From: Streptomyces globisporus
Lineage (GTDB): Bacteria; Actinomycetota; Actinomycetes; Streptomycetales; Streptomycetaceae
Assembly (NCBI GenBank): GCA_014649555.1
Contig: BMTG01000017.1
Coordinates: 62,001-126,000 of the forward strand
Reading direction: 5' to 3'
DNA length: 64,000 bases
Shown here: one piece after another, positions 1 through 64,000 of the stretch
Numbering within the stretch: the first letter of the stretch is position 1
How the letters are laid out: every line of letters starts with the position of its first letter
Notes under the pieces: model-generated
Databases searched by the model: none
Told to the model about the DNA's origin: nothing
What the model saw: the letters and a program-made list of their open reading frames with translations, nothing else
Made by a program: the position numbers and the translations under genes

Positions 1-1
1 C

Positions 2-619
2 GACCAGCTGATGGTGGCCACCGCCCTGACGGTGTCCGACTGGAACCGGGCGCAGGGCGCGCCGGGGGCGGACCGCCGGCCGCTGCGGATCACCATGCCG
101 GTCGACGACCGCACCCGGGGCCCGGAGATGCCTATCGGCAACGGCACCCGGCTGGTCGAGGTGGGCTTCGCCGCGGCCGAACTGACGCCGGGGACGGACG
201 TGGCGGCGCTGCTGCGGACGACCGCCGAACGGACCCGGGCGCTCAAGGCTCAGCCGCGCCCTCAACTGGGGCACGGTGCGGGTCTGTTGACCGTTCCGCT
301 GCTGCCGGTGGCGACCCGGGCCGCCCTCACGCGGGGGCTGCGGGTGGCGGCCGGTCCGTGGACCTCGACGACGCTGCTGAGCAACATCGGGCGGATTCCG
401 TACCCGTTGGACTTCGGCGACGCGGGCCGGGCGACGGCCGTGTGGTTCTCCGCGCCCGCCCGGATGCCCCGGGGACTCACCTTCACCACGGCGTCCACGG
501 GCGGCCGGCTGCATCTGGCGCTGCGCTGGTCGCGCACCCTGCTGGGCGAGCGCGACGGTGCGAGGCTGCTGGACCTGTTCACCCGCCACCTGGCCGCGAC
601 GTCCTCGGAGGCCATATGA
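2..619 (+). CDS. Condensation-domain-like acyltransferase, C-terminal part (5' end outside window)
   Basis: The reading frame is open from base 2, before the first ATG at 11, so this is the C-terminal ~206 residues of a longer protein. The visible part resembles the second half of condensation/PapA-type acyltransferases: a stretch ITMPVDDR, then MPIGNGTRLVEV, and later TTLLSNIGRI followed by PLDFG, which match the conserved late motifs of that fold. The catalytic HHxxxD motif would lie upstream and is not seen. Such enzymes join acyl groups to alcohols or amines in lipid or peptide-like assembly. Its stop overlaps the ATG of the next gene (ATGA), so it heads or belongs to an operon with the methyltransferases and exporter downstream. 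The family call is from motifs only; the substrate is unknown. Confidence 0.6.
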   Translation, partial: DQLMVATALTVSDWNRAQGAPGADRRPLRITMPVDDRTRGPEMPIGNGTRLVEVGFAAAELTPGTDVAALLRTTAERTRALKAQPRPQLGHGAGLLTVPLLPVATRAALTRGLRVAAGPWTSTTLLSNIGRIPYPLDFGDAGRATAVWFSAPARMPRGLTFTTASTGGRLHLALRWSRTLLGERDGARLLDLFTRHLAATSSEAI

Positions 620-1341
620 CCAGCACCACGTCCCCCTCCCCCGGGCTGCGGGACTTCTACGAGAACCCGTCCGTCCCCGTCGCCTCGGGCGACGGGCGCA
701 CCCTGCGGCAGGCCCGGCTGCTGGCCGACGCGCTGGACGCGCCGGGGCAGGTGATCCTGGACATCGGGTGCGGTGACGGTTCGGCGGCGGCCACGGCGGC
801 CCCGTTCCTCGCGGGGCACCGGATGATCGGGGTCGACTGGTCGCAGGACGCGCTGCGCAGGGCCCGGCCCCGGATGGGCCACGTGGTGCGCGGCGAGCTG
901 GAGCACGGCGGGCTGCCGCTGGCCGACGGGTGCGCGGACGCGGTGCTGTTCAGCGAGATACTGGAGCATCTGGTCGACCCGGACCAGGCGTTGGACGAGC
1001 TGCGGCGGGTGCTGCGGCCCGGCGGCCATCTGATGCTGTCCACCCCGAATCTGGCGGCCTGGTACAACCGGGCGCTGCTGCTCGCCGGGGTGCAGCCGGT
1101 GTTCTCGGAGGTCAGTCTGCGCGGGATCCACGGCCGTCCGGGCTCGGAGGTGGTGGGGCATCTGCGGCTGTACACGGCCCGTGCGCTGCGCTCGTTCCTG
1201 ACGGCGTCCGGCTTCACCGACGTGACGATCAAGGGCGCCCCCTTCCACGGGGTGCCGCGTCCGCTGCGCCTGCTGGACCGGGCGGCGTGCGCGGTGCCCG
1301 GGGCGTCCTCCATCCTGCTGGCCCACGCGCGGCGGAGGTAG
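616..1341 (+). CDS. Class I SAM-dependent methyltransferase
   Basis: A 241-aa protein starting at the ATG that overlaps the upstream stop codon. It has a clear Rossmann methyltransferase core: motif I ILDIGCGDGS near residue 53, an acidic loop (VDWSQDAL), motif LFSEILEHLVDPDQAL, and the post-core LRRVLRPGGHLMLSTPN that is typical of Methyltransf_11/25 enzymes. The protein is probably soluble and cytoplasmic. Translational coupling to the acyltransferase and close spacing (4 bases) to the following permease suggest one operon making and exporting a small acylated product. The methyl acceptor cannot be read from the sequence. Confidence 0.85.
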   Translation: MTSTTSPSPGLRDFYENPSVPVASGDGRTLRQARLLADALDAPGQVILDIGCGDGSAAATAAPFLAGHRMIGVDWSQDALRRARPRMGHVVRGELEHGGLPLADGCADAVLFSEILEHLVDPDQALDELRRVLRPGGHLMLSTPNLAAWYNRALLLAGVQPVFSEVSLRGIHGRPGSEVVGHLRLYTARALRSFLTASGFTDVTIKGAPFHGVPRPLRLLDRAACAVPGASSILLAHARRR

Positions 1342-1345
1342 CCGC

Positions 1346-2239
1346 ATGTGGTGGGGTGTCGGCGCGGCGCTGGTCGCCAACGCGCTGTACAGCGTGGGGT
1401 TCGTGGTGGAGAAGCGGGCCCTCGGCTCACTGCCGGAGCTGTCGGCGGGCCGCCCGCTCCAGGTGATCCGGGTGCTGGCGACCAGTCCGCTCTGGATCGT
1501 CGGCGCGCTGGCGCTGGCGGCCGGGTTCGGGGCACAGCTGGTCGTCTACCGCGCGCTGCCGATCGCGGCGGCGCAGGGCATCTTCGTCTCCGGACTGGTG
1601 CTGCTCCTGCTGCTGTCGTCGGCGGTGCTGGGCGAGGAGTCGACGGGCCGCGAACGCTATGCGCTGGGCGGGGTCGTGCTCGCGCTGCTGATGGTGGTGG
1701 CCTCGGTCCGCGAGGGCGAGGACGTGGTGAGCGGCGGGGCCCCGTGGACGCTGGTGCTGCTGGTCTGTGTGCCGGCGCTGGCGGCGGGCGTCTGGCTGTA
1801 CGTACGCGTCGAGAGCCTGGCGGCCAAACGGCACCGGGTCCCGACGAGCGGCATCGGGTACGGCGTGGCGGTGGGCCTGCTCTACGGGGTCAGCTCACTG
1901 GCAATCAAGGGCACGTCCAGCCGCCTGACCAGCACCGACCTGGGCGAGTCCGCGCTGTCGCTGCTCGGGTCCCCGTATCCGTATCTGCTGCTGTTCACCG
2001 CGGGGGCCGGTCTCGTGATGTCGCAGGCGGCGCTGCAGCGCTGCCGGGCGTCCCTCATCGTGCCGGTGTGCACCACGGTGACCTGCCTGTTCACCGCGGT
2101 CCTCGGGACGCTCGCGTTCGGCGAGAGTCTGCCCGAGGATCCGCTGCTGCTGGCCCTGCGGGTGGGTGGCACGGCGCTCGCCCTGTCCGTCCTGCTGGCC
2201 ATGCCGCGGCACGATCCGCAGCCCGCCGCGGCGTCCTGA
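1346..2239 (+). CDS. DMT-superfamily (EamA-like) membrane transporter
   Basis: 297 residues, almost entirely hydrophobic, with about nine to ten predicted membrane segments arranged as two similar halves (first half to ~residue 135, second from ~170). This is the drug/metabolite transporter pattern. The first helix contains LVANALYSVGFVVEKRAL and the second half SGIGYGVAVGLLYGVSSLAIK, matching the start of each EamA repeat. It likely sits in the cytoplasmic membrane and exports or imports a small molecule. The 4-base gap from the methyltransferase gene implies co-transcription. The ATG at 1346 is the only start that keeps the first helix complete. Confidence 0.8.
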   Translation: MWWGVGAALVANALYSVGFVVEKRALGSLPELSAGRPLQVIRVLATSPLWIVGALALAAGFGAQLVVYRALPIAAAQGIFVSGLVLLLLLSSAVLGEESTGRERYALGGVVLALLMVVASVREGEDVVSGGAPWTLVLLVCVPALAAGVWLYVRVESLAAKRHRVPTSGIGYGVAVGLLYGVSSLAIKGTSSRLTSTDLGESALSLLGSPYPYLLLFTAGAGLVMSQAALQRCRASLIVPVCTTVTCLFTAVLGTLAFGESLPEDPLLLALRVGGTALALSVLLAMPRHDPQPAAAS

Positions 2240-2290
2240 CCCTCCGACGTACCTTCCGCTGCAGTGCCGATGACTCCCGAGGAGCCCCTG

Positions 2291-2509
2291 ATGCGTACCG
2301 ACGATCCGCTGCTGACCATCCTGGCCTGCCCGCTCGACAAGGGGCCTCTGTCCCTGCTGCCGGAGGAGGACGCGCTCTACAACCCGCGGCTGCACCTGAG
2401 TTACCCGATCGTGGACGGGATACCGCAGCTTCTGCCCTCCTCGGGCAGAAAGGTCGACACCGTCGACCACGAGCGGTTCCTCTCCTCGCTGAAAGCCTCG
2501 GCCACGTGA
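2291..2509 (+). CDS. Trm112-family small protein
   Basis: A 72-aa protein beginning MRTDDPLLTILACPLDKGPL, then YNPRLHLSYPIVDGIPQLLPSSG. This is the bacterial Trm112p-like pattern (ILACP...YPIxDGIPxLL). Only one Cys of the usual CP..C zinc pairs is kept, so metal binding is doubtful. In-frame GTG 2264 and ATG 2270 exist, but GAGGAG at 2279-2284 sits 6 bases before ATG 2291, so that start is preferred. Trm112 proteins in eukaryotes and archaea hold SAM methyltransferases in active form. The next gene is a methyltransferase whose GTG overlaps this stop codon, so a partner or chaperone role for it is a reasonable inference. Confidence 0.75.
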   Translation: MRTDDPLLTILACPLDKGPLSLLPEEDALYNPRLHLSYPIVDGIPQLLPSSGRKVDTVDHERFLSSLKASAT

Positions 2510-3276
2510 CCACGCTCGCCGCGGCGGTCGCGGCCAGACTGCCCGGACGACTGGTCGGCTCCGCCGCCGTCGCCCTGTATCCGCGCTTCGAGCCCGAGCT
2601 CCGCAGGCTCGCCGACTTCTGCCCGCCGGGCGGCGTCGCCCTCGACATCGGGGGCTGGTACGGCCCCTGGTCGCGGCGGCTCGCCGCGCGCTGCGAGCGG
2701 GTGGTGACCGTCGAGCCCGTGCCGCATCTGGCCGAGCACCTGCGGCGGACGCTGCCGTCGAACGTCCGGGTGGTCCAGGGCGCGGCGACCGACCGGGAGG
2801 GCACGGCACAGCTCTGGTTCCCGGAGGGCGACCAGGGCGACCGGGGCGTGTCCTCACTGGCCCGGCGCGATATCCACGCCCACAGCGTGGAGGTCCCCTC
2901 GATCACCGTCGACGGCCTGGGGCTGACCGGGGTCGGTTTCGTGAAGATGGACGTGGACGGCGGGGAGGCGGCCGCGCTGCTCGGCGCGGCGGAGCTGCTG
3001 CGCCGGGACCGCCCGGCACTGCTGATCGAGCTGGAGAGCCGGCTCGGCCCGGTCGAACCGGTGATCACCACGCTGACCGGCCAGGGGTACACGGGCTGGG
3101 TCCTGCCGCACCGCGACTGGGTGCCGCTCACCGGGTTCGACCTGGTGGCCCACCAGAAGCGGACCGAGCACCTGGTGCACCGGGGGCTGCTGCACCGGGC
3201 GTTCGCACCGCGCCGGGAGCGGTATGTGAACTCGGTGCTGTTCCTGCCCGAGGGGCGCACGCCGGGTACGGCCTGA
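2506..3276 (+). CDS. FkbM-family methyltransferase
   Basis: 256 residues starting at a GTG that overlaps the stop of the Trm112-like gene (GTGA). Motif I is ALDIGGWYGPWSRRLA near residues 45-60, followed by VVTVEPVPHLAEHLRR and the FkbM hallmark VGFVKMDVDGGEAAALLGA, in which the Asp and Glu lie near the substrate. FkbM enzymes are O-methyltransferases of secondary metabolites and sugars. The last gene of the left-hand operon is followed by an ordinary gap before a regulator. With the acyltransferase, first methyltransferase and exporter it suggests a modified acylated product, but no scaffold enzyme is visible in this window. Confidence 0.85.
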   Translation: MTTLAAAVAARLPGRLVGSAAVALYPRFEPELRRLADFCPPGGVALDIGGWYGPWSRRLAARCERVVTVEPVPHLAEHLRRTLPSNVRVVQGAATDREGTAQLWFPEGDQGDRGVSSLARRDIHAHSVEVPSITVDGLGLTGVGFVKMDVDGGEAAALLGAAELLRRDRPALLIELESRLGPVEPVITTLTGQGYTGWVLPHRDWVPLTGFDLVAHQKRTEHLVHRGLLHRAFAPRRERYVNSVLFLPEGRTPGTA

Positions 3277-3334
3277 GCACCCCGCGTATCCTCGGCCGGA
3301 AGCCGGAAGGCGGGCCGAGCGGAGGATGGCGTAG

Positions 3335-4090
3335 GTGGCGGGCAGCAGCGCGGGGCGGAACGGAGCGGGGCCGGGCGATCCGGGCGGCGCGAGGACTACG
3401 GCTCCGGGCCGCCCGGCGTCCGATGCGGATGCCCGGCCGGAGCGTACGTCGCTGAGCGCCCGGGCGCGGGACGCGGTCCGGCAGCGGATCGTCGACCGCA
3501 GCTACCCGCAGGGCGCCCGGCTCGTGGAGCGCGAGGTCGCCGAGGAGCTGCGGATGTCCCGCGTCCCGGTCCGCGAGGCGCTGCGTGCCCTGGTGGGCGA
3601 AGGTCTGCTGGAGCTGCTGCCGCACAGCGGGGTCCGGGTGCGGCGGCTGGAGCGGGCCGATGTGGAGCACCTGTACGAGGTGTGGGAGCCGCTCGCGGTC
3701 CAGGCCTCCCGGCTCGCGGCACGGCGCGTGGCGGGGTCGGCCCCGGTGGAACCGCCGGGCGTCACCGCGCTGCGGGCCTCCCTCGACCGGGCGGAGGAGG
3801 CGGCATCCGACGACGAGGGCACGCGTGAGGTCGCGGCCCACACCGCCTTCCACGAGGACATCGTGGCCCTGAGCGGCAACCCGATGCTGGCCCGCACCAT
3901 GGAGCAGCTGAGCGGACAGCTCCAGCTGCTCTTCGGGATGCGGGAGGAGCCGCAGCACATGCGGGCCCAGCACGCGGTCATGTTCCGTCACATCGTGGCG
4001 GGCGACGAGGAGTCGGCCGCCGCGAGCACGCTGCTGCACGTGCGCGACAGCCGGGCCGTGGCCCTGCGGTCCCTGTTCGACGATGCCTGA
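3335..4090 (+). CDS. GntR-family transcriptional regulator, FCD subfamily
   Basis: 251 residues from a GTG start with GGAGG 9 bases upstream. After a disordered Gly/Arg-rich N-terminus of ~45 residues comes the winged helix (AVRQRIVDRSYPQGARLVER, then MSRVPVREALRALVGEGLL with GVRVRRLERADVEHLYEV). The C-terminal helical FCD ligand domain carries the metal/ligand-type residues in HTAFHEDIVALSGNPML and the late His in QHAVMFRHIVAGDEE. It lies just upstream of two exported amidohydrolases. Two copies of an 11-bp GTATAC-centred site flank the intergenic region, so this protein probably represses the hydrolases and itself until an organic-acid-like or related ligand binds. Confidence 0.88.
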   Translation: MAGSSAGRNGAGPGDPGGARTTAPGRPASDADARPERTSLSARARDAVRQRIVDRSYPQGARLVEREVAEELRMSRVPVREALRALVGEGLLELLPHSGVRVRRLERADVEHLYEVWEPLAVQASRLAARRVAGSAPVEPPGVTALRASLDRAEEAASDDEGTREVAAHTAFHEDIVALSGNPMLARTMEQLSGQLQLLFGMREEPQHMRAQHAVMFRHIVAGDEESAAASTLLHVRDSRAVALRSLFDDA

Positions 4091-4093
4091 TTA

Positions 4094-4104
4094 TTTGTAT
4101 ACCA
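4094..4104. promoter_or_regulatory. Putative GntR operator, site 1
   Basis: TTTGTATACCA lies 4 bases after the stop of the GntR gene. It contains the palindromic core GTATAC, a common FadR/FCD-type binding core. The same 11 bp occurs in inverted orientation at 4210-4220. AT-rich words of this kind stand out strongly in this GC-rich DNA. Confidence 0.6.
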
Positions 4105-4209
4105 ATCGCTTCCGCCCCGCAGGGATCCCACGAGGGTAGAGCGCATCTCCTGCACGTTTCCTGCAAGCGCGGGGAGCGGAATCACTCCTTCCCGGAATCA
4201 TGACAGTTC

Positions 4210-4220
4210 TGGTATACAAA
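4210..4220. promoter_or_regulatory. Putative GntR operator, site 2
   Basis: TGGTATACAAA is the exact reverse complement of site 1. The two cores are 115 bp apart, close to eleven helical turns, and site 2 lies 38 bases before the ATG of the first amidohydrolase. The arrangement would allow looping or blocking of the hydrolase promoter; that is inference. Confidence 0.6.
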
Positions 4221-4258
4221 ATGCTCCCGCTCGCTTCCGCGATCCAAGGAGCCCTCCC

Positions 4259-5554
4259 ATGTGCGTCGAGAACACCCCGCCCCCTTCCGGCCGGCTGACC
4301 AGGCGGGGTGTGCTCGCCGGTGCCGCGGCCCTCGCCGGAACCTCGGCCGTGCTGGCGGGAACGGCCCCGGCCGCCGCATCGTCCGGCGCCCGGCACGGGT
4401 CGCCGGGCCGGGGCGGCGATCTCGTCGTCGAGGGCGGCAGGCTGCTCGACCCGGCGACGGGCGAGGTCACGGAGGACGCGGTCGTCGTGATCGCCGGGGG
4501 CGTCGTCCGGGCGGCCGGGTCCCGGGGACGGGTCGGCCGGGTCCCCGCCGGCGTACCGGTGCTGCGGGCCCACGGGCAGTGGATCCTGCCGGGCCTGGTG
4601 GACGCCCACATCCACCTCAACACGGCGGCCGAGGCCCGCGACGCGGTCCTCAAGGGCGCGACGAGCGCGCGCAGCGGTTCGACCAACTTCTACCAGGACA
4701 TCGCCGTACGGGAGTTGGCCCGGCAGGCGCCGGAGCAGGCGCCCCGTCTCCGGGCCGCGGGCGTCTTCGTCACCCCGGATCTCGGCGACACGATCCTTGC
4801 CGACCCGGACCTCGCGCCGCTCGCCCGGCTGCGGGACGGGGTGCGCTCGGCCGATGCGCTGCGCCGAGTGGTCGAGGTCAACCTCGCGCGCGGGGCCGAC
4901 ACGATCAAGACCCGGGTGAACGAGCGGGCCGGGCTGCCCGAGCAGGACCCGCTGGTCCAGGTGTACGACCACGAGCAGCTGTCCACGATCGTGGCGGCGG
5001 CCCGGCGCCGGGGCAAGGGGGTGCTCTGCCACAGCTACAGCGAGAAGGGCTGCCACGAAGCGGTCACGGCCGGCATCCGCTCCCTGGAGCACGGGGCGTT
5101 CGTCGGCGAGCGCACGCTGCACGAAATGCGCCGCAGGGGTACGTACTTCACGCCGACGCTCACCGCGATCGCCGGGCTCGCGGAGTCCTCGGACCCGGTC
5201 CTGGCCGAGCGGGGCCGCACCTATCTCCCGGTTCTGAAGCGGGCGGTCCTGGCCGCGCACGAGCTGGGTGTCCCCCTCGCGGCGGGCACGGACTCCTCGG
5301 GCGGAACGGTCGACCCGATCGGCCGGGAGGTGGAGCTGATGCACGCGGCCGGGCTCTCCGCCCTGGACGCGATCCGCACGGCGACCACGGGCGCAGCGAA
5401 GCTCCTCGGCCTCGACTCCACGGCAGGCCGGCTGGCGCGCGGCTTCGCGGGCGACGTCCTCGTCGTGGACGGCGACCCGCTGGCGGACCTCGGCGTGCTG
5501 AGCCGCCCGGCGCGTGTGGTCCGGGCAGGGTTCGCGGTACCGGCCGCCGCCTGA
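4259..5554 (+). CDS. Tat-exported amidohydrolase (imidazolonepropionase/prolidase-like)
   Basis: 431 residues. The N-terminus has a twin-arginine leader (LTRRGVLAG at residues 13-21, hydrophobic stretch to ~40), so export is expected. The mature part is an amidohydrolase-superfamily metal enzyme: HxH in LVDAHIHL (His117, His119), a probable metal-bridging lysine in TIKTRVNE, His in VLCHSYS and SLEHGAF, and the catalytic Asp in AAGTDSSGG. The C-terminal segment ADVLVVDGDPLADL closes the small beta-sandwich. Relatives cleave cyclic amides or Xaa-Pro dipeptides. AAGGAG at 4246-4251 supports the ATG. It is regulated together with the next amidohydrolase by the GntR protein upstream, by inference. 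Confidence 0.85.
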   Translation: MCVENTPPPSGRLTRRGVLAGAAALAGTSAVLAGTAPAAASSGARHGSPGRGGDLVVEGGRLLDPATGEVTEDAVVVIAGGVVRAAGSRGRVGRVPAGVPVLRAHGQWILPGLVDAHIHLNTAAEARDAVLKGATSARSGSTNFYQDIAVRELARQAPEQAPRLRAAGVFVTPDLGDTILADPDLAPLARLRDGVRSADALRRVVEVNLARGADTIKTRVNERAGLPEQDPLVQVYDHEQLSTIVAAARRRGKGVLCHSYSEKGCHEAVTAGIRSLEHGAFVGERTLHEMRRRGTYFTPTLTAIAGLAESSDPVLAERGRTYLPVLKRAVLAAHELGVPLAAGTDSSGGTVDPIGREVELMHAAGLSALDAIRTATTGAAKLLGLDSTAGRLARGFAGDVLVVDGDPLADLGVLSRPARVVRAGFAVPAAA

Positions 5555-5559
5555 CCCGG

Positions 5560-5615
5560 CCTCCCTTCTCCCCGCTCTCCCCTTCTTCTCTCTTCTTCCC
5601 CCCTTCCCTCTCCTC
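5560..5615 (+). other. Polypyrimidine tract between the two amidohydrolase genes
   Basis: Of 56 consecutive bases all but one (G at 5574) are C or T, immediately before the AAGGAG ribosome binding site of the second amidohydrolase. No hairpin is visible. In the mRNA this gives an unstructured C/U-rich leader that could serve as a loading site for ribosomes, Rho or a nuclease. The function is unknown. Confidence 0.6.
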
Positions 5616-5628
5616 GAAGGAGTTCCTG

Positions 5629-7017
5629 ATGCACGCCGAGTCCACCGCCTCCGCCGGTCTCTCCCGGCGCTCGATGCTGGCCGGGGCCGCCGCCGTCGCG
5701 GGCACCGCGGCGACGCTCAGCGCCTCGGCGGCCTCGGGGGCCCAGGCCGCCGAGGCCGCGCCCGCCGGGGCGGTCGCCGCACCCGCCGCCGCCGACCGGA
5801 TCACCGAGCAGCCCGACCGCACGGGCGGCCACGCCCGCGCCACGGTGTTCAAGAACGTCCGGCCCTACGGCGCGCAGCGCCCCGTCGACCTCACCGTCGT
5901 CGACGGGGTCATCACCGCGGAACCCGCCCCGCGCGGTGCGAAGGTCGTCGACTGCAAGGGCCGGATCGCGCTGCCGACCCTGGTCGACGCGCACATCCAC
6001 CCTGACAAGACGGCCTGGGGCGAGCCCTGGGTGACCCGGAACCCGGCGAGCTCCATCGCCGAGTACACCGAGGAGGACGTGAAGCTGTACCACGCCCTGC
6101 GTACGCCGCTGAAGAAGCGCGCGGAGCGCCTGATGGGTCACGCCGTCACCCAGGGCACCCGGGCGATGCGGGCCCATGTCGACGTCGCTCCCGCCTACGA
6201 CCTGGTGGGCGTCGAGGGCGTCGGTTCCGCCCGCAGGGCGCTGCGGCACGCGCTCGACGTGGAGATCGTCGCGTTTCCCCAGCACGGGGTGGTCCGGACG
6301 CCGGGGACGAAGGAGCTGCTGGAGGAGGCCGCGCGCTCCGGGGCGATCGACCGGATCGGCGGCATCGACCCGATCGGGTTCGACGAGGCGCTCGACGAGC
6401 AGCTCGACATCGTCTTCGGGATCGCGGACCGGCACGGCGTGGGCGTCGACATCCATCTGCACGAGCGGGCCGCGACGGGGATGGAGTCCCTGCGCGCGAT
6501 CATCGACCGCACCAACGCACTCTCGCTCCAGGGCAAGGTGACGGTCAGTCACGTCTTCTGTGTGCCCGGCCTGCCCGAGCGGGAGCTCGACCGGCTGGCG
6601 GCCGAGCTGGCCGATGCCCGGATCTCGCTGACGACGGTCGCGCCCTCCTCGGACCTGGTGCTGCCGATCGACCGGCTGCGGGAGCACGGGGTCGAGGTGG
6701 GCCTCGGCTCCGACGGCGTACGGGACTCCTGGAGCCCCTTCGGCAACGCGGACATGCTGCACCGCTCGCACCTGCTGGCCTGGGTGCGGGACGCCCGCCT
6801 CGACGAGGAGCTGGAGGCGGCCTTCCGGGCGGGGGCCGACGGCGGGGCGCGGCTCCTGGGGCTGCCGGAGGCGGACCTGAAGCCGGGTTCGCCGGCCGAC
6901 TTCCTGCTGGTGCGCGGGGAGTGCCTGCCGCAGGTCGTGGTGGACCTGCCGCGGCGCGAGATGGTGGTGCGCGGCGGGCGGATCGTGGCCCGGGACGGGG
7001 AGCTGGCCGGCCACTGA
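5629..7017 (+). CDS. Tat-exported amidohydrolase, cytosine deaminase/AtzC-like
   Basis: 462 residues, with a twin-arginine leader (LSRRSMLAG at 11-19) and an Ala-rich signal region to about residue 55. The catalytic domain has the CodA-type set: HxH in LVDAHIHPDKT (residues 122 and 124), RAHVDVAP, VAFPQHGV, VDIHLHERA, VSHVFCV and the late LGSDGVRDSWSPFGNADML, in which the Asp binds metal. Relatives deaminate cytosine or remove amines from triazines. Most are cytoplasmic, so a Tat leader is unusual and suggests extracellular deamination of a scavenged or foreign ring compound. AAGGAG lies 8 bases before the ATG. It follows another exported amidohydrolase, probably in the same operon. Confidence 0.85.
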   Translation: MHAESTASAGLSRRSMLAGAAAVAGTAATLSASAASGAQAAEAAPAGAVAAPAAADRITEQPDRTGGHARATVFKNVRPYGAQRPVDLTVVDGVITAEPAPRGAKVVDCKGRIALPTLVDAHIHPDKTAWGEPWVTRNPASSIAEYTEEDVKLYHALRTPLKKRAERLMGHAVTQGTRAMRAHVDVAPAYDLVGVEGVGSARRALRHALDVEIVAFPQHGVVRTPGTKELLEEAARSGAIDRIGGIDPIGFDEALDEQLDIVFGIADRHGVGVDIHLHERAATGMESLRAIIDRTNALSLQGKVTVSHVFCVPGLPERELDRLAAELADARISLTTVAPSSDLVLPIDRLREHGVEVGLGSDGVRDSWSPFGNADMLHRSHLLAWVRDARLDEELEAAFRAGADGGARLLGLPEADLKPGSPADFLLVRGECLPQVVVDLPRREMVVRGGRIVARDGELAGH

Positions 7018-7053
7018 CCCGACTACCGCTGGGCCTCCGGCCCGCCCTACCGC

Positions 7054-7332
7054 CGCCGCCGGGCTCGCCGTCGACGAGGAGGTCGACCTGCCGCAGGCCG
7101 ACGAGGCGCTGTTCGTCACCGCGTACGACTGCGTGGTGTTCGGCCGGATGCTGACCCGTCCACCCCGTACGAGGAGGCGGTGAGCCTCGCGGACCAGTGC
7201 CCGGGCGGGATGCTGCTCACGTACGAGGGATTGGGGCACACCGCGTACGGGCGCGGCGGCACCTGTGTCACGGAGAAGGTCGACGCCTATCCGGTCGGCC
7301 TGAAGCCCGTTCGCCCCGGCGCGACCTGCTGA
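7054..7332 (+). pseudogene. Remnant containing the C-terminus of a TAP-type alpha/beta hydrolase
   Basis: From 7162 to the TGA at 7330-7332 one frame reads TPYEEAVSLADQCPGGMLL followed by TYEGLGHTAYGRGGTC and VTEKVDAY. This is the C-terminal end of tripeptidyl-aminopeptidase-like secreted hydrolases, including the GHT catalytic-His segment. No start codon or upstream catalytic domain is present. The preceding 100 bases are open in a different frame (VDEEVDLPQADEALFVTAYD), which I do not recognise and which ends at TGA 7180-7182. This looks like two gene ends joined by deletion. It shows that genes were lost to the right of the amidohydrolases. Confidence 0.6.
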
Positions 7333-7339
7333 CCGGGGC

Positions 7340-7360
7340 GGGCTGACTTTCCGTCAGCCC
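7340..7360. terminator. Hairpin at the kinase 3' end
   Basis: GGGCTGAC-TTTCC-GTCAGCCC is a perfect 8-bp stem with a 5-base loop. It overlaps the stop codon of the minus-strand kinase and follows the plus-strand remnant, so it could end transcription from both sides. There is no U-tract, as is usual in streptomycetes. Confidence 0.55.
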
Positions 7361-9204
7361 ATCTTCGCTTCTTCGGCGTTGCGCCAGACCGTCAGATCGA
7401 TGGTGATGTAGCGGCTCGGATCGTCGGCGCCCGACTTGCCGCGGTAGGTCACCACGGCGATGTGTCCGGCCTTGCTGAGCACACAGATCTGCGAACCGGA
7501 CGTGAGCTGTTCGAGCTCGATCTTCTCGGTGAAGCGGGTCTCCTGGCGGCAGACCTCCAGCGAGCCCTTCTGCGAGTTCTTCAGCACCACCAGTTTCCCG
7601 TTGGCGCTGCCCACCCTCTCGTCGCCGAAGAGCTCGTCCCGGTAGAAGTAGAAGTCACCCTTGCCGTAACTGACGCCGCTGTCCTCGTCCTCCACCGGCC
7701 GGGGCGGGTGGTCGGCGAGCTTGAGTGCGTAGTTCGCCGTCACATCGATGCCCTGGTACGAGACCGGCCTGGGATCGACCGGCTTTCCCCGGGCCTTGTC
7801 GGCGGAACCGCTGCCGCTCGAACCGGCGTCGGCTGACGACGACGTGGCACGGTCGCCCTTGCCGGACGTGTCGGGGTCGTCCGGCAGCAGGCTGCCGATG
7901 ACCCCGAGGACGACCAGCGCGCCGAAAATCGAAGCGCCGACGACCAGCCCGGGCCGCTTACGACGCGGCGCGGCGGGCTGGAAACCGGACGAGCCCCAGC
8001 CCGGCTGCTGGAACCCCGACTGCTGAAAACCGGGCTGCTGGAAGCCGGAGGGCTGGGGCGGCGGGGTGGGGTGCCCCTGCTGGTACGCGTGTCGCTGCCA
8101 CGCGCCGGGCGGCACGCTCCCCGGCGCACCCGGGGCACCGGGCGTGCCCGGTCCGGTCTGCGTCGGCGCGGAGGCGACCGCGTAACCGGTCGGGGTGTAC
8201 GTGGGGCCTCCCGGCGGCGGGGTCGGCGCGTTCCCCGGGGCGAACTCGGTGGGCGTCGGCGCGGCGCTCGGCTGCGGGGGCGGCGTGGGCGCGGGGGCCG
8301 GCATCCGCAGCCGCTCGGTGATCGACCCGGCGACCTCCTGCGGGAGCCAGTCCTCGCCCTGGCGCAGGGGCTCGGGCGAGATCTCGTGGCAGATGCGGAT
8401 GATGTCGGCCAGGGCGGGGCGGTCGGCGGGGTCGCGGCTGAGGCAGCGGCTGACCAGGGGGCGCAGTTCGTCGGGCAGCCGGCTGAGGTCGGGATCCTCG
8501 TGGACGATCCGGTAGAGCACCGCGTGAGAGGGCCCCTCACCGAACGCGGGCGCGCCGATCGCGGCGTAGGCGGCGATCTGGCCCAGGGCGAAGACATCGG
8601 TGGCCGGGGTGACGGTACCCGCCGCCGCCTGCTCCGGCGCCATGAACGCGGGGGTGCCGACACTGACACCCGTACCGGTCAGGGCGGTCGTGTCGGCCGC
8701 CCGGGCGATACCGAAGTCGATGACACGCGGGCCGTCGGCGGCGAGCAGGACGTTCGCGGGCTTCAGATCACGGTGCACGATGCCCGCACCGTGGATGACC
8801 CCGAGCGCCTCGGCCACCCCGACCGTCAGCAGCAGCACGCTGCGCAACGGCAGTCCGCCGTGCCGGGCCACCGCGTGCGCGAGCGAGGGACCCGGCACAT
8901 AGGCCGTGGCCAGCCAGGGCTGCGCGCCCTCGGTGTCCGAGTCGATGACCGGCGCGGTGTACAGCCCCTGCACCCGCTGCGCGGACCGCACCTCCTGCTG
9001 GAAACGCCGCCGGAACTCCGGGTCCTCGCCGAACTCGGCCCGGATCACCTTGATGGCGAGGGGCCGCCCGCCGGGCGTGTACGACAGATACACCTTGCCC
9101 ATGCCGCCCGCGCCCAGCACGGCGGCCAGCCGGTAACCCCCCACCACCGCGGGGTCGTCGGCCTTGAGCGGCTGGAACGGATCGGTCGAAGACGCGCTGC
9201 TCAT
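7354..9204 (-). CDS. Membrane Ser/Thr protein kinase (PASTA-less) with extracellular domain
   Basis: 616 residues. Kinase domain ~23-275: glycine loop LGAGGMGKV (30-38), Lys52 in AIKVI, catalytic HRDLKPAN (Asp146), DFG 163-165 and APE-type MAPEQ near 188-192, so all catalytic residues are present. A Pro/Gly/Gln-rich linker with repeated GFQQPGFQQSGFQQ-type units runs to ~430, then a single membrane helix (VVGASIFGALVVLGVIGSLL) and a ~160-residue outer domain of unknown fold with two cysteines (CRQET, QICVLSK) that may pair. It is a Pkn-type sensor kinase with the catalytic part inside. It is divergent from an IclR regulator; no cognate phosphatase is nearby. The signal sensed is not evident. 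Confidence 0.88.
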   Translation of the reverse strand: MSSASSTDPFQPLKADDPAVVGGYRLAAVLGAGGMGKVYLSYTPGGRPLAIKVIRAEFGEDPEFRRRFQQEVRSAQRVQGLYTAPVIDSDTEGAQPWLATAYVPGPSLAHAVARHGGLPLRSVLLLTVGVAEALGVIHGAGIVHRDLKPANVLLAADGPRVIDFGIARAADTTALTGTGVSVGTPAFMAPEQAAAGTVTPATDVFALGQIAAYAAIGAPAFGEGPSHAVLYRIVHEDPDLSRLPDELRPLVSRCLSRDPADRPALADIIRICHEISPEPLRQGEDWLPQEVAGSITERLRMPAPAPTPPPQPSAAPTPTEFAPGNAPTPPPGGPTYTPTGYAVASAPTQTGPGTPGAPGAPGSVPPGAWQRHAYQQGHPTPPPQPSGFQQPGFQQSGFQQPGWGSSGFQPAAPRRKRPGLVVGASIFGALVVLGVIGSLLPDDPDTSGKGDRATSSSADAGSSGSGSADKARGKPVDPRPVSYQGIDVTANYALKLADHPPRPVEDEDSGVSYGKGDFYFYRDELFGDERVGSANGKLVVLKNSQKGSLEVCRQETRFTEKIELEQLTSGSQICVLSKAGHIAVVTYRGKSGADDPSRYITIDLTVWRNAEEAKMG

Positions 9205-9325
9205 CGGAAACCATCCCCCTGGTCACGGCAGTCCGGAGCCCGCACGTGCCCCGAAGATCAGACGAGAGCGTAGCGGAATGCCGGGCGGACCATCCGCCGT
9301 GCGTGCGTCGGCCGGAGGACCGGCC

Positions 9326-9354
9326 TTGCCGCACCCCGGCGCCGGGTCCATGCT
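9326..9354 (+). promoter_or_regulatory. Possible leaderless promoter of the IclR gene
   Basis: TTGCCG (9326-9331), 17 bases, then CATGCT (9349-9354) ends 6 bases before the ATG at 9361. No Shine-Dalgarno sequence precedes that ATG, which fits a leaderless transcript. The -10 match is weak. Confidence 0.35.
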
Positions 9355-9360
9355 GGTGCC

Positions 9361-10122
9361 ATGGGTGACCAGGCCGGCCCCGAGCCGACGGTGTCCGTCC
9401 GGCAGGACCTCCGGTTGCTGGAGGCCGTCGGCGCACACCCGGACGGCGCCTCCGTGGAGCAGCTGGCCCGGGCGGCCGAGCTGCCGGAGCTCACCGCCCG
9501 GAGGCTCCTCCACGAGCTCGCCCGGGACGGCTATCTGGACGAGCTGGACGACGGTGCGTTCGCCCTCCACGAGCGGGGCCCCCGGCTGCTGACCGCCGAC
9601 GACGGCCTGGCGTCGCAGGAGCGCATCCGCCCCCTGCTGTCCTCGCTGCGCGACAGACTGTCCGCCGCCGTCTACCTGACGCTCTACGACGAGGGCGAGA
9701 TCCGGGTCCTGGAGATCGTCGACGGCCCGCGGGCCCCCCGCGTGAACGTCTGGGTGAGCTTCCAGGAGGCCGGGCACGCGACCGCGCTCGGCAAGAGCGT
9801 GCTGCGCGAGCTGGACCCGGAGGCGCGCGCCAACTACCTCTCCCGGCACGCCCTGGCCGACCTCACCCCCCGCACGATCACGCGCCGGGAGGAGCTGCTG
9901 CGGGAGCTCGACGACGCCCCCTCGGGCCCGGTCTCGATGGACCGCGGGGAGTACTCACGGGGAACGACGTGCGTGGCGGTGCCGGTCTACAGCGGTGACC
10001 AGGTCGGTTCGATCGGCATCTCGTTCCGGTCGGACCGGATGTACCGGACCACCGAGGTCAGGGCGCGGTTGCTGGAGTCGGCGCAGCGTGTGACGCGGCG
10101 GCTGACGCTCCCCGAGTGCTGA
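9361..10122 (+). CDS. IclR-family transcriptional regulator
   Basis: 253 residues. Residues ~12-70 form the winged helix-turn-helix (QDLRLLEAVGAHPDGASVEQL, ELTARRLLHELARDGYLDEL). The C-terminal effector domain shows the IclR signature: LYDEGEIRVLEIVDG, ATALGKSVLREL, the DRGEYSRGTTCVAVPVY cysteine segment, and IGISFRSDR. IclR proteins control catabolic or glycerol genes by binding small carboxylates or aromatics. The gene is divergent from the kinase and convergent with the DUF1345 gene, so its target is not given by context; glpFK lies 39 kb away in the same window. The start is the only ATG before the helix-turn-helix. Confidence 0.88.
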   Translation: MGDQAGPEPTVSVRQDLRLLEAVGAHPDGASVEQLARAAELPELTARRLLHELARDGYLDELDDGAFALHERGPRLLTADDGLASQERIRPLLSSLRDRLSAAVYLTLYDEGEIRVLEIVDGPRAPRVNVWVSFQEAGHATALGKSVLRELDPEARANYLSRHALADLTPRTITRREELLRELDDAPSGPVSMDRGEYSRGTTCVAVPVYSGDQVGSIGISFRSDRMYRTTEVRARLLESAQRVTRRLTLPEC

Positions 10123-10171
10123 TCCGTTCGCCTCGGCCCATCAGCTCGTCGAAGGCTCCGTCGAGGGCTCC

Positions 10172-10825
10172 TCAGCCGGTGACGATGCCGGCGACCAGGT
10201 TGATCGTGGTGGCCAGGATGCTGGCGCCGAAGATGTACGACAGCAGGCAGTGACGGAGGGCGACGGCGCGGATCCTGGAGGTGGAGACGTTGTTGTCGGA
10301 GACCTGGTACGTCATGCCCAGGTTGTAGCTGAAGTAGAGGAAGTCGATGTAGCGCGGCGGCTCCTTCGTGTTGAAGTCGATCCCGCCGCCGGGCGTCTGG
10401 TGGTAGATGTACGCGTAACGGGCCGCGTACATCAGGTGGAGCGCAGCCCAGCACATGAACACGCCGCCGAGCGCCAGGGCGGCCGCCGTGTGGCTCAGGT
10501 CCGAGTCGCCGATCAGCAGCAACAGCACGATGCCGACCAGGCCGGACAGGGCGGCCGTGACGACGACGAGTTCTTCGGCGACGGGCCGGAACTCCTCGCG
10601 CCGGGCGTTGTCGTGGGTCGCGGCGGCGTCCATCGGCCACAGGACGAGCCATCCCGTGACGACGAAGACGGTCTGGGCGAGGGCTATCCCGACGAGGAAG
10701 CCCAGCGGCACGTTGGTGAGGAGGACGCCGACCAGTACGCCGACGGCGGCTCCGACCAGCGCGGAGCCCATGAGCCGGGGAACGGCGGGGAGCAGGAACC
10801 GACGGTAGCTGTTCATGTGGTTCAT
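10172..10825 (-). CDS. DUF1345 integral membrane protein
   Basis: 217 residues starting [18 protein letters not shown], with GAGG 7 bases upstream of ATG 10825. An open frame extends 61 codons further upstream but has low-complexity content and no ribosome site. There are about five to six hydrophobic segments. The segment [35 protein letters not shown], with its acidic and aromatic residues, is the conserved loop of DUF1345. The function of this family is unknown. It stands alone between the IclR gene and the formate-dehydrogenase-like gene, transcribed away from the latter. Confidence 0.8.
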
Positions 10826-11126
10826 GGGGGGCCTCACGTGGCTGCCCGAGGAGCCTGAGCCCTGTGCCGCGAGGCGTTCCCCGCAGCCGGGGCCGGACCA
10901 TGTCAGCGTATGCGCGGGTGATCCGGCCCGCAGTTCCGGAGCGGTGTCGCGGCTGATCGGAAGCGGTCCCGGACTCGGCCGGGAACGGCCCCCGGAGCCG
11001 ACCGGCATCGGCCCCGGAGCCGACTGGCAGCCGGGAATCCCCGGGCATAGCCTGCCGGAAGGACCCGTTACGCCGCACCATGTCCATCGACCCCGCCGTC
11101 ATCGCAGGTGAAAGGGTGGAAGTGCC
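10826..11126. other. Divergent intergenic region with a short direct repeat
   Basis: This 301-base stretch separates the DUF1345 gene (minus) from the FdhF-like gene (plus). It holds two direct copies of CCCCGGAGCCGAC at 10990-11002 and 11012-11024, 22 bases apart (two helical turns), which could bind a regulator. I see no convincing -10/-35 pair, no small gene and no hairpin. Confidence 0.4.
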
Positions 11127-13457
11127 GTGAGCATCGACAAGGACGCCAGCACCGGCGAGGAAGCGCAGGAGTCCCTGGAGCCCCGGGTCGGTCCCGTCCC
11201 CGAGGGCGATCCGCAGTTCCGGCCCTACCACCATCCCGCCGCGGGGTGGGGGGCGGCGAAGAGCGTGACCCGCTTCCTCGTGGAGGAACGCGCGCTGGTG
11301 GACGGCCCCCGCGCGATCATGCGGATGAACCACGAGAACGGCGGCTTCGACTGCCCCGGGTGCGCGTGGCCGGACGACACCAAGGGCCTGCACCTGGACA
11401 TCTGCGAGAACGGCATCAAGCACGTCACCTGGGAGATGACGCCCAAGCGCGTCGGGCGGGAGTTCTTCGCCGCGCACTCGGTGACCGAGCTGTACGGGTG
11501 GAGCGACTACGACCTGGAGAACCAGGGCCGGCTGACCGAGCCGATGGTGTACGACCCCGAATCCGACCACTACGTCCCGATCAGCTGGAAGGACGCGTTC
11601 GAGCTGGTCGGAGCCACCCTGCGCGGGCTCGACAGCCCGAACCGGGCGGCGTACTACACCTCCGGCCGGCTCGGCAACGAGGCCACCTTCCTCTACCAGT
11701 TGATGGCCCGCGAGCTGGGCACGAACAATCTGCCGGACTGCTCCAACATGTGCCACGAGGCCAGCGGGCGGGCCCTCCAGGCTTCCCTGGGCACCGGAAA
11801 GGGCACGGTCGACCTCAAGGACTGGGAGTCCGCGGACGCCCTGTTCATCCTGGGCGTCAACGCCGCGTCGAACGCGCCCCGGATGCTCACCGCCCTCGCC
11901 GAGGCCGACCGTCGCGGCGCGCAGATCGTGCACGTCAACCCGCTGGTGGAGGCGGCGGCCACCCGCACCATCGTGCCGCACGACTTCACGGACATGGCGC
12001 TGTTCAAAGCCACGAAGACCAGCACGCTCAACCTCCAGCCGCGCATCGGCGGTGACATGGCGCTGCTGCGCGGCATGGCCAAGGCGGTCCTGGAGAAGTC
12101 GGCGAGCGACCCCAAGGCCCTGGACCGTACCTTCATCGACCGTCACACCACCGGGTTCGAGGAGTACCGGGAGCTGTGCGAGGCCACGCCCTGGGAGGAG
12201 CTGGAGCACCAGTCCGGGCTGAGCCGCGCCGAGATCCTCAAGGCGGCGCAGGTGTACGAGGAGGCCGACCGCTCCATCGTCAGCTGGTGCCTGGGCCTCA
12301 CCCAGCACGAACACGGGGTCGACACCGTCCGCGAGATCGTCAACCTCCTGCTGCTGCGCGGCAATCTCGGCCGGGAGGGCGCGGGCCCCTCCCCCGTGCG
12401 CGGGCACAGCAACGTCCAGGGCAACCGCACCTGCGGCATCGACCACCGCCCCACCGAGGAGTTCCTGGACCGGCTCGCCGAGACCTGCAAGATCGACCCG
12501 CCGCGGGAACACGGCCTGGACACCGTGGGAACGATCCGGGCGATGCAGGAGGGCGCGGTGAAGGTGTTCGTCGGGATGGGCGGCAACTTCGCGCTCGCCG
12601 CGCCCGACACCCCGGCCACGTACGCGGCGCTGCGCTCCTGCGACCTCACCGTCCAGGTGAGCACCAAGCTGAACCGCAGCCATGTCGTCCACGGCCGTGC
12701 GGCCCTGATCCTGCCGTGCCTCGGCCGCACCGAGAAGGACCACCAGCGGGGCGGCGTCCAGAGCACCTCGGTCGAGGACTCGATGAGCATGGTCCACATG
12801 TCCCTCGGGATGAAGCGCCCCGCCTCCCCGCACCTGCTGTCCGAGCCGGCCATCGTCGCCGGGATGGCGCGCGCCGCCCTGCCGGACAGCGATACCCCCT
12901 GGGACTGGTACATCGAGGACTACGACCGGATCCGGGACACGATGGCCGAGGCCCTGGACGGCTTCGAGGACTTCAACCGCCGGGTCCGGCTGCCCCTCGG
13001 CTTCCGGATCAAGCAGCCCGCCCGCGAGCTGGTCTTCCTGACCCCGTCGGGGCGCGCCGAGTTCTCCGCGGCCCCGTTGCCCGACGTGGTGCCCGAGCCC
13101 GGCACGCTGGCGCTCGGCACGATGCGGTCCCACGACCAGTGGAACACCACCATCTACTCCGACAACGACCGCTACCGGGGCATCAAGAACCTGCGCACGC
13201 TGATCTTCATGAACCGGGCCGACATGCGCGAGCGCGGGATCGCCGACATGGGTCCCGTCGACATCACGAGCACGGCGAAGGACGGCAGCCGGCGGTTCCT
13301 GAACGGCTACACGGCGATCCCGTACGACATTCCGCGCGGCTGTGCGGCCGGGTACATGCCGGAGATGAACGTGCTGTGCGCGCTGGGCGACTACAGCACC
13401 CAGAGCGACCAGCCGATCATGAAGCACGTCAAGATCACGGTGGTGCCGGGCGCCTGA
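11127..13457 (+). CDS. FdhF/YdeP-family molybdopterin oxidoreductase
   Basis: 776 residues from a GTG start. The N-terminal part has GGFDCPGCAWPD, the Cys-x2-Cys of the YdeP branch, in place of the four-Cys Fe-S motif of ordinary formate dehydrogenases. Then come the molybdopterin-binding segments: YYTSGRLGNEATFLYQLMA, SNMCHEASGRAL (the Cys may be a molybdenum ligand), GVNAASNAPRM, RGHSNVQGNRTCGID and GMGGNFALAAPD. The C-terminal dinucleotide domain ends with NVLCALGDYSTQSDQP. The family includes E. coli YdeP, linked to acid resistance, whose substrate is not established. No twin-arginine leader is visible, so it is cytoplasmic. No FdhD-type or electron-carrier gene adjoins it, so its partner is elsewhere. 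Confidence 0.88.
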   Translation: MSIDKDASTGEEAQESLEPRVGPVPEGDPQFRPYHHPAAGWGAAKSVTRFLVEERALVDGPRAIMRMNHENGGFDCPGCAWPDDTKGLHLDICENGIKHVTWEMTPKRVGREFFAAHSVTELYGWSDYDLENQGRLTEPMVYDPESDHYVPISWKDAFELVGATLRGLDSPNRAAYYTSGRLGNEATFLYQLMARELGTNNLPDCSNMCHEASGRALQASLGTGKGTVDLKDWESADALFILGVNAASNAPRMLTALAEADRRGAQIVHVNPLVEAAATRTIVPHDFTDMALFKATKTSTLNLQPRIGGDMALLRGMAKAVLEKSASDPKALDRTFIDRHTTGFEEYRELCEATPWEELEHQSGLSRAEILKAAQVYEEADRSIVSWCLGLTQHEHGVDTVREIVNLLLLRGNLGREGAGPSPVRGHSNVQGNRTCGIDHRPTEEFLDRLAETCKIDPPREHGLDTVGTIRAMQEGAVKVFVGMGGNFALAAPDTPATYAALRSCDLTVQVSTKLNRSHVVHGRAALILPCLGRTEKDHQRGGVQSTSVEDSMSMVHMSLGMKRPASPHLLSEPAIVAGMARAALPDSDTPWDWYIEDYDRIRDTMAEALDGFEDFNRRVRLPLGFRIKQPARELVFLTPSGRAEFSAAPLPDVVPEPGTLALGTMRSHDQWNTTIYSDNDRYRGIKNLRTLIFMNRADMRERGIADMGPVDITSTAKDGSRRFLNGYTAIPYDIPRGCAAGYMPEMNVLCALGDYSTQSDQPIMKHVKITVVPGA

Positions 13458-13491
13458 GCGCAAGATCACGGTGGTGCCGGGCGCCTGAGCG
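13430..13491 (+). repeat. Perfect 31-bp tandem duplication at the 3' end of the oxidoreductase gene
   Basis: Bases 13430-13460, which hold the last nine codons and the stop of the FdhF-like gene plus three bases, are repeated exactly at 13461-13491. The second copy is untranslated. A period that is not a multiple of three and complete identity point to a recent slippage or duplication event just outside the coding part. Confidence 0.9.
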
Positions 13492-13535
13492 GGGGAACGG
13501 CCCCGGCCGGGTTCGGCGGCCGGGCCGGTTCCCCC
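13491..13535. terminator. Intrinsic terminator between convergent genes
   Basis: Two 19-base arms (13491-13509 and 13517-13535) pair at 17 of 19 positions around a 7-base loop, running from GGGGGAAC to GTTCCCCC. It lies between the stop of the FdhF-like gene and that of the minus-strand small gene, so it can serve both directions. Confidence 0.7.
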
Positions 13536-13540
13536 CGGCC

Positions 13541-13717
13541 CTAGTCGGTCTTCTTCCTCCGGCTCTTCCCGTCCGGGGAGAGGCCCATGTCCTCTCGGTC
13601 CTCCTCCAGGCGCTCGTCGAGTCGCTTCTCGTCCGGGCGGCGGGGCATCCCGCGGCTGTGGCCGGTGTCCGGGTCGCCCTCGACCTCTTCGTTCGACTTG
13701 TGGTGGTGATGGGACAT
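13541..13717 (-). CDS. 58-aa His-rich, highly charged small protein downstream of the Clp ATPase
   Basis: The minus strand encodes MSHHHHKSNEEVEGDPDTGH, then an Arg/Glu/Asp-rich body (RRPDEKRLDERLEEDREDMG) and a basic tail KSRRKKTD. GAGGAG lies 6 bases before the ATG and is formed by the last codons of the Clp gene, whose stop is only 3 bases upstream, so the two genes are coupled. No membrane segment or known domain is visible. It is probably disordered. An adaptor or regulator of the ATPase is conceivable because of the linkage, but nothing in the sequence proves that. The ribosome site and operon position make a real gene likely despite its size. Confidence 0.65.
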   Translation of the reverse strand: MSHHHHKSNEEVEGDPDTGHSRGMPRRPDEKRLDERLEEDREDMGLSPDGKSRRKKTD

Positions 13718-13720
13718 CGC

Positions 13721-16249
13721 TCACTCCTCGCCGTCGGGGGTTTCTGCGCCGGGGTTGTCCCCGGCGCCGTCGCCCTTGCGGATGGTGCAGTGCAGGGAGT
13801 CGTCGACCACGTCGGCGACGATCGTGTCCCCGGGGTCGGCTTCGCCGCCGAGCAGCAGGGAGGCGATGCGGTTGTCCAGTTCCGTCTGGATGGTGCGGCG
13901 CAGCGGGCGGGCGCCGAACTCCGGCTGGTAGCCGTGGGCGACCAGGAGTTTCTTCGCCGCCTCGGTGACCTCCAGGGTCATGCCCTGGGCGTGGACGCGG
14001 TGCTTGCTGCGGTCCAGGAGGTGGTCGACGATCTCGGACAGGTCGTCCTCGTTGAGGCTGTGGAAGACGATGATGTCGTCGATGCGGTTGAGGAACTCGG
14101 GGAGGAACCGGCCGCGCAGCTCCTCCATCAGCTCGTCCTTGAGCTCGGCGGCGTCGCCCTCGTGGGCGAGGATGCGGTGGGCGCCGATGTTGGACGTCAT
14201 GATGACGACGCAGTGCCGGAAGTCGACGGTGCGGCCCTGTCCGTCGGTGAGGCGGCCGTCGTCGAGGATCTGGAGCAGCGTGTTGAAGACATCGGGGTGC
14301 GCCTTCTCGACCTCGTCGAACAGGACGACGCTGTAGGGGTTGCGCCGCACCTTCTCGGTGAGCTGGCCGGCCTCGTCGTAACCGACGTATCCGGGAGGGG
14401 CTCCGACGAGCCGGGCGACCGTGTGCTTCTCCTGGAACTCGCTCATGTCGAAGCGGATCATGCGGTCGTCCTGGCCGAACAGCAGCTCGGCGAGGGTCTT
14501 GGCCAGTTCCGTCTTGCCGACGCCGGTGGGGCCGAGGAAGAGGAACGAGCCGACGGGCCGGTTCGGGTCGCCCATGCCGGCGCGGTTGCGGCGCACGGCT
14601 TCGGAGACCGCGGTGACGGCCTCGTCCTGGCCGACGATCCGGGCGTGCATCTCCTCCTCCAGCTTGAGGAGTTTCTCCTTCTCGCCGGCGGTGAGCTGGG
14701 AGACGGGGATGCCGGTGCGGCGGGAGACGATGTCGGCGATGTCGGAGGCGGTGACCGAGACGACGCCCTCGCGGCGCTCCTCGATCCCGGCGAGTTCGCC
14801 CTCCACCTCGGCGATCTGCTGCTTCAGCCCGGAGGCCTTCTCGAACTCCTCGCCCGCTACGGCCTCGTCCTTCTCGCGCCGCAGCTTGGCGAGGCGGTCC
14901 TCGCGGCTGACGACCTCGGTGGAGCGGTTGGCGCTGCGCAGCCGTACGCGGGCCCCGGCCTGGTCCATCAGGTCGATGGCCTTGTCGGGCAGGAAGCGGT
15001 CGCTGATGTAGCGGTCGGACAGCTCGGCCGCCGCCGTGAGGGCTCCGTCGGCGAAGCGGACCTGGTGGTGGGCCTCGTAGGCGTCCCGCAGTCCTTCGAG
15101 GATCTGTACGGTCTCCTCGACGGTGGGCTCCGGGACCAGGACGGGCTGGAAGCGGCGCTCCAGGGCGGCGTCCTTCTCGATGTGCTTGCGGTACTCGTCG
15201 ATCGTCGTCGCGCCGACGACGTGCAGTTCGCCGCGGGCGAGGGCGGGCTTGAGCATGTTGCCCGCGTCCATGGAGCCCTCGCCCGTCGCGCCCGCGCCGA
15301 CGACCGTGTGGAGTTCGTCGATGAAGAGGATGATCTCCCCCTCGGCCTTCTGCACGTCCTCGATGACCTTCTTCAGCCGCTCCTCGAACTGGCCCCGGTA
15401 CTGGGCTCCGGCGACCATGCCGGACAGGTCCAGGGAGACGACCCGCTTGTCCTTGAGGGTGTCGGGCACCTCGCCCGCGACGATGCTCTGGGCCAGGCCC
15501 TCGACGATGGCGGTCTTGCCGACGCCGGGCTCGCCGATGAGGACGGGGTTGTTCTTGGAGCGCCGCGAGAGGATCTCGATGGTCTGCTCGATCTCCTCGG
15601 CCCGCCCGACCACGGGGTCGAGCCTCCCCGCCTTCGCCTCCTCCGTGAGGTCCCGGCCGAACTCGTCCAAGGTCGTAGCGGGCTGCTTGGCCCCGCCGGG
15701 AGCCCCGTCCGGGCCCGCCGCCCGGTCGGCCGCGCCGCGCAGCTTCCCCACGTCGAGGTCGTCCGATCCGAGGAACCGCCCGGCCCCGGAGTCCGCGTCG
15801 TCGATGAGCGCGCCGAGGATGTGCTCGGGCCCGATGTAGGAGACCCCGGCCGCCTGCGAGCGGGCGTAGGCGGCGGTGAGGGTCCGCTTCGCCGCCGGGG
15901 TGAGCCCCGGTTCGGCGGACGGCTCGGCGGACTCCCGGGGCAGCACCTCGTCGAGCTGCGCGGCGAGCGCGTCGGGATCGACCCCCGCGCGGGACAGCAG
16001 CCCGCGCGAGGGTTCGACCTGGGTCGCCGCCCACAGCAGGTGCTCGGTGTCGAGGTCCGCGGTGCCGTCCTCGGCCGCCTTGCTCGTCGCCCGGCCCAGC
16101 AGCTCGTGGGAGGACTCCGTCAGCAGCCGCCCGATCGGGACGCGCTGCATCGCGGGGGGCGAGGACGAGGGCGACATACCGAAGAACCGGTTCAGCAGAT
16201 CGCTGAACGGATCGGACGGACCGAGGGGTGAACCGAACGCCATCGACAT
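13721..16249 (-). CDS. Clp/Hsp100 AAA+ ATPase, ClpC-like linker but no ClpP loop seen
   Basis: 842 residues. Clp N-domain repeats lie at ~35-155; AAA-1 has Walker A GEPGVGKT (239-246) and Walker B ILFIDE (307-312). A short middle region holds a UVR-like helix ([20 protein letters not shown], ~467-486), as in ClpC, not the long ClpB coiled coil. AAA-2 has GPTGVGKT (573-580), VVLFDE (641-646) and the C-terminal D2-small domain ([16 protein letters not shown]). After VIMTSNIGA (682-690) the sequence runs [20 protein letters not shown] with no [VLI]GF tripeptide loop, so docking to ClpP is doubtful and a disaggregase or unfoldase role is likelier. ATG 16249 has GGAG 5 bases upstream; a longer open frame exists. 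It forms an operon with the 58-aa gene downstream. Confidence 0.88.
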
Positions 16250-16349
16250 GTCTGCTCCAGGGAAGGCGAGGGGGCACTCCCACTCAAACGCGATGTCCAC
16301 CACCCCGCAAACGGAGCGGCCCCCCGGTGCCGCCCCGGCCGGAGGCGGT

Positions 16350-18074
16350 CTACTGCCCCATCTCGTACGCCCCCGACAGCGCCTCGACCTGCTCCCAGAT
16401 CCGCGCCGATCGGGCCGCGTCGACGACCGGCCGGCGGACCGCGCCCAGCGCCCAGTTCTGCTGGTCCTCGGTGGCGGAGTCCTTGCCGTGCAGTTCGACG
16501 GCGTGGGCGGAGAAGTCGCGGACGAGCACGGCGAACAGTTCGTCCAGCAGTTCCTCGTCCAGGCCGGTCAGCCGGACCTGCTCCAGGATCAGCTGGCCGT
16601 GGACGACGAGGGCGAAGAGCTGGCCGACGGCGAGGAGGAGGTCGAGGTCGCGGCTCTGCTCCTCGTCGGGGGCGGCCGTCTCGACGAACGTGCACAGGGC
16701 ATCGGCCTGCTCGCGGAAGCGGGCGACGTTCGGCACCTCGGCGTACGCGTCGAACGCGGTGCGCCAGTCGTGGAAGCGTACGGAGCCGAGGCCGCGCGCC
16801 GGTCCCTGCTGGAAGAGGAACGCGTCGTCGGCGGCGTCGAGGCGAGTGGGAACGGCCGGGTGGTCGACCGGGTTGAGCAGGTGGTTCCGCATGAACTTGA
16901 GGATCAGCGCGAGGTTCACGTGGACCGTGCCCTCCAGCTTCGGCAGGCCCCGGATCTCGACGGCGGCCTGGGCGAAGTAGGTGTCCTTCTCGAAGCCCTT
17001 GGCGGCGATGACGTCCCACATGAGGTCGATGACCTTCTCGCCCTCCGTGGTCACCTTCATCTTCGTCATCGGGTTGAAGAGGAGGTAGCGGCGGTCGTCG
17101 GGTCCGGCGGAGCGGAAGTAGTCGACGGCGCGGTCGCTGAACAGCTTCATCCCGACGAGGCGCACGTAGGCGTCGGTCAGCTCGCGGCGCACGTGCGGGA
17201 AGGCGGTGACGGGACGCCCGTAGAGGATGCGGTTGCTCGCGTGGGTGACGGCCTCGTACATCGCGTGCTCGCAGATGCCGATGGAGGCGGTGCAGAGGTT
17301 GAACTTGCCAACGTTGACGGTGTTGAGCGCGGCGTCGAAGGCGGCGCGGCCGGTGTGCAGGATGTCGGCGGGCGCCACCGGGTAGTCGGCGAGGCGGAAC
17401 TCGCTGACGTACTTGGAGGAGTCGACGACGTTCTTCACGAGCTGGTACGCCTCATGACGGCTGTCGGCGGCGAAGAAGACGTAGCCGTCGGGGCCCTCGA
17501 CGTCGGTGCGGCGGCCGAAGACGGAGACGAGACCGGCGGCGTTGCCGTTGCCGATGTAGTACTTGGAGCCGGAGGCCCGGAAGCCGCCCTCGCCGTCCGG
17601 CGTCAGCAGCATGTCGGTGGAGTAGATGTCGGCGCCGTGGGTCTTCTCGGAGAGGCCGAAGGCGAACACCTCACCCTGGGCGAGGAGTTCGGCCGCCCGG
17701 GCGCGGGCCTCGGCGTTGTCGCTCTGCCAGACCGGGCCGAGACCGAGGATGGTCACCTGCCAGGCGTACCAGTAGTCGAGGCCGTAGAAGCCGAAGATCT
17801 CGTTGAGGGCGGCGATCCGGGCAGTGTCCCAGCGCTGGTCGTCCTTGCCCGCGGCGGAGGCGGGGGTGAGGAAGGTGGCGAACAGGCCCTCCTTCGCGGC
17901 GAATTCGAGGAAGTCGCCGAGCCAGGCGCGGGAGCGGTAGTCCTCGATCAGTCGGCGCTTGCCGCGTGCCTCGAACCAGTCGACGGTGGCGCGGAGCAGC
18001 CTGCGGGTCTCCGGGTCGAAGTGCTCGGGGTCGTAGGTGCGCGGATTGAAGAGGAGCGACGCGGACTCGGCCAT
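16350..18074 (-). CDS. Acyl-CoA dehydrogenase/oxidase family protein
   Basis: 574 residues. The order of motifs is that of acyl-CoA dehydrogenases: an all-alpha N-domain, then LAQGEVFAFGLSEKTHGADI and GFRASGSKYYIGNGNAAGLVSVFGR for flavin binding, then the C-terminal helices (RILYGRPVTAFPHVRRELTDAY, GEKVIDLMWDVIAAKGFEKD, RGLPKLEGTVHVNLALILKF). The length exceeds the usual 380-400 because of a ~170-residue C-terminal extension. It should oxidise an acyl-CoA with FAD in the cytoplasm. The ATG at 18074 fits the family start; an open frame continues 130 codons upstream into the PadR gene and is not coding. It is divergently or serially controlled by the adjacent PadR regulator, 65 bases upstream on the same strand. 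Confidence 0.82.
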   Translation of the reverse strand: MAESASLLFNPRTYDPEHFDPETRRLLRATVDWFEARGKRRLIEDYRSRAWLGDFLEFAAKEGLFATFLTPASAAGKDDQRWDTARIAALNEIFGFYGLDYWYAWQVTILGLGPVWQSDNAEARARAAELLAQGEVFAFGLSEKTHGADIYSTDMLLTPDGEGGFRASGSKYYIGNGNAAGLVSVFGRRTDVEGPDGYVFFAADSRHEAYQLVKNVVDSSKYVSEFRLADYPVAPADILHTGRAAFDAALNTVNVGKFNLCTASIGICEHAMYEAVTHASNRILYGRPVTAFPHVRRELTDAYVRLVGMKLFSDRAVDYFRSAGPDDRRYLLFNPMTKMKVTTEGEKVIDLMWDVIAAKGFEKDTYFAQAAVEIRGLPKLEGTVHVNLALILKFMRNHLLNPVDHPAVPTRLDAADDAFLFQQGPARGLGSVRFHDWRTAFDAYAEVPNVARFREQADALCTFVETAAPDEEQSRDLDLLLAVGQLFALVVHGQLILEQVRLTGLDEELLDELFAVLVRDFSAHAVELHGKDSATEDQQNWALGAVRRPVVDAARSARIWEQVEALSGAYEMGQ

Positions 18075-18139
18075 GGCGGGTGCCTTCCGGGAGGGTGAGG
18101 GTTTCGTCGGTGGTACGGAGGTGGCGGGCGGCGCGCCGT

Positions 18140-18706
18140 TCAGGCGCCGGGGCCCGCGGCTTCGAGCCGGTGGAGCGTGGCGAGTACGTCGTCGAGCCAG
18201 GCGATCGTCATGCGCTCGTACGCGATACCGCCCCGCAGCACGACGTGCTGGAGCTCCTGGCCGACGTCCTGCGGCGCGGGGGCTTCGGGCCCGGTGAAGT
18301 CGCGCAGCTCCCCGGCGAGGTAGTGCGCGAGCCGGTCGCGGTGCACCTGGCGGTGGCGCTCGACCTCGTCGATCAGCGCGGCCGGGTCGTCGAAGGCCGC
18401 GCCCCGGATCTTCACGGCGAGATCGTGCCGCAGGCTCTCCGGCTCGATCGGCTTGTGCAGCCACGCGGCGAGGGCGGCGCGGCCGGGCCCGGTGACGGAG
18501 TACTCCTTCTTGTCCGGCCGGCCCTGCTGCTCCACCTCGCGGACCAGGAGGAGGCCGTCGGCGACCATGCGGCCCAGGACGCGGTAGATCTGCTGGTGGG
18601 TGGCGGTCCAGAAGTGGCCGATGGACCGCTCGAACCGCCGGGCCAGCTCATAGCCGGAGCCGGGCCGCTCCAGCAGGGAGACGAGGATCGCGTGGTCGAG
18701 GGCCAT
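18140..18706 (-). CDS. PadR-family transcriptional regulator
   Basis: 188 residues. The N-terminal winged helix reads ALDHAILVSLLERPGSGYELARRF, then FWTATHQQIYRVLGRMVADGLL and GRPDKKEYSVTGPGRAALAAWL, matching PadR almost word for word. A C-terminal helical dimerisation part (Vir-type, LIDEVERHRQVHRDRLAHYL) follows. AAGGA stands 8 bases before ATG 18706. A perfect 20-bp palindrome lies 12 bases upstream of the start and is the likely autoregulatory operator. The acyl-CoA dehydrogenase gene follows on the same strand after 65 bases, so it is the expected target. The inducer is unknown; PadR members respond to phenolic acids and drugs. Confidence 0.9.
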   Translation of the reverse strand: MALDHAILVSLLERPGSGYELARRFERSIGHFWTATHQQIYRVLGRMVADGLLLVREVEQQGRPDKKEYSVTGPGRAALAAWLHKPIEPESLRHDLAVKIRGAAFDDPAALIDEVERHRQVHRDRLAHYLAGELRDFTGPEAPAPQDVGQELQHVVLRGGIAYERMTIAWLDDVLATLHRLEAAGPGA

Positions 18707-18718
18707 ACGGCGATCCTT

Positions 18719-18738
18719 CTATGCAACTCGTTGCATAG
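18719..18738. promoter_or_regulatory. Probable PadR operator
   Basis: CTATGCAACTCGTTGCATAG is a perfect inverted repeat (9-bp arms, 2-base centre) between the PadR gene and the antiporter gene end. ATGCAAC/GTTGCAT arms are close to the ATGTAAC-type half sites known for PadR regulators. It overlaps the expected promoter region of the padR gene. Confidence 0.75.
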
Positions 18739-18768
18739 ACAAGTCGTGGAGCCCGGGTGAGACGCGGC

Positions 18769-20067
18769 TCACCCGGGCTCCGGTGCCTTCCCCGTTCGGG
18801 AGCCCGGGTCGGGGCGACTGCGCTCCGAGCGCCGGTCGAGGTAGGACGTCACCGGGGCCGCGGCCGCCCCGTGGGCCACCACGGACGTCAGGACGGCGAA
18901 GACGACGACCGCCCACATCTCCCGTTCGTACGGACCGAAGTCGCCCTCACCGCAGGCGTAGGCGAGATAGAAGAGCGATCCGATGCCCCGGATGCCGAAG
19001 AAGGACGTGGCCGCACGTTCATCCGGGCGCCCGGGCCCCCGCAGCTGGGCGAGCCAGCCGGAGGCGGGGCGGATCAGGAGGTGCAGGAGCACGGCGACCG
19101 CAGCCCCCTTCCAGGTGAGCGCGGCCAGACCGCCCGAGGCCACGTAGGCGCCCACGCCGAACAGGAGCAGGGCCATCAGCAGGCGTTCGATCTGCTCGAC
19201 GAAGCCGTGCATCACCTGGTGGTAGCCATGGCTGTGCTCCGACCTGCGCAGGGCGCACGCGGCGACGAAGACCGCGAGGAAGCCGTAGCCGTGCAGGGCC
19301 TCGGCGACGCCGTAGGCCAGGAAGGTCGCCGCGAGCGCCACGAACCCCTCGCCCTGTTCGGCGAGCCGCAGCGACCGGGAACGGGAGCGGAAGAGCACCC
19401 GCCCCAGCAGGAGACCCATGGCGAGCCCGACGGCCACGCCCACGGCGATCCGTACGAGCACGTCGCTCCAGACCCAGTGCGTCAGCCAGCCTCCCGTCCA
19501 GTTCCCCCCTGCGGCGGCGAGTGCGACGGCCGCGAGGACGAACGGGAAGGCGAGGCCGTCATTCAACCCGGCCTCGCTGGTCAGCGCGAAGCGGACCTCG
19601 TCCTCGTCGTTCTTCGCGGCGGACGGCTCGCCCACCCGCACCTCGGACGCGAGCACGGGGTCCGTCGGCGCCAGGACCGCCGCCACCAGGAGCGCCACGG
19701 ACACCGGCCAGCCGAGCAACCCCCACGCGGCGATCGCCGTCGCCCCGATGGTCAGCGGCATCGCCACCCCGAGCAGCCGCCAGGTCGAGGCCCAGGGCCG
19801 CCACCCGAAAGGACGGTTGATGGCCAGACCCGCTCCCATCAGCGAGACGATGACGCAGAGCTCGGTGAGATGGTGGACCCAGACCCGGTCGGTGACCGGG
19901 TCGAACGCCGGCAGTGGCAGCGGTGTCAGGTAGAGGACGACCCCTGCCGCGAGGAAGACGATCGGCACGGAGACCGGCAGGCGGGAGAGCAGCCGGGGCA
20001 GGGTCGCGGCGAGGAAGGCCCCGATGCCGAGGCACCCGTACACCGCGCCCTCGGTGGAGATCGACAC
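18769..20067 (-). CDS. CPA1-family cation:proton antiporter (NhaP-like)
   Basis: 432 residues with 11-12 hydrophobic segments. The key motifs of CPA1 exchangers are present: LLVAAVLAPTDPVLASEV, with the transport Asp/Pro pair, and ALTSEAGLNDGLAFPFVL, with the second acidic residue, plus FFGIRGIGSLFYLAYA late in the protein. It should exchange Na+ or K+ for H+ across the membrane. GTG 20067 is chosen because GAGG stands 6 bases before it; the longer open frame upstream overlaps the end of the next gene. The C-terminal ~25 residues are charged and cytoplasmic. It sits 29 bases after the hydrolase gene on the same strand and may be its operon mate. Confidence 0.85.
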   Translation of the reverse strand: MSISTEGAVYGCLGIGAFLAATLPRLLSRLPVSVPIVFLAAGVVLYLTPLPLPAFDPVTDRVWVHHLTELCVIVSLMGAGLAINRPFGWRPWASTWRLLGVAMPLTIGATAIAAWGLLGWPVSVALLVAAVLAPTDPVLASEVRVGEPSAAKNDEDEVRFALTSEAGLNDGLAFPFVLAAVALAAAGGNWTGGWLTHWVWSDVLVRIAVGVAVGLAMGLLLGRVLFRSRSRSLRLAEQGEGFVALAATFLAYGVAEALHGYGFLAVFVAACALRRSEHSHGYHQVMHGFVEQIERLLMALLLFGVGAYVASGGLAALTWKGAAVAVLLHLLIRPASGWLAQLRGPGRPDERAATSFFGIRGIGSLFYLAYACGEGDFGPYEREMWAVVVFAVLTSVVAHGAAAAPVTSYLDRRSERSRPDPGSRTGKAPEPG

Positions 20068-20095
20068 GTCCCGCCTCAGCTTCCTTGCCGGGTCA

Positions 20096-22129
20096 TCAGG
20101 CCAGGTCCCGGGGAACGGTCTCGTTCCAGGTGCGGGAGAAGACCCGGCGGCCGTCCTCGTAACCGTCCAGCGTGGCATCGACGGTGAACGCGTCGGCGTT
20201 CGACGTCAGCACGGTGCTCGTCTCGACCCGGACGTCCCAGCCGGGCCGGGAGAACCGCATGGTCCACGCGGAGCGGCCGCTCGGCGAGGAGAAGTCGTCG
20301 GCCACGGAGGTGTACTTCTCGACGGCCCGCAGCCCCACCTCGATGCCGTTCTCCTCGTAGCGCTGCGTCCCCCGGTCCTTCACGATGTCGAGGGCCGAGT
20401 GGTAGTCGACCAGGCTCCTGGAGACGTTCCACGCCTGTTCGGGCTCGGTGAGCCGGGTGACGGGTGGCGGCCGGCAACCCTCCGGTTCCCCGAAGTCCGC
20501 CTGGGGCATGCCGTCCGGCTCCCCGGTGGGGCGGACGGGCAGGGTCAGTGCGCCGCCGTCCTCGTGGACGGTGAGCAGGACGGGTTCCGGAGCCGGCCAG
20601 ACCAGGGGCCAGTAGGACGTCGAGAGGGAGAGCCGGACCCGGTGGCCGGGCGGGAACGCCTGCGCGACGCCGTTCAGCGGAACGCGCACGCGACAGCGCC
20701 GTCCGGGCTCCAGCGGTCGCGGGTGCTCGTCGCTCTCCCGGTGGGTGAGGTTCAGCACGCCGTAGGTCACCCGGGTGGCGCGCCCGTCCGGAGCGACGTC
20801 GGAGATCCTGGCGGTGACCTGGGCGACGGGCGCGGAGGCCGACACCTCCAGGTCCACGGAGGGCGAGCCGAGGATCTCCAGCCGCTCGGCGAGCGGTTCG
20901 GTCTCGAAGACCAGGGAGCCGCCGTCCTCCTCGCGCTGGTCGTAGGGCAGGTCGGGCGGAGCGTTGTACGAGGCCCACTTCCCGGCGAACTGGCCCACGG
21001 ACAGCGGTGAGCGGACCGTACGGGTACGGGCGCGCGGAGCAGGCTCCTCGTCGTCGGTCGTCACGATGACGGAGCCCCGCAGCGGATGCACCACTTCCTT
21101 GATCTGCGGCGAGGGCCAGGAGGGTTCGGCGACCCAGCGGCCGGGACGCTCCTCGTAGGACGTGGACGGCGGAACGCTCTCCTGCATCCAGGTGCGGAGC
21201 ATGGGCCCGTCCATGGCGCCGTTGTCGACGCCCTTGAGCCAGTGGTCCCACCACTTGACGACTTCCTGGAGGTAGCCGATGGCCGGGCCGGGCTCCCCGA
21301 GGTGCGGGAGCTTGTGGGACCACGGGCCGATCAGCCCCCTGCGGGGTACGTCGACGTTGGCCAGGAGCCGGGTGACGGCGTTGGAGTAGCCGTCGGCCCA
21401 GCCGCTGGAGGCGAGCACGGGACAGCGCAACAGGGCGTAGTCCTCGTTGAGGGAGGCATGGCGCCAGTAGGCGTCGCGGTGCGGGTGGCGGAGCCACTCC
21501 AGGACCCAGGGCCTGGCGGCCTCCAGCCGTTCCCACCACATGTCGCGCCACCGCTCCCCCACCACCCCGGGGTCGGGCGGGCAGGTGGCGTACGCGAACA
21601 TCGTGCCGGCCTCGGCGAGGTTGTCGGAGAGCATGGCGCCGCCGAGGTAGTGCATGTCGTCCGCGTACCGGTTGTCGGTGAACGAGGCGATGACGATGGC
21701 CTTGAGGCTCTCGGGCTGCCGGGCCGCTGTCTGGAGCGCGGCGAAGGCGCCCCAGGAGATGCCCATCATCCCGGTGCTCCCGTCGCACCAGGGCTGCGCG
21801 GCCACCCAGGCCAGCACGCATTCGGCGTCGCGCTGCTCCTGGTCCAGGTACTCGTCCAGCAGGACGCCCTCCGACTCCCCCGTCCCCCGCAGGTCCACCC
21901 GGACGCAGGCGTAGCCGTGGCCCGCGATGTAGGGGTGGTGGATGGCGTCGCGGGTCGAGGTGAGGTCGTTCTTGCGGTAGGGGATGCATTCCACGACCGC
22001 GGGGACCGGGTCCGTGTCGGACGCGTTGGGACGCCAGATCCGGGCCGACAGGCGCACCCCGTCGGACATGGTGATGGTGACATGGTCCTCTTGGCGGATC
22101 TCGTGCGGGAGGTGCTCGACGAATCGCAT
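20096..22129 (-). CDS. CocE/NonD (S15, X-Pro dipeptidyl-peptidase-like) serine hydrolase
   Basis: 677 residues. The alpha/beta-hydrolase core carries YACVRVDLRGTGESEG, LDEYLDQEQRDAE, and the nucleophile elbow GISWGA (Ser125). The acid is probably in SSGWADGY and the His in IGPWSHKLPH. A C-terminal jelly-roll (PepX_C: LEILGSPSVDLEVSASAPVA, RDVAP, HRVRLSLSTSYWP) completes the cocaine-esterase/PepX fold. No signal peptide is visible. The enzyme should hydrolyse an ester or a Pro- or acyl-linked amide. It follows an ATP-grasp ligase by 56 bases on the same strand, so a make-and-break pair acting on the same peptide-like bond is plausible. GGAAGG lies 13 bases before the ATG, a long spacing. Confidence 0.85.
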   Translation of the reverse strand: MRFVEHLPHEIRQEDHVTITMSDGVRLSARIWRPNASDTDPVPAVVECIPYRKNDLTSTRDAIHHPYIAGHGYACVRVDLRGTGESEGVLLDEYLDQEQRDAECVLAWVAAQPWCDGSTGMMGISWGAFAALQTAARQPESLKAIVIASFTDNRYADDMHYLGGAMLSDNLAEAGTMFAYATCPPDPGVVGERWRDMWWERLEAARPWVLEWLRHPHRDAYWRHASLNEDYALLRCPVLASSGWADGYSNAVTRLLANVDVPRRGLIGPWSHKLPHLGEPGPAIGYLQEVVKWWDHWLKGVDNGAMDGPMLRTWMQESVPPSTSYEERPGRWVAEPSWPSPQIKEVVHPLRGSVIVTTDDEEPAPRARTRTVRSPLSVGQFAGKWASYNAPPDLPYDQREEDGGSLVFETEPLAERLEILGSPSVDLEVSASAPVAQVTARISDVAPDGRATRVTYGVLNLTHRESDEHPRPLEPGRRCRVRVPLNGVAQAFPPGHRVRLSLSTSYWPLVWPAPEPVLLTVHEDGGALTLPVRPTGEPDGMPQADFGEPEGCRPPPVTRLTEPEQAWNVSRSLVDYHSALDIVKDRGTQRYEENGIEVGLRAVEKYTSVADDFSSPSGRSAWTMRFSRPGWDVRVETSTVLTSNADAFTVDATLDGYEDGRRVFSRTWNETVPRDLA

Positions 22130-22185
22130 ACGGGTGGCAGGGTCCTTCCTGACGTCGGGTCCGGTGGGGGCGGGTACCCGGTGCG

Positions 22186-23502
22186 TCACGATGAATTCCG
22201 GCCGCGCCCGCCAGGTTCGGTCTCGTCGAAGCTCAGGCCGAGGGCGGCGACGCACCGGTCGAACTTGCGGCGGATGTCGTCCTCGTCCGCCCCGCCGGTG
22301 AAGATGTGGGCCACCTCGTAGCTGTAGCTGTCCTGGCCCTTGACCGTGGAGAGCCGCTGCCCCTCGGAGGGGACCATGTCGATGCGCACCCCTGGAATGT
22401 CCCGCTCGATGGCGGCGATGTCCTCGGCGGTCGGCACCTGGTGGACGCGCCCCTCGCCGAACCAGCGGTAGTACCACTTGGCCGCCACCTTGTAGCGGCC
22501 GCCGCCCGGCGGCACGGCCGGGTCGCCGCCCAGCGCGAGCCGGAACATCCGGTGGTGGTTGGGCACGCCGTCGACGAAGTCGAACATCTCCGCATGCGAC
22601 TGGGAGTGCCGGGGGTTGATCTCCAGCAGGCTGATGCCGGCGGACTTCGGGTCGTAGAAGAACTCGATGCTGAAGGTCGCGGAGTCCATGCCGATCTGCC
22701 GCATGGTGCGTTCGCTGACCTCGTGGAGCCGCTGGAGCACCGGAGCCGGGAGGGTGCTCGGGTACTGGTGGCGGAGGAAAGAAGAGGAGTCGGGGTAGTT
22801 GATCGAGTCGAGCACGCCGTAGACGGTGACCTCGCCCCGGTGGACGTATCCCTCGACCGCGACCTGGATCCCGGTCATGGCCTCTTCGGCCAGACAGACC
22901 TGGCCTCCGACCCCCGCCATCTCCGGCGGGAGTTCGAGGAGGTCGAGTATGGCTTCGAAGGGCTTTCCCACCCGGCCTATGCCCGCGCGTATCTCGTCGA
23001 CCGCCGTACGGAACTCCCGCATGTCCGAGACGCCGAAGGCCAGCTCGGACGAGTAGGCGAGAGCGGGCTTGAGCCACATCGGGAAGTCCACCCCGTCCGG
23101 AGGACGCGGATCGTCGCTGTCCAGGTCCACGATGCCGAAGCGGGGGTGCTCGTCGATGACCTTGCGCTGCTCCAGCCGGCTCCAGTACTTGTGCTCGCAC
23201 TTGACGACGGATTCGAGGCTGGTGCTGGTGGTGCCGTACTCCGCGCTCAGCAGGGGCACGAGCGTGCTCACCGGGAAGTCCCAGTAGCCGACGATCGCGT
23301 CGATGCTTCCCTCGTGCGCGTCGAGCACGGCCCGGGCCCGGGCCAGCAGTTCGTCGACGGTGGTCTCGTCCTCCTGCAGCTCCTTGACGCTGAGCAGGGG
23401 GTGGAGGCGGTGGTGGCGGGCGTCCGGAACGGCTTCCAGCGTCCGCAGGTTCGCCTCGTCCAGTCCGAGGATGAAGATGTTCTTGCGCAGATCCCGGGAC
23501 AC
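22186..23502 (-). CDS. ATP-grasp ligase
   Basis: 438 residues from a GTG start preceded by AAGGAG (5-base gap). Residues ~1-100 form a Rossmann-like pre-domain (KNIFILGLDEANLRTL). The ATP-grasp core includes FPMWLKPALAYSS (the Lys that binds ATP, ~145), a glycine loop near AGVGGQVCLAEEA, GIQVAVEGYV, and the metal-binding pair in FSIEFF (Glu280) and LLEINPRHSQSH (Glu295, Asn297). Such enzymes activate a carboxylate as acyl phosphate and join it to an amine or thiol. A match to the SigB-type promoter (23540-23563) suggests stress-induced expression with the hydrolase downstream. The substrate is unknown; no peptide precursor gene is seen. Confidence 0.85.
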   Translation of the reverse strand: MSRDLRKNIFILGLDEANLRTLEAVPDARHHRLHPLLSVKELQEDETTVDELLARARAVLDAHEGSIDAIVGYWDFPVSTLVPLLSAEYGTTSTSLESVVKCEHKYWSRLEQRKVIDEHPRFGIVDLDSDDPRPPDGVDFPMWLKPALAYSSELAFGVSDMREFRTAVDEIRAGIGRVGKPFEAILDLLELPPEMAGVGGQVCLAEEAMTGIQVAVEGYVHRGEVTVYGVLDSINYPDSSSFLRHQYPSTLPAPVLQRLHEVSERTMRQIGMDSATFSIEFFYDPKSAGISLLEINPRHSQSHAEMFDFVDGVPNHHRMFRLALGGDPAVPPGGGRYKVAAKWYYRWFGEGRVHQVPTAEDIAAIERDIPGVRIDMVPSEGQRLSTVKGQDSYSYEVAHIFTGGADEDDIRRKFDRCVAALGLSFDETEPGGRGRNSS

Positions 23503-23539
23503 GGATTCTCCTTCGGCTCGGGGCGGGGACCTGCGCCGT

Positions 23540-23563
23540 CTACCCGAGTGCGGGTATTCAAAC
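23540..23563 (-). promoter_or_regulatory. SigB/SigH-type promoter for the ATP-grasp operon
   Basis: On the minus strand GTTT (23563-23560), 14 bases, then GGGTAG (23545-23540). This matches the GTTT-N14-GGGTAT pattern of SigB-family sigma factors. The start codon at 23502 lies about 30 bases beyond the expected transcription start. Confidence 0.6.
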
Positions 23564-23583
23564 GAAGCTGCCAGGAACGCAGT

Positions 23584-24312
23584 TCAGGTCCGGGGCTGGA
23601 TCCGTCCCTCCGGCGGGGCTTCACCGGTGATACTGGCGATCAGCTCCGCGCAGAGTTCGCGCAGTTTGATGTTGCGGTGCTGGGAGGCCGTGCGCAGGAC
23701 GTCGAACGCCTTCTCCGGGGTGCAGCGCTGCTGGCCGACCACGACGCCGATCGCCTGGTCGATGACGGTGCGCGAGCGCAGGGCGGCCTCCAGGTCCGCG
23801 GCGAACTCCTCGGTGTCCGCGATGCGCTGGGCCAGTGCGATGGCACCGGTGGCCTGCGCGGTGAGCAGCCTCAGCGCCGTCAGATCGGCCGTGTCGAAGG
23901 CGTGCGGGACGGGCGCGTACAAGTTCAGCGCTCCTGCCGTGTGGCTGTGCGGTGCGATGGGCAACGACAGCGAGGAGCGGGCACCGCAGACCGCGGCGTA
24001 GGCCGGGTAGTCGGCCCAGCGGCTCTCCCGCAGGGTGTCGGGCACGCTGACCTCCCGGCCGGTGCGCATCGCCTGAAGGCATGGGCCGTCGTCCTGGCCG
24101 TACTGGGCCTCGTCCAGCTTCGTCGCGGAGGCCCCCACGCTGGAGACGGTGACGGGACGCCCGAGCCTCTCCAGCGTGATGCCGCAGCCGTCGGCCTCTT
24201 CCACCAGGGCGAGGGCGCTCCGGGCGAGGGCACGCAGGAAGTCGTCCAGCGACGTGGTCTCCAGGAGCAGCGCGGTCGTGTCCGGCGCCTCGGCCACGGG
24301 CCTGTCAGTCAT
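23584..24312 (-). CDS. GAF-ANTAR RNA-binding antiterminator-type regulator
   Basis: 242 residues. A GAF domain covers ~25-165 (DGCGITLERLG, DEAQYGQDDGPCLQAMRTGR, ARSSLSLPIAPHSHTAGALNLYAP). A C-terminal ANTAR domain follows (LEAALRSRTVIDQAIGVVVG, CTPEKAFDVLRTASQHRNIKL). ANTAR domains bind paired hairpins in mRNA leaders and prevent termination; the GAF part senses a small ligand or redox state. It is a close paralogue of the protein at 25599-26336, with almost the same motif order and length. Two adjacent ATGs (24318 and 24312) are possible starts; 24312 is taken. It lies 81 bases upstream of the ATP-grasp gene on the same strand but has that gene's own promoter between them. Confidence 0.88.
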   Translation of the reverse strand: MTDRPVAEAPDTTALLLETTSLDDFLRALARSALALVEEADGCGITLERLGRPVTVSSVGASATKLDEAQYGQDDGPCLQAMRTGREVSVPDTLRESRWADYPAYAAVCGARSSLSLPIAPHSHTAGALNLYAPVPHAFDTADLTALRLLTAQATGAIALAQRIADTEEFAADLEAALRSRTVIDQAIGVVVGQQRCTPEKAFDVLRTASQHRNIKLRELCAELIASITGEAPPEGRIQPRT

Positions 24313-24452
24313 GATCATCTCGTTCTGGGCGGTGACCCGCCGTTGAAGAGGGCGGGGCAGAGCTGGGCGGCGCGGTCCGGGCCGCCGGGACAGGGCAGCC
24401 GCCACCGACGCAGCGGCGCCGAGCGGGCTCCGGGCGTGGGGCGGTGAGGGGG

Positions 24453-24665
24453 TCAGTCGTTGAAGCGGGACGGCCGCGGACGGGCGGGCGCGCCGACGGC
24501 CTTGGGGCGAAGGGCTGTCGGCGGACCGTCTGCGGGGAGGTGTCTCGTCGTGGGCGGCCGACTGCGGGGCGCCCGCACGGGCGGGTGCGCGGCACCGGAA
24601 GCGTCGGTGGCCGGCGGCAGGACCGGGGCCATGAGGGCGACGCGGCGACGGGAACAGAGGTTCAC
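24453..24665 (-). CDS. Possible 70-aa Pro/Arg-rich small protein
   Basis: A GTG at 24665, with GGAG 6 bases upstream, opens a 70-residue frame: NLCSRRRVALMAPVLPPATD, a Pro/Arg-rich middle and the end RPRPSRFND. I recognise no family. Support comes from the ribosome site and from an upstream element, TCAGGAAACGGCC, that is nearly repeated (TCAGGAAGCGGCC) before the STAS gene at 25387. Against it, GC-rich DNA gives such frames by chance. The remaining bases of this 600-base gap between 24313 and 24910 show no other gene or hairpin that I can support. Confidence 0.35.
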   Translation of the reverse strand: MNLCSRRRVALMAPVLPPATDASGAAHPPVRAPRSRPPTTRHLPADGPPTALRPKAVGAPARPRPSRFND

Positions 24666-24910
24666 GGGAAACTCCACGGAGGCAGGAAGAATTCTCACGG
24701 GCCGTTTCCTGACCTCCAGCGCTTCATTATGCCCTCTCACGTCCGGCACGGTCGGCCCGGCGTCGTGCAGCCGGGCCGACCCGGCGCGAAATCGCCGTGG
24801 TACGACGGGAACCGCGCCTCGGCGCGGGTTCGGGCGGAGGAACCGGTCCCCCGTCAGTCCGTGGAGTCGATTCCCCGCCAGGCTCCGGCCACCTGGTCCC
24901 GCTCAGGACG

Positions 24911-25387
24911 TCAGCGCTTCTTCGGGATGCGGGGGCGGGAGGTGTCCGCATACGGGCCGAGCGGCCGCGGCGAGGGCCCGGCGGACGGCGGAGCACCGCG
25001 TCGGCCGCCGGGCCCGGCGCTCCGGGACGCCTCCGGCTCCGGTCGGCACCCCCGGCTGCGCAGCTCCGCGCCCGGGAGGGTGGCGGCGACCCGCAGGACG
25101 CGGAGGAGCCCGGCGGCGCTCAGGATCTCGCTAGCCTTGTCGTGCCCGGCCACCACGGCCATCGAGATGCCGCGCTCCCCGGCCTGGCCCCGTACCCGCA
25201 GGAGGACTCCAAGGGCCCGGGGGGTGAGCAAGGGGGTCTTGATATCCACAATGATCGCCCGGGGCCCGCAGCACGGCAGCAGGCGGACGATCTCGCGCTC
25301 GATCGCCGCCTCGTTGTCGAGGTCGACCACTTCGCCGAGTTCCACGACCAGGTGCGCGGCGTCGAGGTGATAGCTGAGCAGGAACAT
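24911..25387 (-). CDS. STAS-domain protein (anti-sigma-factor-antagonist type)
   Basis: 158 residues. Residues 1-~105 have the STAS layout: LSYHLDAAHLVVELGEVVDL, then EREIVRLLPCCGPRAIIVDIKTPLLTPRALGVLLRV, then GISMAVVAGHDKASEILSAAGL. At the usual phosphoacceptor site (D-[ST]-S/T before the second helix) the sequence reads KTPLLTPRA, so Thr is available and the classic Ser is not. A disordered Pro/Arg-rich tail of ~50 residues ends PRIPKKR. STAS proteins bind RsbW-type kinases and free a sigma factor. The gene lies between the two GAF-ANTAR paralogues and 3 kb from a SigB-type sigma gene; no RsbW kinase is in the window. GGAG lies 5 bases before the ATG. Confidence 0.7.
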   Translation of the reverse strand: MFLLSYHLDAAHLVVELGEVVDLDNEAAIEREIVRLLPCCGPRAIIVDIKTPLLTPRALGVLLRVRGQAGERGISMAVVAGHDKASEILSAAGLLRVLRVAATLPGAELRSRGCRPEPEASRSAGPGGRRGAPPSAGPSPRPLGPYADTSRPRIPKKR

Positions 25388-25499
25388 GAGCACTCCAGGG
25401 AAGCAGGGCTGAGTGCGCGGCCGCTTCCTGACCTGCGTATCGCGCGTATGCCCGTTCGTCGGCGCTCGACACCTGTACGACGGCGACAGGCGCGGGGCG

Positions 25500-25524
25500 G
25501 TGTCCACGTTCCCGGAGGGGGTAC
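25500..25524 (+). promoter_or_regulatory. Weak SigB-type promoter candidate before the second GAF-ANTAR gene
   Basis: GTGT, 15 bases, GGGTAC on the plus strand. The -10 word is exact for this class; the -35 differs at one base from GTTT. The start codon is 75 bases downstream of the -10. Confidence 0.35.
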
Positions 25525-25598
25525 GGGCAGGGAGTGACGCGGCACCGCCCGTGGAGTGCCATGCTGGTCCCAGGGTCCAGGCCTGGAAGGAAGCGATC

Positions 25599-26336
25599 AT
25601 GACCGACGACGGAGTGCTCACGCCGGGGCCGCCCGACCTCGTCTCTCTCCTGCTGGACACGGACACGCTGGACGACTTTCTCCATGCGCTGGCCCGCAGC
25701 GCCTTGCTCATGTCGCCCACGGCCGACGGTTGCGGGGTGACTCTGGAGCGTGAGAACCGCCCTCTCACCGTGGCCAGTGCGGGCATCAGCGCACCGCCGC
25801 TGGACGAGGCCCAGTACGGGCAGGACGACGGCCCCTGCCTGGAGGCGCTGCGCGAGGGGCACGAGGTCAGCGTGAGCGATATGCGCGAGGAGGGCCGGTG
25901 GAACGGCTATCCCGCCTTCGCGGTCGCCTCCGGGACCCGGTCTTCGCTGTCGCTGCCGATCGCAGCACGCTCCCATACGGCGGGCGCCCTGAACCTCTAC
26001 TCGCCCAAGGAGAACGGCTTCGCGGACGTCGACCTGGGCGGGCTGCGCGCCCTAGCCGCCCAGGCGACGGGTGCCGTCGCGCTCGCCCAGCGGCTCGCGG
26101 ACACCCGGACCTTCACCGCCGACCTGGAAGCCGCCCTCCAGTCACGCGCCGTGATCGACCAGGCGGCCGGGATCGTCATGAACCAGCGCCGTTGCAGTTC
26201 GGAGGAGGCGCTGAAGACCCTGCGCACCGCGTCGCAGCATCGCAACGTGAAACTCCGGGACCTCTGTGCGCAGTTGGTCAGCAGTGTCTCCGGCGCGCCT
26301 CCCACCGGCGGTCCCGGCCTGCGCCCCCGCCCGTGA
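25599..26336 (+). CDS. GAF-ANTAR RNA-binding antiterminator-type regulator (paralogue)
   Basis: 245 residues starting MTDDGVLTPGPPDLVSLLLD, with GGAAGG 8 bases upstream. The GAF part (DGCGVTLERENRPLTVASAG, DEAQYGQDDGPCLEALREGH, TRSSLSLPIAARSHTAGALN) and the ANTAR part (LQSRAVIDQAAGIVMNQRRC, LKTLRTASQHRNVKLRDLC) match the minus-strand protein at 23584-24312 throughout. The two genes face in opposite directions around a STAS gene, as would result from an inverted duplication. It probably binds RNA leaders of target operons; no matching twin hairpin is obvious nearby. A 15-bp tandem repeat follows its stop codon. Confidence 0.88.
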   Translation: MTDDGVLTPGPPDLVSLLLDTDTLDDFLHALARSALLMSPTADGCGVTLERENRPLTVASAGISAPPLDEAQYGQDDGPCLEALREGHEVSVSDMREEGRWNGYPAFAVASGTRSSLSLPIAARSHTAGALNLYSPKENGFADVDLGGLRALAAQATGAVALAQRLADTRTFTADLEAALQSRAVIDQAAGIVMNQRRCSSEEALKTLRTASQHRNVKLRDLCAQLVSSVSGAPPTGGPGLRPRP

Positions 26337-26337
26337 C

Positions 26338-26367
26338 CTGAGGGCGGACACGCTGAGGGCGGACACG
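26338..26367 (+). repeat. Perfect 15-bp tandem repeat after the GAF-ANTAR stop
   Basis: CTGAGGGCGGACACG occurs twice head to tail, starting one base after the stop codon. It is the second small tandem duplication in this window placed just 3' of a stop codon; the other is at 13430-13491. Confidence 0.9.
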
Positions 26368-26392
26368 TACGGCCGAACGTCGGCCCGGGCAT

Positions 26393-26416
26393 GTTTGGCC
26401 TCCGTTGCGGGGGTAC
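26393..26416 (+). promoter_or_regulatory. SigB-type promoter for the small-protein/HAD operon
   Basis: GTTT (26393-26396), 14 bases, GGGTAC (26411-26416). This is an exact match to the stress-sigma consensus. The first gene starts at 26621, so the leader would be about 200 bases. In it a second, poorer match (GTTT-N14-GGGAAA, 26550-26573) also occurs. Confidence 0.6.
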
Positions 26417-26620
26417 TCCTGCAGCAGGTATCCGGCGTACGCGGAGCTCAGGCGCCGACCGGTTGGGAAAGCAGCCGTCGGCGCCGTCCGCCGGCTTCAG
26501 GGAGTTACTCCCTGTCCACGTCTCCAGGAGCGTTGTTCCGGTGCGCGCTGTTTAGTGGGATCCGTACGGGAAACGCGGGGGTCGTCCCCGAGACGGACGA
26601 GACGGAGTGAGGAGCACGTC

Positions 26621-26947
26621 ATGCCGGCCGGATCGAACAAGAAGCGTGAACGGCAGTACGAGCACATCAAGGAGAGCCAGGAGGAACAGGGCGCGTCGAA
26701 GAGCCGGGCGAAGGAGATCGCGGCCCGGACCGTCAACAAGCAGCGCGCCCGGTCCGGCGAGTCGGAGACGGCGAGCAGGACGTCGACGCAGGACAGGAAG
26801 TCCGCCTACGAGCGCGGCGGCGAACGCTCCCACAAGGGTGCGCAGGGTCCCACGAAGGACCAGCTCTACGCCGAGGCGAAGAAGAAGAACATCGACGGGC
26901 GATCCTCCATGAACAAGGAACAGCTCCGCAAGGCCCTCGGACGCTGA
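26621..26947 (+). CDS. Small basic protein, 'plasmid stabilization protein' type with Rho-N/SAP-like end
   Basis: 108 residues, very rich in Lys, Arg, Glu and Ser: MPAGSNKKRERQYEHIKESQ, then KSRAKEIAARTVNKQRARSG, and the end GPTKDQLYAEAKKKNIDGRS followed by SMNKEQLRKALGR. The last ~35 residues look like a Rho N-terminal or SAP-like helix-extended-loop-helix that binds nucleic acid. Homologues in streptomycetes are commonly labelled plasmid stabilization protein, though no such role is proven. GAGGAG is 7-8 bases before the ATG. It is the first gene of an operon with a DUF5709 protein and a HAD phosphatase, under a SigB-type promoter. Confidence 0.75.
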   Translation: MPAGSNKKRERQYEHIKESQEEQGASKSRAKEIAARTVNKQRARSGESETASRTSTQDRKSAYERGGERSHKGAQGPTKDQLYAEAKKKNIDGRSSMNKEQLRKALGR

Positions 26948-26999
26948 CGGCCGGCACCGCCCCGGTCCGACAGCAGCCCGCACGACGGAGGAGCAGAAG

Positions 27000-27476
27000 A
27001 TGCCCGCAGACGCACGCGGCGACGATGTGTACCAGCCGCAGGACGACGACGGCTCGATTCCCCCGAACGATGAGCTCGACCTGGAGAACACGCTCGACGA
27101 ACGGGATCTGGACGATCAGATGGAGGAGGGCTACAGCCCTCCCGAACGCCCCCTGGGTGTGACCAAGTTCGGCACGACGGGGGCAGAGGAGCGCCAGGGC
27201 GAATCGCTGGACCAGCGGCTCGCCCAGGAGGTCGACGATGTGGAGCCGCCCGCCGGCGACGGCATCGGCGACCTCGCGGATGGCGAGGGGGAACCCCAGG
27301 AAGGATCCACCGTCGAGCCCCGGGCAGGCCGGCTCAGCGGCGCGGACGACGCGACCGGGCGGGGGAACGACATCTTCGCCGAGGACATGGGCATCGACGG
27401 CGGCGCCGCGTCGGCCGAGGAAGCGGCCGTCCATGTCACGGACGAGGCGGACATCCCCCAGGATCGCGACGCCTGA
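27000..27476 (+). CDS. DUF5709 acidic protein
   Basis: 158 residues, strongly acidic and without hydrophobic segments. Typical DUF5709 words are present: GDDVYQPQDDDG, LENTLDERDLDDQMEEGYSP, SPPERPLGVTKFGTT, ESLDQRLAQEVDDVEP, and near the end DMGIDGGAASAEEAAVHVTD. The role of this actinobacterial family is unknown. It looks intrinsically disordered. GGAGGAG lies 7 bases before the ATG, and the gene follows the basic small protein by 52 bases. The pairing of one very basic and one very acidic small protein in the same operon may mean they bind each other, which is only a guess. Confidence 0.8.
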   Translation: MPADARGDDVYQPQDDDGSIPPNDELDLENTLDERDLDDQMEEGYSPPERPLGVTKFGTTGAEERQGESLDQRLAQEVDDVEPPAGDGIGDLADGEGEPQEGSTVEPRAGRLSGADDATGRGNDIFAEDMGIDGGAASAEEAAVHVTDEADIPQDRDA

Positions 27477-27518
27477 CGGCGAGGGAAGTCGGGCGGGCGG
27501 CGAGAGGAACGGCTGAGC

Positions 27519-28187
27519 ATGGCAGGCGCGGCGATCTTCGATGTGGACGGCACGCTCACGGACACCAACCACCTGCACGTGGTGGCGTGGTGGGAGGCGT
27601 TCCGGCAGGCCGGGCACACGGTGCCGATGCCGGACATCCACCGGGCGGTCGGGCTCGGCTCCGGTGACCTGATCGAGCGGCTGCTCGGGGCCGACCGGGA
27701 TCCCGGGCAGGACGAGGCCATCAGCTCCGCGCACACGGTCCTCTACGGAACGTACTTCGACCGGATCCCCGCCTTCCGGCGTGCGGGCGACCTGCTGCGC
27801 ACCCTGGCAGGACGTGACTGGCAGGTCGTCCTCGCCACCTCGGCGAGCGGCGCGGAGCTCGCGGCGCTGCGGCGGGCGGTGGACGCGGACGAGGTCATCC
27901 GGGCCACGGCGAGTTCGGACGACGTGGACCGGGGCAAGCCGTCCGCGGAGCCCGTGGAGCTGGCCTGCCGACTGGCCGGCGTCACTCCGGAGCGGGCGGT
28001 GTTCGTGGGCGACACGGTGTGGGACATGGAGGCGGCGACCCGGGCCGGGGTGGGCGCGGTGGCGCTCCTGTCGGGCGGTATCCCGCGCGCCGACCTGGAG
28101 CGGGCGGGGGCGGACGCGGTCTACCGGGACGTCGCCGACCTGCTCGACCACCTCGACGACAGCCCGTTCGGCCCGGGCCCCGACTGA
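27519..28187 (+). CDS. HAD-superfamily phosphatase (phosphoglycolate phosphatase-like)
   Basis: 222 residues. All four HAD motifs are visible: I, IFDVDGTLTDTN (Asp8 and Asp10); II, VVLATSASG; III, the Lys in DRGKPSAEP; IV, AVFVGDTVWDMEAA. A helical cap (HVVAWWEAFRQAGHTVPMPD, GLGSGDLIERLLG) sits between motifs I and II, giving subclass I as in Gph or beta-phosphoglucomutase. It should hydrolyse a small phosphate ester in the cytoplasm. It lies 42 bases after the DUF5709 gene and probably shares its stress-type promoter. The substrate is not inferable. Confidence 0.88.
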   Translation: MAGAAIFDVDGTLTDTNHLHVVAWWEAFRQAGHTVPMPDIHRAVGLGSGDLIERLLGADRDPGQDEAISSAHTVLYGTYFDRIPAFRRAGDLLRTLAGRDWQVVLATSASGAELAALRRAVDADEVIRATASSDDVDRGKPSAEPVELACRLAGVTPERAVFVGDTVWDMEAATRAGVGAVALLSGGIPRADLERAGADAVYRDVADLLDHLDDSPFGPGPD

Positions 28188-28218
28188 CTCGCCCGGACCG
28201 AAGCCTCGCAGCATTTAC

Positions 28219-28243
28219 GTTTAGCACCCCTTACGACGGGTAT
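28219..28243 (+). promoter_or_regulatory. SigB-type promoter of the sigma factor gene
   Basis: GTTT (28219-28222), 15 bases, GGGTAT (28238-28243). This is the textbook match for SigB-family promoters and lies about 115 bases before the sigma gene start. It predicts that the sigma factor transcribes its own gene or is under a sister sigma factor. Confidence 0.7.
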
Positions 28244-28358
28244 GGGGGGTTTTGTGCTTCGGACAAGAGGCGCGCCCGTGGGATTCCGGGCCGCCTTTGT
28301 CCGACCCGGCGACCTTCCCGCGGCGGCCTGAACGCATCGTCGACGAGGAGTGACCGCC

Positions 28359-29153
28359 ATGCAGGCAGCAACCGCCCCCGAGCCCGACCGCCCTACCGAC
28401 ACGCCATCGCCCGACCGGGCGTTCCGGCGGCTGCGGGCGCTTTCTCCCGGCCCGGAGCGTGACGCGCTGCGCGAGGAGACGATCTGCTCGTGGCTCCCGA
28501 TGGCTCATCGGATCGCGACCCGGTTCCGTCACCGCGGCGAAGCCATGGACGACCTGCGGCAGGTGGCCGCGATGGGGCTCGTCAAGGCGGTCGACCGGTA
28601 CGACCCGGAGCGGGGCAAGGCCTTCGAGACCTACGCCGTACCCACCGTCACCGGGGAACTGAAGCGGCACTTCCGCGACCACACCTGGGACGTCCATGTG
28701 CCGCGCCGCGTCCAGGACCTCCGCAACCGGGTGCGGGTGGCACGCCGCGAGCTGGCGCAGAGCAGCGGGGGCGGGTCCCCGACCTGCGCCGAGATCGCCT
28801 CGGCCACCGGGCTCGGCGAGGAGGACGTGCTGCTGGGACTGGAGGCCCTGGAGAGCTACAGCGCCCTCTCGCTGGACGCCGAACCCGCGGGCGTGGAAGG
28901 CGGTTCGCCCCTGCTCGACCGGCTGGGGTCCTGCGACACGGCCCTGGACACCGCCGTCGACCGTGAGGCCGCCAAGCCGGGGCTGCGGGAGCTTCCGGAG
29001 CGGGAGCGGACGATCCTTTACCTCCGCTACTTCCAGGACATGACCCAGGTTCGGATCGCCGAACGCCTCGGCATCTCGCAGATGCACGTGTCGCGCCTGC
29101 TCAGCCAGTCCTGCGAGCGGGTGCGCGAGGGCGTACTCCAGGGAGCCCCCTGA
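28359..29153 (+). CDS. SigB/SigF/SigG-family RNA polymerase sigma factor
   Basis: 264 residues. Region 2 reads MAHRIATRFRHRGEAMDDLR, QVAAMGLVKAVDRYDPERGK, AFETYAVPTVTGELKRHFRD, with the WDVHVPRR of region 2.4/3 that marks this family. Region 3 is in the middle (PTCAEIASATGLGEEDV), and region 4 ends the protein (LPERERTILYLRYFQDMTQV, IAERLGISQMHVSRLLSQS). The GAGGAG at 28345-28350 favours ATG 28359 over the GTG at 28350. No anti-sigma RsbW-like kinase is adjacent; the STAS protein 3 kb upstream could be part of the control chain. It probably recognises the GTTT-N14/15-GGGTA sites found nearby. Confidence 0.92.
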   Translation: MQAATAPEPDRPTDTPSPDRAFRRLRALSPGPERDALREETICSWLPMAHRIATRFRHRGEAMDDLRQVAAMGLVKAVDRYDPERGKAFETYAVPTVTGELKRHFRDHTWDVHVPRRVQDLRNRVRVARRELAQSSGGGSPTCAEIASATGLGEEDVLLGLEALESYSALSLDAEPAGVEGGSPLLDRLGSCDTALDTAVDREAAKPGLRELPERERTILYLRYFQDMTQVRIAERLGISQMHVSRLLSQSCERVREGVLQGAP

Positions 29154-29193
29154 AGGCCGGGCCCCCTGGCGGGCCGGAGCAGGTCAGGTCAGG

Positions 29194-30286
29194 TCAGGGG
29201 ATGAGCAGAGTCTTGATCATGCCGTCGCCGTTCTTCCGGAACGTGTCGTACGCCTGAGGCCCCTCTTCGAGCGGCAGGTGGTGGGTGGCGAACGAGTCCA
29301 CGCCGAGCAGGTCGCCGTCGATGAGCAGGGGCAGAAGGTCGTCCACCCAGCGTTCGACGTTGGCCTGGCCCATGCGGAGCTGGATCTGCTTGTCGAACAG
29401 GGTGAGCATCGGCATCGGGTCGGCGGAGCCGCCGTACACGCCGGAGACGGAGATCGTGCCGCCCCTGCGCACCAGGTCGATCGCCGTGTGCAGAGCGGCG
29501 AGGCGGTCGACGCCCGCCGTCTCCATCAGGCGCTGCGCGAGAGCGTCGGGCAGCAGCCCGACCGCCGTGTGCGCCGCCTTGGCCACGGGCGTAAAGGCGC
29601 AGGTCGAGGCAGGTGGCGCCGTACCCGCTGACCCGGTCGAGACGCTCGGGGACCAGGCCGACCCCGATGACGAGGCCGACGCCCCGGTGGAGGGCGATCC
29701 TCGCCGCCATGGCGCCGATCGGGCCGAGGCCGAGCACGGTGACGCTGCCGCCGGGCGGGATGTCCGCGTACTCCACGGCCTGCCAGGCGGTGGGCGGGAC
29801 GTCGGAGAGGAAGACGAACCGGTCGTCCGGCGGACCGTCCGGAACCTTGATGGGCAGGGCGTTGCCGAACGGGACCCGCAGATACTCCGCCTGCCCTCCG
29901 GGCACCTGCCCGTAGAGCTTGGTGAACCCGAACAGGGACGCGCCCATCCCGCGCTCACGCACCTGGGTCGTCTCGCACTGGGAGTGCAGCCCCTGCCCGC
30001 ACATGTGGCAGTGGCCGCAGGACACGTTGAAGGGGATCACGACCCGGTCCCCCGGGGTGACGGCGTTGACGTCGGGTCCCACCTCCTCCACCACGCCCAT
30101 GGGCTCGTGCCCGAGGGTGTCGCCGGGGCCGAGGCAGGGCCCGAGCACCTCGCACAGGTGCAGATCGGAGCCGCAGAAGCCGGAGGACGTGATCCTGACG
30201 ATGATGTCCGTCGGGTCCTGGATCCGCGGGTCCGGAACGGTCTCCACCCGGACGTCCCGCCTTCCTTGATAGGTCAACGCGCGCAC
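29194..30286 (-). pseudogene. Zinc-dependent alcohol dehydrogenase, disrupted by deletion and frameshift
   Basis: GTG 30286, with AAGGAG upstream, begins RALTYQGRRDVRVETVPDPR. The catalytic zinc set (FCGSDLH, GHEPMGVVEEVG), the structural four-Cys loop (CGHCHMCGQGLHSQC) and the Rossmann start VTVLGLGPIGAMAARIALH are all intact. At about 29590-29600 the frame changes: the N-terminal frame runs into nonsense after ATCLDLRLYA. The C-terminal part continues in another frame with TPVAKAAHTAVGLLPDALA, GGTISVSGVYGG, QIQLRMGQANVERW and the normal end MIKTLLIP. Compared with ~390-residue relatives, about 30 residues of the cofactor domain are missing at the join. So the gene is probably dead, or the two parts are an assembly error. 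It is convergent with the sigma factor. Confidence 0.75.
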
Positions 30287-30414
30287 GGTCGCACTCCTTT
30301 CCGTACACTCCGGTCGCTTTCGCGGCTTCTCCCGCGAAGGCCGAACGCCGGATTCCCAGCACGTTTGGAACCAAACAGACGGCGGCCGTCGGCGGAACAC
30401 GGTCCGGCCTCTTC

Positions 30415-31446
30415 TCAGGGCGTCAGCGGTGTGCGCAGCGCCGAACGGCCCTCGCGCCAGGCCGCCAGCAGGTGGTCGCCGAGGAGGTCCTCCAGGTGTC
30501 CGGTCGCCTCGATGCCCAGCACGACGTCGGCCGCCAGGCCGGGCTCGTCCTCCAGCAGGCCGCCGATCACCTCGTGGCGCACCACCTGTTCGTGGACCGC
30601 GTCGGCCTCCACGTGCTCGTCGTAGAACCGTTGCGCGGCGGGGCCCGCGCCGACGCGGCGCAGGGCTTCGGCCAGTCGCCTCGACCCGGGGGACGAGGTG
30701 ATCTCCACGGTCGCGAAGTGCCCGACCAGGGCGCCGCGAAGCCGCCGGTGCAGGCCGAAGAGGGACATCATGTTGACGACGGCCAGGGCCTGGGCGGGCG
30801 CGGCGTCCAGATAGCGGCCGTACCGGGCGTCGAGGCCGAGGTCGGTCATCAGGTCGGCGAAGAGCTGGGCGTGGACGTTCTCGGCCCGTCCCGCGCCGAA
30901 TTCGTCGAACTCGACGGCGACCATGCCCGCCTTCGCCCGGCCCCGGAGCCTGGGCACCACCCACAGATGCGGATCGGCCTCCTTGAGGTGGTAGAGGGAG
31001 CGCACGGCGGCGTACTCGCGCAGCTGCCACAGCTCGCCCTCCCGCCGGAGGTGGTGGCTGACGCCGTGGCCGTCGTCCCCGACGGGTTCCAGCTGGAGCT
31101 CGTCCACCGCCCCGGCCACGTCCCGCCCACCCGAGCCGGCGTCGCGCCGCAGCGCGTCCAGGAAGACTGCCTCGGCCACCGCGCGCACGCCGAGCAGGGC
31201 GGGGTCCCATTCCAGGCTCTCGTCCACCCCGGCGAACCCCCGGTAGTGGAGCTCGTACAGGACGTACAGGAGGAGTTGGAGGTCGTCCCCGTACGGGTCG
31301 GAGCGGCGGAGCGCGTCGGCGGCGGGCAGGCGGGTGCCGCTGCCCGCCAGCACGGCGAGGACGTTCTCGCTGAGGGGTCCGCGCGCCGGGGGGAGCTCGG
31401 GGGATGCCGCCGGGCTGTCGCGGGGGGTGGTGGCCTGGGTCGTCAC
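30415..31446 (-). CDS. Iron-containing redox enzyme, heme-oxygenase-like diiron fold
   Basis: 343 residues from the GTG at 31446, which overlaps the stop of the CDGSH gene and has GAGGAGGAG 8 bases upstream. Candidate iron ligands sit where heme-oxygenase-like diiron oxidases/oxygenases (HDO) place them: LYELHYRG (Glu65, His67), AVEFDEFGAGRAENVHAQ (Glu179, His192), and FYDEHVEADAVHEQVVRHE (Glu277/His278, Asp282, His285). Relatives perform N-oxygenation or C-C cleavage of amino acids and fatty acids. It is linked to a two-iron CDGSH protein that may supply electrons. No heme-binding motif is evident. The substrate is unknown. Confidence 0.82.
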   Translation of the reverse strand: MTTQATTPRDSPAASPELPPARGPLSENVLAVLAGSGTRLPAADALRRSDPYGDDLQLLLYVLYELHYRGFAGVDESLEWDPALLGVRAVAEAVFLDALRRDAGSGGRDVAGAVDELQLEPVGDDGHGVSHHLRREGELWQLREYAAVRSLYHLKEADPHLWVVPRLRGRAKAGMVAVEFDEFGAGRAENVHAQLFADLMTDLGLDARYGRYLDAAPAQALAVVNMMSLFGLHRRLRGALVGHFATVEITSSPGSRRLAEALRRVGAGPAAQRFYDEHVEADAVHEQVVRHEVIGGLLEDEPGLAADVVLGIEATGHLEDLLGDHLLAAWREGRSALRTPLTP

Positions 31447-31706
31447 GGTCGTGACTCCTCCTCGCCCTCCTCGGGCTGTCGGCCGTCGGGGCGGTCTTCC
31501 GCGGGCCCGGCGGGCTTGCGGCGGCGGTGGCTGGTGTCGCACCAGGGGTAGGCGCGGCTGCGGCGGCAGGTGCAGATCGCGACGACGAACCGGTCGGACC
31601 GGGTCGTCGTGCCGTCGTCGCCGACGACCTCGACCGGCCCTTCCACCAGGATCGGGCCTTCCCGGTTCACCACCACACGGCGTGGTGTCTCATTCCTTCC
31701 GGCCAC
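31443..31706 (-). CDS. CDGSH iron-sulfur domain protein
   Basis: 87 residues. The CDGSH signature is complete: Cys45-T-Cys47-R-R-S-R-A-Y-P-W-Cys56-D-T-S-His60, the three-Cys one-His set that holds a [2Fe-2S] cluster. The front half is a small beta unit (VNREGPILVEGPVEV, DRFVVAIC) and the tail is disordered and acidic. The GTG at 31706 overlaps the end of the methyltransferase gene by 17 bases; an in-frame GTG at 31676 is a possible alternative. Its stop overlaps the next gene's GTG. The low-potential, proton-coupled cluster makes an electron-transfer role with the adjacent diiron enzyme a fair inference. Confidence 0.88.
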   Translation of the reverse strand: MAGRNETPRRVVVNREGPILVEGPVEVVGDDGTTTRSDRFVVAICTCRRSRAYPWCDTSHRRRKPAGPAEDRPDGRQPEEGEEESRP

Positions 31707-32457
31707 GGATCACCACCAGTTCCTCCCGCTCCAGCCGGTCCCGCAGCAGGCCGCGGTCGCGCAGCCAGGCGGCCCGGCGGCGGGTGACCGGACCGAACGG
31801 GATCGTCACCCGGTCGATCACGGAGACATCGAGACCGGCCGCGGACAGCCGGCCGACCGTCTCCTCCGGGCGGCTCAGCCCCGACTGGACGAGCAGGAGC
31901 AGACCGCCGGGGCGCAGGGCGGTGAAGGCGTCGTCGCAGATGCGGTCGAGGATCACCCGACCGTCGGGGCCCGCGTCCCAGGAGCGGCCGGGCCCGTAGC
32001 GCGGCACGGTCAGGCCGGGGGCCGGGACGTACGGGGGGTTGCTGACGACGGCGTCGAACGTGCGGCCCGGCAGGGCCCGGAGCAGGTCTCCCCTGCGGAC
32101 GGTGACGGGCAGGCGGGCGAGCGCGGTGTTCAGCCGTGCGGACGCCACGGCCCGGCGGCTGATGTCCACCGCGGTGACGCGGGCGCCGAGCCGGGCGGCG
32201 TGCAGGGCCAGCGCGCCGGTCCCGGTGCACAGGTCCAGCAGATCCGTGCCCGGGCCGATTCCCTCGCGGCGCATGGCGAGGGCCAGCAGCAGCGTGTCGG
32301 TCTGCGGGCGGTACACCCCCGGAAGCCGCACGACCCGGCCCGGACGCGGGGCCGCCGCGACCGCCGCCGGGGCCGTGACGGCAGCGTCCGGCAGGGCCTC
32401 CGGCGTGACCGGGTCGCCCTCGCCCTCGGAGAGCCGTACCCCTCGGCCGCCGTTCAA
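31690..32457 (-). CDS. HemK/PrmC-like SAM methyltransferase (NPPY type)
   Basis: 255 residues. SAM motif I is LLDLCTGTGALALHAARLG (~73-91), followed by VTAVDISRRAVASARLN and the catalytic NPPY (140-143) in FDAVVSNPPYVPAPG. This places it with the N5-glutamine/HemK2-type methyltransferases, which modify Gln in release factors or other proteins, or possibly amino nitrogens of small molecules. The best start is a TTG at 32457 that overlaps the preceding stop (TTGA); a GTG inside (RVVRLPG, ~residue 43) is closer to where related proteins begin. It is in an operon with the small basic protein upstream and the CDGSH and diiron genes downstream. Confidence 0.83.
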   Translation of the reverse strand: MNGGRGVRLSEGEGDPVTPEALPDAAVTAPAAVAAAPRPGRVVRLPGVYRPQTDTLLLALAMRREGIGPGTDLLDLCTGTGALALHAARLGARVTAVDISRRAVASARLNTALARLPVTVRRGDLLRALPGRTFDAVVSNPPYVPAPGLTVPRYGPGRSWDAGPDGRVILDRICDDAFTALRPGGLLLLVQSGLSRPEETVGRLSAAGLDVSVIDRVTIPFGPVTRRRAAWLRDRGLLRDRLEREELVVIRGRKE

Positions 32458-32630
32458 CGGCCGGACGTCCCGTCCGGGCGGTCCCGCCGCCCCAGCCGGT
32501 CCGCGTCGGCCTGCCGACGCCGTCCCTCGTCCCTGCGGCCCTGGTCGTCGAGCGCCTTGCCGTCCGACTCCTTGACCAGTCCGCGGGCCTTCAGGACCTT
32601 GGCGCGCAAGATCCTGCGTACGTCACGCAT
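32454..32630 (-). CDS. Small basic protein, possibly CsbD-like
   Basis: 58 residues: MRDVRRILRAKVLKARGLVK, then ESDGKALDDQGRRDEGRRRQ and a basic tail. AGGAGG lies 6 bases before the ATG, and its stop overlaps the TTG start of the methyltransferase gene, so it is very likely translated. The pattern K-x-K-[AG]-R/L...G...L-x-x-x-G-R-x-[DE] resembles CsbD stress proteins, but the similarity is too short for certainty. A SigB-type site with a weaker -10 lies ~130 bases upstream, which would suit a stress protein. It is the first gene of the four-gene operon. Confidence 0.6.
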   Translation of the reverse strand: MRDVRRILRAKVLKARGLVKESDGKALDDQGRRDEGRRRQADADRLGRRDRPDGTSGR

Positions 32631-32759
32631 CGTGTCCTCCTGTGCGGTCAGCAGTGGTTCCACCGTCGAGCGGTTCATGTCTCCTCGCCAGCGGGGCAGA
32701 GGCCGGGGTCCGTCACCGGGCGGTCCGGTTCCCGGTGGCTCACGCCGCTGTAAGCGGAG

Positions 32760-32783
32760 TGACCCCGAACGGCACCGCCAAAC
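32760..32783 (-). promoter_or_regulatory. Possible SigB-type promoter of the CsbD-like/HemK/CDGSH/diiron operon
   Basis: On the minus strand GTTT (32783-32780), 14 bases, GGGTCA (32765-32760). The -35 and spacing are exact; the -10 has C in place of A. The operon start codon is 130 bases downstream of the -10. Confidence 0.4.
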
Positions 32784-32853
32784 GCGCGATCCGCCGTTCG
32801 TGGACCCGTCGTACGCTGAACCCCCCGTTCCGACCGACTGACAGGAGACCCAG

Positions 32854-33540
32854 GTGGCCGCGGAGAGTCAGGTCGACGCAACGGTGGCGGAGGTCATGGC
32901 CGAGCTGGCCGCGCTGGAGGACCCGCGGGCCCGCGCGATGAACGAGAAGCACGGCGACGATCACGGGGTGAACCTCGGCAAGCTGCGGGCCATCGCGAAA
33001 CGGCTCAGGACGCAGCAGGAGCTCGCGGCCCGGCTGTGGGAGACGGACGACACCGCGGCGAGGCTGCTGGCGCTTCTGATCTGCCGACCGAGGGCGTTCG
33101 GGCGTGACGCCCTGGACCGCATGCTGCGCGAGGCCCGCGCACCGAAGGTGCACGACTGGCTCGTGAACTACGTGGTGAAGAAGAGCCCGCACGCCGAGGA
33201 GCTGCGCGTGGCCTGGTCCGCCGATCCGGATCCCGTGGTCGCGAGCGCCGGCTGGGCACTCACCACCGAGCGCGTCAGGAAGAAGCCCGAGGGTCTCGAC
33301 CTCCCGGGGCTGCTGGACGTCATCGAGGCGGAGATGAAGGACGCTCCGGACCGTCTGCAGTGGGCGATGAACCACTGTCTGGCCCAGATCGGCATCGACA
33401 ACCCGGGGCTCCGCGCCCGCGCCGTCGGCATCGGTGAGCGCCTGGGGGTGCTCGAGGACTATCCGACCTCTCCGGGGTGTACGTCTCCGTACGCACCGGA
33501 CTGGATCGCCGAGATGGTGCGCCGGCAGGACGCCGGGTAG
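32854..33540 (+). CDS. DNA alkylation repair protein (AlkD/HEAT-like)
   Basis: 228 residues from a GTG with AGGAG 8 bases upstream. It is built of HEAT-like helix pairs: GVNLGKLRAIAKRL, ELAARLWETDDTAARLLALL, DWLVNYVVKKSPHAEELRVA, WSADPDPVVASAGWALTTER. This fits the DNA-alkylation-repair superfamily (AlkC/AlkD type), which removes positively charged alkylated purines by tracking DNA rather than flipping the base. The usual length is 220-240. Aromatic and acidic residues (W in DWLVNYV and SAGWAL; D in VHDW) occupy likely catalytic positions. It is divergent from the HemK/CDGSH operon; no regulatory site is evident. Confidence 0.8.
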   Translation: MAAESQVDATVAEVMAELAALEDPRARAMNEKHGDDHGVNLGKLRAIAKRLRTQQELAARLWETDDTAARLLALLICRPRAFGRDALDRMLREARAPKVHDWLVNYVVKKSPHAEELRVAWSADPDPVVASAGWALTTERVRKKPEGLDLPGLLDVIEAEMKDAPDRLQWAMNHCLAQIGIDNPGLRARAVGIGERLGVLEDYPTSPGCTSPYAPDWIAEMVRRQDAG

Positions 33541-33551
33541 GTCGCGCCGCG

Positions 33552-33803
33552 GTGGGCCTCACTTCACTCTCCCTGCTCGTCCTGTCCTTCGTCCTCGTGG
33601 TCGACGAACCGGCGGACCGCGCGGGTGGCAGCCCCGGCCGCTCCGGGCTCGTTCCCGACGCCTGGCTCGCCGGCCACGCCGACCTGGACATCCCCACCCT
33701 CCGGGAAGCCGCCACGCTGCCGCTGCCCACCCCCGACGAGCAGTTCGACGAGCTCGTCTCGGCCGTCGTCGCCCGGATCCGCGACGGTCTCAGAGCCGGC
33801 TGA
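33552..33803 (+). pseudogene. C-terminal fragment, possibly of a TetR-type regulator
   Basis: A GTG at 33552 opens 83 residues, VGLTSLSLLVLSFVLVVDEP, then LVPDAWLAGHADLDIPTLRE and FDELVSAVVARIRDGLRAG. The helix pattern and the closing FDxxVxxVVxRIRDGL resemble the ligand-domain end of TetR-like regulators (TetR_C), but no DNA-binding part precedes it; the DNA repair gene ends 11 bases upstream. It overlaps the 3' end of the XdhC gene by 14 bases. I take it as the stump of a deleted gene. A complete small protein cannot be excluded. Confidence 0.4.
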
Positions 33804-34935
33804 CGACCCGCCGTTCCGGGCCGGGCTCCCGATGGATGGGCTCCGCTCCCCCGGTCAGCGGCAGGCCCGTGCCGCCGCGCCGGGCCGCGACGATCTCCGC
33901 CGCGATGGACAGCGCCGTCTCCTCCGGCGTACGGGCTCCGAGGTCCAGGCCGATGGGCGACCGCAGCCGGTCCAGTTCACGGTCGCCGAGTCCGGCCTCG
34001 CGCAGCCGCCGGGTCCGGTCCTCGTGGGTGCGGCGCGACCCCATCGCCCCGACGAACGCGGCGGGCATCCGCAGCGCCTCCGTGAGCAGCGGCACGTCGA
34101 ACCGGGCCTCGTGCGTGAGGACGCACAGCACGGTACGGGCGTCGGTGCGGGTACGCCGCAGATAGCGGTGGGGCCAGTCGACGACGACCTCGTCGGCCTC
34201 GGGGAACCGGGCGGGCGTGGCGAAGACGGGCCGGGCGTCGCACACCGTCACATGGTGGCCCAGGAACTTGCCGGCCCGGACCAGCGCGGCGGCGAAGTCG
34301 ACCGCACCGAAGACGATCATGCGGGGCGGCGGGACGCTGGTCTCGACGAGCAGGGTGAGCCCGCCGGGGCAGTGCGAGCCGTCCTCGGAGAGGGCGACGG
34401 TGCCGGTGCGGCCGGTGTCGAGCAGGGCCGAGGCTTCGGCAGCAGCCGTACGGTCCAGCTCCGGGTGGCAGCCGAGCCCGCCCTCGTGGGAGCCGTCGGC
34501 GCGGACGAGCAGCGCCCGCCCCAGGAATCCGGCCGGGCCGTCCACCACCCGGGCAATGGCCGCCGCCTCACCGGACACCGCGGCGGACAGCGCGGCCCGC
34601 AGCACCGCACGCTCCGGTGCGCCGGACCGTACCGGCGTGACCATGATGTCCAGGACGCCGCCGCAGGTCAGGCCGACGGCAAAGGCGTCCTCGTCGCTGT
34701 AGCCGAAGCTCTCACGCACACTCTCGCCGGTGGCGAGGGCCTGCGCGCACAGTTCGTAGACCGCGCCCTCCACACAGCCACCGGAGACCGAGCCGATCGC
34801 CGTGCCCTCGCTGTCGACGGCGAGGGCCGCCCCCGGCCCGCGCGGCGCGCTGCCGCCGACGGAGACGACGGTCGCGACCGCGAACTCCCGGCCCTCCGCC
34901 ATCCATCGGTGCAGCTCACCGGCGATGTCAAGCAT
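33790..34935 (-). CDS. XdhC/PaoD-family molybdenum cofactor insertion protein
   Basis: 381 residues. The N-terminal XdhC_CoxI domain reads FAVATVVSVGGSAPRGPGAA, GSVSGGCVEGAVYELC, LTCGGVLDIMVTPV, with the conserved Cys residues in SGGCVEG and TCGG. The C-terminal Rossmann domain (XdhC_C) has MIVFGAVDFAAALVRAGKFL, HVTVCDARPVFATPARFPEA, VGAMGSRRTHEDR and LRSPIGLDLGARTPEETA. These proteins bind Moco, add the sulfido ligand and load it into the hydroxylase. It is the last gene of the Pao-like operon, and its start overlaps the stop of the large subunit by 8 bases. Confidence 0.9.
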   Translation of the reverse strand: MLDIAGELHRWMAEGREFAVATVVSVGGSAPRGPGAALAVDSEGTAIGSVSGGCVEGAVYELCAQALATGESVRESFGYSDEDAFAVGLTCGGVLDIMVTPVRSGAPERAVLRAALSAAVSGEAAAIARVVDGPAGFLGRALLVRADGSHEGGLGCHPELDRTAAAEASALLDTGRTGTVALSEDGSHCPGGLTLLVETSVPPPRMIVFGAVDFAAALVRAGKFLGHHVTVCDARPVFATPARFPEADEVVVDWPHRYLRRTRTDARTVLCVLTHEARFDVPLLTEALRMPAAFVGAMGSRRTHEDRTRRLREAGLGDRELDRLRSPIGLDLGARTPEETALSIAAEIVAARRGGTGLPLTGGAEPIHREPGPERRVVSRL

Positions 34936-37081
34936 CCACCGCTCCCCCTGCGGGCTCCGGCCCCGTCGCGGCGAGGACCCGGTCGGGGCGGATCGGCAGA
35001 TCCCGGTGGCGCACGCAGGTGGCGTGCCAGACCGCGTTGGCGACGGCCGCCGCCGCGCCCACGATGCCGATCTCCCCGACGCCCTTGATGCCGACCGGGT
35101 CGTCCGGGTCGTGGTCGTCCACCCAGTCCACCTCGATGGCGGGGGTGTCGGCGTGCGTGGCGACGTGGTAACCCGCGAGGTCGGGGGCGTAGTGACCGCC
35201 GGTGTTGCGGTCGCGGACCGCCTCCTCGTGCAGGGCCATGGAGATGCCCCAGGTCATCCCTCCGACGAGCTGGTTGCGGGCGGTGAGCGGGTTGACGATC
35301 CGGCCCGCCGCGAAGACGCCCAGCATGCGGCGCACCCGGATCTCGCCGGTGGCGGCATCCACGGCGACCTCGGCGAACTGCGCGCCGAACGAGTGGCGTT
35401 CCTTCCGCGCGAGCGCCCCGAGGGCCTCGGTGGTGTCGGACCGTACGGTGATCCCCTCCGGCGGGATCGACGTGGTCATCGCGAGCCGCTCGCGCAGTTC
35501 GGCGGCGGCCGCCGTGACCGCCCAGGCCCAGGAGCGGGTGCCCATGGATCCGCCGGCGATCATCGCGGGGCCGAAGTCGCTGTCGCCGATGCGGACCCGG
35601 ACCTGTTCGGGTGCGGTCTCCAGCGCGTCGGCGGCGATCAGGGTGAGCGCGGTGCGGGCTCCGGTGCCGATGTCGGCGGCGGTGATCCGTACGGTGAAGG
35701 AGCCGTCGGCCTCGGCCGTGACCAGGGCCGTCGAGGGGGCGGCCCCGGCGCCGAAAGAGGCCGCCGCCGTGCCGGTGCCCAGCAGCCAGCGCCCTTCCCG
35801 CCGGACACCGGGGCGCGGGTCGCGGTCCGCCCAGCCGAACCTGCGTGCTCCTTCGCGGAAGCAGGCCGCGAGGTTGTTGCCGGCGAACGGGAGTCCCGAG
35901 ACGGGGCCGACGTCCGGCTCGTTGCGCAGGCGCAGTTCGATCGGGTCGATGCCGCCGCGTTCGGCGAGTTCGTCGAGGGCCGCCTCGATGGCGAAGGACC
36001 CCGGGGCCTCCCCCGGCGCCCGCATCCAGGTCGGGGACGGTACGTCGAGCCGGACGACGTGGTTGGCGGTGCGATGGGCGTCGGCGTCGTACAGCACCCG
36101 GGCGACACCGGCGCTGGGCTCGACGAACTCGTACACCGTGGACGTCTGGTTCAGCGATCGGTGCTCCAGGGCCAGCAGCCGGCCGTCGGGCGCCGCGCCG
36201 AGCCTGACCCGCTGGGTGGTGGGGCTGCGGTAGCCGCCCAGCGAGAACGTCTGACGCCTGGTCAGCACCACGCGTACCGGGCGTTGCAGGGCGGTGGCGG
36301 CCATCACGGCGGACACCTGGTGGGCGCGCAGGCCCTTGCTGCCGAAGCCGCCGCCGATGTGTTCGGAGCGAACCCGCACCGAGGAGGCGTCGAGCGAGAA
36401 CATCGTGGCCAGTTCGCCCTGGACCCAGCCGGCGCCCTGGTTGGAGTCGACGACCTCCAGCCGGCCGCCCTCCCACCGGGCGGTCGCCGCGTGCGGTTCC
36501 ATCATGCTGTGCTGCTCTTCGGGGGTGGTGTACTCCGCGTCCACCACGAAGGCGGAGGCGGCCAGTTGTGCCTCCAGGTCACCCTTCTCCGTCTCGGCGG
36601 GCATATGGCCGGCGGCGGCGTAGGCGCCGGGGTGGTCCGGGTGGAGCGCGGTGTCGTGCGGTTCGCTGTCGTACGTCACCACGAGCGCTTCGGCCGCTTC
36701 CCTGGCCTCCTCGGGGGTCTCGGCGACGACGAGGGCGACCGGCCAGCCGGCGAACGGCACCCGGTCGTTCTGGAAGACGGCGCTCGTCGGGTCCGGCGGG
36801 GTGCCGAGCATGCCGACGTAATCGGTGTGCAGGCGGGGGGCGTTGCCGTGGTGGAGCACGGTGAGCACGCCCGGCATGGCGAGGACCGGGTCGGTCTCCA
36901 CGTCCAGGATCCGGCCACGGGTGACGGTGGACAGCACCAGCCAGCCGTGGGCCAGGTCCGCGAAAGGGATCTCGCCCGCGTAGCGTGCCGCGCCGGTGAC
37001 CTTCTCACGGCCCTCGATACGGGTGCGGGCGGTGCCGACGGCTCCGCGGAGCGCCGAGGGGCCCGGGGTGGTGGTCGTCAT
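34928..37081 (-). CDS. Molybdenum hydroxylase large subunit (PaoC/YagR-like aldehyde oxidoreductase)
   Basis: 717 residues, close to the 732 of E. coli PaoC. The Moco-binding signature GGGFGSK is at 243-249, MRAPGE at 353-358, and the catalytic glutamate in GVGEIG at about 667-672 (Glu670), which acts as base in all xanthine dehydrogenase-family enzymes. It oxidises aldehydes or N-heterocycles by hydroxylation with water. No signal peptide is seen on any subunit here, so the complex should be cytoplasmic, unlike E. coli PaoABC. Genes overlap by ATGA. Transcription from 38657 is likely controlled by the divergent TetR protein. Confidence 0.9.
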   Translation of the reverse strand: MTTTTPGPSALRGAVGTARTRIEGREKVTGAARYAGEIPFADLAHGWLVLSTVTRGRILDVETDPVLAMPGVLTVLHHGNAPRLHTDYVGMLGTPPDPTSAVFQNDRVPFAGWPVALVVAETPEEAREAAEALVVTYDSEPHDTALHPDHPGAYAAAGHMPAETEKGDLEAQLAASAFVVDAEYTTPEEQHSMMEPHAATARWEGGRLEVVDSNQGAGWVQGELATMFSLDASSVRVRSEHIGGGFGSKGLRAHQVSAVMAATALQRPVRVVLTRRQTFSLGGYRSPTTQRVRLGAAPDGRLLALEHRSLNQTSTVYEFVEPSAGVARVLYDADAHRTANHVVRLDVPSPTWMRAPGEAPGSFAIEAALDELAERGGIDPIELRLRNEPDVGPVSGLPFAGNNLAACFREGARRFGWADRDPRPGVRREGRWLLGTGTAAASFGAGAAPSTALVTAEADGSFTVRITAADIGTGARTALTLIAADALETAPEQVRVRIGDSDFGPAMIAGGSMGTRSWAWAVTAAAAELRERLAMTTSIPPEGITVRSDTTEALGALARKERHSFGAQFAEVAVDAATGEIRVRRMLGVFAAGRIVNPLTARNQLVGGMTWGISMALHEEAVRDRNTGGHYAPDLAGYHVATHADTPAIEVDWVDDHDPDDPVGIKGVGEIGIVGAAAAVANAVWHATCVRHRDLPIRPDRVLAATGPEPAGGAVDA

Positions 37082-38070
37082 CGGGCGTCCTCCCCGGCGA
37101 GTTCGGTCAGGACGGAGACCACGAGGTTACGCATGAGGGTCACCTTGTATCCGTTGTGGGGCAGCGGCCGGGCGGCGGCCAGCTCGGCGTCCGCGGCGGC
37201 GGCGAAGGTCGCGCCGTCGGCCGGTGCGCCGGTCAGGACGGCTTCGGCCGCGCGGGCGCGCCAGGGGCGGGAGGCGACGGCCCCGAGGGCGAGGCGCGCT
37301 TCGCGTACGCGGCCGTCCTCGACGGTGAGCGCGGCGGCGACGGAGCCGATGGCGAAGGCGTACGAGGCGCGCTCGCGCACCTTGCGGTAGCGGGAGCGGA
37401 CGGCGACGGGCGCGGCGGGCAGGGTCACATGGGTGATCAGCGCGCCGGGCGGCAGGGCGGTCTCCCGGTGCGGGGTGTCGCCGACGGGGAGGTAGAAGTC
37501 GGTGATCGGGACTTCGCCGGGGCCGTCCGCGCTCTCGTAGGAGACGACAGCGTCGAACGCGGTGAGCGCCACCCCCATGTCGGAGGGGTGCACGGCCACG
37601 CAGTGGTCGGATGCGCCGAGGACCGCGTGGTTGTGGTGCTCGCCCGCGACAGCGGGGCAACCGGTGCCCGGGGCCCGCTTGTTGCAGGGCTGGGAGAGGT
37701 CGGTGAAGTAGCCGCAGCGGGTGCGCTGGAGGAGGTTGCCGCCGACGGTGGCCATGTTGCGCAGCTGCCCGGAGGCCCCGGCGAGCAGGGCCTGGGTCAA
37801 CGCCGGGTAGTGGCGGCGGACTTCGGAGTGGACGGCGAGGTCGCTGTTGGTGACGGTCGCCCCGATGCGCAGGCCGCCGTCCGCCGTGGTTTCGATGCGG
37901 TCCAGGGGGAGTTCGCGCACGTCGACGAGGAGGGCGGGGCGTTCCACGCCGGTCTTCATCAGGTCGACGAGGTTGGTGCCGCCGCCGAGGTAGCGCGCGT
38001 CCGGGTCGGCGGCGAGGAGAGAGACCGCGCCGCTGACGTCATGGGCGCGCTGGTAGCCGAATTCCCTCAT
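37078..38070 (-). CDS. Molybdenum hydroxylase FAD subunit with an extra Fe-S cluster site (PaoB-like)
   Basis: 330 residues. FAD binding: YLGGGTNLVDLMK (27-39) and the phosphate loop NMATVGGNLLQRTRCGYF (105-122). Four cysteines lie at 119, 129, 138 and 157 (RTRCGYF, SQPCNKR, GTGCPA, SDHCVAV). This is the pattern of PaoB, whose extra [4Fe-4S] cluster is absent from ordinary xanthine dehydrogenases. A C-terminal CO_deh_flav_C domain follows. It shuttles electrons between the 2Fe-2S subunit and an acceptor. It overlaps both neighbours by ATGA, so the three subunits are translationally coupled. Confidence 0.9.
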   Translation of the reverse strand: MREFGYQRAHDVSGAVSLLAADPDARYLGGGTNLVDLMKTGVERPALLVDVRELPLDRIETTADGGLRIGATVTNSDLAVHSEVRRHYPALTQALLAGASGQLRNMATVGGNLLQRTRCGYFTDLSQPCNKRAPGTGCPAVAGEHHNHAVLGASDHCVAVHPSDMGVALTAFDAVVSYESADGPGEVPITDFYLPVGDTPHRETALPPGALITHVTLPAAPVAVRSRYRKVRERASYAFAIGSVAAALTVEDGRVREARLALGAVASRPWRARAAEAVLTGAPADGATFAAAADAELAAARPLPHNGYKVTLMRNLVVSVLTELAGEDAR

Positions 38071-38657
38071 GCGGCGGCCTCCTCGGCGGCGTGCTTCCCG
38101 GCCGCGCTTCCCTCTGCGGCGTGTTCCCCGGCGGCGCGGGCGACGGCCTGGACGATCGAGACGTAGGCGCCGCAGCGGCACAGGTTGCCGCTCATCCGCT
38201 CGCGGATCTCCTCGGGCGTCAGCGGTGGCGGCCCCGCTTCGGGAGCCGGGTCGTCGGTGACGGCGCTCGGCCAGCCGGCCGCGTGTTCCTCGATGACGGC
38301 GATGGCCGAGCAGATCTGGCCGGGCGTGCAGTAACCGCACTGGTAGCCGTCGAGGTCGAGGAATGCCTGCTGGACGGGGTGCAGTTGGTCGCCCTCGGCC
38401 ACGCCTTCGATGGTGGTGATCTCGCGGCCCTCGGCCGCGACCGCGAGGCTGAGACAGGAGACGACGCGGCGCTGGTCGACCAGGACCGTACAGGCGCCGC
38501 ACTGCCCCTGGTCGCAGCCCTTCTTGGTGCCGGTGAGGTCGAGGCGCTCGCGCAGGGCGTCGAGGAGGGTGGTGCGGTGGTCGATGGGCAGGTGGTGCTT
38601 CTCGCCGTTGATGTTCAGGGTGATCGCACTGGACGTCGACGAGGGCGCTGGGGCCAT
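38067..38657 (-). CDS. Molybdenum hydroxylase [2Fe-2S] subunit (PaoA-like)
   Basis: 196 residues. The plant-ferredoxin-type cluster uses Cys48, 53, 56 and 68 (GCDQGQCGACTVL, VVSC); the second cluster uses Cys107, 110, 160 and 162 (QCGYCTPGQ, NLCRCG). The N-terminus, MAPAPSSTSSAITLNINGEK, lacks the twin-arginine leader found on E. coli PaoA. An Ala/Glu/His-rich tail with two near-repeats (GEHAAEGSA, GKHAAEEAA) extends past the usual end. It is the first gene of the operon; two palindromes for the TetR protein lie 90-135 bases upstream. Confidence 0.92.
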   Translation of the reverse strand: MAPAPSSTSSAITLNINGEKHHLPIDHRTTLLDALRERLDLTGTKKGCDQGQCGACTVLVDQRRVVSCLSLAVAAEGREITTIEGVAEGDQLHPVQQAFLDLDGYQCGYCTPGQICSAIAVIEEHAAGWPSAVTDDPAPEAGPPPLTPEEIRERMSGNLCRCGAYVSIVQAVARAAGEHAAEGSAAGKHAAEEAAA

Positions 38658-38746
38658 GTTCAGCCTTCTCTGGTGTCGGGTGACGAGGAGAACCCGGGCC
38701 TCGGTCGGCGACCGCCGGCCCCGGCCGGGAGTAAGGTAGCCCTAAC

Positions 38747-38760
38747 CGGACCACTGTCCG
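38747..38760. promoter_or_regulatory. TetR operator copy 1
   Basis: CGGACCACTGTCCG: 5-bp arms CGGAC/GTCCG around CACT. It lies in the divergent promoter region of the hydroxylase operon and the TetR gene, inside the word TAACCGGAC. Confidence 0.65.
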
Positions 38761-38778
38761 CTTACCCCGAAAACGTAA

Positions 38779-38792
38779 CGGACAGCTGTCCG
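38779..38792. promoter_or_regulatory. TetR operator copy 2
   Basis: CGGACAGCTGTCCG is a perfect 14-bp palindrome. Its centre is 32 bp (three turns) from copy 1, with the same outer arms. The two together should control both divergent genes. Confidence 0.75.
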
Positions 38793-38853
38793 GTTAACAA
38801 GGACGGGTTTCGGCCACGCACCCCGAGCCCGGTCACGCCCCCGAGGAGGATCC

Positions 38854-39438
38854 GTGTCCCAGCAGCCGAAGAAGGACACCGCCCTGCGTTCGGACGCTCA
38901 GCGCAACCGCGAGCGCATCCTGCGCGTGGCCACGGTCGAGCTGACGCTGCGCGCGGACGCCCCGCTGAGCGCGATCGCCAAGAAGGCGGGGGTCGGGCAG
39001 GGCACCTTCTACCGCAATTTCCCCCACCGGGAGGCGCTGGTCCTGGAGGTCTACCGCTACGAGATGCAGCAGGTCGCCGACGCGGCGTGCGAGTTGCTCC
39101 AGAGCCGCCCGCCCGAGCGGGCCCTGCGCGAGTGGATGGACCGGCTCGCCCGCTTCGCGATGACGAAGGCGGGTCTCGCGGACGCGATCCGCCTGGTGAC
39201 CAGCGCGCCGGGCGGACCCGCCCGACCCGGCCCCACGCCGGTCATGGAGGCGGCCGGAGCCCTGCTGCGCGCCTGTGAGGACGCCGGCGCCATCCGGCCC
39301 GGGGTGACGCCGGACGACTTCTTCCTCGCGATCGCCGGCCTCTGGCAGATCGATCCGCACGAGGACTGGGAGCCGAGAGCCGGCCGACTGCTGGACTTCG
39401 TCATGGACGGGCTGCGGGTGGGGGCGCCCGGCCGGTGA
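38854..39438 (+). CDS. TetR-family regulator of the Pao-like operon
   Basis: 194 residues from a GTG with GAGGAGGA upstream. The helix-turn-helix is clear: RERILRVATVELTLRADAPL, SAIAKKAGVGQGTFYRNFPH, REALVLEVYRYE. The C-terminal ligand domain (TetR_C_11-like) ends with IAGLWQIDPHEDWEPRAGRL. It is divergent from the molybdenum hydroxylase operon, with two strong palindromes between them. The natural reading is a repressor released by the aldehyde or heterocycle that the enzyme oxidises. The ligand is unknown. Confidence 0.9.
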   Translation: MSQQPKKDTALRSDAQRNRERILRVATVELTLRADAPLSAIAKKAGVGQGTFYRNFPHREALVLEVYRYEMQQVADAACELLQSRPPERALREWMDRLARFAMTKAGLADAIRLVTSAPGGPARPGPTPVMEAAGALLRACEDAGAIRPGVTPDDFFLAIAGLWQIDPHEDWEPRAGRLLDFVMDGLRVGAPGR

Positions 39439-39541
39439 CCGGACCGCCCGCCGTCGTTGTCGGCGGGCCGTGTGATGATGCCCCGTGAGCTGCGGGGCCT
39501 GGGGAGGGACCGCGCGCGGAAACATCGACGGGAGCGGTGAG

Positions 39542-40642
39542 TTGAGCAAGGGTGGGGCGTCCGTACCGGACGAGGAGTGGGAGCGGTTCCTGAGGGAGTC
39601 CGAGGCCGGCAGCCCGGGCGCGCCCGAGGAGCCGTCGGCGCGGGCCCGGATGGTGACCCGGCGGCTCCAGGAGGAGCCCGAACCGCCGCGGGGGTGGCGG
39701 ACGCATCAGCCGCCCCGGCCCCGGCGCGGCAAGGGCTGGTACGCGGTCGGCCTGGCGGTCGTCGTGATCCTGCTGGTCGCCGTGGCCGTCGCCCCCGGCC
39801 GGATCGTCGGCTGGTTCGACGGCGGGGGCGCGGTGGACACCCTGCCTCTCGCCGCGGAGTCGGAGCGCCCGGACGGGCCGCCCGCCCAGGAGGGGGAAGG
39901 CCCGCTTCCCACGCAGGACGAGCCGTTCGCCGGATCCCCGGCGGCCCGGTGGGCCGACGGCGCGGCGGGCATCCATCTGGCCGCGCCGCGGGCGACCGGC
40001 TGGATGAGCGAAGCGGAGGTCGGCACGGCGCTGGACCGCACCCGGGACTTCCTCGTCGCCTCCGGCCTCGACCCCGAAGTGCTGCGCGGCGAGCGGCCCA
40101 CGAAGGCCATGGCGCTCATCAACCCGCACCAGGCGGACGTGCAGGACTACCTGAAGAAGGCGTTCCGCGCGCCGGACCGCGAGAACGACCCCCTTCTGCT
40201 GTTCAGCCGCTTCCGGTCCGCCGATGTGCGGCCGGTCGGGGACGTGGTCAAGACGCGCGGCCGGGTCACCTTCCGGGAGGGCGAGAAGGGCGCGGTGGAG
40301 GTCTCCACCGACGTCACCTACGTCTACCCGGTCATGCGCGCCTCGGGCGACGACGAGGTCGCGCGCACCATCGTGCGCCGTGAGGTGGTGCTGAGCTGGG
40401 ACGACCCGGAGAAGATCGTGATCGAGCCGGGGACGTTCTCCCTCGTCTCCTACAAGGTGGACACCACCAACGGCGGTTGTGACACCTACACCGGTTATCT
40501 GATCCCCGCGTTCCTCGCCGACCGCACCACCGCCGACGGCGGCGACGGCCCGGCGGTCGACCCGTACGACCGCAGCACACCGATCGAGGAGCGGATGCGG
40601 GAGGGCGACGGCGAGGGCTGCGACATCGCCACCCGCTCGTGA
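39542..40642 (+). CDS. Single-pass membrane protein of unknown function
   Basis: About 366 residues. The likely start is TTG 39542, with GGAG 7 bases before it; the frame is open from GTG 39485, which has no ribosome site. Residues ~1-60 are charged and cytoplasmic (VPDEEWERFLRESEAGSPGA, SARARMVTRRLQEEPEP). One membrane helix follows (WYAVGLAVVVILLVAVAVAP), and ~270 residues lie outside, including TGWMSEAEVGTALDRTRDFL, LINPHQADVQDYLKKAF and two cysteines (GGCDTY, EGCDIA) that may bond. I recognise it as a conserved streptomycete hypothetical protein, without function. It stands alone between the TetR gene and the dipZ remnant. Confidence 0.75.
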   Translation: MSKGGASVPDEEWERFLRESEAGSPGAPEEPSARARMVTRRLQEEPEPPRGWRTHQPPRPRRGKGWYAVGLAVVVILLVAVAVAPGRIVGWFDGGGAVDTLPLAAESERPDGPPAQEGEGPLPTQDEPFAGSPAARWADGAAGIHLAAPRATGWMSEAEVGTALDRTRDFLVASGLDPEVLRGERPTKAMALINPHQADVQDYLKKAFRAPDRENDPLLLFSRFRSADVRPVGDVVKTRGRVTFREGEKGAVEVSTDVTYVYPVMRASGDDEVARTIVRREVVLSWDDPEKIVIEPGTFSLVSYKVDTTNGGCDTYTGYLIPAFLADRTTADGGDGPAVDPYDRSTPIEERMREGDGEGCDIATRS

Positions 40643-40787
40643 GCCCCGCCCGCCCCTGAGGAAGCGCCCCGCGCGGGCTCCTGGCCGGTCCGCGGCCTCC
40701 CCGCCACCAATCCGGCGATCGCCCGGCGCCGAATAGGCGGTGAGGGCCGCGGACACTGCCGCTCTCTCCCGTGAGAAGCGGTGCGCC

Positions 40788-41076
40788 ATGGTCACCCCGA
40801 TACTGATCGGGCTGCTGGGCGGACTGATCACCGTTGTCTCACCCTGCATCCTGCCCGTCCTGCCGGTGGTGTTCCTGGCGGGCGGCACCGGGAAGGGCGA
40901 GAACGCGGGCCAGCCGGCCCGGTCCCCCGGCACAGCCGGAGCCGGCGACGAAGACGATCAACGTGACCGGGTCGCCGACGCTGTACCGTCTCACCGACGA
41001 CGAGAACGCCCGCACCGCACGCCTCGAACTGCGCGTGGGCGAGGGCCTCCAGGCCTACGTCTTCACCTTCGGGTGA
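40788..41076 (+). pseudogene. dipZ: dipZ/ccdA remnant: both gene ends joined by an internal deletion
   Basis: ATG 40788 begins VTPILIGLLGGLITVVSPCI, then LPVLPVVFLAGG, the first helix of CcdA/DipZ with its conserved SPCILPVLP cysteine. After ~50 residues the frame is lost. In another frame, up to TGA 41074-41076, the DNA reads KTINVTGSPTLYRLTDDENA and VGEGLQAYVFTFG, which is the last ~40 residues of DipZ-type fusions (C-terminal beta domain, ending YxFTFG). The ~500 residues between, including the other helices and the thioredoxin domain, are gone; the join is near 40935-40960. The stump overlaps the 3' end of the lyase gene by 22 bases. Confidence 0.8.
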
Positions 41077-42611
41077 GCTTCGAGGGCCGGCCCCGCACCC
41101 GAGTCCGCCCACAGCTCGGCAAACCGGTCCAGCAGTCCGGCGGCCGTCGCCACGTCGTCCGTCAACGGCCGGTCGGCCGACTCCGCGTCGAGCACCGAGG
41201 CCGCCAGTTCGAAGGCGCGGCCGACGGGCAGTTCCGGGTCGAGGCGCAGTTCCCGCTGGCGCAACGCCCTTACGGCCGCGACGAGTTCGCACCCCACGAC
41301 GAGCCGGAACGCCTCGCAGGCCCGCAGGGTCTGCCGCGCTCCCAGCGAAGCGAAGCTGGCCTGCTCCTCGACGCCCCGCGAGAGCACGGCGTGCCCGAGC
41401 GAGGCGGGTGCGGAGTAGGCGCGCAGGTCGCCGAGGGCCGCCCCGGCCGCGTATTCGAGGATCATCACGCCCGAGGACGCGGGCTCGCCGTCCGCGAGGA
41501 AGGGGCGCAGCCGGGTGAAGCCCGGTTCGTTGAGGGTCGAGAGGCGGGAAGTGGAGAGCCGCGCCACCTGAGTGACCGCCAGCCTGAAGTGGTCGAGCGA
41601 CAGAGCGAGTTGGGCGAGGTAGAAACCGCCGTGGTGGTAGGCCGCCATGTCGTCGGCGGAGATCAGCGGGTTCTCGGCCGCCGCGTTGATCTCGACTTCG
41701 AGGACCCCTTCGAGCGCGTCCGCAGCATCGTGCGCGGGGCCGTGGATCTGCGGCAGACAGCGGAAGCCGTACGGGTCCTGGATCCGGCCGAGCGGGGGTG
41801 TCGGGCGGTCGGGGGCGCCGAGCAGCAGCCGCATCCGCTCGGCGACCGCGGACGAACCGGCGTGCCGCCGCGCCTCGTGGACGGGCAGCGCGTAGGCCTC
41901 GTAGCTGCCGTCGATCGCCATCAGGGAGAGGGCCGCCACCACCTGGGTGGCGGCGATCAGGGCACGCAGTTCGTGCAGGGCGAGGGCGGACTGGCCGAGG
42001 GTGAGGGCGTTGCTGCTGATCAGCGCGAGGGCGTCGTTGTTGTCGAGCGGCTGTGGTTCGGGGGCGGTCCCCGCGCCCTGCCAGGGGTGTTCGCCCGCCA
42101 GCGCCAGGCCCATCTGGGCGAGCGCCGCGATGTCGCCGGTGCCGACCGAGCCGAGGGCGTTGACCTTCGGGTGGGCGCCCGTCTCCAGCGCGTCGCAGAG
42201 CGCGGTGACGACGGTGGGGCGCAGCCCGGCACCGCCCGCGAGGAGCTGGTTGGCGCGGACGGCGAGCATGGCGCGGACCTGCCGCGCGGGAAGCTCCTCG
42301 CCGATCGCTCCGGCGTGGCTGCGCAGCAGGCGCAGTCCGTGGTCGGCGGCCGCCTCGGTGGGCACGGACTCATTCCGGTTCGCGCCGACGCCGGTGGAGC
42401 GGCCGTAGACGCGACCCCAGGAGGCGATCTCCCGCGCGGCGTCCCACGAGGCTTCGACGCGCTTCAGGCCCTCGGCCGCCGGAACGGGCCTGGCGACGGA
42501 TTCGGCCATGCGTACGACATCTGGGACCATCAGGCGGCGGCCGTCGAGGATGACGACCGCATCGTTGTCATCAGCCACCCTGTCCGCGATATGAGACGAC
42601 ATCAGGTGCAT
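41055..42611 (-). CDS. HAL/PAL-superfamily lyase lacking the Ala-Ser-Gly MIO triad
   Basis: 518 residues, the normal length for histidine ammonia-lyase. Family landmarks: Tyr69 in VYGRSTGVGANRNES, the helix SHAGAIGEELPARQVRAMLA, the Asn-rich LDNNDALALISSNALTLGQS, PQIHGPAHDA, and EINAAAENPL. At the cofactor loop the family sequence GSVGASGDLAPL is replaced by GSVGTGDIAAL (residues 154-164): one residue shorter, with Gly157-Thr158-Gly159 where Ala-Ser-Gly should cyclise to MIO. Normal MIO formation is therefore unlikely. It lies divergent from an OpuC-type quaternary-amine importer, with a 140-base gap. Ergothionase, which removes trimethylamine from ergothioneine without MIO, belongs to this superfamily, so a betaine-type substrate is a fair hypothesis. 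Confidence 0.8.
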   Translation of the reverse strand: MHLMSSHIADRVADDNDAVVILDGRRLMVPDVVRMAESVARPVPAAEGLKRVEASWDAAREIASWGRVYGRSTGVGANRNESVPTEAAADHGLRLLRSHAGAIGEELPARQVRAMLAVRANQLLAGGAGLRPTVVTALCDALETGAHPKVNALGSVGTGDIAALAQMGLALAGEHPWQGAGTAPEPQPLDNNDALALISSNALTLGQSALALHELRALIAATQVVAALSLMAIDGSYEAYALPVHEARRHAGSSAVAERMRLLLGAPDRPTPPLGRIQDPYGFRCLPQIHGPAHDAADALEGVLEVEINAAAENPLISADDMAAYHHGGFYLAQLALSLDHFRLAVTQVARLSTSRLSTLNEPGFTRLRPFLADGEPASSGVMILEYAAGAALGDLRAYSAPASLGHAVLSRGVEEQASFASLGARQTLRACEAFRLVVGCELVAAVRALRQRELRLDPELPVGRAFELAASVLDAESADRPLTDDVATAAGLLDRFAELWADSGAGPALEAHPKVKT

Positions 42612-42753
42612 TTCCTCCCCTGTCGGACGTTCCGTCTTGCCCTGCGGCCGGCCGTAACCAGGGATTTACGCCCGGGTGGCGACGACCTATTGACAATCTA
42701 TTCAGCCACCGAGAACTCTGCATGATGATATGCAGCCGGGCAAGGGACTCCTC

Positions 42754-43803
42754 ATGATCCAATTCGACAAGGCCCACAAGCCCTTCCCGAACGGCACGAC
42801 CGCGGTGCACGACCTCACGCTCGACCTGCCGGAAGGGGGCGTGACCGTCCTCGTCGGATCTTCCGGTTGCGGCAAGACGACCACGCTCCGGATGATCAAC
42901 CGGATGGTCGAGCCGACCTCCGGGTCGATCCGGGTGGGCGGCAAGGACGTCCTGGAGCAGGACGCCGCCAAGCTGCGCCGCTCCATCGGTTACGTGATCC
43001 AGCAGGCCGGGCTCTTCCCGCACCGCACCGTCCTGGACAACATCGCGACCGTACCGCTGCTGCTCGGCTGGGGCCGCAGGAAGGCACGGGCGCGGGCGGT
43101 GGAACTGCTGGAGACGGTCGGCCTCGCCGCAGACGCGGGGAAACGCTACCCGCACCAGCTCTCGGGCGGTCAGCAGCAGCGCGTCGGGGTGGCCCGCGCA
43201 CTCGCCGCGGACCCTCCGGTCCTCCTGATGGACGAGCCCTTCGGTGCCGTCGACCCGGTGGTCCGCACCCAGCTCCAGGACGAACTGCTCCGCCTTCAGC
43301 GTGAGTTGAACAAGACCATTGTCTTCGTCACGCACGACATCGACGAGGCCGTGCGCCTCGGGGACCGCATAGCCGTCTTCCGTACCGGCGGCCATCTCGT
43401 CCAGTGCGCCTCCCCCGCCGAACTGCTGGCCCGCCCGGCGGACGCGTTCGTCGCGGACTTCCTGGGCGCCGAGCGCGGTCTGAAGCTGCTGTCCCTCACG
43501 ACGCTCGAAGAGGTCGCCCAGGGACCCGCGCCCGAAGGCGCCCGCTGGCAGCTGACCCTGGACGCCGGCCGCAGACCGCTGGCCTGGCGCGACAGCGAGA
43601 GCAAGGGCGAGGCGGAGATACCCGTCCGACCCCTGCGGGACAGCGACTCGCTGCTCTCCGCGCTCAACGAGTCGATCGCCGCGCCGAGCGGCCTGGTCGC
43701 CCGGGTCGACGCGGACGGCGTCCTCACCGGCGTCACCTCCCGCGAGGACATCCACGCCCGCGCCGGCCAGGTGCACAGCGCGGCGAGCACGGTGGCGGCG
43801 TGA
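42754..43803 (+). CDS. Quaternary-amine ABC transporter ATPase (OpuCA/ProV-like)
   Basis: 349 residues. ABC motifs: Walker A GSSGCGKTT, Q-loop VIQQAGLFPH, signature LSGGQQQRVGVARAL, Walker B PVLLMDEPFGAVDP, and the switch His in FVTHDIDEA. The C-terminal ~100 residues hold only one CBS-like half (SLLSALNESIAAPSGLVARV, DGVLTGVTSREDI), whereas typical OpuCA has a pair that senses ionic strength. ATG 42754 is chosen over ATG 42730 since AAGG lies upstream and the family starts MIxFxxxxK. It energises import of betaines, choline or a related cation, by family. It heads the opuC-type operon and is divergent from the unusual lyase. Confidence 0.9.
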   Translation: MIQFDKAHKPFPNGTTAVHDLTLDLPEGGVTVLVGSSGCGKTTTLRMINRMVEPTSGSIRVGGKDVLEQDAAKLRRSIGYVIQQAGLFPHRTVLDNIATVPLLLGWGRRKARARAVELLETVGLAADAGKRYPHQLSGGQQQRVGVARALAADPPVLLMDEPFGAVDPVVRTQLQDELLRLQRELNKTIVFVTHDIDEAVRLGDRIAVFRTGGHLVQCASPAELLARPADAFVADFLGAERGLKLLSLTTLEEVAQGPAPEGARWQLTLDAGRRPLAWRDSESKGEAEIPVRPLRDSDSLLSALNESIAAPSGLVARVDADGVLTGVTSREDIHARAGQVHSAASTVAA

Positions 43804-44450
43804 GTGTCGACTGGTCGTGGATAGCCGACCACACCGACGATCTCACCACCCTGACGCTCTCCCACCTCCAGGCCGCGCTGACCGCCGTCCTCCTCGGCCT
43901 GCTGATCTCGCTCCCTCTGGCCGTGCTGGCCCACCGGGTACGCCGGCTGCGCGGGCTGCTCCTCGGTCTGTCGAACGTCCTGTTCACCATCCCGTCCATC
44001 GCGGTGTTCGTGCTCCTCCTCCCGGTCAGCGGGCTGACCCGGACGACCACCGTCATCGGCCTGACGATCTACACGCTCGTCGTGCTCCTGCGGAACACCG
44101 TCGAGGGCCTGGACTCCGTCCCCACCCGGACGAAGGAGGCCGCGAAGGCCATGGGCACCCGGCCGCTGCGCACCCTGCTCACCGTCGAACTGCCCCTCGC
44201 GCTGCCCGTGATCATGGCGGGGGTACGGATCGCGACGGTGATGGCGATCTCCCTGGTCTCCGTGACCACGTACATCGGCGACGGCGGGCTCGGGCAGCTG
44301 TTCACCGACGGATTCCAGCGCAACTTCCCCACCCCCGTCATCGTCGGCGTCGTCCTGACCCTGCTCCTGGCGCTCGTCGCGGACGCGCTGCTCGTCACCC
44401 TCCAGTACGTCCTGACGCCGTGGAACCGCCGGCAGAAGCAGGGGGCCTGA
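43800..44450 (+). CDS. Quaternary-amine ABC transporter permease 1 (OpuCB-like)
   Basis: 216 residues from a GTG overlapping the ATPase stop (GTGA). There are five to six membrane helices and the OpuC permease motifs: LGLSNVLFTIPSIAVFVLLL, EGLDSVPTRTKEAAKAMGTR and the EAA loop PLRTLLTVELPLALPVIMAG, which contacts the ATPase. The end is RRQKQGA. Together with the second permease it forms the membrane channel. The operon order ATPase-permease-permease-binding protein is that of OpuC/BilE-type systems. Confidence 0.9.
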   Translation: MSVDWSWIADHTDDLTTLTLSHLQAALTAVLLGLLISLPLAVLAHRVRRLRGLLLGLSNVLFTIPSIAVFVLLLPVSGLTRTTTVIGLTIYTLVVLLRNTVEGLDSVPTRTKEAAKAMGTRPLRTLLTVELPLALPVIMAGVRIATVMAISLVSVTTYIGDGGLGQLFTDGFQRNFPTPVIVGVVLTLLLALVADALLVTLQYVLTPWNRRQKQGA

Positions 44451-44453
44451 ACC

Positions 44454-45125
44454 GTGTACGAACTCCTCAAGGGCCTCGGCTCCTGGCTGGTCGGGGCGGA
44501 GCAGTGGACCGGCTCCGACGGCATCGGCCACCGGCTCGCCGAGCACCTCCAGTACTCCCTGCTCGCCACGCTCGTCGCAGCCGCCATCGCCCTGCCGGTC
44601 GGTCTGCTCATCGGCCACACCGGACGCGGCGCGTTCGTCGCGATCAACCTGTCGAGTTTCGGCCGGGCGCTGCCCACGGTCGGTCTCGTGGTCCTCGTCT
44701 TCCTCGCCAGCGGTCTGTCGATGTGGCCGGTCTACATCGCGCTGGTGGCGCTCGCGGTCCCGTCCATCGTGACCAACACGTACGCCGGGATGACGGCGGT
44801 CGACCCGGAGGTGCGGGACGCGGCGCGCGGCCAGGGCATGCGCTGGTACCAGGTGCTCTTCCAGGTCGAACTGCCCCTGGCGCTCCCTCTGATCATGACC
44901 GGGCTGCGGCTCGCGCTCATCCAGGTCGTCGCGACGGCGACCATCGCCGCGTACGTCTCCTTCGGCGGGCTCGGCCGGTACGTCTTCGACGGGCTCGCCC
45001 AGCGCGACCTCGTGCAGGTCCTCGGCGGGGCCGTGCTCGTGGCGCTCGTCGCCGTCGTCCTCGACCTCGCGCTCTCCGCCCTCCAGCGCTTCCTCTTCCG
45101 CCACCGCCCCGCCCCGCAGTCCTAG
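44454..45125 (+). CDS. Quaternary-amine ABC transporter permease 2 (OpuCD-like)
   Basis: 223 residues from the GTG at 44454, 3 bases after the previous stop. Membrane helices include LQYSLLATLVAAAIALPVGL, SSFGRALPTVGLVVLVFLAS, YIALVALAVPSIVTNTYAGM. The EAA loop is DPEVRDAARGQGMRWYQVLF then QVELPLALPLIMTGLR, and the late helix IAAYVSFGGLGRYVFDGLAQ is typical of this permease class. It pairs with permease 1. The two are similar in their second halves, as expected for a duplicated pair. Confidence 0.9.
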   Translation: MYELLKGLGSWLVGAEQWTGSDGIGHRLAEHLQYSLLATLVAAAIALPVGLLIGHTGRGAFVAINLSSFGRALPTVGLVVLVFLASGLSMWPVYIALVALAVPSIVTNTYAGMTAVDPEVRDAARGQGMRWYQVLFQVELPLALPLIMTGLRLALIQVVATATIAAYVSFGGLGRYVFDGLAQRDLVQVLGGAVLVALVAVVLDLALSALQRFLFRHRPAPQS

Positions 45126-45138
45126 GAGCCAGCCCCTC

Positions 45139-46098
45139 ATGAACCGCGAGAACCGCATCAACCGCATGAACCGCAGGGCTCTCCTCGGCGGGCTCTTCGC
45201 CGCCGCCACCGTCCCCGCGCTCGCCTCGTGCAGCAGCGGCATCACCTCTCTCGAAGGTGACGGGGCCGGGGGCGGTGGCGGCGGCTCCAGCAAGGGCGGC
45301 GTCACCATCGGCACCGCCAACTTCACCGAGAACCAGGTCCTCGGGTACCTCTACGCCGCCGCGCTCGAAGCGGCCGGGGTGAAGACCACCGTCCGTCCCA
45401 ACCTGGGCACCCGCGAGATCCTCATCCCCGCACTCAAGGGCGGCGACATCGATCTGCTGCCGGAGTACCAGGGCGCGCTGCTGCACTACCTCGACACCAA
45501 GGCCACGGCCACCGAGGAGGGCACGATGCAGAACGCCCTCGCGATGCTCCTGCCGCGCGGCCTGCAGATCCTCCCGTACGGCGAGGCGGAGAACGCCGAC
45601 GCCTTCGCGGTGACCAGGGAGACCGCCGACGAGTACGGCCTGAAGTCGCTGGCCGACCTGGCGAAGCACAACGGCAAGCTCGTCATCGGCGCGGCCCCCG
45701 AGGTCAAGAAGCGCACGGTGGGCTCGGTGGGCCTCAAGGAGGTGTACGGCGTCGAGTTCAAGGAGTTCAAGTCTCTCGACTCCTCGGGCCCGTTGGTCAA
45801 GGGAGCCCTGAAGAAGGGCGATGTGGACGTGGCGAACCTGTTCACCACCGACACCGACATCGCCGCCGAGGGCTGGGTGGTCCTCACCGACCCGAAGAAC
45901 CTCATCCCCGGCCAGCACGTCGTCCCGCTGATCGCCGACCGCAAGGCCGACTCGACGGTCCGCAAGGCGCTCGCCCGGCTCGGGTCCGTGCTGACGACGA
46001 AGGACCTCACCGAGCTGAACCGCCTGGTGGACAAGGACCGGAAGGACCCCGAGGACGTCGCGTACGACTGGGCGGCGCTCCACGGCATCAAGAAGTAG
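45139..46098 (+). CDS. Lipoprotein substrate-binding protein of the quaternary-amine transporter (OpuCC-like)
   Basis: 319 residues. The leader has NRRALLGGLFAAATVPALASC with lipobox LASC (Cys31) and twin arginines ahead of the hydrophobic part, so Tat export and lipid anchoring are likely. A Gly/Ser linker leads to the OpuAC-type fold: VTIGTANFTENQVLGYLYAA, LGTREILIPALKGGDIDLLP, EYQGALLHYLD, then LFTTDTDIAAEGWVVLTDPK. Tyr and Phe residues needed for an aromatic cage around a trimethylammonium group are present (for example EYQGAL). The ligand cannot be fixed from this; glycine betaine, choline, carnitine and ergothioneine are family options. Confidence 0.9.
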   Translation: MNRENRINRMNRRALLGGLFAAATVPALASCSSGITSLEGDGAGGGGGGSSKGGVTIGTANFTENQVLGYLYAAALEAAGVKTTVRPNLGTREILIPALKGGDIDLLPEYQGALLHYLDTKATATEEGTMQNALAMLLPRGLQILPYGEAENADAFAVTRETADEYGLKSLADLAKHNGKLVIGAAPEVKKRTVGSVGLKEVYGVEFKEFKSLDSSGPLVKGALKKGDVDVANLFTTDTDIAAEGWVVLTDPKNLIPGQHVVPLIADRKADSTVRKALARLGSVLTTKDLTELNRLVDKDRKDPEDVAYDWAALHGIKK

Positions 46099-46168
46099 CC
46101 GCTTCCGGCCCGGAGTCGGCGGGCCGGACAGGCAGCACCACACCACCGAGAGACCAGGGAGCCGCAGC

Positions 46169-47578
46169 ATGGCAGCCGAAGACCTGGTGGAGCGCCGCTC
46201 CATCGATGTCGTCCCGGACGACGAACGGCACGGGACCGCGTTCAGTCAGTTCACTCTCTGGCTCGGCGCCAACCTCCAGATCACGGCGGTGGTCACGGGC
46301 GCGCTGGCCGTCGTCTCCGGCGGTGACGTGGTGTGGTCGGTCGTCGGCCTGCTGCTGGGCAATCTGCTCGGCGGCGCGGTCATGGCCCTGCACTCCGCGC
46401 AGGGCCCGAAGCTGGGTCTGCCCCAGATGATCCAGTCCCGGGCCCAGTTCGGGGTGAAGGGCGCGGTCGTCCCGCTGCTGCTGGTCATCCTCATGTACGT
46501 AGGGTTCTTCGCGAGCGGCAGCGTGCTGGCCGGCCAGGCGACGGCCCGGCTCATGCACACGGACGACACGGCCGGCATCGTCGTCTTCGCGGTGGTGACG
46601 GCCGTCATGGCGGCGGTCGGCTACCGGATCATCCACACCCTGGGGCGGGTGGCGAGCGTGATCTGCGCGCTGGCCTTCGTCTATCTGGGCATCCGCCTGC
46701 TGGACCGGATCGACCTCTCGGCGCTGCTCGGCGACGCCCACTTCGACCTGCCGATGTTCCTGCTGGCGGTGTCGCTCTCGGCGTCCTGGCAGCTGGCCTT
46801 CGGACCGTACGTCGCGGACTACTCGCGCTATCTGCCGCGTACGACGCCGGGGCGGTCCACGTTCTGGTGGACGCTGTCGGGGTCGGCCATCGGCTCGCAG
46901 TGGTCGATGACGTTCGGGGTGCTCGTGGCGGCGACCGCCGGGGACGCCTTCCTCACGGACCAGGTCGGCTATGTGGTCGGCCTCGGCGGCGCGGGGCTGA
47001 TCGCGTCGTTCCTCTACTTCGTGATCGCGCTGGGCAAACTGACCATCAATGTGCTGAACACGTACGGCGGGTTCATGTCGATGGTGACGAGCATCAGCGG
47101 ATTCCGGGGTCAGCGGACGCTGTCGCAGCGTGGCCGGGCCGTGTACATCGGGCTCATCATGGTGGCGGGGACAGCACTGGCGCTGCTGGGCAAGGACAGC
47201 TTCCTGACGTCGTTCAAGGACTTCCTGCTGTTCCTGCTGACGTTCTTCACCCCGTGGTCGGCGATCAACCTGGTCGACTACTACCTGATCTCACGGGAGC
47301 GGTACGACATCCCGGCGCTCTCCGACCCCCGGGGCCGCTACGGCGCCTGGCGCTGGGACGCGCTCACCGTCTACGGGATCGGCGTCCTCGCCCAACTCCC
47401 TTTCCTGGTGACGCACTTCTACACGGGCCCGCTGGTGGAACCGCTGGGCGGCGCGGACGTCTCCTGGATCGTCGGCCTCGTGGTCCCGGCGGCCCTTTAC
47501 TGGCTGCTGGCCCGCCGGGACACCCAACACATCCCCGAGGAAACGGTGTACGTCCTCGCCTCACCGCGCGAGCGGTGA
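46169..47578 (+). CDS. NCS1-family permease (purine/cytosine type)
   Basis: 469 residues with about 12 membrane helices. NCS1 landmarks include FTLWLGANLQITAVVTGALA, GPKLGLPQMIQSRAQFGVKG, SWQLAFGPYVADYSRYLPRT, TINVLNTYGGFMSMVTSISG and TFFTPWSAINLVDYYLISRE. Members import cytosine, allantoin, hydantoins or vitamins with Na+ or H+. It follows the OpuC-type operon by 70 bases on the same strand and may be co-transcribed. Both Tat-exported amidohydrolases at 4-7 kb act on similar ring compounds but are too far away to assume a link. A long hairpin terminator follows. Confidence 0.88.
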   Translation: MAAEDLVERRSIDVVPDDERHGTAFSQFTLWLGANLQITAVVTGALAVVSGGDVVWSVVGLLLGNLLGGAVMALHSAQGPKLGLPQMIQSRAQFGVKGAVVPLLLVILMYVGFFASGSVLAGQATARLMHTDDTAGIVVFAVVTAVMAAVGYRIIHTLGRVASVICALAFVYLGIRLLDRIDLSALLGDAHFDLPMFLLAVSLSASWQLAFGPYVADYSRYLPRTTPGRSTFWWTLSGSAIGSQWSMTFGVLVAATAGDAFLTDQVGYVVGLGGAGLIASFLYFVIALGKLTINVLNTYGGFMSMVTSISGFRGQRTLSQRGRAVYIGLIMVAGTALALLGKDSFLTSFKDFLLFLLTFFTPWSAINLVDYYLISRERYDIPALSDPRGRYGAWRWDALTVYGIGVLAQLPFLVTHFYTGPLVEPLGGADVSWIVGLVVPAALYWLLARRDTQHIPEETVYVLASPRER

Positions 47579-47592
47579 GGGAAGAACGGCGT

Positions 47593-47643
47593 GCACAGCG
47601 GGCGGGGCCCGACGCGTGATGCGTCGGGCCCCGCCCGCTGTGC
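47593..47643. terminator. Very strong bidirectional hairpin terminator
   Basis: Two perfectly complementary 23-base arms (47593-47615 and 47621-47643) surround the loop GTGAT. It lies between the convergent NCS1 permease and PRC-barrel genes, with 15 bases on each side. Its length and perfect pairing are unusual even among streptomycete terminators. Confidence 0.9.
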
Positions 47644-47658
47644 CTACGGCGCGAGAGA

Positions 47659-48012
47659 TCAGACGCGACGGTGACGGCCGTAGTACTCACCCGTCGTGCG
47701 GTGGAAGTCCGCGTCGCCGACGTGCTTGTCCTTGTCGAACTCCGGGGAGTCCTTGATCTGCTCCTTGGTGAGGTCGACGTAGATCTTCTTGTCGTCGTTG
47801 TCGACGCGGCTCACCGTGCCCGCCGGAAGCAGGACGTGCTTGCCGAAGATCCATACGCCGGTGTCGACGACCAGGTACGAGGACGTGACGTCGTCGGAGT
47901 GCTTGTCGACCTTGCCGATGCTGCCGTCCGTGGCCTCGACCTTGTAGCCGATCAGGTCGGTGCCGACGGTGTGACCGGCGGTCGGCTGGTATCCCCACAG
48001 GTTCTCGGACAT
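47659..48012 (-). CDS. PRC-barrel domain protein
   Basis: 117 residues from ATG 48012, with AAGGAG 6 bases upstream. The PRC-barrel half reads TVGTDLIGYKVEATDGSIGK, SYLVVDTGVWIFGKHVLLPA, GTVSRVDNDDKKIYVDLTKE. The C-terminal stretch EQIKDSPEFD...YYGRHRR is the usual companion segment in stress-related PRC-barrel proteins. No membrane segment is present. Such proteins are often induced by osmotic or general stress in actinomycetes; their molecular role is not settled. It is monocistronic, with 205 bases upstream that show no clear promoter. Confidence 0.88.
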   Translation of the reverse strand: MSENLWGYQPTAGHTVGTDLIGYKVEATDGSIGKVDKHSDDVTSSYLVVDTGVWIFGKHVLLPAGTVSRVDNDDKKIYVDLTKEQIKDSPEFDKDKHVGDADFHRTTGEYYGRHRRV

Positions 48013-48217
48013 AGGAAACTCCTTCGTTCGCACGGAATTGCATGAGGTATTCGAAGCGGTCGGCGGACGGTTGCCGGCGCCGGTTGGTCGTTGTCCGGGC
48101 GGGCTTTCCTTTTCCTCATCGACCGCTGACAGCCTCGTGCCCCTCCCTTTCCTCCGTATGTCCCCGAAATCGGTAGTTTTTCCATGGGTTCCGGGGGAAC
48201 TCGGCGGGCTCGTGCTC

Positions 48218-49141
48218 TCAGCCCAGCAGCGCCGCGACGGCGATGAGCGCCGGGACCGACAGCAGCGTGGACAGCAGGATGGAGTCCCGCGCGAACCGTT
48301 CGGCGACCCGGTAGTGCGAGGCGTACGTGAAGAGGTTCTGGGCTGCCGGGAGTGCCGCGATCACCACGACGTCCAGCAGCGCCTCGCCCCGCAGGTGGAA
48401 GAGGCCCGCGCCGACGGCCCAGGCGACGAGCGGCTGGGCGACGGTCTTCAGCAGGGCGGACAGGTACAGCGCACCCCGGTCCTCGCCGCGACCGGGCCGT
48501 TCGGCGCCGCGCAGGGATATCCCGAAGGCGAGGAGGACCGCGGGGACCGACATGTTGCCGATGAGGACGAGCGGTTCGAGCAGCGGGCCGGGCAGGGTCA
48601 GGCCGGACGCCGCCACCGCCACCCCGGACAGCGATCCGATCGCCATGGGGTTGCGCAGAGGGGTGGTCAGCCGCCGGAGGACCGACACGGGCTCCCCGGG
48701 GCGGCTGAGGTCGAGGACGGTCAGGGCCAGCGGGGTCATCACGATCTGCTGGAGCAGCAGGACCGGCGCGACGAGCGAGGCGTCGCCGAGGACGTACACG
48801 GCGATCGGAATGCCGAGGTTCCCGGCATTGACGTAGCTGGAGCACAGGGCGCCGATCGTGACCCGTCCGGCGTCCCAGCGCAGGAACGGCCCGGCCACCG
48901 CGATGAACACGACGGCGGCCGCACCCGTGGCGATGGCGGTGACCTGCAGACGCTGCGACAGGACGACGGAGAGGTCGGCGCCCGCGAGCATCGTGAAGAG
49001 CAGGGCCGGGGTCGCGACGTTGAAGGCGAGCCGGGTGAGCACGGCGCGGCCGTCCTGCCCGAGGTGTCCGCGGCGCCCTATGACGTACCCGACGGCGATG
49101 ACGGTGGCGATCACCGTGAATCCGGTGAGTACTCCCTGCAT
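48218..49141 (-). CDS. AEC-family (auxin efflux carrier type) transporter
   Basis: 307 residues with ten hydrophobic helices in two repeats. Family words: GFTVIATVIAVGYVIGRRGH, TRLAFNVATPALLFTMLA, SYVNAGNLGIPIAVYVLGDA, with the NxGNxG-like kink, then RNPMAIGSLSGVAVAASG, NMSVPAVLLAFGISLRG and ALPAAQNLFTYASHYRV. AEC proteins export malate and other organic acids or auxin-like anions. It is divergent from glpF over a 321-base region. No regulator gene adjoins it. The substrate is unknown. Confidence 0.88.
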   Translation of the reverse strand: MQGVLTGFTVIATVIAVGYVIGRRGHLGQDGRAVLTRLAFNVATPALLFTMLAGADLSVVLSQRLQVTAIATGAAAVVFIAVAGPFLRWDAGRVTIGALCSSYVNAGNLGIPIAVYVLGDASLVAPVLLLQQIVMTPLALTVLDLSRPGEPVSVLRRLTTPLRNPMAIGSLSGVAVAASGLTLPGPLLEPLVLIGNMSVPAVLLAFGISLRGAERPGRGEDRGALYLSALLKTVAQPLVAWAVGAGLFHLRGEALLDVVVIAALPAAQNLFTYASHYRVAERFARDSILLSTLLSVPALIAVAALLG

Positions 49142-49462
49142 GTCTTCCTTGCGGGTGGGTCAGGTGCGGTGGACGGCCCCGCGGGTGGAACGCCTGGTCA
49201 GGTACGTGCCGGGACAGCGTCTCAGACCGGTGGCGGCGGCCCTGAGGCGGGGGCGCGACCGGTCGCGCCTGACGCATCGAGCCCCGGGCCGGGCGGGCGT
49301 CCGGCGATCCGCCCCGGCCGCTGTCACTCGACCGGCCCACCGGCGAAACCCCCCACCAGCCGCCCCGTTCCCCCCGATATGCCGCTTTCGCCGAATCGTC
49401 TTAGCCTGCTGACACTGCTCGGATAGTCGACAGCCGGCACGGTCGGCGGAGGGCGAGCTTCC
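49142..49462. other. Divergent intergenic region with an 18-bp perfect palindrome
   Basis: This 321-base stretch separates the AEC transporter gene from glpF. It contains GGCGCGACCGGTCGCGCC at 49252-49269, a perfect 18-bp palindrome that may be an operator for the glp genes or the transporter. I see no credible small gene and no clear -35/-10 pair. The 3' part, 49370-49440, is somewhat AT-richer and may hold the glp promoter. Confidence 0.4.
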
Positions 49463-50308
49463 ATGGCTGAGCTACGCAAGAAGTCCGGACTGGTCGGCGA
49501 GTTGTCGGCCGAGTTCGCGGGCACGATGATCCTGATCCTCTTCGGCTGCGGTGTCGTGGCCCAGGTCGCGGCGGGCGGGGCCCTCACGGATCCGCCCGGC
49601 GGCCTCGGGGACCACGACAGCATCGCCTGGGCGTGGGGGCTGGGCGTCACGCTCGGCGTCTATGTCGCGGCGCGGCTGAGCGGGGCCCATCTCAACCCCG
49701 CGGTGACCCTGGCGCTGGCCGCCTTCAAGGGGTTCCCGTGGAAGAAGGTCGCCCCCTACGCGGTGGCCCAGACGGCCGGGGCGTTCGTGGCCGCGCTGAT
49801 CGTCCGCTGGAACTACAGCGAGGCGCTGGCGAAGGCCGACCCCGGGCACACCATCAAGACGCAGGGAGTGTTCTCCACCCTGCCCGCCAACGGCAACCCG
49901 GCGCTGCCGGTCCACGAATGGGGCGCGTTCCGCGACCAGATCATCGGCACCGCCATTCTGCTGCTGCTGATCCTGGCCATCACCGACATGCTCAACACCC
50001 CGCCCGGCTCGAACTTGGGCCCGTTCATCATCGGCCTGGTCGTGGTCGCGATCGGTATGGCGTGGGGAACGAACGCCGGGTACGCGATCAACCCGGCCCG
50101 TGACTTCGGCCCCCGGCTGGCGAGCTTCCTCACCGGTTACGGCGGGGCGTGGCGGGACCAGTACGGGAATCTCTACTTCTGGGTGCCCATCATCGGCCCG
50201 CTGCTCGGCGGCCTGTTGGGCGCGGGGCTCTACAAGTTCCTCGTCGGACGCTTCCTGCCGTCCGCGGAACCCGAACCGCCGGGTCGTGTCCCGGCGTCCC
50301 AAGACTGA
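49463..50308 (+). CDS. glpF: Glycerol uptake facilitator (MIP/aquaglyceroporin)
   Basis: 281 residues, six membrane helices and the two half-helices with NPA boxes: GAHLNPAVT (78-80) and [11 protein letters not shown] (210-212). The Asp214 after the second NPA-R is diagnostic of glycerol facilitators rather than water channels. The protein passes glycerol through the membrane by diffusion. It is 28 bases upstream of glpK, and the two form the glycerol entry operon. No glycerol-3-phosphate dehydrogenase follows, so the next step is encoded elsewhere. The ATG at 49463 has GGAGG upstream. Confidence 0.93.
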
Positions 50309-50336
50309 ACCACAGCGCCCGGAGAGGCAGCACATC

Positions 50337-51854
50337 ATGGCGGACTTCATCGGCGCGGTGGACCAGGGGACCACCAGCACCCGATTCATGATCTTCGATC
50401 ACGGCGGCAACGAGGTCGCCAAGCATCAGCTGGAGCACGAGCAGATCCTGCCGCGCTCCGGCTGGGTGGAGCACGATCCCGTGGAGATCTGGGAGCGCAC
50501 CAACTCGGTGATCCAGAACGCCCTGCGGCACGGCGGTCTGTCGCCGACCGACCTGGTGTCGATCGGGATCACCAACCAGCGGGAGACGACGGTGGTCTGG
50601 GACCCGCGCAACGGGCGGCCCTACTACAACGCCATCGTCTGGCAGGACACCCGTACGGACGTCATCGCCGCGAACCTGGAGCGTTCGGGCAAGGGCGAGG
50701 TCATCCGCCGCAAGGCCGGGCTGCCGCCGGCGACGTACTTCTCCGGCGGCAAGATCCAGTGGATCCTGGAGAACGTCGACGGCGTACGGCAGGCGGCCGA
50801 GGCCGGTCACGCGATCTTCGGCAACACGGACGCCTGGGTCCTGTGGAACCTGACCGGTGGCCCGAACGGCGGTATCCACGCCACCGACGTGACCAACGCG
50901 AGCCGCACGATGCTGATGAATCTGGAGACCCTCGACTGGGACGAGGAGCTCCTGGACTTCTTCGGCATCCCCCGGGCGATGCTCCCGAAGATCAATCCCT
51001 CGTCGCACCCGGACGCCTACGGCTCCACGCGCACCTCCCGGCCGCTGAGCGCCGCCATTCCGATCGGGGGCGTCCTCGGCGACCAGCAGGCGGCCACCGT
51101 CGGCCAGGTCTGCTTCTCCCCCGGCGAGGCCAAGAACACCTACGGGACCGGCAACTTCCTGGTGCTCAACACCGGTGCCGAGCTGGTCCGTTCGGAGAAC
51201 GGACTGCTCACCACGGTGGCGTACCAGTTCGGCGACGAACCGGTGGTCTACGCCCTGGAGGGGTCCATCGCCGTCACCGGATCCGCGGTGCAGTGGCTGC
51301 GCGACCAGATGAAGATCATCAAGTCGGCGCCGGAGAGCGAGGAGCTGGCCCGCAGCGTCCAGGACAACGGCGGCATGTATTTCGTGCCCGCGTTCTCCGG
51401 CCTGTTCGCGCCCTACTGGCGTTCCGACGCCCGCGGCGCGATCGTCGGCCTGGCCCGGTACAACGACAACGCCCACCTGGCGAGAGCCACGCTGGAGGCC
51501 ATCTGCTACCAGAGCCGCGATGTGGTCGAGGCGATGGAGCAGGACTCCGGGGTCCATCTCGACGTGCTCAAGGTGGACGGCGGGGTCACCGCCAACGACC
51601 TCTGCATGCAGATCCAGTCGGACGTCCTCGGCGTCGAGGTCAGCCGTCCCGTGGTCGCCGAGACGACCGCTCTCGGCGCCGCCTACGCGGCGGGGCTCGC
51701 GACCGGTTTCTGGCAGAACACCGACGAACTGCGCGCCCAGTGGCACGAGTCGAAGCGGTGGTCGCCCCAGTGGTCCGAGAAGCAGCGCGCGGAGGGCTAC
51801 GCGGGCTGGAAGCGGGCGGTGGAGCGCACGCTCGACTGGGTGAAGGTGCCCTGA
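50337..51854 (+). CDS. glpK: Glycerol kinase
   Basis: 505 residues, the usual length. FGGY-kinase landmarks: [20 protein letters not shown] at the start, [64 protein letters not shown] with [26 protein letters not shown], and [20 protein letters not shown]. It phosphorylates glycerol to sn-glycerol 3-phosphate with ATP in the cytoplasm and pulls in glycerol that enters by GlpF. The start has GGAGAGG 10 bases upstream. It ends the glp operon. Confidence 0.95.
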
Positions 51855-51928
51855 CGCACTCGCACAGGTCCTGATGTGCTCGCATAGGTTGGGCCGGTCC
51901 CTTCCGCCGTACCGACGAGGACCGGCCC

Positions 51929-52456
51929 ATGCCCAGCAGCACCAGCATCCGTCTGATAGAGCCCGCCGACGCCGCCCCGATCGCCGCCCACCGGGTACGG
52001 GACGCCGAGGCGTTCCGGCCGTGGGAACCGGCCCAGCCGGACGACTTCTTCACTCCGGAGGGCCAGGCGGAGCGGATCGAGGGCCTGTTGGCGGGATACC
52101 GGGCCGGTACGGTCTGGCCGGGCGTGGTGCTCGCCGGTGACGAGGTGATCGGGCAGATCACCGTCGGGGGCATCCTGCCGCAGCCGCATCTGCGCCGCGG
52201 CTCCGTCGGCTACTGGATCGCCTCGGTCGCCCAGAACCGGGGCCACGCCGGAAACGCCGTCGGGCTCGCCCTGCGGGTGATGCGGGAGGAGTTGGGCCTG
52301 CACCGCGCCGAGGCGTCCACCAACCTGGAGAACCTCCCCTCCCAACGGGTGCTGCGCCGCAACGGGTTCACCCCGTACGGCGTCGCGCACGCCGCGATCT
52401 TCCTCGACGGGAGCTGGCGGGACGGGCTGCTGTGGGAGCGGATCCTCGGCGACTGA
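51929..52456 (+). CDS. GNAT acetyltransferase, RimJ/RimL type
   Basis: 175 residues. The fold signals are IRLIEPADAAPIAAHR at the N-terminus, VIGQITVGGI on beta4, RRGSVGYWIASVAQNRGHAG with the acetyl-CoA pyrophosphate loop (Q-x-x-G-x-A-like QNRGHAG), ALRVMREELGLHRAEASTNL, and NLPSQRVLRRNGFTPYG, the typical RimJ/L end. It likely acetylates an N-terminal or amino group. It is a single gene between glpK and the convergent siderophore permease. Its acceptor is unknown. Confidence 0.88.
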   Translation: MPSSTSIRLIEPADAAPIAAHRVRDAEAFRPWEPAQPDDFFTPEGQAERIEGLLAGYRAGTVWPGVVLAGDEVIGQITVGGILPQPHLRRGSVGYWIASVAQNRGHAGNAVGLALRVMREELGLHRAEASTNLENLPSQRVLRRNGFTPYGVAHAAIFLDGSWRDGLLWERILGD

Positions 52457-52483
52457 GCGGGCCGCGCGGACAGCAGGGCGTCC

Positions 52484-53518
52484 TCAGAACCCCCTGCGCG
52501 ACTCCCGTACCAGCAGCACCAGCAGATACGCCCCGCCGACGCACACGGTGACCGCACCGGTCGGCAGCACCACGCCGTCGATCGCGTGCTGCGCCGCGAT
52601 GTCCGCGCCGAGCAGCAGAAGCGCGCCGACGAGCGCCGAACCGGTGAGGTCGACGGTGGAGCCGCGCCCGGTGAGCCGGCGGGCGATCTGCGGTGCCGCC
52701 AGCGCCACGAAGACGATGGGGCCCGCCGCCGCGGTCACCGCGGCGGTCGCGGCGACGCCGAGGACCACCAGCAGCAGCTTCGTCCGTTCGACGGGGACGC
52801 CCAGCATCGCCGCCGTGTCGTCGCCCAGTTCGAGCCAGCCCATCCGGCGTTGCGCCACCGGGGCCACCAGAGCGACCGCCGCCACCAGGGCGGAGGACAT
52901 CAGCACGGCGGGCCAGCCGATGGCGCTCAGCGAACCGGCGCCCCAGACGGCGGCGCGCAGCGCGGTGTCCACATCGGCCTTCACCGAGAACCAGGTGTTG
53001 ACCGAGGAGAGCAGCGCCCCGACCGCGATGCCCACGATGATGAGCCGGAAGCCCCGCACCCCCCGTCGGAACGCCAGCAGATACACGGCGAACGCGGTGA
53101 GGAGCCCGCCGGCGAGCGCGCCCGCCGCGAGGGCCGAGTAACTGCTCGCGCCCGCCAGCAGCATGAGGACGACACCGGTGTAGGAGCCGGTGGTGAAGCC
53201 GATGACGTCGGGGCTGCCGAGCGGGTTGCGGGTCAGGGACTGGAAGACCGCGCCGCCCACCGCCAGGGCCGCCCCGAACACCATGGCGGCGACGATGCGC
53301 GGGGCCCGCCACTCCAGGACGACGGTGCGGACGCTGGTGCGGGCGGTGCCGGTCAGGACCGACATCAGGTCGCCGAGGCTCAGCGCGAAGCTGCCGAGGG
53401 TGAACGCCCACAGCGCCAGGGCGACCAGCGCGGCCGCCAGAAGTCCGCAGACGACGACCGAGCGTCGTGTCGCCTTCAGGCTCAGGGACCCGGCCCTGAG
53501 GACGATCACCCCGCTCAC
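52484..53518 (-). CDS. FecCD-family iron-siderophore permease (second subunit)
   Basis: 344 residues from a GTG that overlaps the stop of the partner permease (GTGA), with AAGGAG just upstream. There are about ten membrane helices. FecCD/BtuC words: RAPRIVAAMVFGAALAVGGA, FQSLTRNPLGSPDVIGFTTG, GFRLIIVGIAVGALLSSVNT, WGAGSLSAIGWP, AGPIVFVALAAPQIARRLTG and VVLPTGAVTVCVGGAYLLVL. It forms a heterodimer channel with the upstream permease for a ferric siderophore. No ATPase gene follows; the convergent GNAT gene ends 27 bases away. Confidence 0.9.
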   Translation of the reverse strand: MSGVIVLRAGSLSLKATRRSVVVCGLLAAALVALALWAFTLGSFALSLGDLMSVLTGTARTSVRTVVLEWRAPRIVAAMVFGAALAVGGAVFQSLTRNPLGSPDVIGFTTGSYTGVVLMLLAGASSYSALAAGALAGGLLTAFAVYLLAFRRGVRGFRLIIVGIAVGALLSSVNTWFSVKADVDTALRAAVWGAGSLSAIGWPAVLMSSALVAAVALVAPVAQRRMGWLELGDDTAAMLGVPVERTKLLLVVLGVAATAAVTAAAGPIVFVALAAPQIARRLTGRGSTVDLTGSALVGALLLLGADIAAQHAIDGVVLPTGAVTVCVGGAYLLVLLVRESRRGF

Positions 53519-54573
53519 AGCTCCTTCACCCGGCTTCCGCGCACCAGAAGGATCAGTACGGGAGCGCCGATGAGCGGCATCATGACCCCGACCTGAAGTT
53601 CGGAGGGGATCACGATGAGCCGGCCCAGGACGTCGGCGATCAGGACGATCACCGGGGCGAGGACGGCGGAGAGGACGAGGATCCAGCGCCAGTCGGGACC
53701 GGTCAGCCACCGCACCGCGTGCGGCACCATCAGTCCGACGAACATCAGCGGGCCCGCCGCGGCCGTCGCCGCACCGCACAGCAGGGCCACCGCGACCACC
53801 ACTCCGCACCGCACCGCTCCGACCCGCAGCCCGAAGGACCGCCCCGCGTCGTCGCCGAGGGCGATCGCGTTGAGCGGGCGGGCGCAGAGGGCGGCGACCA
53901 GCAGACCGGCCAGGACGAAGGGCAGGATGTCGCCGGCGGTGCCCGTCGGGCGGTCGGTGATGGTGCCCGCCCCCCAGAACCTCATCCGGTCGAAGGTCTC
54001 CGTGTCGATCAGGGCGAGGGTCTGGGAGATACCCACCAGAACCGCTGTGAAGGCGACCCCGACGAGAGTGAGGCGCACCGGGGTCGGCCCGCCCCGGCCG
54101 CCGCTCGCAGCGAGGTAGACGAACGCCGATCCGACGACGGCACCGACGAGGGCGAGGGGCAGGTACTGCTCGATGCGGGTGACGCCGAGGACCGCCACAC
54201 CCAGGGTGACGGCGAAGCCCGCGCCCGCGTTGACGCCGAGGACACCGGGGTCGGCGAGCGGATTACGGGTGAGCGCCTGCATGAGCGCTCCCGCCACGCC
54301 CAGCGACATGCCGACGACGATGCCGAGCAGGGTGCGGTCCACGCGGGCGCCGCTGACCGTGGCGTGCGAGGCGGAGCCGTCGGGAGCGGTCAGCGCCTGC
54401 CAGACGACGTCGAGCGGGAGCAGCGCCGAGCCGATCGCGACGCTGAGCAGCACGGCCACGAGGAGGGCGCCGACGGCGACGCCCAGGCCGATGAGCCGGC
54501 GCGTCCTCCGACGTGACGACCTCGACGGTGCGACCGGTGGTGGCGCGTCCTTCGTCGCGAGCGCCTGTGCCAT
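53515..54573 (-). CDS. FecCD-family iron-siderophore permease (first subunit)
   Basis: 352 residues from ATG 54573 with GGGAG upstream. A cytoplasmic Arg/Ser-rich N-terminus (SRSSRRRTRRLIGLG) precedes the helices. Family motifs: ARVDRTLLGIVVGMSLGVAG, MQALTRNPLADPGVLGVNAG, VRLTLVGVAFTAVLVGISQT, FWGAGTITDRPTG, GPLMFVGLMVPHAVRWLTGP and IPSELQVGVMMPLIGAPVLI. An open frame extends 95 codons upstream but runs into the gap before the AraC gene and has no ribosome site. It pairs with the downstream permease and the lipoprotein divergently encoded at 55556. Confidence 0.9.
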   Translation of the reverse strand: MAQALATKDAPPPVAPSRSSRRRTRRLIGLGVAVGALLVAVLLSVAIGSALLPLDVVWQALTAPDGSASHATVSGARVDRTLLGIVVGMSLGVAGALMQALTRNPLADPGVLGVNAGAGFAVTLGVAVLGVTRIEQYLPLALVGAVVGSAFVYLAASGGRGGPTPVRLTLVGVAFTAVLVGISQTLALIDTETFDRMRFWGAGTITDRPTGTAGDILPFVLAGLLVAALCARPLNAIALGDDAGRSFGLRVGAVRCGVVVAVALLCGAATAAAGPLMFVGLMVPHAVRWLTGPDWRWILVLSAVLAPVIVLIADVLGRLIVIPSELQVGVMMPLIGAPVLILLVRGSRVKEL

Positions 54574-54674
54574 CTGTTCTCCCTGAGCAACCCGCCACCC
54601 GGACAGGCCGGAGTGCCGTGCGTGATCGACGTACATGTCCTGCTGGAGCCGCAGCAGCCCCCGCTCCCCCGGTG

Positions 54675-55418
54675 TCAGCCGCCGAGCGCCCCCACCGCGT
54701 CCGTGGTGAGCTCGCTGACCGGTACTCCGGACTCGCGGCTCAGCCCGCGCAGGAGTCCGGCCCGGGTGGCGTATCCGGCCGCCCTGGCCGCCGCCGTCAG
54801 CTCGCCCCCGCCGCGGAGGTGTTCGACGGCGGCGTTCATCCTGGCCCGGTTGCGCCACCGTGTGAAGGGCAGTCCGGTCTCGTCGAGGAAGACGCGCTGC
54901 ACCTGACGGGCGCTCATCCGGTGCCGTTCGGCGAGGCTCTCCAGCGTCGCCGAGGGGGTGCGCAGGGCCTCGCGGGCGAGGGCGCGCACGGCGGGATGGA
55001 CGGGCAGGACGACCGGGAAGTACTGCCGGGAGATACCTCTCAGCACCCGCCCCAGCGCCTGCCGGAACGGCTCGACCTGCTCCGGTGTGGTCGGCGCGGC
55101 CCCGAGCGCGGTGGTCATGACCTCGGTGAGCGCGGGCACCGCCCCGAGCGGCTGAACCCGGCGTCGTGGCTGGTCAGCGGGGTCGAGGAAGGGCCCGAGC
55201 GCCATGCCGCCCGGCTCGATCCGCAGGGCGTGCGGCACGCGCGGGGCCAGCCAGAGCGCCTCGTGGCGCCCGAGCCGCCACTCCTGGCCGTCGGCGGTCA
55301 GACAGGCGTTGCCCGTCACCACGTAGACGAGATGGGGCTCGTCGTGCTGGTGCGTGTCGTGTCCCAGAAAGCGGATGGCGTTCTCGGCGACCACCGTGCC
55401 GAGGGATGTCGTCGGCAA
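54675..55418 (-). CDS. AraC-family transcriptional regulator
   Basis: 247 residues. The start is TTG 55418 with GGGAGG 5 bases before it. The N-terminal cupin part has GHDTHQHDEPHLVYVVTG, DGQEWRLGRHEALWLAPRVP and HALRIEPGG. The C-terminal double helix-turn-helix reads SATLESLAERHRMSARQVQR, VFLDETGLPFTRWRNRARMN, AAARAAGYATRAGLLRGLSR. AraC members beside siderophore uptake genes often bind the ferric siderophore and activate transport. It precedes fecCD-type genes on the same strand and is divergent from the binding protein, with an iron box between. Confidence 0.9.
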   Translation of the reverse strand: MPTTSLGTVVAENAIRFLGHDTHQHDEPHLVYVVTGNACLTADGQEWRLGRHEALWLAPRVPHALRIEPGGMALGPFLDPADQPRRRVQPLGAVPALTEVMTTALGAAPTTPEQVEPFRQALGRVLRGISRQYFPVVLPVHPAVRALAREALRTPSATLESLAERHRMSARQVQRVFLDETGLPFTRWRNRARMNAAVEHLRGGGELTAAARAAGYATRAGLLRGLSRESGVPVSELTTDAVGALGG

Positions 55419-55492
55419 GCGTGCCTCCCGTTGTGCGATGCGTCGTGTCCGTCACCGACCATGTCGTACGCGGATCGACGCAGCGGAACCAG

Positions 55493-55511
55493 CGAGGTTA
55501 GCCTCACCTTA
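55493..55511. promoter_or_regulatory. Iron box (DmdR/IdeR-type operator)
   Basis: CGAGGTTAGCCTCACCTTA matches the actinobacterial iron-box consensus TTAGGTTAGGCTAACCTAA at 14 of 19 positions. It lies between the AraC gene and the siderophore-binding protein gene, 45 bases before the latter's ATG. Iron-loaded DmdR/IdeR should shut off both directions. Confidence 0.75.
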
Positions 55512-55555
55512 CCAACAGCTCGAACGGTCGAGCCTGCCCAGTCTCATGAGGTCCC

Positions 55556-56542
55556 ATGTTTGCTCCTGCCCGTCTTCTCGCCGTCGCGGTCGTCGCCGCA
55601 CTGGCCCTCACCGGCTGCTCGGCCTCCGACCCGTCGGGCGACGGGGACAAGGCGTCCGCCGCGAAGACCCGTACCGTCACGACCGACTACGGCAAGGTGA
55701 AGGTGCCGGCCGAGCCGAAGCGGGTGGTCGTGCTGAACCACGCGCTCGCCGGGTACCTCTACGACCTCGACGTGCCGGTCACGGCGACGATTCCCGAGGA
55801 CGCCGAGAGCAAGGGCGCGTTCTCCCCGAACTGGGCGAAGGAGGCGAAGGAGGACGGCACGACGTTCCTGCCGTGGAGCGTCGACGGCTTCGACCTGGAG
55901 GCGATCCTCGCCCTCGACCCCGACCTCATCGTCGGCGGCGGCATCGGCTTCCCGCTGTTCCAGGCGGAGAAGGTGTACGACGACCTCTCCGACATCGCCC
56001 CCACCGTGCTCGTCGGCAAGAAGCTCGGCGACTGGCGGGCCCAGTTCTCCTTCCTCGCCGACGACGTGTTCGGCAGGCCCGGCGTCTACAAGGAGCACGT
56101 GGCCGCCTACGACCGGCGGATCGACGAGGTGAAGCAGGCGATCACACCGCCCGCCGGACCGGTCTCCTTCCTCACCCTCACCGGCGACGGCACCGCCTAC
56201 GGCCTGGTGGAGAGCGTGGGCATGCCCACCGAGCTGAAGAAGGTCGGCATCGAACCGGCCCCGGTCTTCGCCGACGGCGGTTTCACGGTGTACGGGCAGG
56301 GCGGTGACATGTTCGAGCTGTCGACCGAGAAGGTGGGCCAGACCATCACCCAGCCGTCCGTGTTCGTGATGGGCTTCAACGCCGACACGACCGACGTCGC
56401 CACCCTCGAGAAGAACCCCGTCTACAAGGCGCTGCCCGCCTTCAAGGCGAACCACGCCTATGACCTGCCGCACTGGGTGCTGCGCGGCGACTACGACGAG
56501 TCGATGGCCCTGCTCGACATCATCGAGAAGCAGTTCTCCTGA
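55556..56542 (+). CDS. Iron-siderophore ABC transporter binding lipoprotein (FecB/FepB-like)
   Basis: 328 residues. Signal peptide with lipobox LTGC (Cys21). The class III binding-protein fold shows KVKVPAEPKRVVVLNHALAG, DLEAILALDPDLIVGGGIGF, YDDLSDIAPTVLVGKK, PVSFLTLTGDGTAYGLVESV and the C-terminal YDLPHWVLRGDYDESMALLD. It would be anchored outside the membrane and deliver a ferric siderophore to the FecCD-type permeases encoded on the other strand. The iron box upstream predicts iron repression. Its stop overlaps the ATG of the siderophore-interacting fusion protein (TGATG). Confidence 0.92.
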   Translation: MFAPARLLAVAVVAALALTGCSASDPSGDGDKASAAKTRTVTTDYGKVKVPAEPKRVVVLNHALAGYLYDLDVPVTATIPEDAESKGAFSPNWAKEAKEDGTTFLPWSVDGFDLEAILALDPDLIVGGGIGFPLFQAEKVYDDLSDIAPTVLVGKKLGDWRAQFSFLADDVFGRPGVYKEHVAAYDRRIDEVKQAITPPAGPVSFLTLTGDGTAYGLVESVGMPTELKKVGIEPAPVFADGGFTVYGQGGDMFELSTEKVGQTITQPSVFVMGFNADTTDVATLEKNPVYKALPAFKANHAYDLPHWVLRGDYDESMALLDIIEKQFS

Positions 56543-58305
56543 TGGCCGGCCGGCGCGCGTACACGACGCACCCCCTCGTCCTGCGCCGGGTCACCGTGCG
56601 CCGCGTCGAGGAGGTGACCCCCCGGATGCGGCGCGTCGTCCTCGGCGGCGGGGATCTCGCGGCGTTCGCCCGTGACGGGATCGATCACCCCGGCTTCGCC
56701 GCGCCCGGGTTCGACGACCACATCAAGCTCATCCTGGCGGCCGACGGGGACGTCCGGGCGGCGCTCCCGGCCCAGTTGCCGCACGGCATCGAGTGGACCC
56801 CGGCCGAACACCGGCTGACCCGCGACTACACGCCCCGGCGGGTGGACCTCGACGCGGGAGAGCTGCACCTCGACTTCGTGGTGCACGGCGACGGGCCCGC
56901 GGAGTCCTGGTCCGCCGCGGCCCGGGAGGGCGACGAGCTGTGGTTCGTCGGCCCCAAGTCATCGCTCCGGCTGCCGGAACGGCTGGACTGGATCCAGCTC
57001 GTCGGCGACGAGACGGCGCTGCCCGCGATCGGCCGCTTCCTCGACGAACGCCCCCTCGACGTCCCGGCGCACGTCCTGGTGACCGTCTCGGACGACGCGG
57101 CACGCCAGGAACTGGCCCTGCGCGAAGGCGACACGGTCACCTGGGTCGTCGCGGAGCCGGGGGACGCGGCGGCGCTGGAGTCCGCCGTCCGCGCGCTGCC
57201 GGTGCCGCCGGGCGAGGGGTACGTCTGGGCGGCGGCGGAGAGCCGGGCGCTGCTGCCGGTACGCCGGTATCTCCAGCGGGAACGGAAGCTCCCCAAGGAC
57301 CGGGTGAACATCACGGGTTACTGGCACCGCGAGGAGCCCGCCGCACCGGAGGCGGAGGCCACGGCCGACGCCGCACCGGCGCCCGCCGGGATTCCGTCGC
57401 CGCTGCCGTGGCTGGTCGCCCGGGCCGCGTTGCAGCTCGGCGTGGTCGACGCGGTGGCCGACGCCCCGGGGCTCTCCGCCGACGCCCTCGCGACCCGGCT
57501 GGGCGTGCCCGGTCCGGGAATCGCCACTCTGCTGCCGCTGCTCACCGCGTACGACGTGGTCATCGACGCCGAAGGCAGCGGGCTGCGACTCGGCGCGGTG
57601 GGCGAGGAACTCCTGGACGACCACGAGCGCGAGGAGTACACCGGCCACGAGGCGGAGTTGCTGCTCGCCCTCGCGCACGTCGCCCCCGCGCTCCGGGACG
57701 GCACATCGCCGTGGCGGCTCGCCTCGGGCGCCACCCTGCACGACACGGTGGCGCACGACGCGGAGCGTTACGGCGAACTGGTCGAGGAGTGCGAGCAGTT
57801 GGTGTTCCTGCTGGCCGGTCTGACGGCCGATCCCCTCTGGGAGGGCGTCAAGACGTGCCTTCTGACCGGTCCGGGGAGCGCCTCGATGGCCGCCGCCCTG
57901 GACGACGCCGGACGGCGGCCGCGGCTGCGGATCGCGGAGGAGGGCGTACCGGGCGAGGTGCTGCGCGGACACGTTCCGGCGCCGGACCGGATCGACTGGA
58001 CGGCCGGCCCCGCGGATGTCGCGGTCGCCGCGAAGGCGCTGGCGTACCGCACCGACGAGGAGGCCGTACATCTCCTCACACGGCTGGCCGAGTGGACGGG
58101 CACGGCGGTGCTGGTGGAGGCCTCGCGCCCGGACGGGCTGAGCCCGCACGCCGCCGAGGCGGCGCTGCACGCGTTCACGGCGACCGGCAGCCCGCTGCGC
58201 GACTCCGCCGCCCTCGCCGTTCTCGCGGAGCGGTCGGGCTGGCGGGTCGAGCGGACCGTCGCCCTCGGCTGGGGCGCGGAGGCCACGGTCCTGCGCCGGG
58301 CCTGA
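56542..58305 (+). CDS. Siderophore-interacting protein fused to a methyltransferase-like domain
   Basis: 587 residues, about twice the usual SIP length. Residues 1-~265 are a complete SIP/ViuB flavoreductase: RVVLGGGDLAAF, the FAD motif HRLTRDYTPRRVD (90-102), LDFVVHGDGPAESWSAAARE, VGDETALPAIGRFLDE (154-169), VWAAAESRALLPVRRY and the end ITGYWHRE. After an Ala/Pro/Glu-rich linker (~264-286) comes a domain like O-methyltransferases: a dimerisation winged helix (PLPWLVARAALQLGVVDAVA, GVPGPGIATLLPLLTAYDVV) and a SAM-fold-like region in which the glycine motif is degenerate (CLLTGPGSASMAAALDD). The SIP half releases iron from the siderophore by reduction. The extra half may bind or modify the ligand, perhaps without catalysis. 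Confidence 0.87.
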   Translation: MAGRRAYTTHPLVLRRVTVRRVEEVTPRMRRVVLGGGDLAAFARDGIDHPGFAAPGFDDHIKLILAADGDVRAALPAQLPHGIEWTPAEHRLTRDYTPRRVDLDAGELHLDFVVHGDGPAESWSAAAREGDELWFVGPKSSLRLPERLDWIQLVGDETALPAIGRFLDERPLDVPAHVLVTVSDDAARQELALREGDTVTWVVAEPGDAAALESAVRALPVPPGEGYVWAAAESRALLPVRRYLQRERKLPKDRVNITGYWHREEPAAPEAEATADAAPAPAGIPSPLPWLVARAALQLGVVDAVADAPGLSADALATRLGVPGPGIATLLPLLTAYDVVIDAEGSGLRLGAVGEELLDDHEREEYTGHEAELLLALAHVAPALRDGTSPWRLASGATLHDTVAHDAERYGELVEECEQLVFLLAGLTADPLWEGVKTCLLTGPGSASMAAALDDAGRRPRLRIAEEGVPGEVLRGHVPAPDRIDWTAGPADVAVAAKALAYRTDEEAVHLLTRLAEWTGTAVLVEASRPDGLSPHAAEAALHAFTATGSPLRDSAALAVLAERSGWRVERTVALGWGAEATVLRRA

Positions 58306-58348
58306 ACGCCGCTCCCACGGGGGTGGGGCGGCGGGGAAGCCGCCGGGG

Positions 58349-60613
58349 TCAGCCCGACCTCGGCGGCTTCCGTGCGTCGAAGGCGAAGAGGGTGTTGTCG
58401 TCGGCGGCCACGAACAGCGCGCGGCCCGCGACGGTCACGCGGGGGCTCGCGTTCTGCTGCCCCGTCAGTCCGTCGGCCTGCGGGTCCGTCGTCCACAGCG
58501 CCTTTCCGTCGTCAGGCGACAGCGCGACGACCCGGCCGGTGGCCGAGCTGAAGTACACCGCTCCGTCGCCCGCCGCAGGCCCCGACGCGCCTTCCACCCC
58601 CGTCTGCCGCGCCCACTTCTTGCGGCCGGTGGCGGGGTCGAACGCCGTGACGCGACCGGTCTGCCCGCTGACGTAGACGGTGCCGTCCGCCATGCCGGGG
58701 GTGCCGTCGTACACCTGGCCGAACCGGGAGCGGGTCACCTTCCCCGAGGCCGGGTCGACGCGGACCACCCCGTCGTATCCGGCCCGCGCCGTTCCCTCGT
58801 AGTGCGGGGAGAGGAGGACGAGGGAGCCGTCGGCTTCGCCGACCGGCACGGCGGGTCCTTGGACCTCGACGGGCCTGCCCAGCTCCCCGGAGTCGAGGGC
58901 GAGCGTCCGCAGGGTGGGGTTGCGCTGTTCGAGGTCGTCCACCTCCGCGTCGGTCGCGCACATAGCGAGGAGCCGCGGGCCCGCCGGGACGGGCGCGCAC
59001 TGGGTACCTGCGGGGAACGGTGCCGACCAGGCGAGCTCGCCGCTGTGCGCGTCCCGGGCCTCGAAGCGGGAGTTGGAGGCATCGACGGTCACCACGGCGG
59101 AGCCGGCCACGACGGCGTCCTGGCTCCGGCCCGTGACGGCCGTCGACTGGGCGCCGGACGGCGTGGACCACAGCTCCTCGCCGCTGTCCGCGTCGAGGGC
59201 CACGACCTCCTGGGGAGGGCCCTGCGGGGCGTCCTGGTCGGCGATGCGGTAGCCGATCACGGTGTCGTCGGTGGCACCGACCAGGTGCATGCCCTGAACG
59301 GGGACGCCGGGGCTCTTCGCGGTCCACACCCGCGATCCGTCCGCGGGGTTCACCCGGGTCGCGACGACGCCGCCGCCTCCGCAGAAGAGCGCGTCGTCGC
59401 GGGCGACGCAGCGCAGCTCGTCGGGGATGTCCTCGCGGCCGCCCGGCACGGTCGTGCGCCACGGTTCGAAGCCGTCCGGGAGGGTGCCGCCCGGCGCGGC
59501 GGCGCTCCGCCCGGCGTCCGTGCCCCGGCTGTCCGTGCCGTCGCCGATCCCGTCGGCGCCGCCCGTCGTCAGCACGGCGACTCCCCCGCCGATCGCCGCC
59601 ACCGCGACCGCCGCGGCGAGCACGGGCCGCCACCGGCGCCGCAGCCGGCCGCCGATCGCGGTGCCGGTGCTCCCCGAGTCGGAAGGGGCTGGGGTGGCCG
59701 GTGCGGGCGTGGTCGGCGGCGGGGTGTCCGGTGTCATGAGGTGGTGCTGGGTGAGCATGTCGCGGGTCCGGCCCGCGCCCGGCCCGCCGGTGGCGGTGCC
59801 GCCCAGGTCGGATGGCAGATCGCGCAGCAGCACGAGGAGTTCGTCCACCGAGGGACGCCGCTCGGGGTCCTTGTCCAGGCACGGCTCGACGACCGCCCGC
59901 AGGGCATCCGGCACGGCGCCCAACGACGGCTCCTCGTGCACCACTTGGTAAGCCGTGATGTAAGGGCTGTCCGCGTCGAATGGCCCGTGGCCCGTCGTCG
60001 CGTACACCAGGAGCGTCCCCAGCGAGAAGACGTCGGAGCGCGGCCCCACGCCGCGCGGTGCCTGCAACTGCTCGGGCGACATGAAGGGCGGCGTACCGAT
60101 GACCCGCCCGGTCATCGTCAGCGTCTGCTGGTCCACGGCGCGGGAGATGCCGAAGTCGATGACGCGGGGGCCCTCGGCAGAGAGGACGACATTCGAGGGC
60201 TTCAGATCGCGGTGGACGACTCCCACCCGGTGGATGTCGCGCAGCGCCTCCGCGAGACCGACGGCGAGCCTCCGCAGCTCCGGCCCGTTCAGGGGGCCCT
60301 CGTCGGTGATGCGCTGGGCGAGGGTGGGGCCCTCGATGTAGGTCGTCGCCATCCACGGCTGGTCGGCCTCGGGGGCGGCGTCGACCACGGCGGCGGTGAA
60401 CGCGCCGCTCACCCGCCGTGCGGCGGCCACCTCCTGCCGGAACCGGATGCGGAACTCGTCGTCCCCCGCGAACTGCTGGTGGATCAGCTTGATCGCGATG
60501 GACCGGCCGGAACTCGTACGGGCCAGGAAGACCGTCCCCATGCCACCCGAACCGAGCCGCGCCTCCAGCGGATAGCCGCCGATCTCGGCTGGATCACCTC
60601 CGCGCAGCGACAC
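58349..60613 (-). CDS. Membrane Ser/Thr protein kinase with extracellular PQQ-type beta-propeller
   Basis: 754 residues from a GTG with GGGAGG upstream. Kinase domain ~13-270: LGSGGMGTV (20-28), Lys42 in AIKLI, HRDLKPSN (Asp136), DFG 153-155 and MSPEQ. A Pro/Thr-rich linker and one membrane helix (VLAAAVAVAAIGGGVAVL, ~334-351) lead to a ~390-residue outer domain of repeated blades (GSRVWTAKSPGV, SGEELWSTPSG, SGELAWSAPFPAG, TGRKKWARQTG, DGKALWTTDPQ), the Trp-docking PQQ-like pattern. The kinase should sense an outside ligand and phosphorylate inside. It is convergent with the SIP fusion gene; no target is evident. Confidence 0.92.
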   Translation of the reverse strand: MSLRGGDPAEIGGYPLEARLGSGGMGTVFLARTSSGRSIAIKLIHQQFAGDDEFRIRFRQEVAAARRVSGAFTAAVVDAAPEADQPWMATTYIEGPTLAQRITDEGPLNGPELRRLAVGLAEALRDIHRVGVVHRDLKPSNVVLSAEGPRVIDFGISRAVDQQTLTMTGRVIGTPPFMSPEQLQAPRGVGPRSDVFSLGTLLVYATTGHGPFDADSPYITAYQVVHEEPSLGAVPDALRAVVEPCLDKDPERRPSVDELLVLLRDLPSDLGGTATGGPGAGRTRDMLTQHHLMTPDTPPPTTPAPATPAPSDSGSTGTAIGGRLRRRWRPVLAAAVAVAAIGGGVAVLTTGGADGIGDGTDSRGTDAGRSAAAPGGTLPDGFEPWRTTVPGGREDIPDELRCVARDDALFCGGGGVVATRVNPADGSRVWTAKSPGVPVQGMHLVGATDDTVIGYRIADQDAPQGPPQEVVALDADSGEELWSTPSGAQSTAVTGRSQDAVVAGSAVVTVDASNSRFEARDAHSGELAWSAPFPAGTQCAPVPAGPRLLAMCATDAEVDDLEQRNPTLRTLALDSGELGRPVEVQGPAVPVGEADGSLVLLSPHYEGTARAGYDGVVRVDPASGKVTRSRFGQVYDGTPGMADGTVYVSGQTGRVTAFDPATGRKKWARQTGVEGASGPAAGDGAVYFSSATGRVVALSPDDGKALWTTDPQADGLTGQQNASPRVTVAGRALFVAADDNTLFAFDARKPPRSG

Positions 60614-60802
60614 TCTCCCCGACCTCCCGTCCCCCGTGCGTCCGTCTCCGCCACCACGGGCCTGCTCGTTCGTGCTGCACCCAAACTAGTCGCAGGGCGG
60701 TACGGCGGAGCAAAGCGGGTGACGTACGGGGAGCGGAACGCCCCGGGGGCCCGCCGGTCGGCCACCTCGGTCGCGGAGCCCGGATCTCGCCGGGCAGCGC
60801 TG

Positions 60803-61765
60803 TCAGCCGCGAGGTCCGGTTCTCGGGACGTAGTGCTGCGGGAGCCCTCGCCTCTCCTCGGGCGGCAGGTTCCGGGCCGGTGTCTCCACCGGGGCCGGGG
60901 CGGGCCGCCCCCGCTCGCGGTCCCAGCCCGCCCGGGCGCGAGGATGGAAGCGGTAACGCTCGGGGACGTACCGCCAGGCATGGTGCAGCGACCGGCCCAG
61001 CAGCCGCAGCAGGCGTTCGTCGTGGGGCGTCCAGCGCAGGCCCAGGCGGTCCCGGACGGTCTGCGGATACAGGCCGACCGTGATCCACAGCGTCGTCCGG
61101 ACGAGCGGGACGCGGGCGAGGGCCCAGAGCGGCGACGGCAGCCACCGCAGGAGGGGCGGCCGGGCGATACGACGCATGCTCAGGACGTCCCGGGTCGGCC
61201 GGTTGTCCTCCAGGACGTCAGCGCACATGTGGTCCCAGTACCGCTGGAACTCCCCCCAGCTGCCGGGCACGGGTTTCATCGAGAGGCCGTACAGCGCGTA
61301 CCAGCGGACGTGCTCATCGAACAGCGTGTGCCGCTGCGGCTCGGTGAGGCCGCCGCCGAAACGCTCGGCGACCTGCACGGTCAGCATGAAGAACGTGGCG
61401 TGCGCCCAGTAGAACGTGCCCGGGTTGAGCGCGTGGTACGGGCGGCCGTGCGCGTCGACCCCGCTGATCGCGGCGTGGTAGCCGCGCACCTCGCGGGCCG
61501 TACGGGCGGCGAGCGGGCCGTCGTATACCACTCCCCCGATCGGGTACAGCGAGCGGAAGAGGCGCTCCCAGCGCTCCTCGAAGAAGCGTGAGTGCTCGGC
61601 GACGCCCGCGCCCAGCCCGGGGTGCATGTTCTGCATCGATCCGGCCCAGGGGGCGAGGAGGAGGCCCCTCCAGTCGCCGAACCAGCGCCAGGTGAGGGAG
61701 TCGGGGCCGAGAGGTTCGGGGGTTTTCGGGCCGGTCGGGTCGGGTCCGTGCGCTGACGCTGTCAC
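60803..61765 (-). CDS. MpaB/DUF2236-family oxygenase-like protein
   Basis: 320 residues from GTG 61765, with GGAGG 5 bases upstream. Typical DUF2236 segments are SLTWRWFGDWRGLLLAPWAG, GVVYDGPLAARTAREVRGYH, NPGTFYWAHATFFMLTVQVA (the His lies in the conserved WAHA) and RHTLFDEHVRWYALYGLSM. A later segment with FQRYWDHMCADVLEDN follows. Members related to latex-clearing protein and MpaB bind heme and oxidise hydrophobic substrates. The C-terminus is rich in Arg and Pro. It is divergent from a TetR gene with two GACACCTGTC boxes between, so it is probably repressed by that regulator. Confidence 0.82.
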   Translation of the reverse strand: MTASAHGPDPTGPKTPEPLGPDSLTWRWFGDWRGLLLAPWAGSMQNMHPGLGAGVAEHSRFFEERWERLFRSLYPIGGVVYDGPLAARTAREVRGYHAAISGVDAHGRPYHALNPGTFYWAHATFFMLTVQVAERFGGGLTEPQRHTLFDEHVRWYALYGLSMKPVPGSWGEFQRYWDHMCADVLEDNRPTRDVLSMRRIARPPLLRWLPSPLWALARVPLVRTTLWITVGLYPQTVRDRLGLRWTPHDERLLRLLGRSLHHAWRYVPERYRFHPRARAGWDRERGRPAPAPVETPARNLPPEERRGLPQHYVPRTGPRG

Positions 61766-61816
61766 GTGTACCTCCGCTGGGGTTCTCCGTTGCGAGGCCG
61801 TCGAGAGCAATCTGAT

Positions 61817-61854
61817 GACACCTGTCCTCAGGTTAAAATGTGCGGACACCTGTC
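61817..61854. promoter_or_regulatory. Twin operator between the MpaB-like gene and its TetR regulator
   Basis: GACACCTGTC (GACA/TGTC arms, CC centre) occurs at 61817-61826 and 61845-61854, 28 bp apart. The copies lie in the short region between the divergent starts at 61765 and 61909, as expected for TetR autoregulation. Confidence 0.65.
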
Positions 61855-61908
61855 GTCAATTGCGCGAGCAGCACACGATGACGCGAACCGAACACGGGGG
61901 AACCGGAG

Positions 61909-62523
61909 TTGACGGAACGGAGCTGGGGCGGCACCAAGCTCGCCGATCGTCGCGCCGCCCGTCGGCAGACCCTGCTGGACGTCGCCGAGCGGCTGGCCGG
62001 CGAGGAGGGGTGCGCGGCCGTCACGGTCCGGTCCGTCTGCCGTGAGGCGCGGCTGACGGACCGCTATTTCTACGAGAGCTTCACCAGCCGCGACGACCTG
62101 CTCCTCGCCGCCTTCGAGCGGGTCGCCGACGAGGCCCGGAACGCGCTGGAGGGAGCGGTGGCGACCGGCGGCCCGCAGCGCGAGGTCCGGGCCCGGGCCG
62201 CCGTCTCCGCCTTCGTCGGCCTGGTCCTGGACGCGCCGCACAAAGGCCGCCTGCTGCTCCTGGAGCCCTTCGCCGACCCGGTGCTCGGGGCCCGCAGCCA
62301 TCTGCTCATGCCGGTGTTCACCGACCTCGTCGGCGGCCAGCTCGCCGGCACGGGGGACGACATCGACCGCCGCCTGGCCGCGCACGCCCTCGTCGGCGGT
62401 CTGGCGAACCTCTTCGCGGGGTGGCTCCACGGCACGCTCGACGTACCGCGCGAGCGGCTGGAGGCGCACTGCGTGGAGCTGGTGCTCACGGCGACCACGT
62501 CCGCGACCCCGTCCGGGAAGTAG
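61909..62523 (+). CDS. TetR-family transcriptional regulator
   Basis: 204 residues, apparently from TTG 61909. The upstream ATG at 61878 is in another frame, so TTG is the best choice; GGGGGAA precedes it by 8 bases. The helix-turn-helix reads RRAARRQTLLDVAERLAGEE, AAVTVRSVCREARLTDRYFY and ESFTSRDDLLLAAFERV. The C-terminal domain (PHKGRLLLLEPFADPVLGAR, LAAHALVGGLANLFAGWLHG) is that of a helical ligand-binding dimer. It is divergent from the MpaB-like oxygenase and probably controls it. The next gene on the same strand, an OFA transporter, starts 112 bases later. Confidence 0.9.
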   Translation: MTERSWGGTKLADRRAARRQTLLDVAERLAGEEGCAAVTVRSVCREARLTDRYFYESFTSRDDLLLAAFERVADEARNALEGAVATGGPQREVRARAAVSAFVGLVLDAPHKGRLLLLEPFADPVLGARSHLLMPVFTDLVGGQLAGTGDDIDRRLAAHALVGGLANLFAGWLHGTLDVPRERLEAHCVELVLTATTSATPSGK

Positions 62524-62635
62524 CCATCCCCGTCAGGCGTCGCCGACACGCTCCGCCATCACGTGAATCGAACAAGGTGAAAGTTTAACCAACAGTCTTC
62601 TCAACAGGATCACCCGTCACTACGGTGAGGGACCC

Positions 62636-63985
62636 ATGAGTCCCCCCATCGCCCCCGTGGGCTGGAGTCGCTGGCTGGTACCCCCCGCCGCCCTCTCGGT
62701 CCACCTCTCCATCGGCCAGGCCTACGCCTGGTCCGTGTTCAAGCCACCGCTGGAGGACGCGCTCGGCCTCAGCGGCACGCAGAGCGCCCTGCCCTTCCAG
62801 CTCGGCATCGTCATGCTCGGCCTCTCCGCCGCCTTCGGCGGCACGCTCGTCGAGCGGCGCGGGCCCCGATGGGCCATGACCGTCGCCCTCGTCTGCTTCT
62901 CCTCCGGCTTCCTGCTCTCCGCACTCGGCGCGGCGACCCAGCAGTTCTGGCTGATCGTTCTGGGGTACGGCTTCGTCGGGGGCATCGGTCTCGGCATCGG
63001 CTACATCTCGCCCGTGTCGACGCTCATCAAGTGGTTCCCCGACCGTCCGGGCATGGCCACGGGCATTGCCATCATGGGCTTCGGCGGCGGTGCGCTGATC
63101 GCCTCACCCTGGTCGGCGCAGATGCTGGAGTCCTTCGGCAGCGACAGCAAGGGCATCGCCCTCGCCTTCCTGGTGCACGGACTGTCCTACGCGGTCTTCA
63201 TGCTGCTGGGCGTCCTGCTGGTACGGGTGCCTCGCCCGCGTACGGAGGAACAGCGGGCGGACGGCGGCCCCGCCACCGCCGCCGGGCCGCAGGTGTCGGC
63301 GCGTCAGGCGCTGCGTACTCCGCAGTTCTGGCTGCTGTGGGTCGTGCTCTGCATGAACGTGACGGCCGGCATCGGCATCCTGGAGAAGGCCGCGCCGATG
63401 ATCACGGACTTCTTCGCGGACACCTCGACGCCCGTGTCGGTGACCGCGGCCGCCGGTTTCGTGGCCCTGCTGTCGGCGGCCAACATGGCCGGCCGGATCG
63501 GCTGGTCCTCGACCTCCGACCTGATCGGCCGCAAGAACATCTACCGCGTCTATCTCGGTGCGGGCACGCTCATGTACGCGCTCATCGCCCTGGTCGGAGA
63601 CTCGTCCAAGCCGCTGTTCGTGCTGTGTGCGCTGGTCATCCTCTCCTTCTACGGCGGCGGCTTCGCGACGATCCCCGCCTATCTGAAGGACCTGTTCGGC
63701 ACGTACCAGGTGGGCGCGATCCACGGCCGTCTGCTCACCGCCTGGTCCACCGCGGGCGTTCTGGGACCGCTGATCGTGAACTGGATCGCCGACCGGCAGG
63801 AGGAGGCCGGGAAGGGCGGCGCGGATCTGTACGGGACATCGCTCCTCATCATGATGGGCCTGCTCGTCATCGGCTTCGTGGCCAACGAACTGGTCCGCCC
63901 GGTCCACCCGTCGCACCACCTCGGCGCCGTCACCGCGCAGAAGGGAGCGCCCGATGTCCGACAGCAGCAGTCAGAGTCCGCCTGA
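62636..63985 (+). CDS. OFA-family MFS transporter (oxalate/formate antiporter type)
   Basis: 449 residues with 12 membrane helices. OFA words are seen: HLSIGQAYAWSVFKPPLEDA, ALPFQLGIVMLGLSAAFGGT, YGFVGGIGLGIGYISPVSTL, KWFPDRPGMATGIAIMGFGG, then WVVLCMNVTAGIGILEKAAP and GAIHGRLLTAWSTAGVLGP, in which an Arg sits at the position of the OxlT substrate arginine. It likely exchanges small carboxylates. A short AT-rich promoter-like stretch (62580-62625) precedes the ATG. Its 3' end overlaps the small gene that runs off the window. Confidence 0.9.
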   Translation: MSPPIAPVGWSRWLVPPAALSVHLSIGQAYAWSVFKPPLEDALGLSGTQSALPFQLGIVMLGLSAAFGGTLVERRGPRWAMTVALVCFSSGFLLSALGAATQQFWLIVLGYGFVGGIGLGIGYISPVSTLIKWFPDRPGMATGIAIMGFGGGALIASPWSAQMLESFGSDSKGIALAFLVHGLSYAVFMLLGVLLVRVPRPRTEEQRADGGPATAAGPQVSARQALRTPQFWLLWVVLCMNVTAGIGILEKAAPMITDFFADTSTPVSVTAAAGFVALLSAANMAGRIGWSSTSDLIGRKNIYRVYLGAGTLMYALIALVGDSSKPLFVLCALVILSFYGGGFATIPAYLKDLFGTYQVGAIHGRLLTAWSTAGVLGPLIVNWIADRQEEAGKGGADLYGTSLLIMMGLLVIGFVANELVRPVHPSHHLGAVTAQKGAPDVRQQQSESA

Positions 63986-64000
63986 CGTCTCCACGGGGAA
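63954..64000 (+). CDS. Start of a small OFA-transporter partner gene (runs off the window)
   Basis: ATG 63954, with GGGAG 7 bases upstream, lies inside the end of the transporter gene in another frame and opens MSDSSSQSPPDVSTG up to the window edge. Streptomycete OFA transporters are often followed by an overlapping gene for a ~45-residue one-helix protein annotated as MFS transporter small subunit. The position, overlap and Ser/Pro-rich start fit, but the diagnostic helix lies beyond the window. Confidence 0.5.
   Translation, partial: MSDSSSQSPPDVSTG

Follow-up and report, generated by a model that had tools for sequence, protein, structure and literature searches.

In Streptomyces globisporus, an enzyme of the aromatic-amino-acid-lyase fold that lacks the Ala-Ser-Gly (MIO) triad of the histidine ammonia-lyase HutH is encoded back to back with an OpuC-type importer. 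The pairing is conserved, and the two genes are separated by a promoter element that is nearly exclusive to this position and to the upstream region of the urocanase gene hutU. Most likely, the pair makes urocanate for the Hut pathway. We put at about even the chance that lyase and importer together act as a satellite of hut, attached to its urocanase part, in which MIO-free elimination gives urocanate and hercynine is the likeliest substrate. More tentatively, import of hercynine, an intermediate of ergothioneine synthesis, and its MIO-free conversion to urocanate and trimethylamine may constitute an undescribed entrance to histidine catabolism. The features lie in a window of 64,000 nucleotides of contig BMTG01000017.1 and are listed in the table.

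Features of the lyase/OpuC locus, in window coordinates
Feature	Position	Strand	Model match
MIO-less aromatic-amino-acid-lyase-fold enzyme, 518 aa	41055..42611	minus	PF00221, 365 bits
G157-T158-G159 codons at the MIO A-S-G position; loop one residue shorter than in HutH	42135..42143	minus	
TTGACAATCTATTCA, promoter/operator-like element (putative) in the lyase/OpuC intergenic region, common to hutU	42690..42704	plus	
OpuC-type ABC ATPase	42730..43803	plus	PF00005
OpuC-type permease 1	about 43800..44450	plus	PF00528
OpuC-type permease 2	44454..45125	plus	PF00528
Lipoprotein substrate-binding protein (SBP), non-EgtU pocket	45139..46098	plus	PF04069, 181 bits
NCS1-family permease, possible module member, directly downstream of the SBP	46169..47578	plus	PF02133

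A lyase of the histidase fold with a shortened loop

Residues 154-160 of the lyase, for which an alternative start at 42602 is possible, read G-S-V-G-T-G-D, one residue shorter than the loop of the 12 MIO rows compared. All 80 named Streptomyces loci (the top 80 of at least 544) read GSVGTGD[I/L], which rules out a sequencing error as the source of the short loop, and the triad-free GSVG-TG-D loop reported in the preliminary description (codons 42143-42135) holds. These 80 loci, all from Streptomyces, are related rather than independent. In a wider alignment of 24 window-type rows, T158 and D160 are invariant, and residue 159 is Gly in 21 and Ala in 3. The lyase scores 277.7 bits against the HutH model TIGR01225, below its cut-off of 539.15, and elsewhere the same genome encodes a true HutH with a normal Cys-Ser-Gly triad. 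Copies of the lyase at 46% identity or more are present in 23 of 61 genomes, its own included, and annotated records name such proteins histidine or aromatic amino acid ammonia-lyases.

Y69, H99, Q278, R284, F330 and E415 are identical in all 24 rows, as are the equivalents of HutH Y53, H83, R283 and E414, which we take to be active-site residues; we likewise assume that the roles of the lyase residues carry over from HutH and ergothionase. The lyase thus resembles HutH in its fold and in its imidazole- and carboxylate-binding residues, and its product probably enters the same pathway. PMC13405746 describes ergothionase as an enzyme without MIO. Our lyase shares with ergothionase (Treponema denticola 6s7j and the Burkholderia type) the PF00221 fold, a loop one residue shorter than in MIO enzymes (SSIG-EG-D in 6s7j, GSVG-TG-D here), S-x-N-A in place of N-G-T, Q-D, and a Tyr/His/Arg/Glu frame. 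It differs in having the hutU promoter element and an OpuC-type importer, and at two positions that we take to be the catalytic lysines of ergothionase, K63 and K383 of 6s7j. The first is Arg in 22, Lys in 1 and Leu in 1 of the 24 rows and the second Tyr in 23 and Asn in 1, compared with Lys in 7/7 and 5/7 ergothionase types, respectively.

A Foldseek search returned 6s7j as the top match by E-value, at 26% identity in the alignment, with HALs close behind; some HAL chains equal or exceed it in TM-score, so that the search does not separate the two. In a phylogenetic tree, the lyase falls off the MIO enzymes and on the ergothionase side of a split supported at 100/98, the other side of which holds the MIO rows and a Klebsiella type. 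It does not group with MIO aminomutases or with PAL/TAL. Window-type lyases form a clade of their own (100/100), outside the ergothionase clade (100/99), which is joined with an Azospirillum type at 99/95. The earlier suggestion of an ergothionase-like lyase therefore stands for the missing triad, the short loop, the tree side, the top Foldseek match and the strongly conserved pairing with OpuC, and fails for the clade, for the Tyr at the K383 position and for the importer pocket and pathway markers described below.

The divergent importer and its neighborhood

The OpuC-type importer named in the preliminary description is complete: the ATPase, two permeases and an OpuAC-domain SBP lie in a single run (42730-46098), the composition seen in EgtU, OpuC and OsmF. 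The ATPase scores 307.6 bits against the proV model TIGR01186, below the cut-off of 326.6, and the OsmF model NF049931 gives 82.7 bits versus 400. According to PMC9732360, the EgtUC pocket comprises F293, Y341, Y419, Y443, N339, K242, T296, R379, E375 and T275. In EgtUC numbering, our SBP has R275, Y293, D341, E375, R379 and F419; it keeps E375, R379 and two of the four aromatic cage positions and differs at K242, T296, T275, Y341 and Y443. Across 29 complete rows (6 of 35 were left out as incomplete), Y341D and T275R are universal, position 339 is Asp in 23, Asn in 5 and Ser in 1, and position 443 is Gln, Glu or Ala. With the EgtUC cage not kept, the simple reading of an EgtU ergothioneine importer was set aside, and the absence of the known quaternary-amine cage likewise disfavors a plain betaine ligand. 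Judged from its residues, a pocket with Arg at 275 would fit an N-H-donor ligand better than trimethylammonium.

Neighborhoods were called with our own heuristic gene caller and identity cut-offs, and because contig ends hide neighbors, a separate count covers the 62 of the 80 loci whose flanks are complete. Among these related loci, drawn from the top 80 of at least 544, the OpuC ATPase gene is near the lyase in 55 and out of range in 7, hutU lies within 10 kb in 54 and is out of range in 8, an RpiR gene is within range in 56, and the NCS1 permease in 18. The last is 54% identical to a permease that sits beside hutU, OpuC and a lyase on a Klebsiella plasmid. Rough arithmetic from the 7 OpuAC-domain matches in the S. 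globisporus genome gives a randomly chosen gene a chance of roughly 1-2% of having an OpuC operon less than 10 kb away; the pairing in 55/62 loci exceeds chance. The survey of co-occurrence extends beyond the genus, where all four OpuC genes adjoin the lyase in 15 of 21 loci from 8 family codes.

In two of these 21 loci, L171 and L172, both from actinomycete genomes, the lyase cluster also adjoins egtABCD: the order in L171 is egtABCD, CDO, amidohydrolase, lacI, lyase, OpuC, iclR, HutH, hutU, mirrored in L172, and EgtA, EgtB and EgtD of L171 exceed their NCBIfam cut-offs. HutH is found within the cluster in L174 and L176 as well, and L051 carries OpuC-hutU-allC-hutF-hutI in a single run. The cysteine-dioxygenase/amidohydrolase/LacI unit recurs in 10/21 loci, and our main reading leaves it unaccounted for. 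In S. globisporus itself, egtD is present, hutU is on another contig than the lyase, and an rpiR gene lies near hutU.

A promoter-like element common to hutU and the lyase/OpuC gap

Neither a screen for words of at least 14 bases common to the lyase/OpuC and hutU upstream regions, which gave nothing useful, nor an ungapped consensus scan revealed the element, because the two sites have spacers that differ in length by two bases; allowing a gap then brought it out. TTGAC-N2..5-CTATTCA has exactly two matches in the 8.25-Mb genome, one before hutU and one between lyase and importer, and a reversed-pattern control has none. In 37 same-genus genomes, all 35 matches lie upstream of hutU (28) or in the lyase/OpuC gap (7); the exact element is missing from 8 of the 37, and of the 18 that bear the lyase, 11 lack it in the gap. 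No exact match was found in 15 same-order genomes outside the genus, though all 15 have hutU. Among the named loci (best 80 of at least 544), a degenerate form occurs in 65/66 lyase/OpuC gaps versus 1/66 shuffles, and the strict form in 60/62 hutU upstream regions and 12/66 gaps, with no further matches across 1,554,697 bases. CTATTCA is absent from the 20 kb examined around the HutH gene of S. globisporus.

The lyase/OpuC locus thus carries the hutU promoter element, as a member of the hut regulon would, and this common element suggests an undescribed side entrance to histidine breakdown. The preliminary description had called the pathway partial, with no downstream step visible; that step is probably HutU, encoded on another contig behind the same element.

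Candidate substrates

The importer would take up a histidine-derived amino acid, and the lyase, working MIO-free in the manner of ergothionase, would strip off its alpha-amine. His99 and Glu415 would hold the imidazole and Arg284 the carboxylate, with a conserved Tyr assisting as base in a 1,2-elimination. A quaternary amine should leave without MIO, and hercynine (N-alpha-trimethylhistidine), giving urocanate and trimethylamine, is therefore the most likely substrate and our best guess among the ligands that had been suggested (ergothioneine, hercynine or a similar betaine). Urocanate would then pass through HutU, HutI and HutF/AllC towards glutamate. The element at both sites, the nearby hutU, the L171 and L172 clusters, the ordinary urocanases, the invariant residues and egtD speak for a hut satellite acting on hercynine. 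Against it stand the lost SBP cage and Arg275, the genomes and gaps without the element, the loci without hutU or OpuC, the rarity of egtABCD, the unexplained dioxygenase unit and a HutH gene without CTATTCA nearby.

It is possible, though unlikely, that another sulfur-free imidazole (mono- or dimethylhistidine, another N-substituted histidine, or histidine itself cleaved without MIO) feeds the Hut pathway. Regulon membership and the imidazole-binding frame apply equally to such a substrate, Asp341, Asp339 and Arg275 of the SBP would suit an N-H-bearing ammonium or imidazolium plus a carboxylate, and the Pseudomonas ABC system HutXWV is reported in PMC8871633 to have a part in histidine uptake. 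However, the genome already has a normal HutH, and four loci have HutH in the very same cluster. We also know of no established mechanism for ammonia loss from histidine without MIO.

An ergothioneine importer with an ergothionase, releasing trimethylamine to leave thiourocanate, is improbable, even with the equally short loop, the mostly basic K63 position, the Foldseek match, the two egtABCD loci and a thiol-dioxygenase-like gene in 10/21. Besides the separate clade, the Tyr at the K383 position and the missing EgtUC cage, neither thiourocanate hydratase nor thiohydantoin desulfurase was found above cut-off in any of 61 genomes, 23 of them lyase-bearing (two of the 61, G014 and G031, match the desulfurase model weakly, below its cut-off), a result that disfavors ergothioneine and made an already doubtful reading marginally more so. 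In Burkholderia arboris, both markers exceed their cut-offs and adjoin a gene of the ergothionase type. The urocanase of S. globisporus scores 873.7 bits against hutU (cut-off 375) and 635.2 against thiourocanate hydratase (cut-off 930), those of L171, L035 and L051 are likewise ordinary HutU, and AllC of L051 and of S. globisporus fall far below the ErtE cut-off. With the tested urocanases ordinary and both marker families at 0/61, the ergothioneine pathway was set aside.

We give still less credence to the lyase being a hut-regulon sensor or helper that has lost catalysis: the defining electrophile is lost and RpiR genes are frequent neighbors, but the remaining checked active-site positions are invariant over deep divergence and the lyase is paired with its own importer. 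Least probable of all is the cyclization of Gly-Thr-Gly, raised in the preliminary description, to an ethylidene MIO variant in an ordinary ammonia-lyase, since despite the G157-T158-G159 triad and the invariant D160 the loop is one residue shorter than in the MIO rows, its third triad residue is sometimes Ala, ergothionase has equal loop length without MIO, and a HAL with Ser changed to Thr is reportedly nearly inactive.

Among the closest known systems to the hut satellite we propose is hutTu-hutXWV-hutH1, which PMC8871633 describes as an insert in the Pseudomonas hut operon; we compared it by its published description. HutH1 of Pseudomonas fluorescens, beside HutXWV, is a dispensable histidase. 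Klebsiella, Sodalis and Rhizobium anhuiense have a second type of lyase without the triad, in which a different deletion, of three residues, has removed it; the Klebsiella gene sits inside a hut cluster. On the side-entrance reading, one importer class would be joined to two different MIO-free lyases. Within the accessible open-licence PMC literature, we found neither a hercynine lyase nor the TTGAC-CTATTCA element named.

Annotated 'ammonia-lyases' of the window type cannot form MIO in the known way. Our reading also offers a test for additional 'histidases' without which cells still grow on histidine. If our reading is true, many Streptomyces genomes would hold a branch for the degradation of histidine in betaine or N-methyl form, which would link ergothioneine metabolism to histidine catabolism, and two kinds of MIO-free lyase would be tied to one importer class.

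Conservation of the lyase/importer pair

The lyase and the OpuC-type importer form a real, well-conserved unit with a promoter element common to urocanase. In the 8.25-Mb genome (window at G000:C17:62001-126000), the four importer genes do stand back to back with the lyase, the divergent arrangement claimed in the preliminary description. The lyase scored 277.7 bits in a profile search with the HutH equivalog model (cut-off 539.15); two further PF00221 genes of this genome, at C1:778718 and C19:48496, have CSG and ASG triads. The closest named loci (92–95% lyase identity) belong to Streptomyces fimicarius, S. durocortorensis, S. cyaneofuscatus and kin. Next to the unit in this clade, at 33790-38657, is an operon of xanthine-dehydrogenase type, whose three subunits and XdhC-like gene were identified by eye in the translations; its large subunit was in range in 4 of 80 named loci.

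Positions of the lyase, its neighbors and the promoter element copies
Feature	Position	Strand	Remark
MIO-less lyase	41055-42611	minus	PF00221, 365 bits
OpuC-type importer, four genes	42730-46098	plus	begins 118 bases from lyase
NCS1 permease	46169-47578	plus	after OpuC-type importer
Element copy 1	64 bases upstream of hutU match		same genome
Element copy 2	42690-42704		lyase/OpuC gap

Copies of the lyase (at least 46% identity) occurred in 23 of 61 sampled genomes, and in 18 of the 37 from the same genus, this one included. In a class-wide sample, at least 30 of 394 genomes carried a match of window type that scored clearly higher than the HutH level: 29 exceeded 400 bits, and one was split in two. 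The count is a minimum, since it comes from matches with E <= 1e-90. Neighborhoods were counted on the 62 of 80 named Streptomyces loci with full flanks: the OpuC ATPase was present in 55, an RpiR gene in 56 and hutU, in range, in 54, while OpuC or hutU accompanied all 62 and both accompanied 47. Outside the genus, four OpuC genes were found in 15 of 21 loci, hut genes in 6 and egtABCD in 2. The ATPase and four-gene counts bear out the pairing as conserved.

Gene order at single loci brings these genes together. At L051 the lyase is followed, in one direction, by OpuC-hutU-allC-hutF-hutI. L171 reads egtA-egtB-egtC-egtD, cysteine dioxygenase (CDO), amidohydrolase, lacI, lyase, OpuC, iclR, HutH, hutU, allC, and L172 is its mirror image with hutF and hutI as well; EgtA, EgtB and EgtD of L171 exceed NCBIfam cut-offs, and EgtC was assigned by glutamine-amidotransferase Pfam matches and position. 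Of the 21 loci outside the genus, 10 carry the dioxygenase/amidohydrolase/LacI unit. At a Nonomuraea locus, read separately, it was present with no OpuC in range. It lies beside the lyase at L171:6412-8984, L178-L182, L186, L055, L051, L172 and L197, comprises a cysteine-dioxygenase-like gene (PF05995), an amidohydrolase-2-like gene (25.1 bits; Pfam cut-off 26.4) and a LacI regulator, and perhaps serves sulfur handling. In a second same-genus clade of about 48–58% identity (L049, L050, L056-L058, L187, L188, L190), the substrate-binding protein (SBP) gene adjoins the lyase, and in several of these loci a conservon-like set of kinase, roadblock and GTPase genes, recognized by eye, separates the SBP from the rest of OpuC.

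The MIO-less active site and its relatives

The lyase lacks the MIO triad, as first described: its loop reads GSVG-TG-D, one residue fewer than GSVG-ASG-D, and does so in all 80 named Streptomyces loci. In a superfamily alignment of 48 rows (47 tallied), T158 was present in 24/24 window-type rows, where seven ergothionase-type rows have E, Q or A and all 12 MIO rows have Ser. Both MIO-less groups, window type and ergothionase type, share the shortened loop, and S-x-N-A replaces the N-G-T of MIO enzymes, with its N changed to S or G in 4 of 24 window-type rows. HutH positions Y53, H83, Q277, R283, F329 and E414, which we take to be the residues binding imidazole and carboxylate, are invariant in those 24 rows.

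A 41-row tree computed without the loop columns resolved three blocks: the window type (18 rows, support 100/100), the ergothionase and Azospirillum type (9 rows, 99/95), and MIO enzymes with the Klebsiella/Sodalis type (14 rows, 100/98). The suggested kinship with ergothionase therefore held in placing the lyase off the MIO side, but not within the ergothionase clade. An AlphaFold model (mean pLDDT 86.7) had ergothionase 6s7j as its top Foldseek match (E 2.9e-30); because HAL chains came next at 6e-29 and some of them equalled or surpassed its TM-score, this search does not decide between the two.

A further MIO-less type occurs on Klebsiella pneumoniae plasmid pRGF99-1-214k (L207:1-11301), among an NCS1 permease, hutU, OpuC importer, HutD, HutC and HutF (identity to the window: permease 54%, SBP 41%, ATPase 62%). 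Its loop, GSVG-YLIATAH, is without Ala-Ser-Gly and three residues shorter than in MIO enzymes. Among the tblastn matches listed, 694 were plasmid records, 200 of them Klebsiella and 164 with a best place of at least 90% identity. In Sodalis and Rhizobium anhuiense this type directly follows an OpuC operon. In the tree it belongs to the MIO side and may nest within the MIO rows, which make up one side in 58% of 200 bootstrap trees; a separate loss of MIO is likely here. Elsewhere, L186:13972-15414 is a divergent lyase (GSGA-AGE at the MIO place, very long branch of 3.05) that adjoins lacI, one gene from an RpiR-like gene near hutU.

A promoter element common to urocanase and the pair

A whole-genome scan for TTGAC-N2..5-CTATTCA gave exactly the two matches tabulated, and the reversed control pattern gave none. 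We scanned 61 genomes and set matches against hutU positions. The 37 same-genus genomes held 35 matches, all of them at two places, 28 upstream of hutU and the other 7 in the lyase/OpuC gap (control pattern, 4 matches); 8 of the 37 had no match, and the gap copy was present in 7 of 18 lyase-bearing genomes. Fifteen same-order genomes had no match, and one distant genome (G054) had two, without a hutU match. Among named loci, the strict element occurred in 60/62 hutU upstreams and 12/66 gaps, in 0/14 lyase upstreams without OpuC, and in no other place in 1,554,697 bases; with up to four substitutions it occurred in 65/66 gaps versus 1/66 plain shuffles. CTATTCA was absent within the 20 kb read at this genome's HutH.

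We read urocanase and lyase/OpuC as one regulon. RpiR is the likely regulator, judging by where its gene lies and by a CTATTCAG half-site in the upstream region of rpiR. The pathway had been expected to be partial, with no downstream reductase in sight; the hut cluster, with its rpiR, does lie apart on contig C7, but its ordinary HutU shares the promoter element.

Substrate and product

The HutU of this genome scores 873.7 bits with the hutU model and 635.2 with thiourocanate hydratase (cut-off 930), and the urocanases of L171, L035 and L051 score alike. Neither thiourocanate hydratase nor thiohydantoin desulfurase exceeded its cut-off in any of 61 genomes, 23 of them lyase-bearing. In Burkholderia arboris, an ergothionase-type gene stands beside thiourocanate hydratase (1050 bits), thiohydantoin desulfurase, ErtD and ErtE, all above cut-off; P. 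denitrificans also has thiourocanate hydratase. Because the urocanases are ordinary and both ergothioneine markers stay below cut-off, urocanate would be a more likely product than thiourocanate. An amine leaving without MIO would probably be quaternary, which points to hercynine as the first-ranked substrate. Of the proposed uptake and trimethylamine elimination from ergothioneine, hercynine or a similar betaine, hercynine thus stands first, and neither of the two thiourocanate-side markers exceeded its cut-off in the 61 genomes.

The SBP pocket counts against hercynine, since it differs from the EgtUC residues given in PMC9732360. In that numbering, R275, Y293, D341, E375, R379 and F419 occur in 29/29 complete rows, position 339 is D in 23 and N in 5, and position 443 is Q, E or A; the Sodalis and R. 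anhuiense SBPs match except at 419. A ligand bearing both N-H donors and a carboxylate would fit such a pocket, and a flipped histidine-like ligand is possible.

At L198:5001-11422 (Rhizobium lusitanum p_1), another MIO-less type (GSIG-AAD) adjoins an OpuC operon whose SBP keeps T275, T296, N339, Y341, E375, R379, D381 and Y443 of that same EgtUC residue set, making this locus a better candidate for an ergothioneine importer with its lyase. At L193:1060-9599 (Paracoccus saliphilus p242883), TRAP transporter genes lie next to an ergothionase-type lyase (GSVG-EAD) that comes directly after a hut cluster containing hutH and hutU; because the only urocanase there is ordinary, this lyase too may make urocanate.

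Ergothionase and the window lyase are both MIO-free, but the window lyase sits in a different metabolic setting.
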